Below are positions 1-64,000 of a DNA stretch of 64,000 nt, piece by piece. The notes beneath the pieces are model-generated. The model was not told the origin of the DNA and ran no database searches. It saw only the letters and a program-made list of their open reading frames with translations. Source of the stretch: Oscillospiraceae bacterium (lineage in GTDB: Bacteria > Bacillota > Clostridia > Oscillospirales > Oscillospiraceae). Position 1 is the first letter of the stretch; every line of letters begins with the position of its first letter. A program made the position numbers and the translations under genes. Where the stretch lies: contig CADARY010000014.1 of NCBI GenBank assembly GCA_902790375.1, forward strand, positions 1-64,000. Reading direction: 5' to 3'.

Positions 1-447
1 CAGGCGGCCGCAGCAAGGGCAAAGGAGCTGCGCGGTGAGGTGGAGTACATCGGTTTCCTGCCTCCCGACAAGACCGACGAGGAGCTGCGTGCCCAGATGA
101 TGACCCTGCCGGAAAACACCCGTTACCGGGACGGCATCGAGTACTACGGCCTGACCCACAAGCACCCCAATGCCACAGGCAGCTACACGGCGGAGTCCTT
201 CATGAAGCTGATCGCTTTTGATGTTGAGGATCGCATAGATCTCATCGACCAGCCGCTGCTGATGATCTGCGGCGAGAAGGCCGACACGCTGTACATGAGT
301 GCCGACGCTTTCGTCAAGGCGGTCAATGCCGATGACAAAGAACTATACACCATCCCCAATGCCAGCCACATCCGCACCTACTGGGTGGAGGAATATGTGT
401 GCGCGGCAGTGAACAAGCTCGACGCTTTCTTTCGTAAATATCTTTAA
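1..447 (+). CDS. Alpha/beta hydrolase, C-terminal part (5' end outside window)
   Basis: The reading frame is open from base 1, so the gene begins upstream of the window. What is visible is the last ~148 residues. They contain the late part of an alpha/beta hydrolase fold: a strand plus acid turn (LLMICGEKADTLYMS, the Asp being the likely acid), then the nucleophile-partner His in IPNASHIRTY, ending in the amphipathic helix AAVNKLDAFFRKYL. This layout is typical of dienelactone-hydrolase-like or peptidase-S9-like small hydrolases found beside flavodoxins and aldo/keto reductases in gut Clostridia. Substrate cannot be told. A hairpin follows directly at 455-484. Confidence 0.8.
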   Translation, partial: QAAAARAKELRGEVEYIGFLPPDKTDEELRAQMMTLPENTRYRDGIEYYGLTHKHPNATGSYTAESFMKLIAFDVEDRIDLIDQPLLMICGEKADTLYMSADAFVKAVNADDKELYTIPNASHIRTYWVEEYVCAAVNKLDAFFRKYL

Positions 448-454
448 AACACAG

Positions 455-484
455 GAATCCTCCGCCGATTAAGGCGGGGGATTC
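455..484 (+). terminator. Hairpin after the alpha/beta hydrolase
   Basis: GAATCCTCCGCC / GGCGGGGGATTC with a 6-nt loop, one wobble pair, starting 7 nt after the stop codon. There is no T-run after it, so it may be a weak terminator or a 3' end-protecting stem. Confidence 0.5.
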
Positions 485-487
485 TAA

Positions 488-648
488 GGAAGCGCTGATT
501 AAATCGAAGTGTGCGGATTGGCGAACGGATTTTTCGGCTGTCGAAGCCTGAAAAGTGCAGGAATACTTTGTGTATTTCAAGCTTTTCAGGCAAAGACAGA
601 CGGGAAATACGCCGTCAAGACGTGCGCGGCGATTTATTCAGCGTTTCC
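488..648. repeat. MITE-like element, 161 bp, with 18-bp imperfect terminal inverted repeats
   Basis: The ends are GGAAGCGCTGATTAAATC and GATTTATTCAGCGTTTCC, which are inverted copies with two mismatches. The interior has a further palindrome around CCTGAAAAG/CTTTTCAGG and no gene of its own. The size, termini and lack of coding content fit a non-autonomous miniature element. It fills the gap between the first gene and the esterase gene. Confidence 0.65.
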
Positions 649-671
649 CCAAGTAAAAGGAAGGATCAATT

Positions 672-2537
672 TTGAAAAATGCAATCTATCTTATGATCGC
701 AGCATGCTTTTGCATCGCAGTCAGCACTTTCCTGACCGGCAAAGGAAACGCGGCCCACGCATTGGAAGCAGCCTCAGAAACACAAATCGCTCAAACAGGC
801 TATACCGCGGCAGTGCCCGCAGCGTACAGAGAGGCATCTGCGCGACCAGGTAAAGTCACACGTCTGGATTACGATTCCGAGGACTACGTCCGCGACAGCG
901 CGCCCATCACTAAGACGGCCTATGTCTACACACCCTACGGCTACGATGAGAACGATACTGAAAAGCGTTATGACATTCTGTACCTGATGCACGGCTGGGG
1001 CGGACACGCGGGAGAATACTTTGAATATGCAGACATCAAAAACATGTTCGACAATCTGATCGAGCGCGGAGATATTCCACCGATCATCATCGTCTCGGCT
1101 ACTTTTTACAATCCAAACAGCAGCACGGATTTCTCAAGCTCCATCGAGGAGTTTCGCGCTTTTCATCTGGACTTTGAAAACCATCTGATGCCCACCGTGG
1201 AGGGAAAGTTCCACACCTATGCGGCATCGACCTCCGACGAGGATCTGAAAGCCTCTCGCGACCACCGGGCCTTCGGCGGCTTCTCTCTCGGCTCGGTTAC
1301 CACCTGGCTGGAATTCTGCCATGATACGGATTATATCCGATACTTTTTGCCCATGAGCGGGTCGAGCTGGTATTATGGGACTTACGGGGACTTTCAGATC
1401 GAGAAGAACGTGGACTTCATAGAGCAGCTTGTACAGGATAACAAGCTGGATGAGCGCGGATACTTCATCTATCATGCCGTCGGCACACGCGACTCGGTAA
1501 AGAGCCAGTCGTTCATGATGGCGGACGAGATGCTTTCCAGAGAACTCTTCACCCCGGAGCACTACGTATTCTACCAGAAGGACGGCGGATACCATGACTT
1601 CAACGCCGCGCAGGAATACCTGTACAACGCCCTGCCGCTGTTCTTCAAAGAGAAAGGGGAAGATAGTACGGATTATACCCCGATAAGCAGAATCAGAGAG
1701 GTCATGAACGACCCCGCCTTTGGAGAATATGGCCGCCTGCTTTTCCCCGTGCAGAGCTCTTACTACAGCGGCGACACCCTGGGCAATCTCCGCCTGACAT
1801 GGTATAACTACATTGACCCCGACACTACCGTAGAGATTGTAAATACACTCAAGCACCGGGCCGAATCCGGAGAGACAATCTTTTATGACATCTACACAGA
1901 CGCGGAAAAGTCCGCAGACCCCGCCAAAAAGGATACAGGTCTTTTCTTCTTCCGGGGTGAGCCGGGGGCCAAGGTGGCTATCTGCAACGCGGGAGGCGGC
2001 TTTGCCTTCGTAGGCGCCATGCATGACAGCTTTCCTCACGCGCTGGAATTGAGCCGAAAGGGCTATAATGCCTTTGCCCTGATCTACCGCCCCGGGGCGC
2101 AGACCGCCTGTGAAGATCTGGCGCGGGCCATCGCCTTTCTCCATGAGCACGCGGACGAGCTTCAGATCGACATGACGGATTACTCTCTCTGGGGCGGCAG
2201 CGCGGGCGCGAGGATGGCGGCCTGGCTGGGCTCCTATGGGACGGAATCCTTCGGAGAGGCGGCCTGGCCCCGGCCCGCGGCGGTCATCGTCAATTATACC
2301 GGGCTCTCCGAGGTGACCGGGACGGAACCGCCGACTTACAGTGCGGTGGGCACTTCGGACGGGATCGCAAGCTACAGGACCATGGAGCGGCGCATCGAAG
2401 CCATCCGGGCAAACGGCACGGACGCGGAGATCGAGATCTTCAACGGCCTGCCCCACGGCTTTGGGCTCGGCATTGGCACAGCGGCTGAAGGCTGGCTTGA
2501 CAACGCAGTCGATTTCTGGGAACGCAATATGACCTGA
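672..2537 (+). CDS. Secreted double-domain esterase (two alpha/beta hydrolase domains)
   Basis: 621 residues from a TTG start preceded by AAGGAAGG. Residues 1-30 look like a signal peptide. Domain 1 (about 60-335) resembles the esterase D / CE1 feruloyl-esterase family (PF00756): LYLMHGWGG oxyanion turn, nucleophile elbow GGFSLG with Ser205, and a late His308 in GGYHDF. Domain 2 (about 370-620) is a second hydrolase of the BD-FAE/lipase-like type: oxyanion NAGGGF, nucleophile GGSAG with Ser510, acid Asp563 in GTSDG and His595 in LPHGF. Both active sites look complete. The likely role is deacylation of plant polysaccharide or phenolic esters outside the cell, which is inferred from the families and from the nearby tannase-like gene. 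It is followed 15 nt later by the flavodoxin gene, so the two may be cotranscribed. Confidence 0.82.
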   Translation: MKNAIYLMIAACFCIAVSTFLTGKGNAAHALEAASETQIAQTGYTAAVPAAYREASARPGKVTRLDYDSEDYVRDSAPITKTAYVYTPYGYDENDTEKRYDILYLMHGWGGHAGEYFEYADIKNMFDNLIERGDIPPIIIVSATFYNPNSSTDFSSSIEEFRAFHLDFENHLMPTVEGKFHTYAASTSDEDLKASRDHRAFGGFSLGSVTTWLEFCHDTDYIRYFLPMSGSSWYYGTYGDFQIEKNVDFIEQLVQDNKLDERGYFIYHAVGTRDSVKSQSFMMADEMLSRELFTPEHYVFYQKDGGYHDFNAAQEYLYNALPLFFKEKGEDSTDYTPISRIREVMNDPAFGEYGRLLFPVQSSYYSGDTLGNLRLTWYNYIDPDTTVEIVNTLKHRAESGETIFYDIYTDAEKSADPAKKDTGLFFFRGEPGAKVAICNAGGGFAFVGAMHDSFPHALELSRKGYNAFALIYRPGAQTACEDLARAIAFLHEHADELQIDMTDYSLWGGSAGARMAAWLGSYGTESFGEAAWPRPAAVIVNYTGLSEVTGTEPPTYSAVGTSDGIASYRTMERRIEAIRANGTDAEIEIFNGLPHGFGLGIGTAAEGWLDNAVDFWERNMT

Positions 2538-2552
2538 AAGGAGAACTTAAAT

Positions 2553-3002
2553 ATGAGTATTTTGTTCATCAATGGCAGCCCTGACTCCAAGGGCACCACA
2601 GCCAGCTTGGCTGCAACTCTGCTGACTGGAAAAGAGTATGAAACTGTTCAGCTCCCGGAGCACCGGATCTACCCCTACGGCTCCACGCTGGAGGGCGATG
2701 AGTTTGATTGGATACTGAGCAAGATGAAAGCCGCCGATACGATCGTGGTCGGCTCACCGGTCTATTGGCACAACATCTGCGGCGCGGTGCGGAGTCTCCT
2801 GGATCGTTTCTACGGCAGGGTCGCCCCGGGCGAGCTTGCCGGGCGGAAGCTTGCCTTCCTCTACCAGGGTGAAGCCCCGGAGAAGTGGATGCTGGATGCG
2901 GGCGAATACACCATGAGCCGCTTTGCCCGGCTCTACGGGCTAAACTATGTCGGCATGGCTGAGACACAGAAGGACGCCAAGGCGCTTGCTAAGAAACTAT
3001 GA
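2553..3002 (+). CDS. Flavodoxin-fold NAD(P)H-dependent oxidoreductase
   Basis: 149 residues with a strong ribosome site (AAAGGAGAA). The N-terminus ILFINGSPDSKGTT is the FMN phosphate-binding loop of the flavodoxin_2/FMN-reductase family, and VVGSPVYWHNICGAVRSLLDR is the second flavin contact found in WrbA/iron-sulfur flavoprotein relatives. No Cys cluster is present, so it is not an Isf-type protein. At 149 residues it is short for the family (usually 170-190). It probably reduces flavin or quinone-like substrates in the cytoplasm. The stump of an aldo/keto reductase starts 10 nt downstream, a common partner gene. Confidence 0.75.
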   Translation: MSILFINGSPDSKGTTASLAATLLTGKEYETVQLPEHRIYPYGSTLEGDEFDWILSKMKAADTIVVGSPVYWHNICGAVRSLLDRFYGRVAPGELAGRKLAFLYQGEAPEKWMLDAGEYTMSRFARLYGLNYVGMAETQKDAKALAKKL

Positions 3003-3012
3003 GGGCAACACG

Positions 3013-3060
3013 ATGACCAACAAATTCTTTTCTGAAATCCATGGTAAATTCGGCTTTGGC
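3013..3060 (+). pseudogene. Aldo/keto reductase, 5' stump only
   Basis: An ATG 10 nt after the flavodoxin gene, with GAGGGCAAC as ribosome site, opens a frame reading MTNKFFSEIHGKFGFG. This matches the usual start of clostridial aldo/keto reductases, which continue with CMRLP. The match stops abruptly at about 3060 and the frame then carries unrelated sequence to a stop at 3147. I read this as the 5' remnant of a gene whose body was deleted. The match is short, so chance cannot be excluded. Confidence 0.5.
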
Positions 3061-3403
3061 TCCTTTCTGAATTCCGGCGGCTCAGCCGTCGCTGTGTATA
3101 ACAAAAGCCGGCAATCTGAGAGACTGTCGGCTTCATGTTCGGTATGACGGGAAACAAAAAAAGTGCCATTTACCCATAAAGGCAAATGACACTATGAGAC
3201 GAGAGACTGATGTTTGCTCACGGCAAACCGGAAACTGTACAGCTTGAGTTTACCAGACGGATATATAAGCATACGATAAACCAGCTATCCGTTGATTTCA
3301 TTGCAGTTTCTGACAGAGACGGATTGATAGTGTGTAAATATTGCTCCCAAAATGTTCCTTGCATGATTTGAAAACAATTTTGCCAAGTTTCGAGGCTTAA
3401 ACA
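3061..3403. other. Gene-free stretch with two hairpins and a repeat fragment
   Basis: No credible gene. It holds a hairpin at 3104-3133 (AAGCCGGCA / TGTCGGCTT), the minus-strand terminator described separately, and at 3339-3390 a sequence (ATTGCTCCC...CAATTTTGCCAAG) that resembles the palindromic element at 37893-37945. Confidence 0.5.
3155..3193 (-). terminator. Intrinsic terminator downstream of the tannase-like gene
   Basis: On the minus strand AGTGTCATTTGCC pairs with GGTAAATGGCACT (two wobble pairs, 6-nt loop) and is followed by seven T. It lies about 210 nt past the stop codon of the tannase-like gene, the only minus-strand gene that could use it. Confidence 0.75.
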
Positions 3404-5182
3404 TCAGGAGTCCATACAGTTGTTTACCCACGCAATGAAGTTCCCGGAGCTGCTGCCGCTTCTTTCTGCTTCCACATGCTTCTGAGCCCACACACTCTCA
3501 AAATCCACACTGTCCACACGCGCGTCATTTTCCAGCGCCAGCGCCAGATTGAGCTCGGTGGTCAGGGCCGTGTCGCTCTGTGCAATACCGCTGCGAATGC
3601 GCCAGTGCCTTGCAACCGTACTGGAGCCGCAGCCATCAGAGCTCTCCAACAGATAATACAGCGGTGTGTACATGTTCAGACGCTGCTGCAGGGTATATCC
3701 CGCTCTGTCTGTCCTGCTCAGGTCTTCCGTGAAGCTATCGGCATAGGAACTTCCCAGATCCGAGAGGATCCCGGCAAGGATGCTGTCAAAGTGGGCTCCG
3801 CTTCCGTCTGCATATCCGAAAAGCGTATTCTCGCCCTGACCTCTGTCCAGCTGGTCAAAGGCGCCGAGATTCTTGGAGGCGGACTTGAAGGCTTTTACAA
3901 AGGCCTCGACACTTGTGATCACCGCGCTGTTTGTCTCGGGATCATAGCTTACCCACTCGCCGTTTGTGTTCAACGCGGCAATATAGTCTTCGGCGGTCTC
4001 GTAAGTACCGGAGAGATTCAGCCCGGCCGTCGTCTCGTTTCGAGTGATGTCATCCAGAACTTTGATCTGAACATTGCTGCCCGTTTCTCCACCGCCGGGA
4101 AATCCGCCAAAGCCCTCGGGGAGATTCCCGCCTTCGGGTTTTCCGCCGCCGGGACCTCCCATACCGCCGGGGCCGCCCATACCGCCATGACCGCCGAAAC
4201 CGCCCTTGCCGGAGCTTGCGGAGGCGTCGTAGGGAAAGCTCGTATCAAACAGGAAATTGTTCAGGGAATGCTCGATTTCGCTCTTGACCAGCTCATAATA
4301 GCTGCCGCTCTGCCAGATACCATTCTCGGATTGCGTAAGCGTGAGGATGGTGCCGTCCCGATCCTTGATCCCCGCGCTGTTGACATAGTCCGCCCAGGCG
4401 TTTGCCAGCGCGTCCGAGATCGCCTGCTCCTCGTCCGAAAGGCCGCTTCTTGTGCAGCCCATCATCCACTCGTAGCTCTCGTCAGCCGTGTCCAGATTGG
4501 TGATCGGGCACCAGCACATGGAACCGTATACCGCGTCACTCTGATTCATGACGGCACCGATCTGCTCCAAATACGGGGTATAGAGCTCACTGTCGCCCGT
4601 GACGCCCATCAGGGCGGACTGGGCTCCGCCGCCGCTCATGCCGAAGGTAAAGATGCGCTCTGCATCTCCGGGCATACTATCATCACAGAAGCGGAGAAAA
4701 CGCACCGCAGCCTTCAAATCTGTCACGCCGGCCGGGGCACCTGCGTCACGTCCGCGGCAGCCCGCATGGACATAGACAAAGCCCGCATCCGTGTAGCTGA
4801 CAACGCTTCCGGAATAGTCCGTGAGTGCCGCCATCGCGGAATAGCCCGGCGTGTTGATGGGCATGACGATGGGGGCTGTGGCGGCGGTATACCCGTTCAG
4901 GGAGGCATCCGACAACGTGCAGCTCCATGTCCCGTCGCCGTTGTCGCTGCCGTTGAGATAAGTGCCGGGTACAAATACGGCGAGCGTCTCGTAACTCTCA
5001 TCCGCCGGGGATGCACAGTAGGGGATACCGATCTGGTAATACACATCGTCGTCCGCGTTGTAGTTCCATTTTGTCATGTCGATTGCGGCAAATGCTGATC
5101 CTTCCGCAAATGCGCTCCCAGCAGAAAGCATACACAGGCAAAATACCAGTGTGAGAAACACTGCAGTTTTCTTCCAATTCAT
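3404..5182 (-). CDS. Secreted tannase-like esterase (subtype B type) with Gly-rich insert
   Basis: 592 residues, ribosome site AAGGAGGC, signal peptide 1-27. The nucleophile motif FGMSGGGAQSALMG places Ser183. Near the C-terminus HWRIRSGIAQSDTA gives Asp537 and VWAQKHVEAER gives His569. The Asp-His distance of 32 equals that of the Lactobacillus plantarum tannase TanLp1 (Asp419, His451), and the AERSGSSSGNFIAWV ending also matches that family. The Ser-Asp distance is about 98 residues longer than in TanLp1, largely because of an insert near residues 310-350 made of GGHGGMGGPGG-type repeats. The likely reaction is hydrolysis of galloyl or similar phenolic esters outside the cell. Substrate choice is inferred. 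It sits downstream of the beta-helix gene on the same strand, 102 nt away. Confidence 0.8.
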   Translation of the reverse strand: MNWKKTAVFLTLVFCLCMLSAGSAFAEGSAFAAIDMTKWNYNADDDVYYQIGIPYCASPADESYETLAVFVPGTYLNGSDNGDGTWSCTLSDASLNGYTAATAPIVMPINTPGYSAMAALTDYSGSVVSYTDAGFVYVHAGCRGRDAGAPAGVTDLKAAVRFLRFCDDSMPGDAERIFTFGMSGGGAQSALMGVTGDSELYTPYLEQIGAVMNQSDAVYGSMCWCPITNLDTADESYEWMMGCTRSGLSDEEQAISDALANAWADYVNSAGIKDRDGTILTLTQSENGIWQSGSYYELVKSEIEHSLNNFLFDTSFPYDASASSGKGGFGGHGGMGGPGGMGGPGGGKPEGGNLPEGFGGFPGGGETGSNVQIKVLDDITRNETTAGLNLSGTYETAEDYIAALNTNGEWVSYDPETNSAVITSVEAFVKAFKSASKNLGAFDQLDRGQGENTLFGYADGSGAHFDSILAGILSDLGSSYADSFTEDLSRTDRAGYTLQQRLNMYTPLYYLLESSDGCGSSTVARHWRIRSGIAQSDTALTTELNLALALENDARVDSVDFESVWAQKHVEAERSGSSSGNFIAWVNNCMDS

Positions 5183-5204
5183 TGTCCTGCCTCCTTATTT
5201 AACT

Positions 5205-5234
5205 TGAGCGGCCCGGCCTCAGCCGAACCGCTCA
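5205..5234 (-). terminator. Hairpin between the beta-helix and tannase-like genes
   Basis: TGAGCGG / CCGCTCA arms with an inner GGC/GCC stem, about 50 nt past the beta-helix stop codon. There is no T-run. It may be a weak terminator or processing site, and it also overlaps the space where the tannase promoter should lie. Confidence 0.35.
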
Positions 5235-5283
5235 GTGCCTTGTATAGATTTTACCAGAGAAAAACTTACCGGTGCAAGTAAAA

Positions 5284-6726
5284 TTACGCCAGTGCAGCAC
5301 CATTTACATACAGCGTATAACCGTTTCTATTGACATTATTGAGATCTCCGTTGAATTCCGTGATAAAGCTGTCGCCAGTGAGCGTCCAGGTGCTGGTGGA
5401 ATCCAGCGTCACGGAAACTTCCCCTGCCTCCGAGAAAACTACAGTGCCGGAGGCGTTGACGATGCTGCCGTCAATGGAGCCCTCAAAGGTAGAACCGTCC
5501 GTCAGCTCAAGGGCAAGGGCGGAATCGTCGCCAACCTTGATGCTGCCGGAGAGCTTTTGAGAAGCGGCCTTGACAAGTGCCTTGTTGCTGTCTCCCTTCC
5601 AGCCGTCGGCACATACGGAGAGAAGGATATTGTCCGCATCTTCGTTCACGATCTTCACGCCGTTGAGCGTGATGACCGCGCTGGTGTTCGTCACATGGAA
5701 GACATGACCGTTCTTGCTTGTCAGGCTGCCGCCGTTCATGGTAAAGAACGAAGTGCCGCTGTCGGCGTCGCCGGACATGGACTGATAGATCATGATGCTG
5801 TCCAGGAAGGTGGCGTTGCCATTGCACTTGGTGTTATCGGCAGTCAAGTCACAATTATTCAGCGTGATTGAGTTCAGACCTTCGATGCACACGCCCTCGG
5901 AGAGGTTGGAGGTCAACTTGGCGTTGGAAACCGTGATGTCCGCTGTGGAGTAAATGGCCGGGGAGCCGAGACCATTGGAGGTGTAGCTGCCGCCGTCCAC
6001 GACCACCGTGCCGCCGCCGCGATCGGTGCGGATGGCGGCGCTCGAGCGCCCGGAGGTCTCCACCGTCAGATCATAGGCATAGGTCACCCCGCCGCCGGTG
6101 GTCATGATGCCGCCGGAGCCGTCGCCTGTCGTGGTGATGGCAGTGTCGTAGATGTACAGTGTGGTGCCGTCACCACCCGCGCCGTTGTGTCCGCCGTTGC
6201 CGCCATAGCAGAACACGCCGTTTGCGCCGGAAGCGTCCGAGTTGACCGTCCCGCCGCGGATCGTGGTCGTCGTGTCGTCCTTCAGGAGCACCGCCGCGTT
6301 GAGCCCGTAGAAATTGCAGTTGTCCCCACCGTCGGAATCGCCGGACTTGGTGACGGTGGGCTCTGTGATCTCGACAGCGTCGCTCGTACTGATCAGCAGG
6401 GCGCTCTCATCGGCCGTGATGCTGGCGTAGGTCTGCCCGCTTTGAGCATCCGCGGAAGTGATCTCAACCGCGCCGACATAGTCTATGTCCGCGCTGCTCC
6501 GGCCGAGGCCGCCCGGCATACCGCCGAAGCCTCCGGGAGGGGTGCCATCAGGAGGCGCTCCCATACCATCAGGTGGGGCACCCATGCCGTCAGGAGGCAT
6601 ACCGGGCGCACCATTTGCTCCGTCAGGCGGTGCAGGCGGCATACCGGGTGCGCCGTCGGCAAACGCAGGCAGAGACAGGGTCATGAGCAGGATAAGTGTG
6701 AGGAGAAAACAGGAAAATCTTTTCAT
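5284..6726 (-). CDS. Secreted beta-helix (adhesin-like) protein with Pro/Gly/Met-rich N-terminal linker
   Basis: About 480 residues. I chose the start MKRFSCFLL, preceded by GGGTGG; an upstream TTG in frame is less likely. Signal peptide 1-24 is followed by a linker of GAPGMPP and DGMGAPP repeats to about residue 75. The rest is a series of short strand-turn repeats rich in Gly, Asn, Ser and Thr (VVVDGGSYTSNG, ITLNNCDLTAD, FTMNGGSLTSKNG), the look of a parallel right-handed beta-helix. The final ~45 residues (STWTLTGDSFITEFNGDL...YTLYVNG) form a capping motif that recurs as a stump at 8018-8206. No catalytic motif is visible. It may bind polysaccharide or act as a surface adhesin; that is inference from the fold. 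Confidence 0.7.
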   Translation of the reverse strand: MKRFSCFLLTLILLMTLSLPAFADGAPGMPPAPPDGANGAPGMPPDGMGAPPDGMGAPPDGTPPGGFGGMPGGLGRSSADIDYVGAVEITSADAQSGQTYASITADESALLISTSDAVEITEPTVTKSGDSDGGDNCNFYGLNAAVLLKDDTTTTIRGGTVNSDASGANGVFCYGGNGGHNGAGGDGTTLYIYDTAITTTGDGSGGIMTTGGGVTYAYDLTVETSGRSSAAIRTDRGGGTVVVDGGSYTSNGLGSPAIYSTADITVSNAKLTSNLSEGVCIEGLNSITLNNCDLTADNTKCNGNATFLDSIMIYQSMSGDADSGTSFFTMNGGSLTSKNGHVFHVTNTSAVITLNGVKIVNEDADNILLSVCADGWKGDSNKALVKAASQKLSGSIKVGDDSALALELTDGSTFEGSIDGSIVNASGTVVFSEAGEVSVTLDSTSTWTLTGDSFITEFNGDLNNVNRNGYTLYVNGAALA

Positions 6727-6744
6727 AGCTTTATATCCACCCAA

Positions 6745-6921
6745 TTATTTCTCACCGAGATACTTGCCGACGCAGTATCCGTTCGTCATAGCCATGCCGA
6801 TGGAGTTTCCGGCAAGTACGCCGGGGTATGTTAGGGCATAACGTCCGCCCAGGCAGTTGCCGACAGCGAAGAGGCTCTCAATGGGCTCATCGTCATCCCC
6901 GAGCACCTGTGTATTATAATC
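6745..6921 (-). pseudogene. FAD-dependent reductase (flavocytochrome c/fumarate reductase type), C-terminal stump
   Basis: The last ~58 residues, from NTQVL to GKYLGEK, contain LFAVGNCLGGRYALTYPG and GNSIGMAMTNGYCVGKY. This is the C-terminal FAD-binding signature of the FAD_binding_2 family (fumarate/urocanate/xenobiotic reductase-like flavoproteins of 450-600 residues). Upstream of it the frame has no family similarity and no start context, so about 90 percent of the gene is missing. It faces the LysR gene head to head, the usual position of the target gene of such a regulator. Confidence 0.7.
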
Positions 6922-7018
6922 CTCTTTGCCTTGCATTTGAATTTCGTGTCTTTTATAATAGTATTGAAGATCCTTCAATACTCGCTTTCGATTTCAATGA
7001 ATGGGAGGTAAGAAACGC

Positions 7019-7909
7019 ATGTACGCTCCACAGCTCAAAACCTTCTTCGCCGTGGCGGAGACCGGCAGCTTCACCAAGGCCGCGTCGAAGCTTTTTCTCA
7101 CGCCGAGCGCAATCCTGCACCAGGTACGGGCGCTCGAAAAGGAATTTGACGCAGAGCTGTTTGTTCGTTCTGCCAAGGGCGTAACGCTGACGCCCGCCGG
7201 TGAATATCTTGAAAAGCACGGGCGGGAATTACTGCGCCTTGACGCCGAGATCCACCGCGAGATCAAAGCCATCACACGCAAGGAAGAAACGGTTTGTATC
7301 GGCACCTCCATGCTGGAAAAATGCAGACTGCTTTATGACCTTTGGGTCCTCTTCTCAGCCGAAGAGAAGGGCTGCGGGATTGAGATGGTAAATATCAATA
7401 TGGGGCAGGGTATCCCGGAAAAGGCGGATCTGATTGAAAGCCTAAACAGCGGCGTGCCGTGGATGCGGGAGTGGCAGTTCTTTGAAATCTGTAAGGTGCC
7501 GTTCGGCTGTGCCATGGTACGAGATCACCCGCTTGCGAAGAAGGAGCGCATCTCCTTTGAAGACCTGCGCGACGAAACCGTCCACTCCATCAATGACGGA
7601 AGCTGCGAATCCATATCAGAGCTGCTTGCGCGCATACGGGAGAACGGAGCAAAGCTCGTGATCAATTTTGAAAGCGGAATGAAGATGTTTTGGGAGTCTG
7701 CCTTCACACGAAACATACAGTTGATCCCGATGTGCTTTCAGGACATTCTCATCAATATGACTGCAGTGCCTCTTGAAGAGGACTTTCTTCTCCCCTATGG
7801 GATTTTTTACCGTCAGCAGCCGAGTCCGGCGACACGCAGGTTTCTGGATTTTATTGAACTGACTTATGGCGCGGGCAACGCCAGCGGGATCGTGCCGATC
7901 CTGACGTAA
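7019..7909 (+). CDS. LysR-family transcriptional regulator
   Basis: 296 residues from the ATG at 7019; GGGAGGT lies 10 nt upstream, inside the longer possible frame that starts at 7001, so 7019 is the better start. Residues 1-60 are the winged helix-turn-helix (LKTFFAVAETGSFTKAASKLFLTPSAILHQVRALE), followed by the dimer helix and an effector-binding domain of the periplasmic-binding-protein fold. Such regulators usually control the divergent gene; here that gene is only a FAD-reductase stump, so this may be an orphan regulator or may act elsewhere. A strong terminator follows. Confidence 0.9.
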   Translation: MYAPQLKTFFAVAETGSFTKAASKLFLTPSAILHQVRALEKEFDAELFVRSAKGVTLTPAGEYLEKHGRELLRLDAEIHREIKAITRKEETVCIGTSMLEKCRLLYDLWVLFSAEEKGCGIEMVNINMGQGIPEKADLIESLNSGVPWMREWQFFEICKVPFGCAMVRDHPLAKKERISFEDLRDETVHSINDGSCESISELLARIRENGAKLVINFESGMKMFWESAFTRNIQLIPMCFQDILINMTAVPLEEDFLLPYGIFYRQQPSPATRRFLDFIELTYGAGNASGIVPILT

Positions 7910-7930
7910 ACAACCATCGAAATTGGGTAG

Positions 7931-7975
7931 GCCCTTCCGGGACGTTCACAGAACCGGAAGGGCTCTCTTCGTTTT
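7931..7975 (+). terminator. Terminator of the LysR gene
   Basis: Perfect 10-bp stem GCCCTTCCGG / CCGGAAGGGC (7931-7940, 7954-7963) followed by TCTCTTCGTTTT, 22 nt after the stop codon. Confidence 0.85.
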
Positions 7976-8017
7976 ACCCTTCGCAGCACTCGTCACCTCC
8001 TGTTTGGTTCTGCTAAA

Positions 8018-8206
8018 TAATACGGGGCGGGAACCGGAAAAAACGGTGCCATTCAGGGTGAAGGAAATGTAAATGTGTCCATGGATTCGGACAGCCGCTG
8101 GGTACTATCCGGCGACAGCTCCGTTACTTCACTGGACGGTGACCTGAGTGGGCTTGATTTGAATGGACATCAACTATATATAAACGGTGTTCTGTACGGG
8201 GAATGA
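8018..8206 (+). pseudogene. Beta-helix protein, C-terminal stump
   Basis: An open frame without a start codon ends in SRWVLSGDSSVTSLDGDL followed by LNGHQLYINGVL and a TGA at 8204. This aligns with the last ~45 residues of the beta-helix protein at 5284-6726 (STWTLTGDSFITEFNGDL, YTLYVNG). The rest of the gene is gone; the sequence just upstream (7980-8020) is unrelated. It shows that a second member of this family once stood here, in the orientation of the next gene. Confidence 0.7.
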
Positions 8207-8222
8207 AAAATATTTATCCGCG

Positions 8223-8251
8223 ACCCCACTTTTTTAACAGAGGTCTCCGTA
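8223..8251 (+). promoter_or_regulatory. Possible SigI-type promoter before the carbohydrate-binding gene
   Basis: ACCCCA (8223-8228) and CGTA (8248-8251) resemble the -35 ACCCCC and -10 CGAA/CGTA elements described for SigI promoters in Bacillus subtilis and Clostridium thermocellum, but the 19-bp gap is long. Weak candidate, given because a sigI gene lies immediately downstream of this transcription unit. Confidence 0.2.
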
Positions 8252-8297
8252 TTACTGAGTGAAAAGGCTAAGGCCAGAAAAACAGGAGGAAATCAAA

Positions 8298-10472
8298 ATG
8301 AAGAACAGAATCATCGCGTGCCTGATGGCAGCAGTACTTGTTTTTTCCTTTTTATCTGTAAACGCGTTCGCGCAGTCGAACGTTGATCTCGGACAGGAAG
8401 ACGGTCGGCTTCTGATCAGCGAGCCGGGCAGCTACGTCTTGACCGGCAAACTGATGGGATGTGTTTACGTTGATCCCCATGAGGGCGAGGTGGAGCTTGT
8501 CCTTGACGGCGTAGATATCGACGGCGGCAATGGCGGAGGCATCATCGCCGTCAGCGGCGACAGGCTCAGTATCACCCTGCCGGAGGGCTCCGTCAACCGT
8601 GTGGTAGACGGCGGTACGGATACGCTGTATAGCGCCGCGATCTTCAGCCGCGTTGATCTCGACTTCGGCGGCAGCGGTGCTCTGTATGTCACCGGCAAGC
8701 GTCAGGATGCGATCCGCGCCGACGGTGCAAACCTGAGCTTCAACGGCGGCAGTTATGCCATCAAAGCGCCCGGCTATGGCATCGGAGCCGACGCCATGAC
8801 GATGAACGACGGTCATTTCAGCATCCAGGCACAGGCAAACTTTGATCCTGCGACCCGGCTTACCATGAACGGCGGCGTTATTGAAGAGGTCAGCCCTGCA
8901 GGTGTGGCCGCGCCGGTATACAGTGCTGCAGATTATCCTGCTTACACCAACACGGATGCTATAACGGTCCCGAACATCTTCGAAACTGCTGCAAACTGGT
9001 TCACTGATCTTGTCACGCCTCAGCCTGCGGTGAATGACAATGGCTTCAACGGCCAGCAGCCCCCTGAGATGAGTGGAAATAACTTCAATGGTCAGCAGCC
9101 TCCCGAGATGAGCGACAGCAGCTTCAACGGCCAGCAGCCTCCCGAGATGAACGGCAGCAGCTTCAATGGCCAGCAGCCGCCCGAGATGAACGGCAATAGC
9201 TTTAACGGCCAGCAGCCTCCCGAGATGAACGGCAATACCTTCAACGGCCAGCAGCCCGGCAATATGCAGCAGACCTGGGACACGGCGTCCTCCGCGTCTG
9301 AAATTGTGTCCGGAACTGTGACCAACAGCGCGGCATCCCTTGAGGCTGACTATGATAACGCAACCTATATCTCTGTAACTGATGATGACAGCCAGGTGAA
9401 GATCAGCTCCTCCGGCACCTACGTGGTATCCGGCGAGAGCTCTGACGGCAATATCACCGTCAAGAAGGGGACGACAGGAGTCGTGCTCGTACTGGAGAAT
9501 TTGAACCTGACCAGCACCACCGGGGCAACCGTCTCCATCAATAAGGAGGCGGAGGTCAAGGTCATCATTTCCGGCAACGTGGTGCTGACCGACAATGAAA
9601 ACCCCGACGACGAGAACTCCGAGGATCCCGACATCGCAGACGCCTTTGACGGCGCGGCTTTCAAGGCCAAGGCCAACTCCAATGTCTATGTGACAGGCGA
9701 CGGTACCCTCACCATCAACGGCAACGCCAAGAACGGCATCAAGGCCGGCGACGATTCCAGTCTCATCTTTGACGGCGTAACGGTCAATATCAACGCAGTA
9801 AACGACGGCATCAACGGCAATTACGATGTGACGCTTCTGAGCGGCAACTTCACCATCGCGGCGGGCGACGACGCCATTCACGCCGACCACATCCTCACCA
9901 TCGGCAATCCCGACAGCGGCGAAGGCCCCACCGTGCGCGTTACTCAATCCAATGAAGGCCTGGAGGGTACAGTGGTCAACATCTACGGCGGTGATCTTTC
10001 CGTTGTCTCCACCGATGACGCCATCAATGCCGCAAACGGCGACGGCCTGTATGAGGGTGTGCTGGACTACAGCTTTAACATGATGGGCGGCAAGCTCAGC
10101 ATCAACAGCCAGGGCGACGGCATTGACTCCAACGGCAACATCAATCTCATCGGCGGCAACGCCGAGATCCACAGTGCCACGCAGGGCGGTGAAGCCGGCA
10201 TGGACTACGACGGTCAGCTCTATATCTCCGAGGATTTCAGCCTCAATAACCAGAGCGGAACAGCAGGACCGGACGGCATGAGCGGAATACCCGGACAGAT
10301 GAGCGGAATGCCCGGACAGATGAGCGGTTTCCCTGGCAACATGGGCAGCCAGAGCTTCAATGGTCAGCAGCCCCCTGAAATGGGCGGCGGCTTCAGTGGC
10401 CAGCAGTCCGGCAGCTTCGGCAGCGGCCCCTCCATGGGCGGCGGCTTCGGCGGCCCGGGAATGAGAGGATAA
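8298..10472 (+). CDS. Secreted carbohydrate-binding protein, Cthe_2159/DUF4353 type, with 13-residue tandem repeats
   Basis: 724 residues from the ATG at 8298, preceded by AGGAGG; an upstream in-frame ATG at 8259 lacks a ribosome site. Signal peptide 1-23 is followed by a beta-helix region to about 215. A linker at about 250-325 holds five copies of FNGQQPPEM(S/N)xxx plus a partial one. A second beta-helix region follows to about 655, with the family's Asp/Gly turns (NGIKAGDDSSLIFDG, NDGINGN, AGDDAIHADH). The tail repeats G(I/M)PGQMS and ends with FNGQQPPEMGGGFSGQQ. The founder Cthe_2159 (PF14262) is a calcium-dependent polysaccharide-binding beta-helix protein, so binding to plant cell-wall polymers is likely. 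The sigI-rsgI pair follows directly, and RsgI shares the QQPPEM tail peptide. Confidence 0.82.
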   Translation: MKNRIIACLMAAVLVFSFLSVNAFAQSNVDLGQEDGRLLISEPGSYVLTGKLMGCVYVDPHEGEVELVLDGVDIDGGNGGGIIAVSGDRLSITLPEGSVNRVVDGGTDTLYSAAIFSRVDLDFGGSGALYVTGKRQDAIRADGANLSFNGGSYAIKAPGYGIGADAMTMNDGHFSIQAQANFDPATRLTMNGGVIEEVSPAGVAAPVYSAADYPAYTNTDAITVPNIFETAANWFTDLVTPQPAVNDNGFNGQQPPEMSGNNFNGQQPPEMSDSSFNGQQPPEMNGSSFNGQQPPEMNGNSFNGQQPPEMNGNTFNGQQPGNMQQTWDTASSASEIVSGTVTNSAASLEADYDNATYISVTDDDSQVKISSSGTYVVSGESSDGNITVKKGTTGVVLVLENLNLTSTTGATVSINKEAEVKVIISGNVVLTDNENPDDENSEDPDIADAFDGAAFKAKANSNVYVTGDGTLTINGNAKNGIKAGDDSSLIFDGVTVNINAVNDGINGNYDVTLLSGNFTIAAGDDAIHADHILTIGNPDSGEGPTVRVTQSNEGLEGTVVNIYGGDLSVVSTDDAINAANGDGLYEGVLDYSFNMMGGKLSINSQGDGIDSNGNINLIGGNAEIHSATQGGEAGMDYDGQLYISEDFSLNNQSGTAGPDGMSGIPGQMSGMPGQMSGFPGNMGSQSFNGQQPPEMGGGFSGQQSGSFGSGPSMGGGFGGPGMRG
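9045..9269 (+). repeat. Tandem repeat, 39-bp unit, 5.7 copies, inside the carbohydrate-binding gene
   Basis: Five full 39-bp units (9045-9239) each encode FNGQQPPEM plus four variable residues (SGNN, SDSS, NGSS, NGNS, NGNT). A truncated sixth unit encodes FNGQQPGNM. Variation sits at the last four codons, so the unit is under protein-level constraint. Such an array is a candidate for copy-number change between strains. Confidence 0.9.
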
Positions 10473-10480
10473 CAAAAATC

Positions 10481-10509
10481 TTGTCGGCAAAATAATGATA
10501 TGATAGAAT
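10481..10509 (+). promoter_or_regulatory. Candidate housekeeping promoter of sigI
   Basis: TTGTCG (10481-10486), 17-bp spacer, TAGAAT (10504-10509). It lies just after the stop codon of the carbohydrate-binding gene and 87 nt before sigI. Confidence 0.4.
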
Positions 10510-10522
10510 AATACACAAAAGC

Positions 10523-10564
10523 GGCGCGTCAGAATCATACGAAAAAGCGTTAATCTGACGCGCC
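10523..10564. promoter_or_regulatory. Perfect 11-bp inverted repeat in the sigI leader
   Basis: GGCGCGTCAGA and TCTGACGCGCC are separated by 20 nt. No T-run follows on the plus strand, so a plain terminator is unlikely. It lies between the candidate promoter and the sigI start and could act as an operator, an mRNA stem, or a partial block between the secreted-protein gene and sigI. Confidence 0.5.
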
Positions 10565-10595
10565 GTGAAAACCCTTCCAGAAACGGAGAAGGACG

Positions 10596-11321
10596 ATGGG
10601 GCAAGAGGTCAACAGCGTGGCGCTGCGCGCAGCCAGCGATGAACAGACGCGGGAACAATTGATTCGGGAGCATGAGCAGCTCATCCTTCGCACAGCCTCG
10701 GCGGTGACACGCCGCTATGTCGGCAAAAGCGACGATGAATGGGCTGTGGCTCTGTACGCCTTCTCCCATGCTGTTGACGTCTATGATGAGACAAAAGGAG
10801 ATTTTCTGCCCTTCGCGCAGATGCTGATCCGGCGTGAGCTGATAGACACGTATCGGAAAGAGTCACAGCATGCCCCTGAGTTCAATGTCGCGCCCCATAT
10901 CCTTGACGGCAGTGGAGATTCCGAGGAGGATACCGAGCATGTGTATCTCGCGGTGGTGCGGGACAGCGTCGAGGCGTCTGACCGGAGCCTTCATGATGAA
11001 ATTGTGTCGGCCAATGCGATGCTGTCCGAGTACGGCTTCCGCTTTTTTGATCTGACGGAATGCTCACCCCGGCAGGAGAAGACGCGAAGGGAATGCGCGG
11101 CGGCAATTCAGGGGCTTCTCAGGGATCCGCCCCTGCTGGTGAGCCTGCTGCGCGAGAACAAAAAGCTGCCCTCCGCCGAGTTATACCGGCTGAGCGGCGT
11201 GTCGCGCAAGACACTGGATCGTTATCGGAAGTACATCATTATGGCCGCGCTGGTTCTCAGCGACGACTATCCGCAGATAGCGGAGTATCTGAAATTTGTA
11301 AAAGAGGGGATGGCATCGTGA
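10596..11321 (+). CDS. sigI: RNA polymerase sigma factor, SigI family
   Basis: 241 residues, ribosome site GGAGAAGG. The region-2 core is clear: DDEWAVALYAFSHAVDVYDETKGDFLPFAQMLIRRELID, the SigI version of the -10 recognition segment. The C-terminal SigI domain follows, with MLSEYGFRFFDLTECSPRQEKTR, LPSAELYRLSGVSRKTLDRYRKYIIM and the closing LSDDYPQIAEYL. SigI factors are held by a membrane anti-sigma RsgI and, in Clostridium thermocellum, switch on genes for polysaccharide-degrading or binding proteins when RsgI senses the substrate. Here the anti-sigma gene overlaps the stop codon by 4 nt, so the two are translationally coupled. The likely target includes the carbohydrate-binding gene just upstream. 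Confidence 0.9.
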   Translation: MGQEVNSVALRAASDEQTREQLIREHEQLILRTASAVTRRYVGKSDDEWAVALYAFSHAVDVYDETKGDFLPFAQMLIRRELIDTYRKESQHAPEFNVAPHILDGSGDSEEDTEHVYLAVVRDSVEASDRSLHDEIVSANAMLSEYGFRFFDLTECSPRQEKTRRECAAAIQGLLRDPPLLVSLLRENKKLPSAELYRLSGVSRKTLDRYRKYIIMAALVLSDDYPQIAEYLKFVKEGMAS

Positions 11322-12319
11322 AGGCAGTGATTGTGGATTTTCGTGACGGACACGCCGCAGCGCTGCGTGATGACGGATGTGTCGTCAAAGTCCGGGACGC
11401 GGGTTACGAGCTCGGTCAGGTCATCGAACTGCACGAGCGTGTCCAACCTCGCTGGCGTCGTACCGTTTTCTCTCTCGCCGCCGCTGCGGCGCTGCTTTTG
11501 AGCATCGGCGGCGCAGCCTACGCCACGCCGTACGGCACCGTGACGCTCGACGCCGATCCCAGTATTCAATACACCATTAACATGTTCGACTATGTTCTGG
11601 ACGTTAAGGCCGAAAACGAAGAAGGGGAGGCGCTGCTTGCGGAGCTGGATATCCGACAGCTCCGGCATCGACCGGTGGATTCCGCGATCACGTCCGCCAT
11701 GCAGCAGCTTGAGCAGCGCAGAGCTCCGGAGGATGCTGCGCTTTCGGTTTCCGTTTCGGCGAATACGAGAAACGAAAAACACACAGAACGGCTTTGCCGC
11801 GAGCTGGAACGGACGGTCAATGAGCATATGCCCATCCCCGCCCCGGAAAGCGAAAACAAGCCCGGCATGCACAACAGCGCTGCGGAGCCGACTCGACCGG
11901 AAAATCCTGCGGCTGACACCTCTGCATTTAAACCTGACGACAAAAAGACACCGAACCTACAGCCGGAAAAGGCGGGGACCGCAGGTGTTGGAAGCATACC
12001 ATTGGAACCACAGGCCGGACAGCTCCCGAATGAGAACGGAGCGCCCATAGCAGATCCCCCGGCGGAAGGAAATCCTCCCGTCATGCAGAGAGAACAGGAT
12101 AATAATAAAGGTATCGCCGACGTGGGGGAGGAACGGTACCCCCTGCATTTAGAAGACAGTGCCGCAGGTTTGCCCGCCCCGGAGGGCAGCGTTCACAAAG
12201 AAGATGCATCTGTTTTTGACGAACAGGCACCGGAATTCAGCTTCGGCAGTCAACAGCCTCCCGAAATGAGCGGCGGCTTCGGCGGTCAGCAGTACGGCGG
12301 CTTTGGCGGCGGCCTATAA
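11318..12319 (+). CDS. rsgI: RsgI-type membrane anti-sigma factor with QQPPEM tail
   Basis: 333 residues from the GTG at 11318, whose last bases overlap the sigI TGA. Residues 1-45 are the cytoplasmic RsgI_N domain (KAVIVDFRDGHAAALRDDG). About 50-70 is one membrane helix. Then comes the signature outer segment YATPYGTVTLDADPSIQY with TINMFDYVLDVKAEN, the conserved RsgI region in which autocleavage has been described. From about 115 to 305 it is Pro/Glu/Asn-rich and disordered-looking. The last 28 residues contain FGSQQPPEMSGGFGGQQ, near-identical to the tail of the secreted carbohydrate-binding protein two genes upstream. No carbohydrate-binding module of known type closes the protein, unlike the C. 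thermocellum RsgI sensors. Confidence 0.88.
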   Translation: MKAVIVDFRDGHAAALRDDGCVVKVRDAGYELGQVIELHERVQPRWRRTVFSLAAAAALLLSIGGAAYATPYGTVTLDADPSIQYTINMFDYVLDVKAENEEGEALLAELDIRQLRHRPVDSAITSAMQQLEQRRAPEDAALSVSVSANTRNEKHTERLCRELERTVNEHMPIPAPESENKPGMHNSAAEPTRPENPAADTSAFKPDDKKTPNLQPEKAGTAGVGSIPLEPQAGQLPNENGAPIADPPAEGNPPVMQREQDNNKGIADVGEERYPLHLEDSAAGLPAPEGSVHKEDASVFDEQAPEFSFGSQQPPEMSGGFGGQQYGGFGGGL

Positions 12320-12368
12320 GTGATTCCTTCTCGGGCATTGCTGTGAAAACCGTTTCCGGCAGCCCCTG

Positions 12369-13640
12369 TCAGGGCAGCTTGATTTTCGGCATATAGCGCG
12401 TATAGCGCTCCGATACCTTGTAAGGAAGGCCCTCCTGCTTCATCAGCTCGCAGAACAGCTCCAGGGGCTTTGGGTCTTTGTTGATAAGCTGGAAGGTGAT
12501 GCAGAAGATGTCCTTCAGGGCGTTCACCTCAATCATCAGGTCGCCGTCGGTGATGGTATAGAAGCTCTTGATATGCGCCTCCATCCCGCCCCAGTCGGTC
12601 TGCCCGACATAGCTGATGGTATAGGTGTCGCGTGGGTCGCTGCGGAAGGTACTGTTTTGGGAGGCATATTTCTTTTTGGCTTTCAGGTTCGGCTGTGCGT
12701 CGATGCCCTGATGCGCCTTGTCCAGCCTTCTGAACCTCTCATAGCTCAGTTCCGGCTGGTTTTGTCTGATGAGTGCGCCTCTTGCGCGCATGTTGAGCTT
12801 CTGAACGGATTCATCCTTCATGCTCCACTCATATTTTACATGGATAAAGCGGACGAAATCACGGTAGGACTCATTTGCGCCGATATCCTTGCGGTAATCA
12901 GCCGATATTCTTCCGGAGAGGAAGGTTCCCTCCTTCTCCTTGAACAGACGGGAGCACACCTTGAACATCATTGCCGTCAGGATGGTGTTCGGGCTTCCGT
13001 CGATCCTGGCCGCGTAGTCCATGAAGTCTCCGGCGGGGATTTCGATCTGATAGTAATAACAATCCCTCGCGAAGGGATTGAACAGGTATTTGAGCATTCT
13101 GGGCAACTGCAGGTTGCAGTCGCCGCCCTCGTAGCGGAAGATCGGCTCATCATCAGGCAGCTTGTCGGCGTCCGGAAAATACAGCTCGCCCTCCGTCATA
13201 GGCGTGCCCGGCAGCTTGATGTCCTTCGGCGCTTCCAGCGGTCCGTACTTTTTCGTCATGTACTGGTACAGTGTCGCCTTGACCCAGAACAGGCCGCCCA
13301 TCGCGCCGCAGAAGGTATGAGAATAATTGAACCAGATACAGTCGTCCCGGTAGGTGATCGCGATCAGATGGCCGTTTACCGCCTCGCTGCCCAGCGTCAG
13401 TCTCTCGTTCTTTTCCGGCAAAACCGCAACAGGCCTGTCGTTATGCTCCAGAGTGTAGTTCTGCCCCGCGTCAAGCCCGACCTTGACACTGAAATACGGC
13501 AGTCTCCCGATCGCCTCCTGCGCCGCCTCCGTCAGAAGTGCCGCGTCCGCCGGAGCGTCGAGGCAGACCTTCATTCTCACAGTGAAGGGCACCTTTTCCA
13601 TGTATTCGTACAGTAAATAGATATCGGGATTGTGGCCCAT
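12369..13640 (-). CDS. Condensation/alcohol-acyltransferase-like protein
   Basis: 423 residues if the start is MGHNPDIYLLYEYMEK, which has GAAAGGATG upstream; a longer frame reaches 13745 but would run through the promoter and palindrome at 13700-13745. The first ~150 residues have the layout of the chloramphenicol-acetyltransferase/condensation superfamily, with FNYSHTFCGAMGG at the place of the HHxxxDG active-site motif: His is kept, but the second His and the Asp are not obvious. The second half has SGRISADYRKDIG and YTISYVGQTDWG, reminiscent of the DFGWG-type latch. It may transfer acyl groups in the cytoplasm, or be a degenerate member. No signal peptide or membrane segment is seen. Confidence 0.6.
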   Translation of the reverse strand: MGHNPDIYLLYEYMEKVPFTVRMKVCLDAPADAALLTEAAQEAIGRLPYFSVKVGLDAGQNYTLEHNDRPVAVLPEKNERLTLGSEAVNGHLIAITYRDDCIWFNYSHTFCGAMGGLFWVKATLYQYMTKKYGPLEAPKDIKLPGTPMTEGELYFPDADKLPDDEPIFRYEGGDCNLQLPRMLKYLFNPFARDCYYYQIEIPAGDFMDYAARIDGSPNTILTAMMFKVCSRLFKEKEGTFLSGRISADYRKDIGANESYRDFVRFIHVKYEWSMKDESVQKLNMRARGALIRQNQPELSYERFRRLDKAHQGIDAQPNLKAKKKYASQNSTFRSDPRDTYTISYVGQTDWGGMEAHIKSFYTITDGDLMIEVNALKDIFCITFQLINKDPKPLELFCELMKQEGLPYKVSERYTRYMPKIKLP

Positions 13641-13699
13641 TTTCAGCATCCTTTCTTTTGTCACCCGCTGTTTTTTTCCTGCTTTCCGATTTTTCGAGA

Positions 13700-13729
13700 A
13701 TTTTACCATAATGCGCAAGGCGCTGTCAA
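13700..13729 (-). promoter_or_regulatory. Promoter of the acyltransferase-like gene
   Basis: TTGACA (minus strand, 13729-13724), 18-bp spacer, TAAAAT (13705-13700). The -35 box lies in the centre of the 13-bp palindrome at 13711-13745. Confidence 0.65.
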
Positions 13730-13745
13730 GCGGCGCCTTGCGCAT
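13711..13745. promoter_or_regulatory. 13-bp perfect inverted repeat around the -35 box
   Basis: ATGCGCAAGGCGC and GCGCCTTGCGCAT are separated by 9 nt that contain the -35 box. It is a likely operator, but could also serve as terminator for the gene ending at 13792, since it lies 47 nt past that stop codon; the minus-strand sequence after it (TATGGTAAAATT) is only moderately T-rich. Confidence 0.5.
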
Positions 13746-13791
13746 GTTTCGTTTGTATGTTTTTATTCAGCTTCCGTAGAGCTTATCAGCC

Positions 13792-15156
13792 TCAATAATC
13801 CCAGCCGTAGCCCCAGTCGTTGTAGCCGCCGCCCCAGTAATCGCTGTAGTTCGGCTCAATGTAGGTGGGATAATCGTAATAACTCCAGTCGTTATAGCCA
13901 TAGTATTCCTCTTCCGCGGCTGCCAGGATCAGAAGACCGAGGGCGAGCTGCTCCTCTTCGGTCAGGCCGTAGTTATTGTTATAGTTGTAATAGTCGGTAT
14001 AGACCTGCTGCTGCTTGGGCGCGCTCTGGACGGCAGCGCTGACATAGATATAGGCCGTCGTGGTGCGGGCGCTCTGGTTGTTGCCGTAGAAGGTGGCGAA
14101 AACGCCCCAGCCGTTCATGTTTGCGTTGACGCTGTAAACATTCAGCGTCGTGTCGTTCTCACCGCTGTAGGAGCCGCCGCAGGCATTTACAAACTCGGCG
14201 GGGGTCTTCACGTTGCCGTAGGGATCGACAAAGCTCCAGCTGACGGAGCTGGCGTTGGCGGCATAGGCGATGAAGATAGCAGTGCCGCCTGCGGTGCGGC
14301 TTTCATTGGAGGGGTTCTTGGTCACGTACACAGCGGGTCCCGTGATGACCGGCGCCTGGGCAGGCGTTTCATCCGGAGCGTCCACATAGTTGAGGAAGAC
14401 GCCGTAGCTGTTCACGAAGCGGCTGAGATCCGCAGCCTCGCTCGCCTTGAACCAGTCAAAGCTGGTATTGCTGCGCTGCAGACCGGAGAAGGTGGTGTAG
14501 CCGATGTTCAGCAGCTGGTCGTCGGTAAGGGGGTTCTTGTTCTTATCGACGCAGGTCACCTGCGGCGTGCCCTTGTCGATGGTCTCCACGACCTTGAGAC
14601 CGAGCGTGCCGGCGTTGATCGTGTCATTAAACTTGGAAATGCCGCAGGTAAAGGTGATCGCCATGTCAGAGTGGGTTCCGCCCGCCGCGGCGGCTTCCTC
14701 GCCGGTGAGATCCTCGCAGAGGTCGGCAAAGTTGGTGAAGACATAGTAGGTGGCGTGGTTCGCCTCGTCGTAATAGGTGTCTGCGCTGTCGGTCATGAGG
14801 TTGAAGAACTCATCGTTCTGCGTCAGGGTGCCGTCCTGATCCAGGTCGAAGGCAAGCTTGAGGGAAGCGAGGGTGTTGCGGTCCTCGCTGACCTCCCAGG
14901 CCTTGAGCCTGGCGTCGTTCTCGCCGTCATCCGTGGTGGTGGCGGCCAGCAGCTCCACCCGTCCGTTGTGGTCCAGATCCGTGACCGCATAATACCAGAC
15001 GGTGGGATTGTCCGACTGCCTGAGGGTATTGAAGCTGTTTTTGATCAGTGTGAGCTGTTTGACAAGATCGTCGGTATCGACGTTGTCTGCCCAGGCGCTG
15101 ACACTCAGCGACAGCAGCATCACGAGGGCAAGTGCGATGGCAATGATTTTTTTCAT
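13792..15156 (-). CDS. Secreted protein with Ig-like domain and Tyr/Asn/Gly-rich tail, function unknown
   Basis: 454 residues from MKKIIAIALALVMLL; AAAGGA lies 7 nt upstream, which favours this ATG over the one two codons earlier. Signal peptide 1-24. Residues 25-260 form a domain I do not recognise; it contains an EF-hand-like stretch (FDLDQDGTLTQNDEF) and a second DLDHNGR turn, so calcium binding is possible. About 270-370 resembles a bacterial Ig-like domain (GGTAIFIAYAANASSVSWSF). The tail after 380 is rich in Tyr, Asn, Gly and Trp (YYNYNNNYG, GGGYNDWGYGW). No LPxTG or other anchor is seen. It stands 80 nt downstream of the channel gene, same strand. Confidence 0.7.
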   Translation of the reverse strand: MKKIIAIALALVMLLSLSVSAWADNVDTDDLVKQLTLIKNSFNTLRQSDNPTVWYYAVTDLDHNGRVELLAATTTDDGENDARLKAWEVSEDRNTLASLKLAFDLDQDGTLTQNDEFFNLMTDSADTYYDEANHATYYVFTNFADLCEDLTGEEAAAAGGTHSDMAITFTCGISKFNDTINAGTLGLKVVETIDKGTPQVTCVDKNKNPLTDDQLLNIGYTTFSGLQRSNTSFDWFKASEAADLSRFVNSYGVFLNYVDAPDETPAQAPVITGPAVYVTKNPSNESRTAGGTAIFIAYAANASSVSWSFVDPYGNVKTPAEFVNACGGSYSGENDTTLNVYSVNANMNGWGVFATFYGNNQSARTTTAYIYVSAAVQSAPKQQQVYTDYYNYNNNYGLTEEEQLALGLLILAAAEEEYYGYNDWSYYDYPTYIEPNYSDYWGGGYNDWGYGWDY

Positions 15157-15236
15157 GTGCATTTCCTTTCTGATTTCCGCTTTGTTGTTTGTATAGCTTA
15201 TGAGGAATCTATATGATGGGAACTACACCCGTCATA

Positions 15237-18101
15237 TCAGATAATCGGCGTCTCCCGTTTCTCAACGATCTCCTGTGCCTGATGCACCACGATCTGGTTG
15301 AAGGGGATCTCAATGCCTCTGCGGTCGAACATCAGCTTGACCTCCCGGTTCAAGGCACGCAGCGCCGGATAGCGGACGCTGGCCTCCACGAAGATGGTGA
15401 TTCTGAGATTCACGGCGTTGTCCCCGAGGGAGTCAACGCCCTCATACAGGACCGGCTTTAAAAGGCCCGGGATCCTGTCCGTCATTTGCGGCAGCTCTTC
15501 CGCGAGGATCGCCTCCACCTCTGCCAGATCGGCAGCATAGGAGACGGGCGCGTTCAGCACCATGCGGGCCACCCTGCCGTCGCTGTTGACGATGTCGCGC
15601 AGGGAGGAGTTGTTGAAGATCTTGGTTTCCGCGAAGGAGTTGACCTTTGTGGTGCGCAGGCCGATCTCCGTCACCGTGCCGTACCAGCTGCCAACGGTGA
15701 TGAAGTCGCCCACCTTGTAGCTGCCCTCCAGCAGCGTAAAGAAGCCCGCGATGATATCGCTCACCAGATCCTTGGCGCCGAAGCTGATCATCAGCGAGAG
15801 GATGCCCGCCGAGGCCAGCAGCGTCCTGGTGTCCACGCCGAACTGTGCCAGACCGTAGTAGACAAAGACGACCACGCAGATGTATTTCATCGCGTTTTTC
15901 AGCAGCAGGCACACCGTCTCCACCCGCATGTCGGAGACGCGGGCGATGAGATAGAGGATGCGGTTAAGCAGCACCACCGAAACATACATGGCGCACAGCA
16001 GGAAGACACAGGCGGTCAGGGCGAAGATGTTAAAGCCCTTCTGCCAGTTGCCGGATATGACGTAAGCCAGATTCCCCAGGTCCATGACGCTCCCGTTTCG
16101 ATCGAGGCTGACGTAGAGCGTGGGCAGCAGGATGAACAGGCAGAACACCAGCAGCAGCCGATAGACGATGCGGCTGATGCGCTGCTCCGGGGTCTGCTTG
16201 TCCCCGGGGACACTCTCCATGCCCCAGCGCTCCTCCATGCCCCATTTATCCTGGACGGGGATGAGATTGGAGATGCCCGAAAACAGGCCGTGTGAGGCAG
16301 GCGCCGCCTCCGGCGCCTTCTCCTCCGGCGCGGGCGCGCCGTCCAGCACGACCCGCTGATAGCCGCAAAGTGTGAGAGCGAGGAGGATGAGCGACGTAAC
16401 GGCCGTACAGAGTGCCATCCACAGCGAGACAATGAGATTGTCCAGCGTGGCCGTGCGCCGCACGATGGGCACCAAATACAGATCTTCCGTCTCGCTGACA
16501 CCGGCATAGTAGGTCTGGCCGTTGATCTTCAGGAAGCCGCTGAAATCCTCGGTGAGGTTTTCCTTCCTGATTCCCAGCTCTTCGACGGACGCGCCCTTGA
16601 AGCCGATGCCTGTTGTGGCGATGATATTAAGCGTCTCCTTATCGACTGCAATGGCGTGCTCCGGAAGGCCGATAATGAGGTTGGACAGCACCGTCTCCAC
16701 CGTGAGCGGGCTGATGAGATCGTTCCGAAGCGCAGGATCTACTGCGATCATCACAAAACCGTCGCACAGGTCCTCCTTGTTTCGCAGGCTCATGCCGATA
16801 TACTGAACATCTTCATCAAAGCGCTTGTCGAGAGCCGGGTCCTGTATTACGCCGTACACGCCGTCCAGCAGGGCACGAAACTCATAGGATGGATCGGCCG
16901 GATCTTCGCTGAGGCTGTAATGGTCATACGGGGAATTGGTCACAACAACCCTGCCCCGCTGGTCGAAGGCATAGATGTATTTCACGTTGAGGTCGTCGGC
17001 GTAATGCTGCATGTCCTTCCGTGTCAGCGCGTCCCTGCCTGTCTTTGTCACGACCTGCCCAGCGAGCCAGCATTGGGTCATATAGTATTCATCCAGGAAC
17101 TGGTTGAGATTGTCGCGCTGCTCCCGATAGGTGTTCAGCGTCTCCACCGCCGCATCGGCATGCTTGTCCATGGTTTTGAGATCGTTGGTCACGTCTGCGA
17201 GGATCAGGGTATACCAGCATACGCCGAACATCACGACGCAGGCAAGCGATGCGTAGCAGATCAGCTTCAGACGCAGGCTCTTGACGGTTTCCCGACGACT
17301 GTCCGTCACGAGGGAAATCCATTTGATGAGCAGCCACATCAGGATCACAAAGACGAGGGTGAAGGCCAGCGCGTTTCCGATGATGTAAGAGGCCCACTCC
17401 AGAATGGGAACCCCGCAGACAATGTAGGCGTCCCCGTAGTCCATTACGCAGCCGATCAGCGACATCCGCAGATAGTCGATGAAATCCCGGAAGGTATGGA
17501 CTCTGTTGACGGCCAGCTTGTAGGGCTCCATAATTCCGAGGGACAGCTTCAGATTTTCTGGCTTTGTCCAGCGATTGATGGAGCTGATGGCGATAACCTC
17601 GTCCTCCGCGATCTGATCAAAGGGCTGAAAGAGACGGCCCACATAATTTTCATCCGGGTGGGCAAGAATGCGGCTTGTCTCTTTATCGACGACAAGCATG
17701 AACCCGTCGCGTCCGACCTTCAGCTTCGTGACCCTATTCATCCAGGAGAGGGTATCGCCGGCGATCTCCTCCAGCGCTGCCTCATCCGGCAGCGTAAAGT
17801 CCGCCTCGGAGAAGACATCGTGGCTCAAAAGCTCTTTCCAGCTCTCCGTCATCTGCGCGTAGGCTTCCCGCAGGGCTCCCTCGTTCTGTTCCAGCTGAGG
17901 CAGGAGCTTGGCCACCTGGATCACGGCCCGGTCGATCTGAGGCTCCAGACGGGTGGTGTAATTCTTGTCGAGCAGCGCTATGGACAGGATGAGCACCAGA
18001 ACGGAAGCGAGCAGCAGCACCGCATAAAGGCGGAGCTTTCGCCGAAGGATTTGTCGTTTGTATCTTTTCTCCGCGTCGTTTTTTTGCGGATTTCTTTTCA
18101 T
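15237..18101 (-). CDS. MscS-type mechanosensitive channel fused to extracellular Cache-like sensor domains
   Basis: 954 residues. A membrane helix at about 25-46 is followed by a first outer domain with the Cache-like signature RDGFMLVVDKETSRILAHPD (about 150-175). Two helices at about 225-290 are followed by a second outer domain (about 310-535; YIYAFDQRGRVVVTNSP, HAIAVDKETLNIIATT), also PAS/Cache-like. Another helix ends near 570. The C-terminal ~290 residues are a channel core: four helices, then the MscS signature LLASAGILSLMISFGAKDL with GSYKVGDFITVG, the beta domain, and EIPFNQIVVHQ at the end. A ligand-sensing input coupled to an ion channel pore is the plain reading. Normal MscS is ~280-370 residues. 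DUF5684 gene upstream, 27 nt apart. Confidence 0.8.
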   Translation of the reverse strand: MKRNPQKNDAEKRYKRQILRRKLRLYAVLLLASVLVLILSIALLDKNYTTRLEPQIDRAVIQVAKLLPQLEQNEGALREAYAQMTESWKELLSHDVFSEADFTLPDEAALEEIAGDTLSWMNRVTKLKVGRDGFMLVVDKETSRILAHPDENYVGRLFQPFDQIAEDEVIAISSINRWTKPENLKLSLGIMEPYKLAVNRVHTFRDFIDYLRMSLIGCVMDYGDAYIVCGVPILEWASYIIGNALAFTLVFVILMWLLIKWISLVTDSRRETVKSLRLKLICYASLACVVMFGVCWYTLILADVTNDLKTMDKHADAAVETLNTYREQRDNLNQFLDEYYMTQCWLAGQVVTKTGRDALTRKDMQHYADDLNVKYIYAFDQRGRVVVTNSPYDHYSLSEDPADPSYEFRALLDGVYGVIQDPALDKRFDEDVQYIGMSLRNKEDLCDGFVMIAVDPALRNDLISPLTVETVLSNLIIGLPEHAIAVDKETLNIIATTGIGFKGASVEELGIRKENLTEDFSGFLKINGQTYYAGVSETEDLYLVPIVRRTATLDNLIVSLWMALCTAVTSLILLALTLCGYQRVVLDGAPAPEEKAPEAAPASHGLFSGISNLIPVQDKWGMEERWGMESVPGDKQTPEQRISRIVYRLLLVFCLFILLPTLYVSLDRNGSVMDLGNLAYVISGNWQKGFNIFALTACVFLLCAMYVSVVLLNRILYLIARVSDMRVETVCLLLKNAMKYICVVVFVYYGLAQFGVDTRTLLASAGILSLMISFGAKDLVSDIIAGFFTLLEGSYKVGDFITVGSWYGTVTEIGLRTTKVNSFAETKIFNNSSLRDIVNSDGRVARMVLNAPVSYAADLAEVEAILAEELPQMTDRIPGLLKPVLYEGVDSLGDNAVNLRITIFVEASVRYPALRALNREVKLMFDRRGIEIPFNQIVVHQAQEIVEKRETPII

Positions 18102-18128
18102 GAAATGATCACGTCCTCTGTCGTGAAC

Positions 18129-18542
18129 TCAGGGCCGGCCGATGTATCTGCTGTCGCCGAGACCCAGGAAGAGTCGGGCCAGAGGTCCGAACAGGATGAG
18201 GAGGATGCCGTAGCCCACGCCCTTGCCAAAGGACTTGGCAAGCTTGATGCTCTGGACGATGTGGAGCACAAGAGCCGCGACGGAGGCCACGCCGGAAACC
18301 GTGGTGAGGGTCGAGCTCGGCTCCTGCACGCCGCTGACATAGCTCGTAATGCCGACGCACACGAGATAGATAAGGCCCATGAATTTTGACCAGCAGATCC
18401 CGTATTCAACGTAGATGTTCACGATGGGAATGAAGGCGAGAATGCCGGGTCTGCCGGCCTTGCTGAAGATCTTCCAGTCCGCGACGGCCTGGAGAATGTG
18501 CCAGACGACATAACCGATGATAAGCGATGAGACAAATTTCAT
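18129..18542 (-). CDS. Small membrane protein, DUF5684-like
   Basis: 137 residues, ribosome site AAGGAGC. About four membrane helices: SSLIIGYVVWHILQAVA, GLIYLVCVGITSYV, VASVAALVLHIVQS and VGYGILLILFGPLARLFLG. The motif KAGRPGILAFIPIVNIYVE is the signature of the DUF5684 family (small proteins often beside signal peptidase or secreted-protein genes). Function unknown. It directly precedes the Cache-MscS gene (27-nt gap) and is likely cotranscribed with it. Confidence 0.75.
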   Translation of the reverse strand: MKFVSSLIIGYVVWHILQAVADWKIFSKAGRPGILAFIPIVNIYVEYGICWSKFMGLIYLVCVGITSYVSGVQEPSSTLTTVSGVASVAALVLHIVQSIKLAKSFGKGVGYGILLILFGPLARLFLGLGDSRYIGRP

Positions 18543-18609
18543 GTTGTTTGCTCCTTGTTATTTGTTTGCTTGCTTTTTGGGATGGCATGGGGATGTGCCT
18601 CGTTCTATT

Positions 18610-18638
18610 CCCGGGGACGGGTGTCTCCCGCCCCCGGG
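18610..18638 (-). terminator. GC-rich hairpin after the broken S41 gene
   Basis: CCCGGGGGCGGG / CCCGTCCCCGGG on the minus strand with a 5-nt loop and one wobble pair, 10 nt past the stop codon at 18648. No T-run follows. Confidence 0.55.
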
Positions 18639-18647
18639 AGATAAGGT

Positions 18648-20370
18648 TTACTTGAGGGCGTTGATGTAGTCGGTCAGCGCTGCGCGGTCATAGAAGGTGG
18701 AGAGCCTGGCGAGGCTGAAGTCCGGCTCCGCGCCGCGGTCGATGTCGTAGAAGGAGCCGTTCTTGGAGAAGGCCAGACGGTAGGGGCTGGAGATGCGGAA
18801 GTCGGTGCCGTAGACGGTGGACAGGGGCAGGATCGAGCAGCTGCCGCCGCCGGAGGTGCGGCCCAGCAGCATGACCTTGCCGGTGTTCTTGAACACGTTC
18901 GGCACGAGGTTGCCGCAGGAGAAGCTGTTCGGGATCCTGATCGTCAAACTTGCGGTCGAGGTTCATATCGACCTTATACTTGCCTGTCGCGATGGCGCCG
19001 CTCATGGTGTTCTCCACCGTGACGGAACCCTCGCCGAGGAAGGCGGAGACGACGAAGATCGCCATGTCCGAGCTGCCGCCGCCGTTGTTGGAGAGATCCA
19101 GCACCACGTTCTCAACGGGGCTTCCGTCGCGCATGATCTGCGAGTAGGCGTAGAGCATGACGCCGACGGTGTCCGTGACCTCCGCGGTGGGGGCGTTGGC
19201 GTAATAATCCGTGCCCTCCGGAGCCTCATCAAAGCCGTCGAAGGTGATGTAGGCGGTGTTGCCGACCTCCTCGTAGACGGGCGCGCCGTCGGGATAGAAC
19301 GCGGCGCGGGCTTCGGCAAAGGGGTTGCTGGTGAAGGCGCTCTTCATGGCGTTGCCGATACCGACCTCCTGAATCAGCTTGATAAAGCCCTCCTCATTCG
19401 TGCCGCCGAAGGCCAGGGGGGAGCAGTTGATGAAGTTGCTGTGGCCGTCGTCCAGGTGAAGGTCGATCATCTTGTAGAGCGCCTCGTCCGCGGCATAGGT
19501 GTCGGTACCTTTCAGCGCCGCGTCGCAGCCCGCCTGTTTGCACAGCAGATCGAAGCTCTCAATGCCGTGTACTTCCTTTAGGCCGTAGAGATAGTCCATC
19601 ACGGCGCAGAGCTCGCCATAGCTGAACGCGGCCATGGCCTCGCTGCGCTCCTTCAGTTCAACGGCGTGGAACTGCTCGCCCATGGGAGAGTATGCGCCGA
19701 AGACCTGACCCATGCCGCCGAACTGCACAACATAGAAGGCCTCGCCGTTGTAGAACACGTTCATGTACTGGATGGCCAGCAGGAAGTCGCTGAGGGTCTG
19801 GATGGGGACGTAGCAGCTTCCGCCGTCGGCCACCATGTCGATGCCGTAGGAGGCGAGATTCAGCGTCACGTCCTTGCCGTAGCGCTCATAGGAGCCCGGG
19901 CAGCGCTGGAAGTACATGACCTCTTCCTCGGAGCCGGGGTTGCCCACGCCCAGGATGTCGATGAGCACTCTGTCCTCGTCGGGGCGCTGGAAGGCGTCGT
20001 AGTCCCAGAAGTAGACGCTGTCCGCGTCGCAGTCGAAGTAGGCGGGGTAGCCGTCCTCCCGTGTCAGGACGCCGGTGTTGTTCTCCATGGAGAAGCTGAG
20101 CTCAAAGCTGATGTTCTGATCCTTCTTGACGTAGGTGTGCATCAGATAGGTCATCAGCTCTGCCCAGTCCGCCAGGGAGAAGTAGGGCACGTCGGAATCG
20201 CCCATGAAGTAAACAGGATAGGTCTTCACGTCGTCAAGGTCGTTGAGATAGAAGCTCATGTCCTCTTTGCTGATTGTCGGGGCCGCGTTTTTCGTCTCCT
20301 CGGCGAAGGCCGGGACGCTCAGAGACAGGAGCATGGCAAGCGTAAGGACAATGCTGAGAATTTTTTTCAT
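18648..20370 (-). pseudogene. S41-type secreted peptidase, frameshifted
   Basis: Reading from the minus strand, a signal peptide (MKKILSIVLTLAMLL...VPAFA) and the full N-terminal domain run in one frame to NLDRKFDDQDP near 18945. The rest (NSFSCGNLVPNVFKNTGK, GRTSGGGSC, FYDRAALTDYINALK) continues in another frame to 18648. Compared with the intact paralogues, about 14 residues just before the SFSCGN nucleophile motif are missing and the frame is shifted, so a deletion of non-triplet length hit the active site. Everything else is well preserved, including DLSNNGGGSSDMA, which suggests a recent loss (or a sequencing/assembly error). The start could also be at an ATG further upstream (20424). 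Confidence 0.8.
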
Positions 20371-20451
20371 ATCATATTTATAAGGCAATGGATTGATCGT
20401 GATTTTCATTTTATCCTCATTCATCTACTCTTCTTCAATAATACACTCGTA

Positions 20452-22314
20452 TCAGTAAATGCTGTTGATGAAGTCGGTCAGGGCTGCGCGGTCGTAGTAC
20501 TTCTCCGGGGTGGAGATGACGACGTCAGGCTGCGCGCCGCGGTCGACATCGTAGAAGGAACCGTTCTTCAGGAAGGACACGCGGGTGTTGGCGGAAATCT
20601 GGAAGGAAGTGCCCCAGGGGGAGTTGGCGTTCAGCACATTGCAGCTGCCGCCGCCGGAGGTGCGGCCCAGCAGCGTAACCTTGCCGGACTCCTTGAAGGC
20701 GCAGGGGACATAGTTGCCGTTGGAGAAGCTGAACGGAGACTCCAGGCAGAACAGGCGCCGGCCGCCCAGATTGTCCTTCTCGTCGAACACGCGGTCGAGG
20801 TTCACGTCCGCCTTGTAGACGCCGGTGCTCATCGCGCCGGTCATCTGGTCGACGTTGCTGATGCAACACTCGCCCAGGAACCAGGCGGTGACATAAGCCG
20901 CGACGTTGTCCGCGCCGCCGCCGTTGCAGCTCAGGTCGATGACCACGTTCTCAATGGGGCTTCCTTCGCGGGTGATCTGCTCGTGGGCCTTGATGATGAG
21001 GGCGAAGACGTCGTTTTCGTCAATGTCCTTGTGCTCGTCGAGATGATAGTAGTCCTCAGGTTCGAGTGTGATATCGCTTATGAACTGGTCAAAGGTAATG
21101 TAGGCCGTGTTGCCGATTTCCTCGTAGCCGGGGACGCCGTCGGGATAGTACTTCGCGCGGGCGTCCATCTGGCGGCTCATGTGATCACCGAGGCGGCCTC
21201 TGGACAGACCCATCGCCTTGTAGTCGACAGGGCCGGTCAGGTAGGAGAAGGCGTGCCAGGCGGTGTGTCCGTCGTCAAGGAAGTCGGTGATCATGCGGTA
21301 GATCGCGCCGTCGGCCTGCTTCACCTCCGGGCCCTTGAGAATCTGGTCAAAGCCGACGTTGTGGAAAAGCTGGTCAAAGCTCTCGATGTTGTGAACATCC
21401 TTCAGACCGTAGAAGTAGTCCAGCATCAGGCAAAGCTCGTTATAGCCGTACTCCGTCAGGGCTGCGCTGCGCTCGCCGGTGGGCACGTCGTAGTAGACAT
21501 CGGCGCATCCTTGCGTGTTGCCGGACAGGATGACGTATTTGCCGTTGAAGTAGAGGTTGCCAAACATCGTATTGGGCATAAAGATGTCGGAGAGCGTCGC
21601 CATCGGGATCAGGTACAGCCCGTCCTGATGAATCAGGTCGATATTGTAGGCCGCGAGATCGAACCTGAGCGCGTCGCCGTAGCGGTAGAAGGAGCCGGTG
21701 TTGACCTTCTCGAGCAGCGTGGGCTCGCCCGCGTCGTTGACGGTGGTGAGCGTCACGGTGTCCAGGGGCGTCGCAGATTCGGCCCGCAGGGTGAAGAGGT
21801 TGTAGTCCATGAACTCGATGTAGTTCTCGTCAAAGTCGAAGGTCACGGGGGAGAGGTTGTCGTCGGCCTCCGGATTTGTGTTGTGGCGGGTGGCGGTCAC
21901 GATGGCGGCGTCCGCTGTCTCATAGAAGCTGCCGAATAACGCCATCCAGTCGTTGATCTCAATGTAGGGCAGATCCGTCACGCCGTCCAGGAAGTAGAGC
22001 GTCAGTTCCGTCTCCGTCGGGTACAGGGGATAGGACGCGCTGGTAATTTCGTGCACCTTTTCGGTCTTTTCCGCCGCGTCCGCGCCGAAGAGATTGCCGA
22101 GCGAGTTCAAAAACTCCGCCACGTCCTCTTCCTTGACCGTATCCGTGCCGAAGAGCTCGTTGAGCATAGCGGCAGTTTGGGCCTCCGTTGTCGGCGCTTC
22201 GGCTGCCGGGGTCTCCGCTGCCGGGGTTTCCGTCGTTTCGCCTTCGGCGAAGGCTGCGGCGCTCAGGGACAGGAGCATCGAGAGCGCCAGGAGAATGCTG
22301 AGAAATTTTTTCAT
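20452..22314 (-). CDS. Secreted S41-family peptidase paralogue (with Thr/Pro/Ala-rich linker)
   Basis: 620 residues from MKKFLSILLALSMLL, ribosome site AAAGGAAGA. Signal peptide 1-22, then a TETPAAETPAAEAPTTEA linker present only in this copy. A stalk-like N-terminal domain follows (LTLYFLDGVTDLPYIEINDW, the look of copper-amine-oxidase-N repeats). The S41 catalytic part has IDLSCNGGGADNVAAYV, the nucleophile Ser in SPFSFSNGNYVP, and GRTSGGGSC. At the nucleophile this copy reads SFSNGN where the others read SFSCGN. The Lys that pairs with Ser in CtpA-type S41 enzymes is replaced by Gly, so it belongs with the tricorn-core-like branch. It probably degrades peptides outside the cell. Confidence 0.82.
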   Translation of the reverse strand: MKKFLSILLALSMLLSLSAAAFAEGETTETPAAETPAAEAPTTEAQTAAMLNELFGTDTVKEEDVAEFLNSLGNLFGADAAEKTEKVHEITSASYPLYPTETELTLYFLDGVTDLPYIEINDWMALFGSFYETADAAIVTATRHNTNPEADDNLSPVTFDFDENYIEFMDYNLFTLRAESATPLDTVTLTTVNDAGEPTLLEKVNTGSFYRYGDALRFDLAAYNIDLIHQDGLYLIPMATLSDIFMPNTMFGNLYFNGKYVILSGNTQGCADVYYDVPTGERSAALTEYGYNELCLMLDYFYGLKDVHNIESFDQLFHNVGFDQILKGPEVKQADGAIYRMITDFLDDGHTAWHAFSYLTGPVDYKAMGLSRGRLGDHMSRQMDARAKYYPDGVPGYEEIGNTAYITFDQFISDITLEPEDYYHLDEHKDIDENDVFALIIKAHEQITREGSPIENVVIDLSCNGGGADNVAAYVTAWFLGECCISNVDQMTGAMSTGVYKADVNLDRVFDEKDNLGGRRLFCLESPFSFSNGNYVPCAFKESGKVTLLGRTSGGGSCNVLNANSPWGTSFQISANTRVSFLKNGSFYDVDRGAQPDVVISTPEKYYDRAALTDFINSIY

Positions 22315-22407
22315 ACTGTCATCTTCCTTTCTCTCCCTGTGGGAGAACACAATGGGTTTACGGGTTTTCTGCTGTTTATGGATGTGTTTTTGCTTTCTGT
22401 GATTTCC

Positions 22408-24276
22408 TCACTCCCACAGATCCTCCAGCTTGTCCTGGAGAAGCTGCAGGTCTGTGCGATTGGCAAGCTCCGCCTTTACGCGCTCCGCCATCTCGATCTG
22501 GTCGGTGATGATGCCGTCGCAATGGCTGTCGAGGAATTTGTGCATGCCCCGCTCGGTGTTGATGGTCCAGACATACACCTCTTTGCCGCTTTCGTGGATG
22601 GAGTCGATGCGGCTGTCGGTGGACATCTCTTCTTCCAGGATCAGCAAATCGCAGTTAATGCGGGCCACGTCGCCGAGGCCGCCGAACATCAGCACGCCCG
22701 TGTTAAACTCCGGGTACTTGGTCTCGGCATAGTCGATGATGTCATATTTCAGGGAGATGAGCGTCACGTTCTCAACACAGTCCTTCTCCCGGATGAGCTT
22801 CACCACGTCGTCCACCATCTGCTTGTCGGCGGAGACGCCCTTGAGCTCCAGGAAGAGCGTGATGCGGCCCTTGACCAGATCCAGCATCTCGTCGAGCTTC
22901 GGCACCGGGGCTTTCGCGCCGGTGACAGGATCGGTGATCGTGAGGGCCATAGTCTCCTCCAACGTCAGATCACCGGGCTTTTTGGCAACGCCGGTCAGGC
23001 GCTTGTAGTCGTCGTCGTGGTTGATGATGTAATAGCCGTCCTTCGTCCGCTGGGTGTCGGTCTCGGCGGCAAAGCAGTTATGCTCGATGGCAAGCTCCAG
23101 ACCCTCCAGCGAGTTCTCCGGCGCCATGACGCCGCCGGTGCGGTGGGCCACAATGCGCACAGGCTCCGACCGGTGCACCACATCGTCAAAGCCGAGGCCG
23201 ATGAGCGCCGCGAGCAGCAGGAGCAGCACCAGCGTGAGGATCATCAGCAGCACATGCCGGCCATAGCCGCGGCGCTTGGAGCGGGAGGGCCACTTGACCG
23301 CAAGATCCCTGGTGTACTCCAGATAGCAGCGGGTGAAGCGCAGCATAAAGCAGGAGCTGGCAAGCAGACTCAGCAGATAGAGCAGGAAGCCGCCGTCCAG
23401 GACGACAAGGGCGCAGACCGCGCGATAAACGATGACGTCGAGGTCGGTGTCGGTGTAGATCCCACTGAGTACCGCCTCGGAGTCCACCCGGTAGTTCCTG
23501 GGCAGCGCGGCGCCCTCAGCCTCCAGGCTGTTCATGGGGAGCTCCTGCAGGAAGACTGCGGTGATGAGGATCAGCACCAGCACCGCAAAAGTGAGCGCCA
23601 TGGCCGGGACAAAGTTTTTCCAGTTCTTTTTCCAGAGCCGCCAGGACGCCGCAAAGGCCGCCTTCGGCCTCAGCCCGTCGAGCAGCACGCCGTGCAGGGT
23701 AAACACGCCGCCAAGACCCACGGCCAGCAGCGCCAGCATCACGATCCAGTAGAGCGCGTTGTACAGGGGCTTTGCGCGCACGACCTCCATGATGAAGTTG
23801 GGGATGTAGAAGTTCTCGGTCAGGCTGATCGAGAAGCCGATCCCGCACAGCGGCACCGCGATGAAGATATACAGCAGCACCAGCAGTCCGCCGGGGCAGA
23901 GGAAGCGGCGCAGGGCGCGGAAGCCCTTTCCGATCTCGGCGAAGATGCGCACAGTGCGCCCGTTCAGAATGTCGTCATAGAGATAGATGCTCGCGAAGAT
24001 CTCAAAGGCGGCAAAGACCGCGACCAGCACCACGCCCAGCAGCAGGATCACAAGACCGCGCCAGCTCAGGAGCAGATCCGTGAGATTTGCCGTGGTAAGG
24101 GCCGCGCCGCCGGACTCGGCCACAAGGTTTATAAGCTTATACAGCCCCCATGTCGCTATGGCCAGCAGGATGCCCGAAATCATCTGATAACTGAACAGCT
24201 CCGGAATTGCCTGAAAGACCAGACGCCCGTAGCTGATCGGCCCCGATGGCTCTTTTAAATCATTATTTCTCTTCAT
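22408..24276 (-). CDS. Membrane-anchored glycerophosphodiester phosphodiesterase
   Basis: 622 residues, ribosome site GAGGAAC. The N-terminal ~370 residues carry seven or eight membrane helices and match the GPDPase membrane domain. The C-terminal ~240 residues are the GDPD barrel: VAHRTGGVMAPENSLEG (His-Arg and Glu-Asn metal/catalytic motif), AETDTQRTKDGYYIINHDDD (Glu, Asp and second His), then LFLELKG and a late WTINTE. It hydrolyses glycerophosphodiesters, probably lipid head groups or teichoic-acid-derived units. All catalytic residues seem present. It is the only non-peptidase among the exported-hydrolase genes of this stretch, 80 nt downstream of an S41 gene. Confidence 0.88.
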   Translation of the reverse strand: MKRNNDLKEPSGPISYGRLVFQAIPELFSYQMISGILLAIATWGLYKLINLVAESGGAALTTANLTDLLLSWRGLVILLLGVVLVAVFAAFEIFASIYLYDDILNGRTVRIFAEIGKGFRALRRFLCPGGLLVLLYIFIAVPLCGIGFSISLTENFYIPNFIMEVVRAKPLYNALYWIVMLALLAVGLGGVFTLHGVLLDGLRPKAAFAASWRLWKKNWKNFVPAMALTFAVLVLILITAVFLQELPMNSLEAEGAALPRNYRVDSEAVLSGIYTDTDLDVIVYRAVCALVVLDGGFLLYLLSLLASSCFMLRFTRCYLEYTRDLAVKWPSRSKRRGYGRHVLLMILTLVLLLLLAALIGLGFDDVVHRSEPVRIVAHRTGGVMAPENSLEGLELAIEHNCFAAETDTQRTKDGYYIINHDDDYKRLTGVAKKPGDLTLEETMALTITDPVTGAKAPVPKLDEMLDLVKGRITLFLELKGVSADKQMVDDVVKLIREKDCVENVTLISLKYDIIDYAETKYPEFNTGVLMFGGLGDVARINCDLLILEEEMSTDSRIDSIHESGKEVYVWTINTERGMHKFLDSHCDGIITDQIEMAERVKAELANRTDLQLLQDKLEDLWE

Positions 24277-24298
24277 TTGTTCCTCATTTTCATACGCT

Positions 24299-24332
24299 TA
24301 AACGATGGACCCGGAAACGGGCCCATCGTTTG
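24299..24332 (-). terminator. Hairpin between S41 gene and GDPD gene
   Basis: AACGATGGGCCCG / CGGGTCCATCGTT on the minus strand, 4-nt loop, then TTTAAGC. It stands 27 nt past the S41 stop codon and just before the GDPD ribosome site, so it may act as a partial terminator. Confidence 0.55.
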
Positions 24333-24356
24333 TGTGCCATACGTTCTTATGGGGGT

Positions 24357-26078
24357 TCAGTACAGACTGTTGATGTAGTCGGTCAGCGCCGCGCGGTCGT
24401 AGAACTTCTCGGGGCTGGTGATGATGATATCGGGCTCCGCGCCGCGGTCAACATCATAGTAGGCACCGTTTTTGATGAAGGAGATGCGGTGGTTGCCGGA
24501 AATCTGGAAGGAGGTGCCCCAGGCGGAGGAGATCTTCTGCACCACGCAGGAGCCGCCGCCGGAGGTGCGGCCCATGACCGTGACCATGCCGGAATCCTTG
24601 AGGGCGCAGGGGACGAGGTTGCCGCAGGAGAAGCCGACGGGAGAGGTCAGCACGAAGAGGTTCTTGTCCTGCACGGTGTCGCGCTCGTCAAACTCGCGGT
24701 CGCGGTTCGCGTCGCAGCGGTAGGTGGAGGCGCAGACCGCGCCGGTCATGGTGTCCTTCATGCCGATGTTGGCCTCGCCCAGGAACCAGGCGATGACGAA
24801 CACGGCGGTATCCGCCGCGCCGCCCTGGTTGACGCTCAGGTCAAGGACGACGTTTTCAATGGGGCTTCCTTCGCGGGTGATCATCGCGTGGGCCTTTATA
24901 ATGAGGCCGATGGTGTCGTTGTCGGGAAGATCCGCCGGATCCTCGATGCTGTAGATGTATTCCGCGGTGTTCATCATTTGGGGAAGCTCAAACTTGTCGA
25001 AGGTGATATACGCGGTATTGCCGACCTCCTCATAGCCGGGGATACCGTCGGGGTAGAACTTCTCCCGTGCGCTTGCGTACAGATCGCGCTGCTGAGACCA
25101 CTTGCTCTCGGAGGGACCCTTGGGAGCCGTATAGTCGAGGTCGCCGGTCAGGTAGGAGAAGCCGTGCCAGGAGGAGTGACCGTCGTCCAGGTAGTCGGCG
25201 ATCAGGCGGTAGATCGCGGCGTCCGCCTGCTTGACTTCATTGCCCTTGAGGAGCCGGTCGAAGCCGACCTCGTGGAAAAGCTGGGCAAAGCGGTCGATGT
25301 CATGAACCTCTTTCAGACCGTACAGGTAATCCAGCATCATGCACAGCTCGCCGTAGCCGTATTTTGTCAGGGCTTCGCTGCGCTCGCCGGTGGGGGCGGC
25401 GTAGTAGAGCTCGTCGCCCGGATTGATTTCCACATTCAGATTTACACACTGGCCGTTATAGAAGAAGAAAGCACCGTTGGGCGCGAAGAAGAAATCGTTC
25501 AGGGTCTGCAGGGGGATCAGGTACAGGCCGTTTTCGATGGGCTGATAGATCAGCTCAATGTCGTAATCCGCCAGGGGGAGCACCAGCTCGTCGCCGTAGC
25601 GGTCAAAGGTGCCCTTGTCCACCTTCTGGATGAGCGCGGGCTGGCCATCGCTGGTGACAAACGGAATGCTGGTCACGTCCAGGATCGTGGAGGCATCGGG
25701 CTTCATGGTGAAAACATTGTAGTCGACAAAGCGGATCTCGCTCTTGTCGAAATCGAAGGTGGCGCGGCAGCCGTCGTCTCTGCCGCCCTCGTGATTGCGG
25801 GTAATGGTCACGATGGGGCCCTGGACGTCCTCTGTGAAGGTGGCGACTCCGCCTCCGATCAAGCCGGTAAGCAGATCGCACAGGTCGCTGATCTCCATGT
25901 AGGGCAGATCCTTCACGCCGTCCAGGAAGTAGAGCTTCATGGTCTCGCCGGTTTCCTGGCCGACGGCATACAGGGGGATATCTTCGCCGGTGATGGTGTG
26001 CGATTCCTCCGCGAAGGCCGGGGCGCAGAGGGACAGCAGCATGGTCAGTGCCAGGAGCATGCTAAGCAGTTTTTTCAT
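24357..26078 (-). CDS. Secreted S41-family peptidase paralogue
   Basis: 573 residues from MKKLLSMLLALTMLLSLCAPAFA, ribosome site AAAGGA. The domain order is as in the neighbours: signal peptide, stalk-like N-terminal domain (MKLYFLDGVKDLPYMEISD), paired helices (LCMMLDYLYGLKEVHDIDRFAQLFHEVGFD), and the S41 core with LDLSVNQGGAADTAVFV, nucleophile Ser in GFSCGNLVP and GRTSGGGSC. It closes with the family ending KFYDRAALTDYINSLY. Spacing to the next paralogue upstream is 46 nt and no terminator lies between, so the two are probably cotranscribed. Confidence 0.85.
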   Translation of the reverse strand: MKKLLSMLLALTMLLSLCAPAFAEESHTITGEDIPLYAVGQETGETMKLYFLDGVKDLPYMEISDLCDLLTGLIGGGVATFTEDVQGPIVTITRNHEGGRDDGCRATFDFDKSEIRFVDYNVFTMKPDASTILDVTSIPFVTSDGQPALIQKVDKGTFDRYGDELVLPLADYDIELIYQPIENGLYLIPLQTLNDFFFAPNGAFFFYNGQCVNLNVEINPGDELYYAAPTGERSEALTKYGYGELCMMLDYLYGLKEVHDIDRFAQLFHEVGFDRLLKGNEVKQADAAIYRLIADYLDDGHSSWHGFSYLTGDLDYTAPKGPSESKWSQQRDLYASAREKFYPDGIPGYEEVGNTAYITFDKFELPQMMNTAEYIYSIEDPADLPDNDTIGLIIKAHAMITREGSPIENVVLDLSVNQGGAADTAVFVIAWFLGEANIGMKDTMTGAVCASTYRCDANRDREFDERDTVQDKNLFVLTSPVGFSCGNLVPCALKDSGMVTVMGRTSGGGSCVVQKISSAWGTSFQISGNHRISFIKNGAYYDVDRGAEPDIIITSPEKFYDRAALTDYINSLY

Positions 26079-26124
26079 CTTGTCAGGTCCTTTCGTCATA
26101 GAATCAGATGCTTCGCCTTTCAGC

Positions 26125-27828
26125 TCAGTACAGACTGTTGATGTAGTCGGTCAGCGCCGCGCGGTCGTAGAATTTTTCGGGCTTGCTGATGGTGTAATCG
26201 GGATCGGCGCCGCGGTCGATGTCATAGAGGGAGCCGTTCTTGAGGAAGGACATGCGCGTGGCAGCCGAGATGGTAAAGGAGGTGCCCCAGGCGGAGGAGA
26301 TGGGCTGCACCGTGCAGGAGCCGCCGCCCGAGGTCCGGCCCATCAGGGTGACCTTGCCGGACTGCTTGAAGACGTTCGGCACGAGGTTGCCGCAGGAGAA
26401 GCTCACGGGGGAGATGAGGCAGTAGATGTTCTTGTCCGCAATGGTGTCCCGCTCGTCAAACTCGCGGTCAAGGTTCACGTCGGCCCAGTAATCCGTGTTG
26501 GCCATGGCGCCGGTGAAATTATCCTTGAGGCTGATGGAGGCCTTGCCCAGGCACCAGGCGATCAGGAAAGCGGCTGTGTCCACCGAGCCGCCCACGTTGC
26601 AGCTCAGGTCGATGACCACATTCTCGATGGGGCTTCCCTCACGGGTGATCTGCTCGTGGGCGCGGATAATCATGGCGAAGGTGTCGGTGTCGTCAAAGGG
26701 GATTTCCTGCGCGCTCTTGTAGCCGTAGTAGTCCTCATATTTCTCCGACTTGATCTCAAAATGGTCAAAGGTGATGTAGGCCGTGTTGCCCACTTCCTCG
26801 TAGGCGGGCACGCCGTCGGGGTATTTTTCGGCACGGGCTGCCAGATTCGTTTCACGGTGATCGAACAGGCTTTGGAACGAGGGGCCTTTCTCGGCCCTGT
26901 AGTCGATGGGGCCGGTCAGATAGGAATAGGCCGCGAAGCCGGAGTGGAGATCGTCGAGGTACTTGTTGATCATGTAATAGATCGCCTTGTCGGCCCGAGC
27001 CGGGTCCGTTCCGGTCAGCGGCTCCACGAAGCCGATCTGATCAAACATGCTGGCAAAGCTGTCGATCTCGTGGATTTCCTTCAGCCCGTAGAGGCTGTCC
27101 AGCATGAGGCACAGCTCGTTATAGCCGTATTCGGCCAGCTTTGCGCTGCGCGCGCCGGTGGGGGCCGCGTAGTAACGCTCGTCATTGGGCGAGAGCTTGT
27201 CGATCACGATCACACACTGGCCGTTATAGAAGCAGTTGAGTCCCCTGCTGGACGCCAGGGTGAAGTCATTCATGGTCTGCATCGGAACCAGATACAGCCC
27301 GTCCTGGCAGATGAGATCGATGCCGTAGTCTCCCAGGCGCAGTACCAGCTCGTCGCCGTAGCGGTCATAGCTGTAATCCTCGCTTTTCTTCATCAGGGAG
27401 GGCTGCCCCTCGGCGTTGAAGCAGGAGCCGGAGGTGAAATCCAGGAGCGTGGACATGGTGGGGAGCTTCATGAACAGGTTGTAGTCCATGAATTTGAAGG
27501 TGTCCTCGTCGAAGTCAATGATCATGGTGAAGCCGTTCTCGCGGGTGTAGCAGGCGATGGGGCCGGCGGTTTCGAGCGAGAGCCTGTAGCCTGTCCCGTC
27601 CTCTTCTCCGTTGATGGTATTGAGAAGCTCCATCCAGTCCTTGAGCTCCACGTAGGGAAGGTCGTTTACGCCGTCAAGGAAGTAGAGCGTCAGCTCCATG
27701 CCCATATCCATGCCCATCGGATAGAGGGGAAAGCTGTTCTTCGTGATTTCATGCCCCGCCGCCAAGGCCGGGACGCCAAGGGACAGGAGCATGGTCAGTG
27801 CCAAGAGCATGCTGAGCAGTTTTTTCAT
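26125..27828 (-). CDS. Secreted S41-family peptidase paralogue
   Basis: 567 residues from MKKLLSMLLALTMLLSLGVPALA, ribosome site AAAGGAAC. Same architecture as the preceding gene, and its last ~20 residues (KFYDRAALTDYINSLY) are identical to it. Key motifs: IDLSCNVGGSVDTAAFLI, nucleophile Ser in SFSCGNLVPNVF, GRTSGGGSC. Its closeness in sequence and position to the gene at 24357 points to a recent tandem duplication. The intergenic element at 27902-28030 lies just upstream, so the promoter must be within or beyond that element. Confidence 0.85.
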   Translation of the reverse strand: MKKLLSMLLALTMLLSLGVPALAAGHEITKNSFPLYPMGMDMGMELTLYFLDGVNDLPYVELKDWMELLNTINGEEDGTGYRLSLETAGPIACYTRENGFTMIIDFDEDTFKFMDYNLFMKLPTMSTLLDFTSGSCFNAEGQPSLMKKSEDYSYDRYGDELVLRLGDYGIDLICQDGLYLVPMQTMNDFTLASSRGLNCFYNGQCVIVIDKLSPNDERYYAAPTGARSAKLAEYGYNELCLMLDSLYGLKEIHEIDSFASMFDQIGFVEPLTGTDPARADKAIYYMINKYLDDLHSGFAAYSYLTGPIDYRAEKGPSFQSLFDHRETNLAARAEKYPDGVPAYEEVGNTAYITFDHFEIKSEKYEDYYGYKSAQEIPFDDTDTFAMIIRAHEQITREGSPIENVVIDLSCNVGGSVDTAAFLIAWCLGKASISLKDNFTGAMANTDYWADVNLDREFDERDTIADKNIYCLISPVSFSCGNLVPNVFKQSGKVTLMGRTSGGGSCTVQPISSAWGTSFTISAATRMSFLKNGSLYDIDRGADPDYTISKPEKFYDRAALTDYINSLY

Positions 27829-27901
27829 CTTGTCAGTTCCTTTCCTAATGGGTTTGGGTTTTGCCAAGAGGTAAGGGATAAGCGCGAAACTGTACCGTTT
27901 T

Positions 27902-28030
27902 TGTCATTGCGAGCCGGTGCTCACACCGGCGTGGCAATCCGCGTCTTTTGGCGGCCGGGTTCATAATCGGACATTGTCAGGGAAAACGGATTGCCACACC
28001 AGTGACATCGGTCACTGGTTCGCAATGACA
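27902..28030. repeat. Palindromic intergenic element (MITE/REP-like), 129 bp
   Basis: Ends are perfect 10-bp inverted repeats TGTCATTGCG / CGCAATGACA. Each half forms its own stem (GCCGGTG...CACCGGC; CCAGTGAC...GTCACTGG) and the halves meet at GTGGCAATCCG / CGGATTGCCAC. The same family is seen, more decayed, at 35386-35574. It separates the M13 gene from the S41 genes. Confidence 0.75.
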
Positions 28031-28062
28031 GAGTGGAAAGCCTGCGCAAATGCCAGTTATTT

Positions 28063-30126
28063 TTACCAGACCGTGATCCTGTCGGCCGGGGCGGTGTACA
28101 TGCCGTCGCCCTCCTGTACGCCGAAGGTCTCATGGAATTTCTCGAAGTTCGACAGGGGGACGTTGCAGCGGGAGTATTCCACCGGGTGCGTCTCATTGGC
28201 GAGAGTGGGCAGCTCCGCGGCGGCGTAGCGCGCGTTCTTCTGAATAATGGCAAGCTGGGTGAAGAACATCTCGTAATCGAAGTTCTCCTGTTTGGCCGCA
28301 ATGGAGAGCAGGCACTTGACCGAGCCGAGGTCGGAGATGGCCTCGCCGCTGACGCGATTTGCGCCTTCCTCGCCGTAGGGCTCGTCGGAGAGCTCGGGCG
28401 CAGGAACGAAGTCCCTGTACCAGGCCTTGAGCTTATCGACGCGCTCATGGAATTTTGCCGTGTCCTCCTCCGCCCACCAGTCCTTGTAATTGCCGTCCTT
28501 GTCAAAGGTCGCGCCGCTGTCGTCAAAGGCGTGGGTGATCTCATGGCCGACGACCATGCACACGCCGCCCAGCTTCTTCTCCAGCGGCCAATCCGCCTGG
28601 TAGTAGTCGCCGCCGCAGATACCGGCGAAGACGTTGATGGAGTTCTCGGTCTGGACGTAGCAGGCGGCGAGGGTGCTGTAGTAGTTATCAAACTTCCAGT
28701 AGGTGCCGTCGTTGCGGCGCTGGACGATCTCCGCCGCGATGCCGCGCCCGAAAATCCGCGCTGCCTTGATGGCATCGAACAGGGTGCCGCCCTCCTCGGC
28801 GGACTTGATTGTGAGGCTGCCGACGTCCGGCAGATTATCGGGGTAGCAGACATTGATCTTGATGTTGTCGAGCTTCTCGATGGCCGCCGCCTTGGTCGCG
28901 TCGGAGAGCCAGTCCTCTTCCCGCAGCATCTCGCGATAGGCGTCGATCATCATGACGGTGAGATCATAAATCTGGGGCTTGATGCTCTTATCGAAGCAGT
29001 ACTCCACATAGACCTCGTCGACCAGGGAGGGGACGAGAGCGGTGATGGTCTTCATGGCGTAGATCTCGTCCGGGGGCAGGGTGTCGATGCCGGTCATCGG
29101 GGCTTGGAGCAGAGTCGTCTCCGCAAAGGTCTCTCTGTCGCAGTAAGAGGTAAACTCCGTTATCGTGTGCGCCAGCACCCAGGCCTTGAGCTTGTCCAGG
29201 TTTTCGTCGGTGTACTGCGCGTCGATGCAGCCTATGACATCGGGCGTCATGATCCCGACCAGACGGCCGTCCAGATCAAAGCCCAGCGCCTTGTAGATCT
29301 CGCAAAGCGGGTAATTCTTATACATGTCCCGGATCTCTTCGGTGGTAAAGCGCTGGGAGAAAACATCCGCAGTCCCCTTGCCTTCCATCTTCTTTTCCAT
29401 GGCCTCCAGGCCGGGCAGGAAACCGCGCTCAAAGTCCATGGCCTTGTCAAAGAGCTCCTTTGCCTCACTCTCGCTGTAACCGAGCTTGCGCAGCATGTAT
29501 TCGCAGAGCTGTCTGTTGACCGCGATGGCGGGGCTTTCTTCGTCGCCCGCCTCATAAGCGGACGGATCGTCGCTGAACATAGCGGGAGTCATGATGTACA
29601 GGATATTGGTAAAGGCGTCCTCGGTATTGCCCATGACCATATCCATGACCATCGGCGTACCGAAGAGGTTGCGCTGGGGGTCAGAGAGGAACGCGGTCAT
29701 CTCCTCGACGGAGCTGAGGCCCATCAGATCCTCGACAAAGGGCTTCAAGCCGTCAAGGCCCGCCGCGTTGCGCGCGTCCCAGTCCAGCAGGAGGGCGTAG
29801 AGATTTTGCAGGCTCGTCAGCTTCTCGTCGTCCTTCTTTTCGCCGGTGATGAGCGCGATCTTCTCACGGTTGATCTCGTCCGTATGTTCCGTTCTCGCCG
29901 AGACGTTGGCTTCGCCGTCGTTGATTTTGGCGCTCTCGGCCCATTCGCGGTTCACAGCGGCCGCAAAGTCGTCCTGCAGGCGGATCTCGCCCTTGCCCTC
30001 ATAGACGCCGTAGATGCCGGAATCGATCCAGGCGGCGCCGGGGCGCTCGCCCTCAGCCGCGAAGGCCGGGACGCCCAGGGACAGCACCATGGTAAGCGCG
30101 AGGAGGATGCAGAGCAGTTTTTTCAT
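28063..30126 (-). CDS. Secreted M13-family zinc metallopeptidase (PepO/neprilysin type)
   Basis: 687 residues, full length for the family, signal peptide 1-23. The zinc site is plain: VVGHEITHAFDD (HExxH with catalytic Glu) and EAISDLGSVKC (third ligand Glu and the conserved Asp). TENSINVFAGICGGDYY replaces the usual substrate-binding NAYY/FPAGIL segment. The C-terminal GVQEGDGMYTAPADRITVW matches the family's R-V-W ending. M13 enzymes cut oligopeptides of up to ~40 residues. Together with the S15 and S41 neighbours it would digest peptides outside the cell. It is exported rather than cytoplasmic as PepO of lactobacilli is. Confidence 0.92.
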   Translation of the reverse strand: MKKLLCILLALTMVLSLGVPAFAAEGERPGAAWIDSGIYGVYEGKGEIRLQDDFAAAVNREWAESAKINDGEANVSARTEHTDEINREKIALITGEKKDDEKLTSLQNLYALLLDWDARNAAGLDGLKPFVEDLMGLSSVEEMTAFLSDPQRNLFGTPMVMDMVMGNTEDAFTNILYIMTPAMFSDDPSAYEAGDEESPAIAVNRQLCEYMLRKLGYSESEAKELFDKAMDFERGFLPGLEAMEKKMEGKGTADVFSQRFTTEEIRDMYKNYPLCEIYKALGFDLDGRLVGIMTPDVIGCIDAQYTDENLDKLKAWVLAHTITEFTSYCDRETFAETTLLQAPMTGIDTLPPDEIYAMKTITALVPSLVDEVYVEYCFDKSIKPQIYDLTVMMIDAYREMLREEDWLSDATKAAAIEKLDNIKINVCYPDNLPDVGSLTIKSAEEGGTLFDAIKAARIFGRGIAAEIVQRRNDGTYWKFDNYYSTLAACYVQTENSINVFAGICGGDYYQADWPLEKKLGGVCMVVGHEITHAFDDSGATFDKDGNYKDWWAEEDTAKFHERVDKLKAWYRDFVPAPELSDEPYGEEGANRVSGEAISDLGSVKCLLSIAAKQENFDYEMFFTQLAIIQKNARYAAAELPTLANETHPVEYSRCNVPLSNFEKFHETFGVQEGDGMYTAPADRITVW

Positions 30127-30199
30127 GTGATCAGTTCCTTTCCTTACTATAATAATAAACCATAAAACAGAAGACAGGATTCGCTTCAGCCCGTTTCAA

Positions 30200-31999
30200 T
30201 CACGCGGCCTGTGCCAGGGATTCGCCGAAGTATTCGTTCATCAGCCCGCTGAGAGCGGCCAGGTCATAGAAGCCGACGGTGGGATTCTCGCCGTCGCCCA
30301 GGAGATTCGCGTCCACGGGGCAGCCGTTGTCGATGCTGCCGCCCTCATCGGTGACGCCGATGCTCGAGGCGGCGGAGTTTCGCATATCCATACCGCCGAC
30401 GCCTGACATGCGGATGGCGCATGCGCCGCCGCCGCTCTGCTCGCCGAGGATCATGGCCCCGTGCTCATGCATGAACCAGGGGAAGTTGTTGCCGCAGGAG
30501 AAGGAGCATTTGCTGGTCAGCACGCCGTAGTTGTAGCCGGTATAGGGGCTTACGTCCTTGTCGTCAAAGACGCCGTCAAAGTTCATGTCGAAGTCCTGGT
30601 ACTTGGTGTTGTACTGAGAGGTCATCTCATCCCTGTCGCGGACATAGCCGACGCCGGTCAGCAGCCACTCGATTGCGAGCAGCGCGGTATCTTCGCCGCC
30701 GCCGTTGCAGGTGTCGTCGATGATGATGTTCTTGATCGCCGGATTCTGCGCGGCGCGCTCCAGGCCGGAGAGAACGGTGCCGATGGCCTCCCAGGTCTCG
30801 TTGCCCTCATCGTCAAGGGTGATGAGGGGCCGCTCGCCCGTGCCGGCATAGAAGGCCTTCCAGCCGTCGTTGTCCACGATGAAATGGTCAAAGCGGATGA
30901 TGGCGGTGTCGCCCTGCTCGGCGTAGTAATCGCCGTTGTAGAGGGCTTCGCGGGCCTCCTTGCACTGCGTCTTGCGCTCGTCCATGCCGTAGTTGAACTC
31001 GTAGTAGGATCTGCCGTACTCCTTGTCCATTACGTCATACATGATGCTGCGCGACAGCTCCAGCTCGTCAAGCTGGATCACAACAGCGCCGATACCGGTA
31101 TGTCCGCCGTCAAAGAGCAGGCCGTGGTAAAGCTCGTTCAGGCCCGTGTAGAAGGTCAGAAAGTCAGTCGCGAGCAGCTTTTCCTTGATCGCGGGGTACT
31201 TCGTGGAGAGAACCTTATCCAGGGTCTCGTTCACCAGATCATCGTGGATGAACTCCTGGCCGGGCTTGCCGTGCCACAGATCCAGGCTCAGGCAGAGCTC
31301 GTTATAGGTGAATTTTGCCAGATCCTCGGCGCGGTCCGCCTTCACGGCGGGGATATAGTCGGGGTCGTTCTCCATGGCGTTTTCCTTCTGGATCAGCCCC
31401 AGAACGTCCTTGATGTAGATTTTCTCGCCCACATACACGACATAGTACCCGCCGGCGCTTGCGAAAATGTCGGCCAGGGTGGGCAGCGGCGCGTAAACGC
31501 CGGTGTCGTCGCCGCGCAGATGGATGTCATAGTTTGCCAGTGTGAAGGCCTTCGGCGTCGCCTCTGCAGGGTCCGTGACGTGGCGCGTTTTGGCAAAGGG
31601 ATAGTCCGGGTCGTAGCCGCCGGACTCCGTGAGCAGGAGGTCGTGGGCGGGTTCGATAAAGCGCTTCATGTCGTAGATCACGACGGTGTCGGTGTCCACG
31701 TCAAAGACCGCCTTGTCGCCGAGGAAGTTCGTGACCGTGTAAACGCTGCCGTCACGCTTGAAGCTCATGCCCTCGGTCATGTCGGTGCCCGCCAGATAAA
31801 ACCGGTTGTAGAAGTCCGTGACGCTCATGTAGGGCACGTGGGGCAGATCCTCATAGAAGCGGACGGTCGCGGTCTCGGTGGTGTCCACCTTGTCCCGCAC
31901 GACGGGCAGGGCTTTTTCCGTATAGCTCACCGCGAAAGCCGGGACGCCGAGCGTCAGCACCATCGTGAGCGCGAGAATCATGCAGAGTAGTTTTTTCAT
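30200..31999 (-). CDS. Secreted S41-family peptidase, divergent paralogue
   Basis: 599 residues from MKKLLCMILALTMVLTLGVPAFA, ribosome site AAAGGAC. Same layout as the other S41 genes but clearly more distant: it has an extra helical segment between the stalk-like domain and the catalytic part, and ends in FYDLAALSGLMNEYFG. The S41 motifs are IIDDTCNGGGEDTALLAI, nucleophile Ser in CSFSCGNNFPWF, and GEQSGGGACAI. It lies between the M13 and S15 genes on the same strand with short gaps (73 and 91 nt). Confidence 0.85.
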   Translation of the reverse strand: MKKLLCMILALTMVLTLGVPAFAVSYTEKALPVVRDKVDTTETATVRFYEDLPHVPYMSVTDFYNRFYLAGTDMTEGMSFKRDGSVYTVTNFLGDKAVFDVDTDTVVIYDMKRFIEPAHDLLLTESGGYDPDYPFAKTRHVTDPAEATPKAFTLANYDIHLRGDDTGVYAPLPTLADIFASAGGYYVVYVGEKIYIKDVLGLIQKENAMENDPDYIPAVKADRAEDLAKFTYNELCLSLDLWHGKPGQEFIHDDLVNETLDKVLSTKYPAIKEKLLATDFLTFYTGLNELYHGLLFDGGHTGIGAVVIQLDELELSRSIMYDVMDKEYGRSYYEFNYGMDERKTQCKEAREALYNGDYYAEQGDTAIIRFDHFIVDNDGWKAFYAGTGERPLITLDDEGNETWEAIGTVLSGLERAAQNPAIKNIIIDDTCNGGGEDTALLAIEWLLTGVGYVRDRDEMTSQYNTKYQDFDMNFDGVFDDKDVSPYTGYNYGVLTSKCSFSCGNNFPWFMHEHGAMILGEQSGGGACAIRMSGVGGMDMRNSAASSIGVTDEGGSIDNGCPVDANLLGDGENPTVGFYDLAALSGLMNEYFGESLAQAA

Positions 32000-32029
32000 G
32001 TACTTATGTCCTTTCCTGTTTTTGGCTCC

Positions 32030-32063
32030 CTGTCATGGCTTCGTATCAGAGAAGCCGTGACAG
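32030..32063. other. 13-bp stem between S15 and S41 genes
   Basis: CTGTCATGGCTTC / GAAGCCGTGACAG, 8-nt loop, one wobble pair, 28 nt past the S15 stop codon. There is no T-run in the direction of transcription, so it may be an mRNA processing or stability stem rather than a full terminator. Confidence 0.5.
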
Positions 32064-32090
32064 GCGGGCTGGATTGCTGGATTTCTCCTG

Positions 32091-34217
32091 TTACTGCGCG
32101 TTCTGGGGGAAGCGGAGCGCAAAGGCGGAGTTGTCGATGTTGAACGAGTAGTTATGGGAGGACAGGGATGAGTCGGAGACGACGCCGTTGAAATAGTCCT
32201 CGTCGAGGAGAGCCCTGTAGGGATCCCAGCCGGTGACGACCAGCACCGCCTTGTGTCCAGGCTGGAAGGTGTAGGAGGTGGGCTGGAGATAGATGGTGTA
32301 GTCGTAGTATTCGCCCGGCTTCATCTCCTCCGTCTTTCTGGCGTAATCCCTGCCCTCGTAGCCGCCGCCGTAGTCGGCAAGGTCGCTGTGGCCGAAGGTG
32401 ATGAGCTTGGCGGTGGTGTTGCTCTGCACGAATTCAATCACCTTGGTTCTGCTGAGACCGCCGCCCGTCTCCGTCACGCCGAGGGTGTGCTTCGGGAGAG
32501 TGTTGTTCATCCGCTCCTTGGTCATGTAGGCCTTGAAGGGCGTCTGGCCGTCGATGGTGTCGATGAGCAAGGCCGAGATCACCAAGCCGTTCCCGCCCGC
32601 GTTTCGGGTGGAGAGTCTGAGCTGCACCTCGGGCACGCCGCAGAAGCTGTAATTCTCCGGGAGCTCAAACACATAGGTGCTGCAGGCGCTCTGCGGCAGA
32701 GAGAGATAGTAATTGTCGCGGGAATTGGGTTTGCCCTGCTCGTCGGTCCCGTCCTTATACTGGGCGTAGAACGGGCCGATGGCGGTCGTATCCACATGGG
32801 AGACGTCTTCGGGGTTCACGGTCTTGTTGTATTCAAAGGTATCGTAGGTAAAGTCGTCCCAGGTATCGTAGGTTTTGAACGAACCGTCGAGGTTGCTCTG
32901 GACGCTGACCGTCGGCATGTTCTCGATGCCGTTGTCCACGTCATAGAGATAGTGGCTGAGCCACTTGTTCATGATCTCCTGCCACAGCTCGCCGTTGACG
33001 ACGACGCCGTTCAGGATGTTATGGCCGTCCTGGTGCAGGACGAGCTTGAAGTTTTGCCCGGCTCTGGCAAAGGAGCGCGCCATCAGGTCGGACTGCTTGG
33101 TGCAGACGTTGAAGTCGTTCATGCCGTGGACGATCAGCGCCGAGCAGTTGATCTTGCTTGCGTCGACCGAGTAGTCAAGCCGCGCCCAGATATCGTCATA
33201 ATCGCCGTTGGTCGCCTTCTGATCCTCTGAGAGCTGCCAGAGGAAGGAGGCATAGTCGTCGTTGATGACCGTCCAGTCGTCGTCCAGGAAGGCCGCGCCG
33301 CTGTTGTAGAAGGCCAGGGTGTGCGCGTAGTCCGCTTCGTTATACAGCGGCGCGCCCTGGGAGTTGGTGTACTCGTACCAGGAGGCGATGCCCGCGAAGG
33401 GGATGATGGTCTTGAGCCCCTCAACGCCGGAGGTGGCCACCTCAAAGGGCAGGGTGCCGCCGTAGGAGCAGCCCGTCATGGCGACATTGCCGTTGGACCA
33501 GTCGGCCGCGATTTCTATATTATTATAAGGATCGGTGTAGGCTGTGCGCTTGCCCGCCAGCCATTCCACCACGCAGGCGTGGGCGTCCCGCTCCAGGTCA
33601 AAGCCGCAGAGCTCATAGCCCTCGGAGCCGTAGGTGCCGATGCCGCCCGCCTCCACCACGGCAAAGCCTCTGACAAGATAGTAGTCATAGGCCTGGGCGT
33701 AAATGTATCCGGGCATATTGGAGAAGGGCACCTTGTAATTCCAGACCGCCGGGTCGGCGATCGCCGCCGCCTCAAGGGTGGTCATGCTCCCGGCGGGGGT
33801 GCGCTTTTCACCCGAGGCATAGAGCCTGCTGTAATCAAAGGGGGTGGGATTGAGCATCTGTGAGGGATCCATGCCGTACTCCTCCACGGTGCCCGCACCG
33901 TAGGGGGTCGGGTCGTAGATCGTGCCGGCCTTGTACGCGCCCTCGGCCGCAGCCCGGGGAACCTGAACCAGCGCCTCCACCAGATCGGCCTTGCCGTCGC
34001 CGTCGGTGTCGTGGTCGGTCTCGACGTAGACACAGAAGCGGAGGATGTCGCTGTCCTCGTTGGTGTAGTTCGCGTCTCTCAGGTTGGTGTACTGCAGGAT
34101 GGGCTGAGCCGCGCCGTCCTTGAATACCGGCGCTTTCGCGGCGTCGTCCGCGAAAGCCGGAGCACCCAGGGCCATCAGCATGGTCAGCGTCAGCAGGATG
34201 CAGAGCGTTTTTTTCAT
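32091..34217 (-). CDS. Secreted S15-family X-Pro dipeptidyl-peptidase/CocE-type hydrolase
   Basis: 708 residues from MKKTLCILLTLTMLMALG, ribosome site AAAGGAAAA; a longer frame extends upstream without one. Signal peptide 1-22. The nucleophile motif is MTGCSYGGTLPF, followed by SGVEGLKTIIPFAGIASWYEY, the S15 signature. Asp and His of the triad are likely in VHGMNDFNV and LHQDGHN. The C-terminal ~220 residues form the X-Pro_dipeptidyl-peptidase C domain (a jelly roll). It removes X-Pro dipeptides or hydrolyses acyl esters in CocE-like relatives. Being exported, it complements the M13 and S41 peptidases. Its promoter carries the TTTGAG direct repeat. Confidence 0.88.
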   Translation of the reverse strand: MKKTLCILLTLTMLMALGAPAFADDAAKAPVFKDGAAQPILQYTNLRDANYTNEDSDILRFCVYVETDHDTDGDGKADLVEALVQVPRAAAEGAYKAGTIYDPTPYGAGTVEEYGMDPSQMLNPTPFDYSRLYASGEKRTPAGSMTTLEAAAIADPAVWNYKVPFSNMPGYIYAQAYDYYLVRGFAVVEAGGIGTYGSEGYELCGFDLERDAHACVVEWLAGKRTAYTDPYNNIEIAADWSNGNVAMTGCSYGGTLPFEVATSGVEGLKTIIPFAGIASWYEYTNSQGAPLYNEADYAHTLAFYNSGAAFLDDDWTVINDDYASFLWQLSEDQKATNGDYDDIWARLDYSVDASKINCSALIVHGMNDFNVCTKQSDLMARSFARAGQNFKLVLHQDGHNILNGVVVNGELWQEIMNKWLSHYLYDVDNGIENMPTVSVQSNLDGSFKTYDTWDDFTYDTFEYNKTVNPEDVSHVDTTAIGPFYAQYKDGTDEQGKPNSRDNYYLSLPQSACSTYVFELPENYSFCGVPEVQLRLSTRNAGGNGLVISALLIDTIDGQTPFKAYMTKERMNNTLPKHTLGVTETGGGLSRTKVIEFVQSNTTAKLITFGHSDLADYGGGYEGRDYARKTEEMKPGEYYDYTIYLQPTSYTFQPGHKAVLVVTGWDPYRALLDEDYFNGVVSDSSLSSHNYSFNIDNSAFALRFPQNAQ

Positions 34218-34302
34218 GAGCTTTTCCTTTCTCTCCCCGCGGGAGTACGTGATTGGATTTGCGGAGGCGGTCTGTTTGCAGTTTACCCGCATAGATAATG
34301 GT

Positions 34303-34337
34303 ATTTTATCACCGGACGCGCTCAAAAGCGTCTCAAA
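34303..34337 (-). promoter_or_regulatory. Promoter of the S15 gene with 11-bp-spaced TTTGAG repeat
   Basis: On the minus strand TTTGAGA (34337-34331), 4 nt, TTTGAGC (34326-34320), 11 nt, then TAAAAT (34308-34303) as -10 box. No -35 box is seen, as expected for an activator-dependent promoter. The layout is identical to that at 35244-35278. Confidence 0.6.
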
Positions 34338-34362
34338 TATTTCCTGTTTTTCTATTATAATG

Positions 34363-34392
34363 AAAAAAACCGGGGCGCAGAAAGCGTCCCGG
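34363..34392 (-). terminator. Terminator of response regulator 1
   Basis: CCGGGACGC / GCGCCCCGG on the minus strand, 5-nt loop, followed by seven T, starting 8 nt after the stop codon. Confidence 0.85.
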
Positions 34393-34399
34393 ATAAAAA

Positions 34400-35197
34400 T
34401 TAAGAAATATTATGGAAAAACAGTGTTCCCGCCGTCAGCTCCGCCCAGCTGTAGTTGGTCATATATTCGCCCCGATACGTGTTGACCGATGCCATATCGT
34501 CCTCCAGCATCCGGTAATAATCGCAGTCCAGCATCTCCGGACGGATCGCGAGATGCGCCCCGCGCCGGATCAGCACGTCCTCCATCCCGATCTGCCGCAG
34601 CGTCTCCCGCAGATCGCCGACAAAGTTGCGGATGCGGTGCTTCGCGTTTTTCATGTCCGCGACGTCGCCCCACAGCGCGGAGATGATCTCCTCCGCCGTG
34701 CAGGACGCTCCCTTCCGGTCGACGAGGTAGGCCAGCAGCTCCTTTGTCTGCCGCCGCGAGAATTTCAGCGGCTCTCCCTGCCAGAACACCTCAAAGCTGC
34801 CGAAGCACTGAACCCGCAGCCTCTTCGGCCGGTTGCCCGCCGTCGGCAGCGCTTCCAGCTCCGTGCGCACCTCATACGGCGTCAGCGGCTTCATGATGTA
34901 GCCCTGTGCCCGTACCCGGAAGGCGTCCAAAGCGTATTTGGGAATGTCTGTGACGAATACCACCCGCGTGTCCGGTGAGGCCGTTTTGAGCGCGACGGCA
35001 AAATCCAGCCCGGACAGCCCCGGCATTTCAATATCGCTGAACACAATGTCCGGGCGCAGGCGTTTATCCCGGATGGCGGCCAGCGCATCGGCAGCCAGCG
35101 CAAAGCACATGAGCTTCGCCTCCGGCACAGCCTCCCGGATGGCCTGTTCCGTGTCCCGCAAGATCTTCGGTTCGTCATCTATGGCAAAGATCAGCAT
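34400..35197 (-). CDS. Response regulator, receiver plus SARP-like DNA-binding domain (copy 1)
   Basis: 265 residues from MLIFAIDDEPK, ribosome site AGAGAGGAAA. Residues 1-120 are a receiver domain: acidic pair DDE, phospho-acceptor Asp in DIVFSDIEMPG, Thr/Lys switch residues ending in YIMKPLTP. From about 133, LRVQCFGSFEVFWQGEPLKFSRRQTKELLAYLVDRKG starts a winged helix of the OmpR/SARP kind, with recognition segment NAKHRIRNFVGDLRETLR. The last ~45 residues (DCDYYRMLEDDMASVNTYRGEYM) look like the start of a bacterial transcriptional activation domain that stops early. It has a paralogue at 35639. Its own promoter carries the TTTGAG repeat, so it is probably autoregulated or controlled by its paralogue. 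Confidence 0.87.
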   Translation of the reverse strand: MLIFAIDDEPKILRDTEQAIREAVPEAKLMCFALAADALAAIRDKRLRPDIVFSDIEMPGLSGLDFAVALKTASPDTRVVFVTDIPKYALDAFRVRAQGYIMKPLTPYEVRTELEALPTAGNRPKRLRVQCFGSFEVFWQGEPLKFSRRQTKELLAYLVDRKGASCTAEEIISALWGDVADMKNAKHRIRNFVGDLRETLRQIGMEDVLIRRGAHLAIRPEMLDCDYYRMLEDDMASVNTYRGEYMTNYSWAELTAGTLFFHNIS

Positions 35198-35243
35198 GGT
35201 GTTTCCTCTCTCTTCAGCAAGGGATGATCTCCTTTTCGACATC

Positions 35244-35278
35244 ATCATAACACCCGGGGCGCTCAAAATAGTCTCAAA
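35244..35278 (-). promoter_or_regulatory. Promoter of response regulator 1 with 11-bp-spaced TTTGAG repeat
   Basis: TTTGAGA (35278-35272), 4 nt, TTTGAGC (35267-35261), 11 nt, TATGAT (35249-35244), giving a ~40-nt leader. Heptamers with 11-bp period next to a -10 box are what SARP/OmpR-type activators bind. Confidence 0.6.
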
Positions 35279-35303
35279 TTCCCTGTTCTGGGCGAATTTT
35301 GTT

Positions 35304-35336
35304 AAAAAAAATCCGGGGCACGATCTGCGCCCCGGA
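35304..35336 (-). terminator. Terminator upstream of response regulator 1
   Basis: TCCGGGGC / GCCCCGGA on the minus strand with eight T after it. It lies between the two regulator genes and closes the upstream unit a second time, after the element at 35386-35574. Confidence 0.75.
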
Positions 35337-35385
35337 AAATCTTACATGGGTATCGGCTTTCATCAGCAAGTACCAGCTCTCGATC

Positions 35386-35574
35386 TGTCATTGCGAACCC
35401 GCCTGAGGTGTAAGTTCGCGTTAGCCAAATCAAAGATTTGGACGCTCACTTAAGTGACCGATGTCACTGGTGTGGCAATCCGTACTCCCTGCGGTCAGCA
35501 GGCATCTGTAATTCGTAGTGCCTCCGGCGGGCGGATTCCCACGTCAGTGTTGCGACACTGGCTCGGAATGACGG
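35386..35574. repeat. Decayed copy of the TGTCATTGCG palindromic element
   Basis: It begins TGTCATTGCGAAC and ends TCGGAATGACGGG. The interior has GTGACCGATGTCAC, GTGTGGCAATCCG and CGGATTCCCACGTC, the same building blocks as at 27902-28030, with extra sequence in the left half. It lies between the two paralogous regulator genes. Confidence 0.65.
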
Positions 35575-35602
35575 GAGTGGAATGAACAGGTACGACGCCG
35601 GT

Positions 35603-35633
35603 AAAAAAGTCCGGGACGCACACCGCGCCCCGG
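35603..35633 (-). terminator. Terminator of response regulator 2
   Basis: CCGGGGCGC / GCGTCCCGG on the minus strand, then ACTTTTTT, 6 nt past the stop codon. Its arms are the same as those of the terminator of the paralogous gene at 34363-34392, so gene and terminator were duplicated together. Confidence 0.85.
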
Positions 35634-35638
35634 AAAAC

Positions 35639-36439
35639 TTACGACAGCTCGTGAAAATACAGCGTCCCCGCCGTCAGCTCCGCCCAGCTGTAATTGCTCA
35701 TGTATTCGCCCCGGAAGGCGTTGACTGCCGCCATATCGCCCGCCAGCATCCGGTAATAATCGCAGTCCAGCAGCTCCGGGCGGATCGAGATATGCGCCCC
35801 GCGGCGGATCAGCACAGCTTCCATCCCGATTCGCTTCAGTGTCTCCCGCAGATCGCCGACGAGATTGCGGATCGCGTGCTTGGCGTCCTTCCTGTCGCTG
35901 CCGTCGCCCCACAGCGCTGAGATCAGTTCCTCTGACGTGCAGGCCGCGCCCTTGCGGTCAATGAGATAGGCCAGCAGCTCCTTCGTCTGTCTCCGCGCGA
36001 ATTTCAGCGGCTCCCCTTGCCAGAAAACCTCAAAGCTGCCGAAGCACTGCACCCGCAGTCTGTTTGTCTGCGGCTTCGGCGCCGTCGGCAGCTCGTCCAG
36101 CTCCTCCCGGACAAGCTCCGGCGTCAGCGGCTTCATGATATAGCCCTGGGCCCGCACCCGAAAGGCGTCCAGCGCATATTGGGAAAAGGCCGTGACAAAG
36201 ACCACCCGCGTGTCCGGAGAGGCCGTTTTGAGCGCGACGGCAAACTCCAGCCCGGAGGTGCTGGGCATCTCAATATCGCTGAACACAATGTCCGGGGACA
36301 GGCCTCCGGTCCGAATGGCGTCCAGCGCGTCAGCGGCCTTGTCGAAGGCTCTCAGCTCTGCGCCCGGCGCGGCTTCCTCGACACAGCGGCAGAGTACCCG
36401 CAGGGCCTTGGGTTCATCGTCTATGGCAAAAATCATCAT
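35639..36439 (-). CDS. Response regulator, receiver plus SARP-like DNA-binding domain (copy 2)
   Basis: 266 residues. The ATG overlaps the TGA of the histidine kinase gene (ATGA), with GGGAGG upstream, so the two are translationally coupled. Residues and domains match copy 1 almost throughout: receiver with DIVFSDIEMPSTSG, YIMKPLTP, then LRVQCFGSFEVFWQGEPLKFARRQTKELLAYLIDRKG, recognition segment DAKHAIRNLVGDLRETLK and the short activation-domain-like end NAFRGEYMSNYSWAELTAG. This copy is the direct partner of the kinase. It would bind the 11-bp-spaced heptamers found at the S15 and copy-1 promoters; that is inference from the fold. Confidence 0.87.
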   Translation of the reverse strand: MMIFAIDDEPKALRVLCRCVEEAAPGAELRAFDKAADALDAIRTGGLSPDIVFSDIEMPSTSGLEFAVALKTASPDTRVVFVTAFSQYALDAFRVRAQGYIMKPLTPELVREELDELPTAPKPQTNRLRVQCFGSFEVFWQGEPLKFARRQTKELLAYLIDRKGAACTSEELISALWGDGSDRKDAKHAIRNLVGDLRETLKRIGMEAVLIRRGAHISIRPELLDCDYYRMLAGDMAAVNAFRGEYMSNYSWAELTAGTLYFHELS

Positions 36440-37830
36440 CGTTTGTTTGCCTCCCTGGGCAATGTGATGGTCACGGCGGTCCCCGCGCCGTGCGCGGATT
36501 CGACGCGCAGGCTGCCGCCGCACATCTGGGCAAGCCGTTCCCGCACATTCTGGATACCCACATGGGATTTCCCGGGATCCTTCTTCTGCTTTTCCGGATC
36601 AAAGCCGGGGCCGTTGTCGGTCACGGTGATCTCATAGCGGTCGGCGTATTCCCTGGTGGAAATGACCACCTCGCCCCGGCCGTCGGCATTGCCGCGCACG
36701 CCGTGGCGCACGGCGTTCTCCACGATGGGCTGCAGGGTCAGGATCGGCAGCGTAAAGGATTGGCACGGAATGTCGTAGCGCACGCTCAGCTTGTCCTCAA
36801 AGCGCATCTGCTCCAGCGCGAGATACTCCCTGGTATGCTCCAGCTCTCTTGCGAAGGGGATGGGGGCGTTCGTCTGCAGGGCGTCCATGTTCCCGCGCAG
36901 GTAATTGGCAAACTGCACCGTGGCCTCTTCCGCCTGAGCCGGGTCGGAGCGGCAGAGCGACTGGATCACCGTGAGGGAGTTATACAGAAAATGGGGCTGG
37001 ATCTGGGTCATCATGATCTGAATCCGCTGCTCGGCCTGCAGCGCCCGCTCGTGCTCCCGCACGAACTGGAGATGCAGCCAGATATAATTGATCACGCAGT
37101 CAATGACGGCGGCGAGGATGAAGTAGGACACGGGCTGGTCGAAGTCATAGGTGTTGAAGTCCAGCGCCAGCGCGCCGATAATGAGCTCGAACATCAGTAC
37201 CGGCAGCCAGGTCTCCCGGCGCGTCTCCGGCTCGAACACGCGCACCGTCAGCAGGAGCCAGTAGCTGAGGAGAACCGCGCCGACATAGAAGCTCGTGTCA
37301 GACAGGGGGCCCCCGTTGTAATGGTTGTCCCAGGTGATTCGAAAGCAGACGGGCGAAAACAGCGCCGTGGCGTATATTGCGGCATTTATGCCCACAAGCG
37401 CCCAGACCCACCCGAATTTCTTCTCCGGCGCCATGATGCGCAGAAAAAGCGCCAGCACCACCGGGCGCACAACATAGCCGTAGATCGCCGTCAGCGTCCG
37501 TGCAAACGGCCGCGCCTGCCCGATCATCAGGCGGTATTCCAGATGATCCTGGAGCAAAAGACTGAACACCACGGCGACAATGATCCCCATGATCCGCTTG
37601 AGATCAGGGCGGATATAGGCGTCGATATTCACGATCACCGCCAGCAGGCCCAGCAGCGCCAGCGCGGGCAGCAGCGCCAGCGTCGCTACATAGTTCTCGA
37701 CTATGAAAACACACAGCTCGTGATGGTGAAAAACAAGCGCCCACACCGCGAACAGGATGGTCGCCGCGACCAGCGCCGCGATGGCCGTTAATCTGCCGCG
37801 ATTGCGTGTCTCTTCCCGCTTCGAAACCAT
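36436..37830 (-). CDS. LytS-type sensor histidine kinase
   Basis: 464 residues, ribosome site GAGGAGACG. The N-terminal ~250 residues hold six or seven membrane helices with short loops and no large outer domain. A short coil (REHERALQAEQRIQIM) leads to the His_kinase domain (PF06580): MTQIQPHFLYNSLTVIQSL with the phospho-acceptor His, then LQPIVENAVRHGVRG (N box), DNGPGFD (G1) and GIQNVRERLAQMCGG. These kinases usually respond to peptides or cell-envelope changes. It forms an operon with response regulator 2 (4-nt overlap) and sits at the head of the exported-peptidase array. Confidence 0.9.
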   Translation of the reverse strand: MVSKREETRNRGRLTAIAALVAATILFAVWALVFHHHELCVFIVENYVATLALLPALALLGLLAVIVNIDAYIRPDLKRIMGIIVAVVFSLLLQDHLEYRLMIGQARPFARTLTAIYGYVVRPVVLALFLRIMAPEKKFGWVWALVGINAAIYATALFSPVCFRITWDNHYNGGPLSDTSFYVGAVLLSYWLLLTVRVFEPETRRETWLPVLMFELIIGALALDFNTYDFDQPVSYFILAAVIDCVINYIWLHLQFVREHERALQAEQRIQIMMTQIQPHFLYNSLTVIQSLCRSDPAQAEEATVQFANYLRGNMDALQTNAPIPFARELEHTREYLALEQMRFEDKLSVRYDIPCQSFTLPILTLQPIVENAVRHGVRGNADGRGEVVISTREYADRYEITVTDNGPGFDPEKQKKDPGKSHVGIQNVRERLAQMCGGSLRVESAHGAGTAVTITLPREANKR

Positions 37831-38230
37831 AGGCCCGTCTCCTCACTGATGATTGCTTTTTCCATGGGGCGTTTCGTTCACCTCAGGCGTTATATTGCTC
37901 CCCAATAAACTCTTGAATTTGTTGGGGAGCAATTTTGCCATGCTTCGCGGTTGCCCCGCCGGGGGCGAGCGAAACGGCAATTCAATAATACCACATTCCG
38001 TCTGGAGCAGTAAACTGCTCAGTTTTTCCAGGCAGTTAATCACTTTGCGCTGAGCGTGATATTCCTGCCGGTCTTCTCCAGGCATCCACGCCCGCGGGCA
38101 CATCATCCCGAAAGAGCTTGAGCCGGATGGAGAGCTTTGGAGAGGGCTGAGTCGATGACAAGCTGCTGGCCATGGTATCGTTAAGATCAAGCGGTCATAG
38201 ATTGGCTGGAACCCGATAGAGCATCGAGAT
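37831..38230. other. Gene-free stretch with palindrome
   Basis: It contains a perfect 12-bp palindrome ATTGCTCCCCAA / TTGGGGAGCAAT (37894-37905, 37922-37933), part of an element related to 3339-3390. A minus-strand frame of 115 codons crosses it but has no ribosome site and no recognisable domain. The promoter of the kinase gene should lie here; I could not assign it. Confidence 0.5.
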
Positions 38231-38779
38231 TCACAATTCCTTTTTTACAGAATCGATTATGGTATCAACATCAGCTCCGATAATATCAAGCCCTGTGGCT
38301 TTGATCAGCCTGAATTCCGGGATACCGTAAAAAGTCTGCGCCAGCGCTTTGACGTATCCGGCTCCGTATTCTTCAGGGAAGGTATTCCCGCCGACAGTTG
38401 TGACATATGTCAGACATTTCGCCCTGCACAAGCCGGTGGGTATCCCTTCCGGCGTATAGTAAAACGTGATTCCCCGGACATTGATCTGCTCGAAATATTG
38501 CTTTAATACCGCGGGAAAAGACAGATCCCAAAATGGCGCGGCAATTATGATACGATCCGCTTCGGCGAATTGCTTTGCCAGCTCAAACATGGGATCACTG
38601 AAATCCCGATCAGCAATCAGCCGGTCACGCCTGTTGAGGAAATCTTCATCAACAATCGGAAAGTGGATTGAGTTCAGATATAGTTCCTCGTATGGTTCAT
38701 TCAATTTTAACAGCAGATAATCTGCCAGCTCTTTTGTTCTCGATTCTTTCCTGACACACGCATTGATAAAAAGTACCAT
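38231..38779 (-). CDS. NAD(P)H-dependent FMN oxidoreductase, azoreductase-like
   Basis: 182 residues from the second ATG of an ATGATG pair, 6 nt after AGGAGG. Flavodoxin-like fold: VLFINACVRKESRTKELADYLL (phosphate loop), IIIAAPFWDLSFPAVLKQYFEQI (the AcpD/AzoR and quinone-reductase signature) and YVTTVGGNTFPEE (second flavin loop). This family reduces quinones, azo bonds or nitro groups with FMN in the cytoplasm. It is a stand-alone gene with its own promoter. Confidence 0.82.
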   Translation of the reverse strand: MVLFINACVRKESRTKELADYLLLKLNEPYEELYLNSIHFPIVDEDFLNRRDRLIADRDFSDPMFELAKQFAEADRIIIAAPFWDLSFPAVLKQYFEQINVRGITFYYTPEGIPTGLCRAKCLTYVTTVGGNTFPEEYGAGYVKALAQTFYGIPEFRLIKATGLDIIGADVDTIIDSVKKEL

Positions 38780-38959
38780 CATTGTCCTCCTTTGATCAAA
38801 TCCCGAGTTGCGGAAGAATTTTCGACGAAGCAATCCGGTGTTCAGCCGGATAGACCAGCGCCGCCACAGACAGACGCGGCCCAGCCTTCTCACGTCAGGT
38901 CAGGGGAGCGGAAGCCTGCCAGCGCAGCGGGATCGAAAATCCCACTGTCGGATAGAAGC

Positions 38960-38988
38960 ATTATAGCACAGGAGGACTCCCGTGTCAG
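38960..38988 (-). promoter_or_regulatory. Promoter of the azoreductase-like gene
   Basis: CTGACA (38988-38983), 17-bp spacer, TATAAT (38965-38960) on the minus strand, giving a leader of about 170 nt. Confidence 0.65.
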
Positions 38989-39070
38989 CGCCATGAAGGT
39001 GCCGGAATAGTGAAATTTTTAAAAAGCCGGTAGAAATCCAAAGCTGTTTCATATATAATCAGCATATATC

Positions 39071-39253
39071 ATGTTTCTGCATTATCCGCCGACGAGCATC
39101 CCGGAGGACGAGCGCTTGTTTACCGCCATGGCGGAGGAGTACGGGGCGGAGCAGGTCGTTTATGCGCACAGCCGCGGGGAGAGCCGTTTCCATGACCGTA
39201 TCCCGGGAGAAAAACGGGATTCGATACAGCCTTGCTTCCGGAGATTATCTTAA
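39071..39253 (+). pseudogene. Metallophosphoesterase, C-terminal stump
   Basis: FLHYPPTSIPEDERLFTAMAEEY and EQVVYAHSRGESRFHD match the C-terminal half of clostridial calcineurin-like phosphoesterases, although the metal-binding GHxH motif here reads AHSR. A frame change follows: the family sequence continues as EKNGIRYSLASGDYL in another frame. The gene is then cut by the MITE that starts at 39254, and the N-terminal domain with the other metal ligands is missing. Three independent lesions show that it is dead. Confidence 0.7.
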
Positions 39254-39365
39254 AGGCAACACCGCACAATCCGCCTTCGGCATCTCCTGGAAAATTTGTG
39301 TCCTGATTTCGTCACTTTTTCTTGAGGTACACAAAGTACATCTGCGAAAAAGTGCGGTATTGCCT
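39254..39365. repeat. MITE-like element, 112 bp, with 13-bp terminal inverted repeats
   Basis: Ends AGGCAACACCGCA / TGCGGTATTGCCT (one mismatch), with an inner stem CACTTTTTC / GAAAAAGTG. It begins exactly where similarity to metallophosphoesterase stops, so insertion into that gene is likely. Confidence 0.65.
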
Positions 39366-39420
39366 AAATGGAAGCCGATGCAGGTTTTGGAATCATACAA
39401 GGAGCGAATGAGGTGAGTAT

Positions 39421-40008
39421 ATGTCTTTGATTGATGCAGCGATCGACTATGTGGATTTACTGTTTCGGGATAATGCCGGCGGGCATGACGCCGCGCATAC
39501 CCTGCGTGTCTATCAAAACGCAATGCTGATTGCCCAGCAGGAACCCGACTGCGATCTGGAAACGGTAGCGTTGAGCGCTCTGCTTCACGACGCAGACGAT
39601 CACAAGCTGTTCCATACAGAGAACAATGCCAACGCAAGATCATTTTTGACGCAGCACGATGTTGATTCAAATAAGATAGAACGTATCTGCAAAGCAATTA
39701 ACGCTGTTTCATTCAGCCAGAACAGGGGGAAACGCCCGGACAGCCTGGAAGGGATGATCGTTCAGGACGCAGATCGTCTCGATGCCATCGGCGCGATCGG
39801 GATTGCTCGAACCTTTGCGTTCGGCGGTGAGCACGGCAGACCTTTGGAAGCGACGCTTCAGCATTTCCAGGATAAGCTGCTGCTATTAAAAGATGAGATG
39901 AACACCGAGACAGCAAAGAGAATCGCCGAAAGCCGACACCTCTTCATGGTGAGCTTCTTACAGGAATTTGATGAGGAGACAAAAGCTGCCCGCCCGGGAA
40001 GCTCGTAA
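39421..40008 (+). CDS. HD-domain phosphohydrolase
   Basis: 195 residues, ribosome site GAGGTGAGT. The metal site is clear: GGHDAAHTLRVYQNA (first His), LLHDADDHK (His-Asp pair) and VQDADRLDAIGAIGIART (late Asp). This is the YedJ/YpgQ-like branch, soluble nucleotide or pyrophosphate hydrolases of about 200 residues. Substrate unknown. It stands alone between the MITE and the convergent PEP-synthase-like gene, and could in part use the promoter of the dead phosphoesterase (TATAAT near 39052). Confidence 0.85.
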   Translation: MSLIDAAIDYVDLLFRDNAGGHDAAHTLRVYQNAMLIAQQEPDCDLETVALSALLHDADDHKLFHTENNANARSFLTQHDVDSNKIERICKAINAVSFSQNRGKRPDSLEGMIVQDADRLDAIGAIGIARTFAFGGEHGRPLEATLQHFQDKLLLLKDEMNTETAKRIAESRHLFMVSFLQEFDEETKAARPGSS

Positions 40009-40012
40009 ACGC

Positions 40013-40058
40013 AAAAAACGCCCGCCGACTGCTTCCATTTCAAAGCAGCCGACGGGTG
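40013..40058 (-). terminator. Terminator of the pyrG-gltBD operon
   Basis: On the minus strand CACCCGTCGGCTGCTT pairs with AAGCAGTCGGCGGGCG and is followed by six T. It lies 34 nt after the last gene of the operon. A near-identical copy is at 63195-63240. Confidence 0.85.
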
Positions 40059-40091
40059 TAAATTATACGAAGATGCGGGCAACGGCATATT

Positions 40092-42680
40092 TTAACGGGA
40101 CAAACGGACTCTCCGTGCAACAAGAAAACGCTCACTGGAAAGGTCGTAATACTCCCACACTTCGCCGGACTGTATCTGATGCAAGTAGATGACATTCTCC
40201 ATGCCGTCAGGTGAATCGACAAGCTCCGCAAGGTCATTCCCGGCTTTGAGCTCCTGCTCCCGGAAAACGCGCGTGCTCGCCCCTTCAAAGACTGCCGAGT
40301 ACAGAATTTCCGCCTCCACAAGATCCTGAAAGATGTGACTGCCGTAGCTGAGCTCGGGCATATATCCGGCCCGGCGGTCCGCGACCTCCAGGATCGTGTC
40401 AAACTCGCTGATGTCGGAAAACTCCGTCGGCACTCCGAGCTCCGGGGAACTCGTGCAGATCCTGCCGGGCGTGATGAGAAGCATGCGTTTATTCTGTCCG
40501 CGCAGACGCCAGTTGATGGCTGAGAGCATCTGTTTGACACGGTACTTGTCACGATAGGGCAGGTTGTAGTAGGCGACCGGATCCACATATACCAGAACGT
40601 CCAGGGGAAAGCTGCGGGAAAAGCCCATGGAGGTGCCGACGGTCTCAATCAGAATATCTTCATCTTTTAAGTTCGCCGGGATGGATACCTTGTCGCCGGT
40701 ACGGGTCAGCTGCAGGGGGCGGCACTGCAGCAGGCTGATCACATACTCGCCTGTTGAGGCGCAGTTGATGGTGTACTCAATATCGACCGGATAGGCGTAG
40801 GTATCCTGCAGCAGGCGCAGGATCTCGCCCATATCCCGCATTAGATTTCTGTTGTTTACAATCCCTTCGCAGGAGACGTACAGCACATCCTCACGGATGC
40901 CCTGCTCCCGCAGGATCGTTTCCGTCTCCCTGTCATGGGAATAGAGAAGAGCGCTCAGATAGGGGGGAAGCGCCGCGCGGATACTCTCGGCGTCCCGGCT
41001 TTCCACGCCGTCGGACGTATCGCTGACCACATCCACAAGGCGCTGGGAGAACTGGTGTCGATCTGCTGAGGAGGTCTGCCACACGACAGAGGGCTTGTCC
41101 AGCGCGACCATACGCGGATAGGAGCCGGTGCGGCGATCAACCGCGGCGGTACCGAGGCCGCACACCAGGCGGAGCATACCCTTCTCGGGATGATCGACCC
41201 CGAAGCGGTAGGGACTTGAGGAATAGCCGACGCCCGCTGCACACGGCATGAAAAAGCCCTCATAATGAGAGCCGGAAACCCGCTGGACAAGGATTCCCAT
41301 CTGCTCATCCAGATGCGCAAGCCCGCGCCGCTTCCGGTAATCCAGCGCCGAGAGGCTTAGCGTACTGGCATAGACGGTGCGGATAGCTGACTCAAACGCG
41401 TGCAGGCGCTCTTCCGGTGTCCCGTGATTGCTGCAGAAGACGGATTCGTATTTCCCGGCAAAGGCGTTGCCGAAGCCATCCTCGAGAATGGAGCTTGAGC
41501 GCACGATAATCGGCTCATTGCCGTAATACTCCAAAAGCTGGCGGAACTGGGTGCGCAGCGGGGATGCAAACACACCGCTGAGCAGGGCATCCGAGAAAAC
41601 CTGCGACTGAGAAAAATACCCGTCCGCCGTCTTCTGGCTGAGCTTGAGATCCCACAGGCCGTTATCCACAATGTAAGAATAAAACACGTCGGAGCCGATG
41701 TAAAAGGAATCGTGCGGCTCAATGCGCTCAAAAAGCGCCGCGTCGCGGTTCTGGATGATCTTCCTCGACAGCAGCATCCCGCAGGCCTTGCCGCCTATGA
41801 GTCCGGTGCCGATCATGCGGTCATGGATCTCAAAATAATCCTCGGGCTGAAACTGCTCTACGATCATATCCCGCATACGTTTATCGCGCGTGAGCATGAT
41901 GTCGCACATGCGGTCACACTCGCTGCGAATGTCCAGGCCCGCGTCGTATTTGACACGGGCGGCGTGGAAGAAGCGCTCCCAGCTGTCCATGCTCTGGCTG
42001 TTTTTGAGACCCTTCGCTTCGTTCAGGCTTCGGTAAAAGCGGCTGAGCTCCACGCTCTCGGAAACGGGATAAAAGCTGCCGTCTCCGAGATCGCAGCCGT
42101 AGGGCTGGGCCAGATGCGCAAGCGGCCTTTCCCAGACCTTTTCGGCCCGGAAAAAGAGCCTGTCCCGGCCTCCTGGGAAAACGTCCAGAAAGAGCTGTGT
42201 GGTGTTCGAGATAATGTCGATCGCATCGAAGGAGTGCCTGCCGCGCAGGACAGGGAAATACGCGACCGTGTCCAGAGAGAACAGGAAGGGGCACGTCAGG
42301 TGAAAGAAGTTTCCCATCATGAGATCCGTTGCCCAGGCCTCCTCCAGCTCGGAAAGGCAGTCGAAGACATAGAAAGCGCCGCGCCCTTCCCGTTCAATCA
42401 GGTTGTGGATATCCACGGTGAAGGATTCAAAGAGATGAGAAAGCGGCACATGTACTTGACGCACGCTGGGCATGGCGGGCAGGATGGGATCATGTCCGGC
42501 AAAGCGGATATACAGAATGTTCCGCCCGTCCCGGACGGCCTGCTCGGCAAAGGCTTTTGCAAAAAAGCGGAATTCATCCAGGTCGGAGACCTGCCACACC
42601 ACGTTGTCACCCAGACGAATGGAATCAAGACAGCGGTCCAGTCCCGGGATGCCGGACAGGATCGGTTCAAAAGCGGCCAT
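40092..42680 (-). CDS. PEP-synthase-like ATP-grasp protein with RecA/KaiC-like N-terminal domain
   Basis: 862 residues, ribosome site AAAGGAGGA. Residues 1-240 (ILSGIPGLDRCLDSIRLGDNVVWQV, ILYIRFAGHDP, FYVFDCLSELEEAWA) have the order of KaiC/RecA ATPases but no Walker A GKT. About 290-650 is the PPDK_N/PEP-synthase ATP-binding domain: GGKACGMLLSRKI, IVRSSSILEDGFGNAFAGKYESVFC, LDEQMGILVQRVSG. The phospho-His swivel domain with a TGGxxSHAA motif and the PEP-binding barrel of real PpsA/PpdK are absent, so pyruvate phosphorylation by itself is unlikely. It is the fourth gene of the operon after gltD (14-nt gap), which hints at a link to carbon-nitrogen balance. Function unknown. Confidence 0.75.
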   Translation of the reverse strand: MAAFEPILSGIPGLDRCLDSIRLGDNVVWQVSDLDEFRFFAKAFAEQAVRDGRNILYIRFAGHDPILPAMPSVRQVHVPLSHLFESFTVDIHNLIEREGRGAFYVFDCLSELEEAWATDLMMGNFFHLTCPFLFSLDTVAYFPVLRGRHSFDAIDIISNTTQLFLDVFPGGRDRLFFRAEKVWERPLAHLAQPYGCDLGDGSFYPVSESVELSRFYRSLNEAKGLKNSQSMDSWERFFHAARVKYDAGLDIRSECDRMCDIMLTRDKRMRDMIVEQFQPEDYFEIHDRMIGTGLIGGKACGMLLSRKIIQNRDAALFERIEPHDSFYIGSDVFYSYIVDNGLWDLKLSQKTADGYFSQSQVFSDALLSGVFASPLRTQFRQLLEYYGNEPIIVRSSSILEDGFGNAFAGKYESVFCSNHGTPEERLHAFESAIRTVYASTLSLSALDYRKRRGLAHLDEQMGILVQRVSGSHYEGFFMPCAAGVGYSSSPYRFGVDHPEKGMLRLVCGLGTAAVDRRTGSYPRMVALDKPSVVWQTSSADRHQFSQRLVDVVSDTSDGVESRDAESIRAALPPYLSALLYSHDRETETILREQGIREDVLYVSCEGIVNNRNLMRDMGEILRLLQDTYAYPVDIEYTINCASTGEYVISLLQCRPLQLTRTGDKVSIPANLKDEDILIETVGTSMGFSRSFPLDVLVYVDPVAYYNLPYRDKYRVKQMLSAINWRLRGQNKRMLLITPGRICTSSPELGVPTEFSDISEFDTILEVADRRAGYMPELSYGSHIFQDLVEAEILYSAVFEGASTRVFREQELKAGNDLAELVDSPDGMENVIYLHQIQSGEVWEYYDLSSERFLVARRVRLSR

Positions 42681-42694
42681 GTCCAGTCCTCCTT

Positions 42695-44086
42695 TCAGAT
42701 CAGGTTTGTATAGCCCATCAAGAAGCGGTCGACCTCGGCGGCGCAGGCGCGCCCCTCGGCTATGGCGTGGACGACCAGGGACTGGCCGCGGTGCATATCG
42801 CCGGCTGTGAAGATGTGCGGGACACTGGTCTGGAAGGAACCCGCCTCGGTTTTCACGGTGCGGTCAAGCTCCACGCCAAAGGCGGCGCAGACATCCTCCC
42901 GACAGCCGGCAAAGCCCGTCGCGGCGATCAAAAGCTCACAGGGAAGCCGCGTCCCATCCTTCGTGACAATGGCTGTGAGATTGCCCGCTTCATCGGTTTC
43001 AAGCGAGGATAGGCTCTGCGAGAACAGGCGCGGATCCTTGCCAAAAACGGCCTCTGCTTCCTCCTGCGCGTAGTCCTGCGGGAGGCTGCCGTCCGGCGCA
43101 AGATAATCCTCCTTCGCCCGGCGCACGAGCTGCACGACACTTTTGCAGCCCTGGCGGATGGAGCTTGCCACGCAGTCGCTCGCGGTATTGCCGGTGCCGA
43201 TGACAATGACGTTTTTCCCAGCGGCCGAGGGAACGGCGGGGGAGAGATCGAACTGCTGCCGCTCTACGGCGGCGGGCAGAAAGTCCATGGCAAAGCACAC
43301 ACCCGAAACACCCTCCGCGTCGATGCCGAGCGGGCGCGGCTTCTCCGCCCCACAGCAGAGCACCACAGCGTCGTATTCCAGCATGAGGCGTTGGGCGACC
43401 GCGGGATCGGCGGCGTCAAGGCCGGTCACAAAGCTCACGCCCTCGCGCGTCATGAGTTCAATCCGGCGACGGACGACGGATTTCGGCAGCTTCATGTTCG
43501 GGATGCCGTACATCAAAAGCCCGCCGGGGTATTGCCGCTTTTCGATCACCGTGACGCAGTGCCCCCGGTGATTGAGCTGGTCTGCCACCGCGAGTCCCGC
43601 CGGACCGGAGCCCACCACCGCCACATTTTTTCCCGAGCTGTGGGGCGAAAAGCGCGGCTCCATCAGATGGTGAGCGAAAGCGTACTCGATGATGCTGAGC
43701 TCGTTATCGTGTACCGTGACGGAATCACCGTACAGCCCGCAGGTACAGGCCTGCTCGCAGAAGGCGGGGCAGACGCGGCCGGTAAACTCCGGGAAGTTAT
43801 TTGTTTTCAAGAGTCTTGTCAGCGCGTGGGCGAAGTTTCCGTCCATGACACTGTCGTTCCACTCGGGGATCAGATTGTGCAGCGGACAGCCGAGCTGCTT
43901 TCCCTCAAACTGCACCCCGGCCTGACAGAAGGGGACGCCGCAGTTCATGCACCTTGCGCCCTGCTCGCGCCGCTGCTCCTCCGAACTCGAAAGATGAAAC
44001 TCCTCCCAGTCCCTGACGCGCTCCAAAGGCGGACGCACAGGATTCGCCCTGCGCTCATATTCCAGAAATCCGGTCGGTTTTCCCAT
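42695..44086 (-). CDS. gltD: Glutamate synthase (NADPH), small subunit
   Basis: 463 residues. The N-terminal Cys-rich part for two 4Fe-4S clusters is intact (ARCMNCGVPFCQ, GCPLHNLIPEWND, CPAFCEQACTCGL). The FAD Rossmann motif is VAVVGSGPAGLAVA and the NADPH one is VIVIGTGNTASDCV. It passes electrons from NADPH to the large subunit, which makes glutamate from glutamine and 2-oxoglutarate. It starts 13 nt after gltB. Confidence 0.95.
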   Translation of the reverse strand: MGKPTGFLEYERRANPVRPPLERVRDWEEFHLSSSEEQRREQGARCMNCGVPFCQAGVQFEGKQLGCPLHNLIPEWNDSVMDGNFAHALTRLLKTNNFPEFTGRVCPAFCEQACTCGLYGDSVTVHDNELSIIEYAFAHHLMEPRFSPHSSGKNVAVVGSGPAGLAVADQLNHRGHCVTVIEKRQYPGGLLMYGIPNMKLPKSVVRRRIELMTREGVSFVTGLDAADPAVAQRLMLEYDAVVLCCGAEKPRPLGIDAEGVSGVCFAMDFLPAAVERQQFDLSPAVPSAAGKNVIVIGTGNTASDCVASSIRQGCKSVVQLVRRAKEDYLAPDGSLPQDYAQEEAEAVFGKDPRLFSQSLSSLETDEAGNLTAIVTKDGTRLPCELLIAATGFAGCREDVCAAFGVELDRTVKTEAGSFQTSVPHIFTAGDMHRGQSLVVHAIAEGRACAAEVDRFLMGYTNLI

Positions 44087-44099
44087 TCTATCGACCTCC

Positions 44100-50235
<6,136 letters not shown>

Positions 50236-50249
50236 TTACACCCTCTCTG

Positions 50250-50326
50250 CCCGTGGGGGCCGATGCCCTCATCGGCCCGCTGCACAATGTATGACACGGG
50301 TCGATCTGGGGATCGCCCCCTACGGG
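50250..50326. repeat. REP-like palindromic element in the pyrG leader
   Basis: Outer arms CCCGTGGGGGC / GCCCCCTACGGG and an inner stem GGGCCGATG / CATCGGCCC. It lies between the pyrG terminator-like stem and the pyrG ribosome site, in the transcribed leader. Confidence 0.6.
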
Positions 50327-50331
50327 AAATC

Positions 50332-50375
50332 AAAAAAAGACGCCCATCCGGGCGCAAAAAACCCAGATGAACGTC
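50332..50375 (-). terminator. Leader terminator (attenuator) of pyrG
   Basis: On the minus strand GACGTTCATCTGGG / CCCGGATGGGCGTC with a 9-nt loop (wobble pairs inside), followed by seven T (50338-50332). It starts about 10 nt after the predicted transcription start and 112 nt before the ATG, so transcripts must read through it to express the operon. Confidence 0.75.
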
Positions 50376-50383
50376 TTTGTTCA
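50368..50383 (-). promoter_or_regulatory. Hexaloop antiterminator candidate in the pyrG leader
   Basis: TGAAC-[AAAGAC]-GTTCA on the minus strand: a 5-bp stem with a hexaloop that has A at position 1 and G at position 4. Its 3' arm is part of the 5' arm of the terminator at 50332-50375, so the two structures exclude each other. It matches the element at 50637-50654 of the divergent glnN leader. Confidence 0.55.
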
Positions 50384-50391
50384 ACACGGTG

Positions 50392-50420
50392 AGAATACAC
50401 CGTGAATGCCGCTTTGTCAA
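50392..50420 (-). promoter_or_regulatory. Promoter of pyrG operon, with palindrome around the -10 box
   Basis: TTGACA (50420-50415), 17-bp spacer, TATTCT (50397-50392). The -10 box is flanked by CACGGTG and CACCGTG, a 7-bp inverted repeat that could bind a repressor. Confidence 0.75.
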
Positions 50421-50596
50421 GACTTATCTATGGCATACTGCGCACAGCGCAGGAGCTTCTGCGTCCGAAGGCGTAACGCAGCTATCCTTCGCTGACGCTC
50501 AGGATGACAGGATCGTCACATTCGTTCAATTTGCCGAAAGATAATATCCGGGAGATTCCTTCGTCAATGCAAATCGGTGAAAAATTTTGAACTAAC

Positions 50597-50625
50597 TTGA
50601 CAAAGGCCTCAAACAGGTCTATACT
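50597..50625 (+). promoter_or_regulatory. Promoter of the glnN operon
   Basis: Consensus TTGACA (50597-50602), 17-bp spacer, TATACT (50620-50625). The expected start is near 50631. Confidence 0.85.
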
Positions 50626-50636
50626 CGCGAGCGTCT

Positions 50637-50654
50637 TGAGACAACGACGTCTCA
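50637..50654 (+). promoter_or_regulatory. Hexaloop antiterminator candidate in the glnN leader
   Basis: TGAGAC-[AACGAC]-GTCTCA: a 6-bp stem (7 with a T-G pair) with a hexaloop with A at position 1 and G at position 4. Its 5' arm and loop overlap the 5' arm of the terminator at 50638-50694, so only one can form. Confidence 0.55.
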
Positions 50655-50694
50655 GAGGGCTAAGTGCCCCCTGTACGTCGTTGTCTCTTTTTTT
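50638..50694 (+). terminator. Leader terminator (attenuator) of glnN
   Basis: Perfect 13-bp stem GAGACAACGACGT / ACGTCGTTGTCTC (50638-50650, 50675-50687) followed by seven T. An inner stem CAGAGGGC / GCCCCCTG caps it. It starts within ~7 nt of the predicted transcript start and ends 22 nt before the glnN ATG, so it is an attenuator rather than the end of another gene. Confidence 0.85.
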
Positions 50695-50716
50695 ATTTCT
50701 GAAAGGGTGAATCAAT

Positions 50717-52810
50717 ATGAAATCCGTACCGGAAACATTCGGCAGTCTTGTATTTGACGACCGCACCATGAAGGCCCGCCTCTCCGGCGAGGTCTACCGC
50801 GCCATGAAGCAGACCATGAAGAAGGGACAGCCCCTTGACCCCAAGGTGGCAAACGCCGTTGCGACCAGCATGCGCGACTGGGCAGTGGAGCACGGCGCGA
50901 CCCACTTTACCCACTGGTTCCAGCCCCTCACCGGCGTCACGGCGGAGAAGCACGACGGCTTTATCTCCCCGGCCCCCGACGGCGGCGTCATCATGGAGTT
51001 TTCCGGCAAGGAGCTCATTCGCGGGGAACCGGACGCCAGTTCTTTCCCATCCGGCGGCCTGCGCGCGACCTTTGAGGCGAGAGGCTACACCGCCTGGGAC
51101 CCCACCTCCTACGCCTTTATCAAGGGAAAGGTGCTCTGCATCCCGACGGCTTTCTGCTCCTACGGCGGCGAAGCGCTGGATAAAAAGACCCCGCTGCTGC
51201 GTTCCATGGAGGCGCTGAACCGGGAAGCGCTGCGTATCCTGCGTCTCTTCGGTAATTCCGACGTCACCCACGTCACCTGCTCGGTCGGGCCGGAACAGGA
51301 ATACTTCCTTGTGGACCGCGAGCTCTATAAAAAGCGCCGCGACCTCATCTATACCGGTCGGACGCTCTTCGGCGCAAAGCCGCCCAAGGGGCAGGAGCTG
51401 GACGACCACTACTTCGGCGTCATCAAGCCGCGTGTGCAGGCCTATATGGAGGAGCTGAACGAGGAGCTCTGGAAGCTCGGCATCCTTGCCAAGACCGAAC
51501 ACAACGAGGTAGCGCCCTGCCAGCATGAGTTGGCACCCATCTATTCCACCACCAATATCGCCACCGACCACAACCAGCTCACCATGGAGATCATGCAGAA
51601 GGTCGCCGAGAAGCACGGCCTGATGTGTCTCCTGCATGAAAAGCCCTTCGCCGGCGTCAACGGTTCCGGCAAGCACAACAACTGGTCCATCGCCACCGAC
51701 ACGGGCGTGAACCTTCTCTCTCCCGGCGAATCCCCCTATGAAAACGCGCAGTTTCTGCTGTTTCTGATCGCGGTCATTGAAGCTGTGGACGAGTATGCCG
51801 ACCTCCTGCGGGCAAGCGTCGCCACCGCCGGCAACGACCACCGCCTGGGTGCCAACGAAGCACCTCCTGCCGTGGTATCCATCTTCCTGGGTGACGAGTT
51901 GACGGCGGTGCTGGACGCGCTTGAGAAAGAGCAGCCCTATGCCGGAACGGAAAAGTCTGAGATGATGCTGGGCGTGCTGACCCTGCCGCGCTTCCTGCGC
52001 GATACCACCGACCGCAACCGTACCTCGCCCTTCGCCTTTACGGGCAACAAGTTTGAATTTCGTATGGTGGGATCCTCTAACTCCATCGCCTGCGCCAACA
52101 TCATGCTCAACTCTGCTGTGGCGGACACGCTGCGGCGGTTTGCCGATGAACTTGAAAAGAGCACGGACTTTGACGCAACACTCCATGCCCTGCTGATCGG
52201 GAGCCTGAAGGCCCACAAGCGTATCCTCTTCAACGGCAACGGCTATGACGATGCCTGGATCGAGGAGGCAACGCAGGTGCGCGGCCTGCACAATCTGCGC
52301 ACTACGCCGGACGCCATGAAGGCCCTGCTGGAGCCCAAGAATATGGAGATGCTGCTCAGGCAGAAGGTCTATTCTGAAACGGAGCTGCGCTCGCGCTATG
52401 AGATCATGCTGGAAAACTACTGCAAGACCATTGTCATCGAGGCCAACACCATGGCCGAGATGACGCGCAAGGAGATCCTGCCCGCCGTGACGAAGTACTG
52501 CGCCGCCGTGGCGGAGGGCGCTGGCAAGAAGCGCGCGCTTGTGCCGACGTTGCCCTGCACCTATGAGACAGGACTCGTGGAAAAGCTCTCCGTCCTGTCC
52601 GATCAGATCGAGAAGAGCGTGGAGGGACTGGAGGGTACGCTTGTGAAGCTCTCCACGGTTTCGGAGATCACCGCACTGTCCGAAGCGATCCGGGATAAAC
52701 TGCTTCCGAAAATGGCGGAGCTTCGCGCCGTGGCGGACGAGGCGGAGGTCATGACGGAAAAGGAATACTGGCCCTTCCCGACTTACGGCGAGATTCTTTT
52801 CGCCATGTAA
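50717..52810 (+). CDS. glnN: Glutamine synthetase, type III
   Basis: 697 residues, ribosome site AAAGGGTG. This is the long GSIII form, typical of Bacteroides and Clostridia. It has the [10 protein letters not shown] signature, [17 protein letters not shown] (metal-binding Glu), [18 protein letters not shown] (GSIII signature), [16 protein letters not shown] and [22 protein letters not shown]. It forms glutamine from glutamate, ammonia and ATP. It heads the rightward nitrogen operon; glmS follows 12 nt later. Expression is probably set by the leader attenuator. Confidence 0.96.
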
Positions 52811-52822
52811 AGGAGAAACATC

Positions 52823-54646
52823 ATGTGTGGGATCGTTGGATTTACCGGAGCGCGCCAAGCTGCGCCCGTTCTGCTTGGAGGACTGGAAAGACTCGAATAC
52901 CGGGGCTATGACTCCGCCGGGATCGCCGTATTGAACGGTGAGCAAATTCAGGTGGAGAAGGTCAGCGGACGCATCGCCAAGCTGCGCGAGAAGACGGAGG
53001 ACGGCGCTTTGACGCCGGGCTTTGCCGGGATCGGGCACACCCGCTGGGCGACCCACGGCGCGCCGACGGATCAAAACGCCCATCCGCACCTGTCCAATGA
53101 CGGGCGCTTCGCCGTGGTGCACAACGGCATTATCGAAAACTATCTGGAGCTTCGCAAGGAGCTTATCCGGGACGGCTATGTTTTTCAGAGCGAGACGGAC
53201 ACGGAAACCATTGTCCATCTGCTGGAAAAATACTATGACGGCGAAATCAAAACCGCCGTGATGAAAACCGCTGCGCGGCTGGAGGGGTCTTACGCCCTCG
53301 GCATCGTCTGCACCGACACGCCGGACGCCCTCTATGTCGTGCGGGAGGCAAGCCCGCTGATCCTCGGCATCGGCGTGGGGGAGAACTACTTTGCCTCGGA
53401 CGTGACAGCGCTGGTGTCCCATACGAAAAACGTGATCTACCTGGAGGACGGCGAGTTTGCAAAGCTCACGCCGGACAGCATCACGGTCTGCGACTGTGCC
53501 GGGCGCGAGATCAAAAAGCCCATCAGCCGCGTGACCTGGAGCGTGGAGGCGGCGGAAAAGGGCGGGTATGAGCACTTCATGCTCAAGGAGATCATGGAGC
53601 AGCCCGCCGCAGTCAAGGCCGCCCTTGCCCCGCGCATCCACGATGGGCGCGTACAGCTCGACGGCTTTGAGCTGAGCGCAGAGGAGCTCAAGGGTATCAG
53701 CAAGATCGTCATTACCGCCTGCGGCTCGGCCTATTACGCCGGCTGCTCCGGGCGTTACGCCATTGAACGTCTCTGCCGCGTCCCGGTACAGGTGGAGCTT
53801 GCCAGTGAGCTGCGCTATTCCGACCCCATGGTGGATGAGCACACATTGGTTCTGGTGATCTCTCAGTCCGGCGAGACGGCGGACACCATCGCCGCGCTCC
53901 GGGAATGCAAGGCGCGCGGGGCGAAGGTGATCGGCATTGTGAACGTGGTGGGCAGCACCATTGCCAAGCTTTCCGATCATGTGCTCTATACCTTCGCCGG
54001 GCCGGAGATCGCCGTTGCCACCACCAAGGGCTACACCACACAGCTCACAGTTCTGTATCTCTTCGCCCTGTACATGGCCGAAAAGCTCGGGCGTATCGAC
54101 GCGGACAGCTGCACCGCCCTGGTGAAGGAGCTGCAGCACCTGCCGCGGAGAATCCAGCAGACCATCGACATGAACTGGCAGCTCCCGAAGCTTGCAAGCC
54201 GCTATTCCAGCCGCTCGCTCTTCTTCATCGGCCGCAACACGGACTACGCCGTGGCGCTGGAGGGCGCGCTCAAGATGAAGGAGATCTCCTACCTCCACGC
54301 CGAATCCTACGCGGCCGGGGAGCTCAAGCACGGCACCATCGCCCTCATCGAGGAAAATCAGCCGGTCATCGCCGTCTGCTGCAACGAGGCGCTCATGGAT
54401 AAGACGCTATCAAATATCGTGGAGGTCAAGGCCCGCGGGGCGAAGGTGCTGGCCCTGTCCTTCAAGGGCAATAAAAAAATCGTCTCTCAGGCGGACGACG
54501 TGATTTTCATCCCGCGTGTGGAGACGGTGTTCTCGGCAGCGCTCGCGGTCGTGCCGCTGCAGTTGCTTGCCTATTATGCAGCGAAAGAAAAGGGCTGCGA
54601 TATCGACAAGCCGAAGAATCTGGCAAAATCCGTGACAGTGGAGTGA
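52823..54646 (+). CDS. glmS: Glutamine-fructose-6-phosphate aminotransferase (isomerizing)
   Basis: 607 residues, ribosome site AAAGGAGAA. N-terminal glutaminase with Cys2 ([15 protein letters not shown]) and GHTRWATHG. Two SIS domains follow ([45 protein letters not shown]), and the C-terminus [12 protein letters not shown] is complete. It supplies glucosamine-6-phosphate for the cell wall. No glmS ribozyme fits in the 12-nt gap to glnN, so control is through the operon. Confidence 0.97.
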
Positions 54647-54651
54647 GTACG

Positions 54652-56187
54652 ATGCAGGAAAAAATCCTTGTTCTGGATTTCGGCGGTCAGTATAACCTCC
54701 TGATCGCAAGGCGTATCCGACAGCAGCATGTCTATGCCGAAGTGAAGTCTTATAACGGCATCACTTTGGAACAGATACAGAGGGAAGGCTATAAGGGCAT
54801 TGTCTTTACCGGCGGGCCGAACAGTGTCTATGATCCTGCCTCGCCGCACTTCGACCCCGGAATCCTCAGACTCGGTATCCCGATCCTCGGCATCTGCTAT
54901 GGTCATCAGATTCTGGCATGGATGGCGGGCGGCGAGATTCAGGCCGCCGAGAACGCCAGCGAGTACGGCCGGGTAGCACTCAGCGCTGCCGGCGGCGTCC
55001 TGTTTGATGAGGTTCCGCCGGAAAGTGTCTGCTGGATGAGTCACATGGATTTCGTGAGCGCTGTCCCAGTCGGCTTCCATATTACCGCCTCTACGGAAAA
55101 CTGTCTCTGTGCGGCCATGGCGGATGATGAGCGAAGGCTCTACGGGGTGCAGTTTCATCCGGAGGTCACCCACACCGCCTTCGGCAGTCAGATCCTGCGC
55201 AATTTCTTGTTCAAGGTCTGCGTGTGCCGGGGAGACTGGACAATGGAGGATTTCGTCTCCGCATCCATAGAGAGATACCGTCAGGAATTGTCCGGCAAGA
55301 ATGCTCTGTGCGCCCTGTCCGGCGGGGTGGACTCCGCCGTGGCGGCGGTACTGCTGCATCGGGCCATCGGGGATCGCCTGACTTGCGTTTTCGTGGATCA
55401 TGGCCTGCTGCGCAAAGGAGAGCGGGAGCAGGTGGTCAGGGTGTTCCGCCGCCAGTTTCAGATGAATCTGATCATTGTTGACGCGCGGGAGCGCTTTCTC
55501 GCAAGGCTCAAGGGAGTCACGGAGCCGGAGCGGAAAAGGAAAATCATCGGCGAGGAGTTTATCCGCGTCTTTGAGGAAGAAGCTGTGAGACTCGGAAAAC
55601 AGGACGTGCTGGTGCAGGGAACGATTTACCCGGACGTGGTGGAATCCGGCGCGGGCAGCGCGGCTGTGATCAAGAGCCACCACAATGTAGGGGGCCTGCC
55701 GGAGAAGATCGGCTTTGAGCGCATTGTTGAGCCCCTGCGGGAGCTTTTTAAGGATGAGGTCCGCGCTGTGGGACTGGAGCTGGGGATCCCGGAAGAACTG
55801 GTCATGCGCCAGCCGTTTCCGGGACCAGGCCTCGCCATCCGCGTGATGGGCGAGATCACGGAGGAAAAGCTCGCCGTGCTCCGGGAGGCGGACGCCATTT
55901 TCCGGGAGGAGATCATGAGGGCCGGGCTTACGGATGCGCCGAGCCAGTATTTCGCCGTGCTGACGGATAACCGCAGCGTCGGCGTCATGGGTGACGCCCG
56001 TACCTATGGCTGGGTCATCGCCCTGCGTGCGGTGTCCACTGACGACTTCATGACTGCTGACTGGTCGCGCCTGCCCTATGAGCTTCTGGCAAAGGCATCC
56101 TCCCGCATTACAAATGAAGTCCGTTCTGTCAGCCGCGTGGTCTATGACATCACGTCCAAACCGCCCGCAACGGTGGAGTGGGAATAA
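54652..56187 (+). CDS. guaA: GMP synthase (glutamine-hydrolysing)
   Basis: 511 residues from the ATG at 54652, 8 nt after GGAG; a GTG at 54643 overlapping the glmS stop is the other option. Class-I glutaminase with Cys in [12 protein letters not shown] and His in [11 protein letters not shown]. The ATP pyrophosphatase loop is [14 protein letters not shown]. The C-terminal dimer domain runs from [15 protein letters not shown] to [18 protein letters not shown]. It turns XMP into GMP. Confidence 0.96.
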
Positions 56188-56238
56188 AAAAAGACAGCCG
56201 CCACCCTGGAAAAGTCACGGCTGCCTTTATAGAGGTAA

Positions 56239-56270
56239 TGGAGGGCAAAAGCACTCATCACCGCCCTCCA
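56239..56270 (+). terminator. Hairpin between guaA and the ammonium transporter gene
   Basis: Perfect TGGAGGGC / GCCCTCCA stem followed by CTTTAAC. A second stem just upstream (CAGCCG / CGGCTG, 56193-56225) has a minus-strand T-run instead. Together they probably lower, but need not stop, readthrough into the transporter gene. Confidence 0.5.
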
Positions 56271-56310
56271 CTTTAACAAAGAAATACAAAGAAGTCAAGG
56301 AGGGCTTTCT

Positions 56311-58035
56311 ATGTCTGTTGAGTTTTGGTATCTGATTGGCGCGGCACTGGTTTTCTGGATGCAGGCCGGCTTTGCAATGGTTGAGACAGGATTTACCCGT
56401 GCGAAAAATGCGGGAAACATCATCATGAAAAACCTGATGGATTTCTGCATCGGCACCGTAGTGTTTTCGTTATTGGGATATACGCTGATGATGGGGGAGG
56501 ACACTTTCTTCGGCCTCATCGGCAAGCCGAATCTCCAGCTGTTCACACACTATAAGGAGTTCATTGCCTCTCCGGCAGAGGGCTTCACCGGCGCAAGCAC
56601 TTTCGTGTTTAACCTTGTGTTCTGCGCCACGACCGCGACGATCGTCTCCGGCGCAATGGCAGAGCGCACAAAGTTTTCCGCGTACTGTATCTATTCCGGC
56701 ATTATCAGCCTCGTGGTATACCCAATCGAGGCGCACTGGATCTGGGGCGGCGGCTGGCTCAGCAAGCTCGGCTTTCACGATTACGCGGGCTCCTGCGCAA
56801 TCCATATGGTGGGCGGCATCGCAGCCTTGATCGGTGCCATCCTGCTGGGCGCGAGAATCGGAAAATATGTAAAGGACCCGGACGGCAAGGTTGTCAAAAT
56901 TAACGCCATTCCCGGCCACTCGATCCCGCTCGGAGCCTTGGGCGTGTTTATCCTCTGGCTCGGCTGGTACGGGTTCAACGGGGCGGCGGCGACTTCTCCC
57001 TCGGAGCTCTCGTCCATCTTCCTCACGACGACCATCGCACCGGCCGTCGCTACCTGCACCACCATGATCTACACCTGGAAGAAGAACGGGAAACCGGATG
57101 TGTCCATGTGCCTCAACGCTTCTCTTGCCGGCCTTGTTGCCATTACGGCGGGCTGTGACGCGATGGATGCCGTGGGTGCAATCGTCGTGGGCATTGTTTC
57201 GGGCATTCTGGTCGTTGTGGTTGTGGAAACTCTGGATCTGAAGCTGCATGTCGATGATCCTGTCGGCGCTGTGGGTGTCCATATGGCAAACGGAATGTGG
57301 GGTACGCTTGCGGTCGGCCTGCTTGCAAATCCCGATGCCCCTGCCGGACTGAAGGGTCTTTTCTATACCGGCTCTTTTACACAGCTCGGCATCCAGACGC
57401 TGGGACTTGTGACAGTCGCTGTTTATACGACGGTATTGCTGTTTATTACCTTCAGACTCATTGAAAAGACAAACGGCCTGCGCGCCGATCCTGCGGATGA
57501 ACTGATCGGCCTGGACGTGAGTGAACACGGTTTACCCAGTGCTTATGCGGACTTCGCCCCAGCGGTGAGCAAATACACGGAGTATGGCATGACTGGTGCT
57601 GACAGCGTCGTAACCGGGACTGTTCCTCCGGCAGAGGCCATTTCGGTCAGGCGTGAGACCGCTTTACGCCCGGACGGCCACAAGTTTACCAAGGTTGAAA
57701 TCGTCTTCAAGGAAGAAAAACTCTATGCTCTCAAGGATGCCATGAGCAGACTCGGCATCACCGGCATGACAGTTTCGCACGTCATGGGCTACGGCATCCA
57801 GAAGGGGCAGGTGGAGTATTACCGCGGTGTCGCAGTGGAAACCGACCTGCGGCCCAAGGTGCAGATGGATATCGTGGTCAGCGCCATCCCAGTGCGGGAT
57901 GTGATCGAAACCGCAAAGAAGGTGCTGTATACCGGGCATATCGGTGACGGCAAGATCTTTGTCTACGATGTGGAGAACGTCGTGAAGGTGCGCACCGGTG
58001 AAGAAGGATATGACGCCCTGCAGGATGTGGAATAA
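56311..58035 (+). CDS. amt: Ammonium transporter fused to a C-terminal PII regulatory domain
   Basis: 574 residues, ribosome site AAGGAGGG. Residues 1-410 are an Amt/Mep/Rh channel with eleven membrane helices: FWMQAGFAMVETGFTRAKN, GAMAERTKFSAYC, the pore-histidine segment DYAGSCAIHMVGG, and the second pore His in GAVGVHMANGMWG. After a ~60-residue linker comes a full PII domain (about 460-570): TKVEIVFKEEKLYALKDAM, the T-loop GYGIQKGQVEYYRG, and HIGDGKIFVYDVENVVKVRTGE with the ATP-binding B and C loops. The T-loop Tyr that is uridylylated in proteobacterial PII (Tyr51) is Val here, so control would be by ADP/ATP/2-oxoglutarate binding only. Asparagine synthetase follows 44 nt later. Confidence 0.93.
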   Translation: MSVEFWYLIGAALVFWMQAGFAMVETGFTRAKNAGNIIMKNLMDFCIGTVVFSLLGYTLMMGEDTFFGLIGKPNLQLFTHYKEFIASPAEGFTGASTFVFNLVFCATTATIVSGAMAERTKFSAYCIYSGIISLVVYPIEAHWIWGGGWLSKLGFHDYAGSCAIHMVGGIAALIGAILLGARIGKYVKDPDGKVVKINAIPGHSIPLGALGVFILWLGWYGFNGAAATSPSELSSIFLTTTIAPAVATCTTMIYTWKKNGKPDVSMCLNASLAGLVAITAGCDAMDAVGAIVVGIVSGILVVVVVETLDLKLHVDDPVGAVGVHMANGMWGTLAVGLLANPDAPAGLKGLFYTGSFTQLGIQTLGLVTVAVYTTVLLFITFRLIEKTNGLRADPADELIGLDVSEHGLPSAYADFAPAVSKYTEYGMTGADSVVTGTVPPAEAISVRRETALRPDGHKFTKVEIVFKEEKLYALKDAMSRLGITGMTVSHVMGYGIQKGQVEYYRGVAVETDLRPKVQMDIVVSAIPVRDVIETAKKVLYTGHIGDGKIFVYDVENVVKVRTGEEGYDALQDVE

Positions 58036-58079
58036 GGATTTCCTGCGCGCGTATCAATACAACAGATAGGAGAATCATC

Positions 58080-59663
58080 ATGTGTTCGATTATGGGCTTC
58101 ACGTCCGGTACATTGACGCCGGAGCAATTCATGCCGTTTTTTGAGCGCACGGTCTCCCGCGGCCCGGATATGAGCCGCGTGGAGCAGGCCGGGAGAGGGT
58201 ATCTCTGCTTCCATCGCCTCGCCATCATGGGCCTGCATGAGGAAGGAATGCAGCCCTTTCATCTCAAGGGAGATATGTGCGTCTGCAACGGTGAGCTGTA
58301 CCTCTTCCGGCCGCTGAAAAAAGAGCTGGAGGATGAGGGCTATGTCTTTCAGAGCGATTCCGACTGCGAGATCATCCTGCCGCTTTACCACAGGTACGGG
58401 GTTGAGATGTTCAAAAAGCTGGACGCGGAGTTTGCCATGATCCTCTATGATGCCGAAACAAACAGCTTCATCGCCGCCCGCGACCCGATCGGTATTCGCC
58501 CGCTGTTTTATGGAGAGCTCTCCGACGGCAGCATGGTCTTTGCAAGTGAGGCCAAGAACCTGGTGGGGCTCTGCGCCGAGATCAAACCCTTCCCTCCGGG
58601 ACACTACTGGAAGGATGGAGAATTTGTCCGCTATGCCGACCTCACCACGGTCGATTCCTATATCGACGGGGATCTGGACGAGATCTGCGCGGGGATCCGC
58701 GAAAAGCTGATCCTCGGCGTGGACAAGCGCCTGGATGCGGATGCGCCCCTGGGCTTTCTGCTCTCCGGCGGTCTGGATTCGAGCCTTGTATGTGCCATCT
58801 CCGCCAAGATTCTCGGCAAACATGTGCGTACCTTTGCCATCGGCATGGATGTGGATGCCATCGACCTCAAGTACGCCCGCACGGCGGCGGACTTCATCGG
58901 GGCCGAGCATACGGAAGTGTACATGACCCGGCAGCAGGTGCTGGACTCTCTGGAGGAGGTCATTGCTGCCCTCGGCACCTGGGACATCACCACGATCCGG
59001 GCCAGCATGGGCATGTACCTCTGCTGCAAGGCGATCCACGAGCAGACGGACGTGCGCGTCCTGCTGACCGGGGAGATCAGCGACGAGCTCTTCGGCTACA
59101 AGTACACGGACTTTGCGCCGAGCCCCGAGGAATTTCAGCGGGAGGCAAAGAAGCGCATCGACGAAATCCATATGTACGACGTGCTGCGCGCCGACCGCTG
59201 CATTTCGGTAAATTCCCTGGAAGCCCGCGTCCCCTTCGGCGACCTGGAGTTTGTAAAATACGTCATGTCCATCGACCCGAGGCTCAAGATGAACACCTAC
59301 AACATGGGAAAATACCTGCTGCGCCATGCCTTTGAAAAGGATCACCTGCTGCCTGACGAGATTCTGTGGCGGCAGAAGGCTGCCTTCTCCGACGCGGTGG
59401 GACACTCGATGGTTGACGATCTGAAGGCTTATGCCGGGAGCCTGTACACCGACGAGGAATTTGAGCGGAAACGGATGGAGTATGACTATGGCCGCCCCTT
59501 TACCAAGGAGAGCCTACTGTACCGGGAGATCTTCGAGAAATACTATCCCGGTCAGGCGGAGATGATCGCGGACTTCTGGATGCCGAACAAGAGCTGGCCG
59601 GGCTGCGATGTGAATGACCCTTCCGCCCGTGTACTTGCAAACTACGGCGCAAGCGGAACCTGA
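58080..59663 (+). CDS. asnB: Asparagine synthase (glutamine-hydrolysing)
   Basis: 527 residues. Cys2 of the type-2 glutaminase (MCSIMGFTSG), VCNGELY, and the synthetase ATP loop LLSGGLDSSLVCAIS, with LTGEISDELFGYKY and LEARVPFGD. Ending WMPNKSWPGCDVNDPSA is typical of the E. coli-type enzyme. It makes asparagine from aspartate with glutamine nitrogen. The last ~60 codons are repeated at 63246-63428. Confidence 0.95.
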   Translation: MCSIMGFTSGTLTPEQFMPFFERTVSRGPDMSRVEQAGRGYLCFHRLAIMGLHEEGMQPFHLKGDMCVCNGELYLFRPLKKELEDEGYVFQSDSDCEIILPLYHRYGVEMFKKLDAEFAMILYDAETNSFIAARDPIGIRPLFYGELSDGSMVFASEAKNLVGLCAEIKPFPPGHYWKDGEFVRYADLTTVDSYIDGDLDEICAGIREKLILGVDKRLDADAPLGFLLSGGLDSSLVCAISAKILGKHVRTFAIGMDVDAIDLKYARTAADFIGAEHTEVYMTRQQVLDSLEEVIAALGTWDITTIRASMGMYLCCKAIHEQTDVRVLLTGEISDELFGYKYTDFAPSPEEFQREAKKRIDEIHMYDVLRADRCISVNSLEARVPFGDLEFVKYVMSIDPRLKMNTYNMGKYLLRHAFEKDHLLPDEILWRQKAAFSDAVGHSMVDDLKAYAGSLYTDEEFERKRMEYDYGRPFTKESLLYREIFEKYYPGQAEMIADFWMPNKSWPGCDVNDPSARVLANYGASGT

Positions 59664-59685
59664 GCGGGAATGGAGATGCTGAAAC

Positions 59686-60420
59686 ATGAGACGTGATTGG
59701 AAAGCTGAGTACGAAAAACGTGTAGTCTGGATTCGTGCGCTCCTTGCACGCAGCGGTGCAAAAGGAATTGTCTACGGAAATTCCGGCGGCAAAGACAGTG
59801 CTCTGACGGGTATTCTCTGCAAAGGGGCCTGTCAGGATACTGTGGGCTTGATCATGCCCTGCGCCTCAAAACGCAACTTCGGCCAGGACACAGAGGATGG
59901 TCTTGCCGTCGCAAAGCAGTATGGCATCGAAACACGCACAATAGATCTGACTTCCGTTCGGGAACAGGAGGTAAAAGCTCTGGGAACGGCAACTTCTCTG
60001 ACAGAACTTGCCCTTGCAAATATCGCGCCCAGGCTTCGCATGACGACACTCTATGCAGTGGCGGCATCAGAAAATCGTATTGTCGCCGGCACAGGCAATC
60101 GCAGCGAGGCCTATATGGGTTATTTCACAAAATGGGGAGACGGCGCATATGACTTTAATCCGATCGGCGATCTGACAGTCACTGAAATTTTTGCCTTTCT
60201 GACATATCTGAACGCTCCGCCGCAGATCATTGACAAAGCTCCGTCAGCTGGGCTGTTTGACGGTCAGACGGACGAAGCGGAAATGGGTATCAGTTACCGG
60301 GTGATCGACCAGTATCTGCTGAATGGCCAGGCAGATAAATCAGAGCTTGCCACCATACGCCGCTTCCACGAGCGGAGCGAACATAAACGCCAGCCGATCC
60401 CGATTTATAAGGGAGAATAA
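59686..60420 (+). CDS. nadE: NAD+ synthetase, ammonia-dependent
   Basis: 244 residues, no glutaminase domain, so it uses free ammonia. ATP loop IVYGNSGGKDSALTGIL, and the NaAD/ATP site VAGTGNRSEAYMGYFTKWGDG with DFNPIGDLTVTEIFAF. It turns deamido-NAD into NAD. It lies 22 nt after asnB, and purB follows 1 nt after its stop codon, so it is in the operon. Confidence 0.93.
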   Translation: MRRDWKAEYEKRVVWIRALLARSGAKGIVYGNSGGKDSALTGILCKGACQDTVGLIMPCASKRNFGQDTEDGLAVAKQYGIETRTIDLTSVREQEVKALGTATSLTELALANIAPRLRMTTLYAVAASENRIVAGTGNRSEAYMGYFTKWGDGAYDFNPIGDLTVTEIFAFLTYLNAPPQIIDKAPSAGLFDGQTDEAEMGISYRVIDQYLLNGQADKSELATIRRFHERSEHKRQPIPIYKGE

Positions 60421-60421
60421 C

Positions 60422-61855
60422 ATGCACGACATTTATCAAAACCCCCTTTGTTCCCGCTATGCCGGAAATGAGATGCAAAGGATCTTCTCCGATCAGCAAA
60501 AGTTTTCCACATGGCGAAGGCTCTGGCTTGCGCTGGCGGAGAGTGAACAGGCCCACGGCCTGCCCATCACAGACGCGCAGCTTGACGAGATGCGCCTTCA
60601 TCTGGACGACATTGACTATGACCTCGCGGCTCGGAAGGAAAAGGAGCTCCGCCATGACGTAATGGCACATGTGCACACCTTTGCCGCCGCCTGCCCGAAA
60701 GCCGCGCCGATCATCCATCTGGGCGCCACCTCCTGCTATGTGGGGGACAATACGGATATCCTCAATCAGCGCGATGCTCTGCTGCTCATTCGCCGCAAGC
60801 TTCTGTCCGTCATGCGGGCGCTTGCAGACTTCGCCGGGAAAAACAGGGATCTCCCGACGCTTGCCTTTACCCACTTTCAGGCAGCCCAGCCCACGACTGT
60901 GGGAAAACGCGCCTGTCTCTGGCTTCAGGATCTGGAGATGGATCTGGGGCAGTTGGATTTTGCATTATCCCAGCTGCGGCTTCTGGGGTGTAAGGGCACG
61001 ACGGGAACGGCAGCGAGCTTTCTGAAGCTCTTCGATGGGGACGAAGAAAAGGTGCAGGAGCTCGAGCACATGATCGCGGAGAAGATGGGCTTTACAGCTT
61101 GCCAGCAGATAAGCGGGCAGACCTATTCCCGCAAGCAGGATTTCGCCGTGCTGCAGGTTCTCAGCGGCATTGCGCAAAGTGCTTCCAAATTCGCCGGGGA
61201 TATCCGGCTGCTGAGCCACCTCAAGGAGCTGGAGGAACCCTTTGAGAGCGGACAGATCGGCTCGTCCGCCATGGCCTATAAGCGAAACCCCATGCGCAGT
61301 GAACGCATTGCGGCGCTGGCGCGCTATGTGATGTGTGATCTTCAAAACGCGGCTTTCACGGCGTCTTCCCAGTGGCTGGAACGCACGCTGGATGATTCCG
61401 CCAACCGCCGCATCGCCATCCCGGAAGCGTTTCTTGCCTGTGACGGGATTTTGAATCTATATGAGAATATTGTCTCCGGCCTGCGTCTGTTCCCGGCGGT
61501 GATGCAAAAGCATCTCCGGGAGGAACTGCCGTTTCTTGCCACCGAGAATATTCTGATGTTCTGCGTGAAGGAGAAGAACGGAGACCGCCAGCTCCTGCAT
61601 GAACGCCTTCGCGTCCACGCGGTCGCAGCGGCGGAACAGGTCAAGGTATATGGCAGGGACAATGATCTTCTGCAGCGGATCGCAGAGGATCCGACATTCG
61701 GCCTGACAGCGGAGGAACTGGAAGCGCTTGCGGACCCGTCATCCTTTACCGGTATGGCCGGATCACAGTGCATGCGTTATCTTAATGACGTGATCAAACC
61801 GATACTGGAACATAATCAGGCAGACATGCAGAAAGCAGACGAGATCAATGTGTAA
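60422..61855 (+). CDS. purB: Adenylosuccinate lyase
   Basis: 477 residues from the ATG one base after the nadE stop, ribosome site AAGGGAG in the nadE end. Fumarase/aspartase fold: RHDVMAHVHTFAAACP (catalytic His), HLGATSCYVGDN, THFQAAQPTTVGKRA, and the signature loop GSSAMAYKRNPMRSE. It cleaves adenylosuccinate and SAICAR. It is placed just before purA, the partner step from IMP to AMP. Confidence 0.95.
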   Translation: MHDIYQNPLCSRYAGNEMQRIFSDQQKFSTWRRLWLALAESEQAHGLPITDAQLDEMRLHLDDIDYDLAARKEKELRHDVMAHVHTFAAACPKAAPIIHLGATSCYVGDNTDILNQRDALLLIRRKLLSVMRALADFAGKNRDLPTLAFTHFQAAQPTTVGKRACLWLQDLEMDLGQLDFALSQLRLLGCKGTTGTAASFLKLFDGDEEKVQELEHMIAEKMGFTACQQISGQTYSRKQDFAVLQVLSGIAQSASKFAGDIRLLSHLKELEEPFESGQIGSSAMAYKRNPMRSERIAALARYVMCDLQNAAFTASSQWLERTLDDSANRRIAIPEAFLACDGILNLYENIVSGLRLFPAVMQKHLREELPFLATENILMFCVKEKNGDRQLLHERLRVHAVAAAEQVKVYGRDNDLLQRIAEDPTFGLTAEELEALADPSSFTGMAGSQCMRYLNDVIKPILEHNQADMQKADEINV

Positions 61856-61867
61856 GGGGAGATAAAA

Positions 61868-63142
61868 ATGCTGACATCTGTAGTAGGGACAAACTGGGGC
61901 GACGAAGGCAAGGGTCGTATGGTCGACATGCTCAGCGAGGCGTATGATGTCGTTGTGCGCTATCAGGGCGGCAACAACGCCGGGCACACGGTCGTGAATG
62001 AATACGGAAAGACCGTGCTGAATCTGCTGCCCTCCGGCATCATGCGGAAGAATACCGCGAACATCCTCGGCCCCGGCATGGTCGTTGACCTTGAACACCT
62101 CTCAAAGGAGACCGACGCGATTCGGACGCGCGGCGTGCCGATCGGCCCGGAGAATCTGATCCTCAGCTCCCGTGCAACGATCTGCCTGCCGTATCATCGG
62201 CTTCTGGATGTGCTGGAGGAAGAACGCCTCGGCAGCAAAAGCTTTGGCTCCACCCGGCGTGGGATATCTCCGGTGTATGCGGACAAGTATATGAAAAAGA
62301 CCCTTCGCATGGGTGACCTGCTCTATCCGACTACGCTAAGGAAAAAGGTCGAAGATCTTCTGGAGTGGAAGAACCTCGCCGTTGAAAAAGGCTACGGACA
62401 CAGTCCAATCAAAGCCGATGAGATCATGGAATGGCTCATCGCCTATGGGAAGCCCTTTGTGCCGTATATTCAGGATACCGGGCTATATCTGCAAAACGCA
62501 ATAAACAAAGGGAAATCTGTCCTGTTTGAAGCGCAGCTCGGCGCGTTGCGGGATATAGACTTTGGAATCTATCCCTTCACCTCCGCATCCTCAACACTTT
62601 CTGCCTATGCTCCCATCGGCGCGGGGGTGCCCTTTGCACATCTGGATCAGGTGATCGGGATCATGAAGGCGTATTCCAGCTGTGTTGGTGCAGGCCCCTT
62701 TCCCTGTGAACTCTTCGGGGAAGAGGGAAGTGCATTGCGGGAAGCTGGGGCAGAATACGGCGCCGCCACCGGCAGACCGCGCAGAGTCGGCGGTTTCGAT
62801 GTTGTCGCATCCCGCTACGGAACCAGGATGCAGGGATGCACTGCGCTTGCGCTGACCAAGCTGGATGTGCTGTCCTATATGGAGAAAATTCCGGTCTGCG
62901 TTGCCTATGATGTGAGAGGTGAGCGCGTTGAGGATTTTCCAACAGTGATCGATGATCTGAATGCAGCGAAACCGATTTACGAATATCTGCCCGGTTTTCA
63001 CTGTGATATCAGTACCTGCCGCCATCTTGAAGATCTGCCGCAGGCAGCACGAGACTATATTGCCTTCGTAAAATCCTCCGTGGGCTGCCCAATCCGTTAT
63101 GTGTCTGTCGGTGCAGAAAGGGACGCGATTATTGTCACGTGA
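61868..63142 (+). CDS. purA: Adenylosuccinate synthetase
   Basis: 424 residues, ribosome site AGGGGAG. GTP/IMP site VVGTNWGDEGKGRMVDML, GGNNAGHTVV, SSRATICLPYH, GSTRRGISPVYADK, and the switch region VGAGPFPCELFGEEG. It joins aspartate to IMP using GTP. Last gene of the rightward island. Confidence 0.95.
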   Translation: MLTSVVGTNWGDEGKGRMVDMLSEAYDVVVRYQGGNNAGHTVVNEYGKTVLNLLPSGIMRKNTANILGPGMVVDLEHLSKETDAIRTRGVPIGPENLILSSRATICLPYHRLLDVLEEERLGSKSFGSTRRGISPVYADKYMKKTLRMGDLLYPTTLRKKVEDLLEWKNLAVEKGYGHSPIKADEIMEWLIAYGKPFVPYIQDTGLYLQNAINKGKSVLFEAQLGALRDIDFGIYPFTSASSTLSAYAPIGAGVPFAHLDQVIGIMKAYSSCVGAGPFPCELFGEEGSALREAGAEYGAATGRPRRVGGFDVVASRYGTRMQGCTALALTKLDVLSYMEKIPVCVAYDVRGERVEDFPTVIDDLNAAKPIYEYLPGFHCDISTCRHLEDLPQAARDYIAFVKSSVGCPIRYVSVGAERDAIIVT

Positions 63143-63194
63143 TGTCAGAGATTATTTTTGAGTAGTTATAGATAGCGAATATAAGTAAGTAAAC

Positions 63195-63240
63195 AAAAAA
63201 CGCCCGCCGACTGCTCAACTTTCAAAGCAGCCGACGGGCG
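63195..63240 (-). terminator. Second copy of the pyrG-operon terminator
   Basis: CGCCCGCCGACTGCT / AGCAGCCGACGGGCG with six A before it, so it works as a terminator only for minus-strand transcripts, yet no minus-strand gene ends here. The ~50 bp including flanks are nearly identical to 40011-40062. On the plus strand it is a stem without T-run after purA. Confidence 0.7.
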
Positions 63241-63245
63241 TAAAC

Positions 63246-63428
63246 TATGACTATGACCGGCCCTTTACCAAGGAGAGTCTGCTGTATCGGGAGATCTTCG
63301 AGAAATACTATCCCGGTCAGGCGGAGATGATCGCGGATTTCTGGATGCCGAACAAGAGCTGGCCGGGCTGCGATGTGAACGACCCCTCCGCCCGCGTCCT
63401 GGCAAACTACGGCGCAAGCGGGACCTGA
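63246..63428 (+). pseudogene. asnB: Duplicated asnB 3' tail
   Basis: The 60 codons from YDYDRPFTKESLL to the stop at 63426 repeat the end of asnB (59487-59663) almost base for base; most differences are silent. There is no start codon or ribosome site. The stump starts directly after the terminator copy at 63195-63240. Silent drift with no frameshift suggests either a recent event or a former full-length second asnB. Confidence 0.85.
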
Positions 63429-63508
63429 GCGCGAATGGGGAAAAATGAAAAAATGATATCAGGAGAATCCTCGGATCCTGCTGCTGCTCCATAAACCTGC
63501 ACAATTGA

Positions 63509-63544
63509 TGCCCGCCGGGTGCTGACCACAGCGCCCGGCGGGCA
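63509..63544 (+). terminator. 14-bp GC-rich hairpin after the asnB stump
   Basis: TGCCCGCCGGGTGC / GCGCCCGGCGGGCA with an 8-nt loop and one wobble pair. Only AATTG follows, no T-run. It may be the former asnB terminator or an independent element. Confidence 0.5.
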
Positions 63545-63628
63545 AATTGCGTGCGTTGAAGTCTGATTCTGATCAAAATGTACGAATCTTGGGATGAAAA
63601 TGTCGTGAGCTTTAGGGAGTTTTTGTTG

Positions 63629-63654
63629 TTTTTTACCGAAACGCGTGATATAAT
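63629..63654 (+). promoter_or_regulatory. Promoter candidate of the last gene
   Basis: Extended -10 box TGATATAAT (TATAAT at 63649-63654) downstream of a T-rich stretch without a good -35 box. Confidence 0.5.
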
Positions 63655-63762
63655 AACCATAAATAACCACGTGCGGGCATGTATAAAAGATGACAAAACA
63701 GCTGCCGAGCCAAGCAAGGATATGGCTGCTATCGTAAAGATCATGAGGGGACGGTGCTGAAC

Positions 63763-64000
63763 ATGGGAGAAAAACGAAGTTTGAGGGGGCTTTTGCGCTT
63801 TCTGCTGTGTGTGATCGCGGTGATCACCCTGAGCATGCCTGCCGCGGCATATGCTGAGGAGCCGAATCAAAAGATCGTGCGCGTCGGCTGGTATGATTCC
63901 TCCTTCTGCTATTGGGATGAGTACGGAAGACGCTGCGGCATCGACGTCGAATATCAGGAAAAGATCTCCGCCTATACGGGCTGGACCTATGAATATGTGG
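63763..64000 (+). CDS. Secreted substrate-binding sensor protein, N-terminal part (3' end outside window)
   Basis: About 79 residues are visible from the ATG at 63763, with GAGGGG 12 nt before; a GTG at 63754 is the alternative. After a signal peptide ending at AYAEE comes IVRVGWYDSSFCYWDEYGRR and EYQEKISAYTGWTYEYV. This is the opening of the family-3 solute-binding domain as used in Oscillospiraceae sensor proteins (fused to diguanylate cyclase, histidine kinase or similar). The effector domain cannot be seen. Confidence 0.75.
   Translation, partial: MGEKRSLRGLLRFLLCVIAVITLSMPAAAYAEEPNQKIVRVGWYDSSFCYWDEYGRRCGIDVEYQEKISAYTGWTYEYV

Follow-up and report, generated by a model that had tools for sequence, protein, structure and literature searches.

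Single-hexaloop transcription attenuators, probably read by a NitR-type ANTAR protein, ahead of divergent nitrogen gene runs in an Oscillospiraceae bacterium

The window analyzed here, a 64-kb stretch of the genome of an Oscillospiraceae bacterium, contains two divergent gene runs separated by an intergenic gap of ~500 bp. The forward run opens with glnN (50717–52810, +), encoding a type III glutamine synthetase of 697 residues that carries the Pfam GSIII_N domain, and continues with glmS, guaA, an amt-PII fusion, asnB, nadE, purB, and purA (52823–63142, +), assigned by their Pfam domains. These eight codirectional genes (50717–63142, +) serve nitrogen assimilation, amide-nitrogen use, and purine synthesis, with a single attenuator ahead of them. 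The run after glnN has no internal promoter with at least 10 of 12 consensus letters and no strong forward-strand terminator, and glnN to purA probably forms one operon. The guaA–amt gap (56187–56311) holds two inverted repeats, with no recognizable promoter or hexaloop. On the opposite strand, pyrG (48607–50220, −; CTP synthase, Pfam CTP_synth_N) is followed by gltB and gltD (42695–48617, −; glutamate synthase, by Pfam), beyond which lie the gene for an 862-residue PPDK_N-domain protein and a strong terminator at 40056–40021; the run from pyrG would also be one operon. Near-identical strong palindromic terminators close both gene runs (40021–40056 and 63200–63241). Elsewhere in the genome, a second copy of glnN (G000, contig C11, 29774–31858, −; locus L126) is 63% identical to the first.

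The gap between pyrG and glnN accommodates two divergent promoters and two attenuators. The predicted sigma-70 promoter of glnN (50597–50625, +; TTGACA-17-TATACT, 11 of 12 consensus letters) is followed after 10 nt by a single hexaloop hairpin, TTGAGAC[AACGAC]GTCTCAG (50636–50655, +; loop in brackets), a putative antiterminator kept in relatives with compensatory changes. Overlapping it is an intrinsic terminator (50638–50694, +; −35.2 kcal/mol by folding) built from a 5′ arm (50638–50650), an inner hairpin, a 3′ arm (50675–50687), and a run of seven T (50688–50694). The pyrG leader repeats this architecture on the reverse strand: a predicted sigma-70 promoter (50392–50420, −; TTGACA-17-TATTCT, 10 of 12), a spacing of 8 nt, a putative antiterminator hairpin with one hexaloop, TGAAC[AAAGAC]GTTCA (50368–50383, −), and an intrinsic terminator (50332–50378, −; −27.8 kcal/mol) made of a stem from 50378 to 50336 and a T run. 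Computed folding of the full leaders returns the terminator form in both cases (−35.2 kcal/mol with z −8.1 for glnN, −27.8 kcal/mol with z −6.6 for pyrG), and short hairpin-only fragments reach −10.7 (glnN) and −4.1 (pyrG) kcal/mol. Because the hexaloop hairpin and the terminator 5′ arm use common bases, the two folds are mutually exclusive, and since the hairpin-only folds are weak relative to the terminator, it would take a bound partner to keep the hairpin formed. The original prediction had described the same small hairpin near the predicted start of both leaders, its overlap with the terminator 5′ arm, and a loop whose first letter is A and whose fourth is G (A1/G4). These features are borne out by the two leaders, with the refinement that 14 of 124 related elements start the loop with G.

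Few other sites in the window resemble these hairpins. Seven hairpins with six-nt loops overlap a terminator-like stem on either strand of the 64 kb, and the two that combine A1 with G4 are those of the glnN and pyrG leaders. A looser scan, whose matches are listed for positions above 40000, added weak matches at 56296 (+) and 62343 (−), both of which we judge to be due to chance; the apparent hexaloop at 56296, before amt, is a Shine-Dalgarno AAGGAG sequence with a weak stem. Among Rfam riboswitch and leader families, none reached its gathering score in the window, with weak sub-cut-off matches only, and a pattern made from the glnN leader retrieved just the window's own copy. The R1 score of the pyrG leader barely exceeds the false matches in the host genome (the next is 24.1 bits). 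Five lower R1 matches there (contigs C13, C37, C8, C40, and C30; 15.7–24.1 bits) are taken as false because they apparently lie inside reading frames, with no promoter–hairpin–terminator context.

The hexaloop hairpin is widespread among relatives. We fetched 80 loci with glnN relatives, of which 79, together with the window, supplied 80 leaders (L051 has no upstream sequence). The hairpin is present in 50 of these leaders, once in 40 and twice in 10, a count that excludes two loci (L073 and L076) where it sits at the start codon with no terminator. It also recurs ahead of glnA, pyrG, guaA, and amt, and twin divergent elements share one gap in 13 of 41 stretches, the window included. In some genera, normal-length glnA genes have a one-hexaloop leader with G1 replacing A1 (L171, L174, L184, L185, and L187). 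The two nearest relatives (96 and 97% GlnN identity) keep the loop and stem of the glnN leader, and their terminator apical loop differs. Where the original prediction had looked for relatives that keep the terminator without the loop or the pairing, the relatives keep the loop, and the stem by compensation; a few that lack ANTAR (L229 and L242) retain a terminator with no proper hexaloop.

Scans that left either the loop or the stem free of selection bear on how specific this conservation is. When hairpins overlapping a terminator within 400 nt upstream were collected with free loop letters, 51 had a six-nt loop, and 35 of them, from 34 loci, had A1 and G4; the same scan for loops of 4, 5, 7, and 8 nt yielded 12–20 hairpins, with A1/G4-type letters in 0–3. 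The antisense strand of the glnN leaders has 19 six-nt hairpins, 7 of them with these letters, and some may be genuine elements that belong to divergent genes. For the loop motif CAANGRCG, picked regardless of stem, the three adjoining pairs are present in 51 of 62 occurrences upstream, 14 of 28 antisense, and 4 of 92 inside glnN. An alignment of 60 hairpins (alignment A1) has two-sided variation in the three pairs beyond the closing C-G, amounting to 40 cells and reached in 0 of 500 shuffles; the number of pairs with two-sided change (3) equals the shuffle mean (3.0), and it is the cell count and the score that exceed the shuffles. The closing C-G pair is invariant in this alignment but was a selection requirement. 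In a broader collection of 79 units, drawn from several genes, 129 cells have two-sided change, a number that none of 500 shuffles attains. A stem of at least 4 was a condition for entering alignments A1 and A3, so their pairing is partly selected, and the loop-free and stem-free scans are the freer tests. Model R2, used in the searches below, was built from 77 of the 100 units listed plus the two window units.

How many hexaloops make up one unit is the point on which these leaders depart from precedent. In the accessible text of Ramesh 2012 (PMC3369931), both hairpins of dual-hexaloop ANTAR targets are essential, and the targets include genes for glutamine and glutamate synthesis, PII, and ammonium transport. 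The available passages of Walshe 2022 describe one hexaloop as the binding unit, yet antitermination as requiring both, and ask that single hexaloops be studied. A survey of ANTAR targets in actinobacteria, as far as its text is accessible, required two stems, and the published range for the linker between dual hexaloops is given in the available text as 2–25 nt. We selected 132 elements within 420 nt upstream of nitrogen genes for A or G at position 1, G4, and a stem of at least 4; they precede glnN (79), glnA (16), pyrG (15), amt (15), guaA, asnB, and gltB (2 each), and an ANTAR gene (1). Counts of loop letters and of a P1 hairpin rest on the 124 elements that are closed by C-G. A P1 hairpin within 25 nt upstream with a stem of at least 4 bp occurs in 1 of the 124 (shuffle mean about 2.2–2.5), with at least 3 bp in 9 (mononucleotide-shuffle mean 8.0), and with at least 5 bp in none (shuffle mean 0.9). 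A promoter with at least 9 of 12 consensus letters lies ahead of 85 of the 124 elements (shuffles 11.7), and the −10 box ends 6–16 nt ahead of the hairpin in 73 (shuffles 2.7, highest 7). The hairpin therefore begins ~10 nt or less from the expected transcript start, and the abutting promoter leaves no room for P1. One hairpin per leader, with the second one missing, was also what the original prediction had seen, and the chance level of P1 across the 124 elements agrees with it.

Two units in one leader occur in 11 of 112 cases under a stricter terminator test (glnN 8, glnA 1, pyrG 1, and amt 1); they are 58–94 nt apart, with one exception at 270, and each has its own terminator. A strict scan of 249 records for dual hexaloops gave four candidates, of which L211 alone is convincing and the other three look accidental. 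The L211 amt leader carries GATGC[AACGAG]GCATC and then AAAGC[AAAGGC]GCTTT, before the terminator. In 20 ANTAR regions with no R1 match, an initial scan for dual hexaloops found none; single hexaloops are present in these leaders. Like the EutV, NasR, and AmiR leaders covered in the accessible text of PMC3369931, the elements combine an A1/G4 hexaloop with an overlapping intrinsic terminator and stand upstream of nitrogen genes in a genome with an ANTAR gene. Unlike those leaders, as that text presents them, they have one hexaloop per terminator, at the extreme 5′ end of the predicted transcript; tandem hexaloops usually have a terminator each; and the loop is conserved further, with A at position 2 in 116 of 124. 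As judged from sequence, the window element is well supported as a single-hexaloop, promoter-proximal NitR attenuator, sometimes with two units in series, that falls outside the dual-hairpin definition. In the literature within our reach, we found no report of one-hexaloop transcription antitermination and nothing on point for clostridial ANTAR attenuators.

The candidate reader of these hairpins is encoded elsewhere in the genome. The original prediction placed no ANTAR gene in the window and called for a search of the host genome (3.1 Mb, 88.6% complete). That search detected one ANTAR match, a NitR-like protein of 196 residues on contig C1, outside the window, adjoining a glnA-like gene; its ANTAR domain matches PF03861 at 49.6 bits (cut-off 27.3). 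A gene position beside a glutamine synthetase gene, which we take to be a trait of NitR-type regulators, fits the host protein.

The element and ANTAR genes occur together across genomes. Among 293 class genomes, requested at a completeness of at least 90% and with the host genome added, 119 have both, 19 the element only, 37 ANTAR only, and 118 neither (p 2e-28, kinship ignored). ANTAR is present in 91 of the 98 class genomes whose element has an E value of 1e-4 or better and absent in 7. Among the listed class genomes that have both, 33 of 78 place the element within 10 kb of the ANTAR gene. In 101 family genomes, an R1 match was found in 36 and an ANTAR gene in 62, giving 28 with both, 8 with the element only, 34 with ANTAR only, and 31 with neither (p 0.018, kinship ignored). 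Part of the ANTAR-only genomes of the family hold a single hexaloop that R1 scores low, such as GAAC[GAAGGC]GTTC before glnA. For a second test, 50 of the 80 glnN loci were submitted and 49 genomes searched; ANTAR was found in 34 of 34 hairpin-positive versus 11 of 15 hairpin-negative genomes (p 0.006, kinship ignored), and six of the 34 are records named Spirochaetes.

No ANTAR match was found in 19 of the 138 class genomes with the element. Four of these, which are 96–100% complete, have a clear glnN element (G132, G136, G200, and G346, with loci L226, L219, L238, and L232); their regulator may have diverged or lie in an assembly gap, or something else may read the hairpin. A clear glnN element is present in 4 of 7 ANTAR-less leaders with an R2 match. 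Seventeen further ANTAR-less leaders were picked for having neither an R1 nor an R2 match, so the absence of the element is partly by choice; 14 of the 17 have no terminator-like stem in the upstream sequence, taken as 300 nt or less, and a promoter with at least 10 of 12 consensus letters is present in 6. The stem is present in the other three: L222, where it lies ahead of the promoter, L229, and L242 (3-bp G1 hexaloop). The L240 leader resembles, by eye, a worn attenuator. A genome of the same genus (G004) was discarded as a natural test, having no ANTAR and merely a weak glutamine synthetase match.

At the phospho-accepting aspartate position of its receiver domain, the host NitR has His. 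Of 23 NitR sequences, 21 have N, H, Q, or C at this site and two (L143 and L168) have Asp, which suggests that NitR is probably a pseudo-receiver protein not switched by phosphorylation, unlike the phosphorylated ANTAR regulators EutV and Rv1626. In the host (G000, contig C1; L002:4342–6315) and at loci L128–L179, NitR is found beside a derived, shortened GlnA paralogue. The tree splits GlnA proteins into two groups by one branch with 100/100 support; the counts below include some duplicated or truncated copies where loci overlap (L091, L093, L110, and L111). One group comprises 15 proteins with the flap motif GYEAP, 14 of them of 442–443 residues and one cut at 396, none with this NitR type nearby by tblastn. 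The other comprises 31 proteins of 383–440 residues, mostly ~403, with an altered flap in which the Glu position is Lys in 25 and Glu in 2; NitR is nearby in 27 of the 31. The other active-site residues that we located in the altered-flap proteins, with roles that we presume, are mostly kept. The GlnA-like protein may be a dedicated sensor or partner of NitR, or else an enzyme for another substrate. The literature within reach held nothing on point for a glutamine synthetase pseudoenzyme.

Comparison with characterized ANTAR proteins adds both likenesses and differences. NitR of Clostridium saccharobutylicum is said, in a passage of a review (PMC6316151), to induce GS/GOGAT genes by antitermination in nitrogen limitation. 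Common to both systems is an ANTAR protein tied to GS/GOGAT; here the neighbor is a shortened GlnA paralogue, the RNA element is defined, and glnN, pyrG, guaA, and amt are among its targets. The predicted NitR model shares its whole-length fold with EutV of the RNA complexes (6WSH and 6WW6; PMC8934654). EutV residues Lys149, Glu160, and Met172 fall on NitR positions that vary little or not at all. Two of the EutV residues at G4 are replaced: Tyr164 by His in 20 and Gln in 3 of 23 NitR sequences, and Arg142 by Ile in the NitR profile.

We consider it likely that both leaders are transcription attenuators read by NitR, the sole detected ANTAR protein of the genome. This reading builds on the observed sequences, folds, conservation and covariation, co-occurrence, and gene neighborhoods. 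By default, the leader RNA would adopt the terminator fold and transcription would end ahead of glnN or pyrG. Active NitR, probably under nitrogen limitation, would bind the single hexaloop as it emerges from RNA polymerase; the hairpin held at the 5′ end would tie up the terminator 5′ arm, and polymerase would proceed into glnN-glmS-guaA-amt/PII-asnB-nadE-purB-purA and pyrG-gltB-gltD. An upstream recruitment hairpin would have no part in this, in contrast to EutV targets. NitR would probably have no phosphorylation switch, and the adjoining GlnA-like protein is the best candidate for its sensor. The original prediction had proposed an ANTAR/NitR-type antiterminator in reduced form. Co-occurrence and the conserved loop now speak for it; NitR binding, antitermination with read-through, the signal, what the GlnA-like protein does, and how far the operons extend are our inferences. 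Several points weigh against NitR as the reader: the published requirement for two hexaloops; the association in the family sample, weaker than in the class sample; the replacements at Tyr164 and Arg142, as aligned; the G1 loops among the related elements; the pyrG score, so close to false matches; and two host loci that seem to do without the element, namely the second glnN copy, where a promoter and a GC-rich hairpin precede the gene and the hexaloop signature is absent, and the glnA-nitR operon, ahead of which none is apparent by eye. Confidence is also slightly reduced by the four nearly complete genomes that have the element and no detected ANTAR gene.

Other explanations differ in how the hairpin would be read, if at all. 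An ANTAR protein might read the leaders while the functional unit is still dual, through a second hexaloop in the leader or one common to tandem units, as in the EutV model. The 10 of 50 glnN leaders with two hairpins, the 11 of 112 with two units under the strict test, and the true dual hexaloop ahead of amt in L211 are what this account would predict, but each tandem unit has its own terminator at a spacing beyond the published 2–25 nt linker, 40 of the 50 glnN leaders have one hairpin, P1 stays at chance, and the promoter leaves no space; we think it unlikely. Slightly less probable still is that another RNA-binding protein or a small molecule (a riboswitch, PyrR-like, or CAT-type system) reads the hairpin, the ANTAR association being indirect. 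The 19 of 138 element genomes with no detected ANTAR, including the four that are nearly complete and have a clear element before glnN, would then be expected. Set against this are the co-occurrence of the element with the ANTAR gene and its position near it, the lack of any Rfam family at cut-off in the window, and the form of the hairpin, which is uninterrupted and 16–20 nt long, unlike the LicT/BglG RAT element with its ~30-nt stem and internal loops. PyrR in particular is a poor fit because the targets hold glnN, amt, and glnA besides pyrG.

It is very improbable that these are ordinary terminators whose 5′ arms are alike through chance or common descent, with no antiterminator. The weakness of the hairpin beside the terminator would suit such an origin, as would the ANTAR-less L229 and L242, which keep a terminator with no proper hexaloop; opposed to it are the prominence of A1/G4 six-nt loops among loop sizes 4–8, the stem covariation (129 two-sided cells, 0 of 500 shuffles, in rows chosen for the stem), and the stem around the loop motif in 51 of 62 upstream cases versus 4 of 92 inside glnN, where the stem was not selected.

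Attenuation by NitR through a single hexaloop leads to a broader proposal, which we hold tentatively and rate as somewhat short of probable: that one 5′-terminal hexaloop suffices for ANTAR antitermination, that NitR works free of phosphorylation under the control of a dedicated sensor derived from a shortened glutamine synthetase paralogue, and that tandem units act as serial gates. In the current model, ANTAR proteins need two hexaloops to act against termination, and published surveys seek two; many naturally occurring attenuators with one hexaloop would go against this model or broaden it, and they provide templates on which to test it. They also sketch a nitrogen regulon of Clostridia, often gut or rumen metagenome-assembled genomes, and of some Spirochaetes, and suggest that an RNA-binding regulator may have a relative of glutamine synthetase as its sensor. 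If the proposal is true, one RNA switch would govern the entry of ammonia and many of the main outlets of amide nitrogen (glutamine, glutamate, CTP, GMP, glucosamine, asparagine, and NAD).
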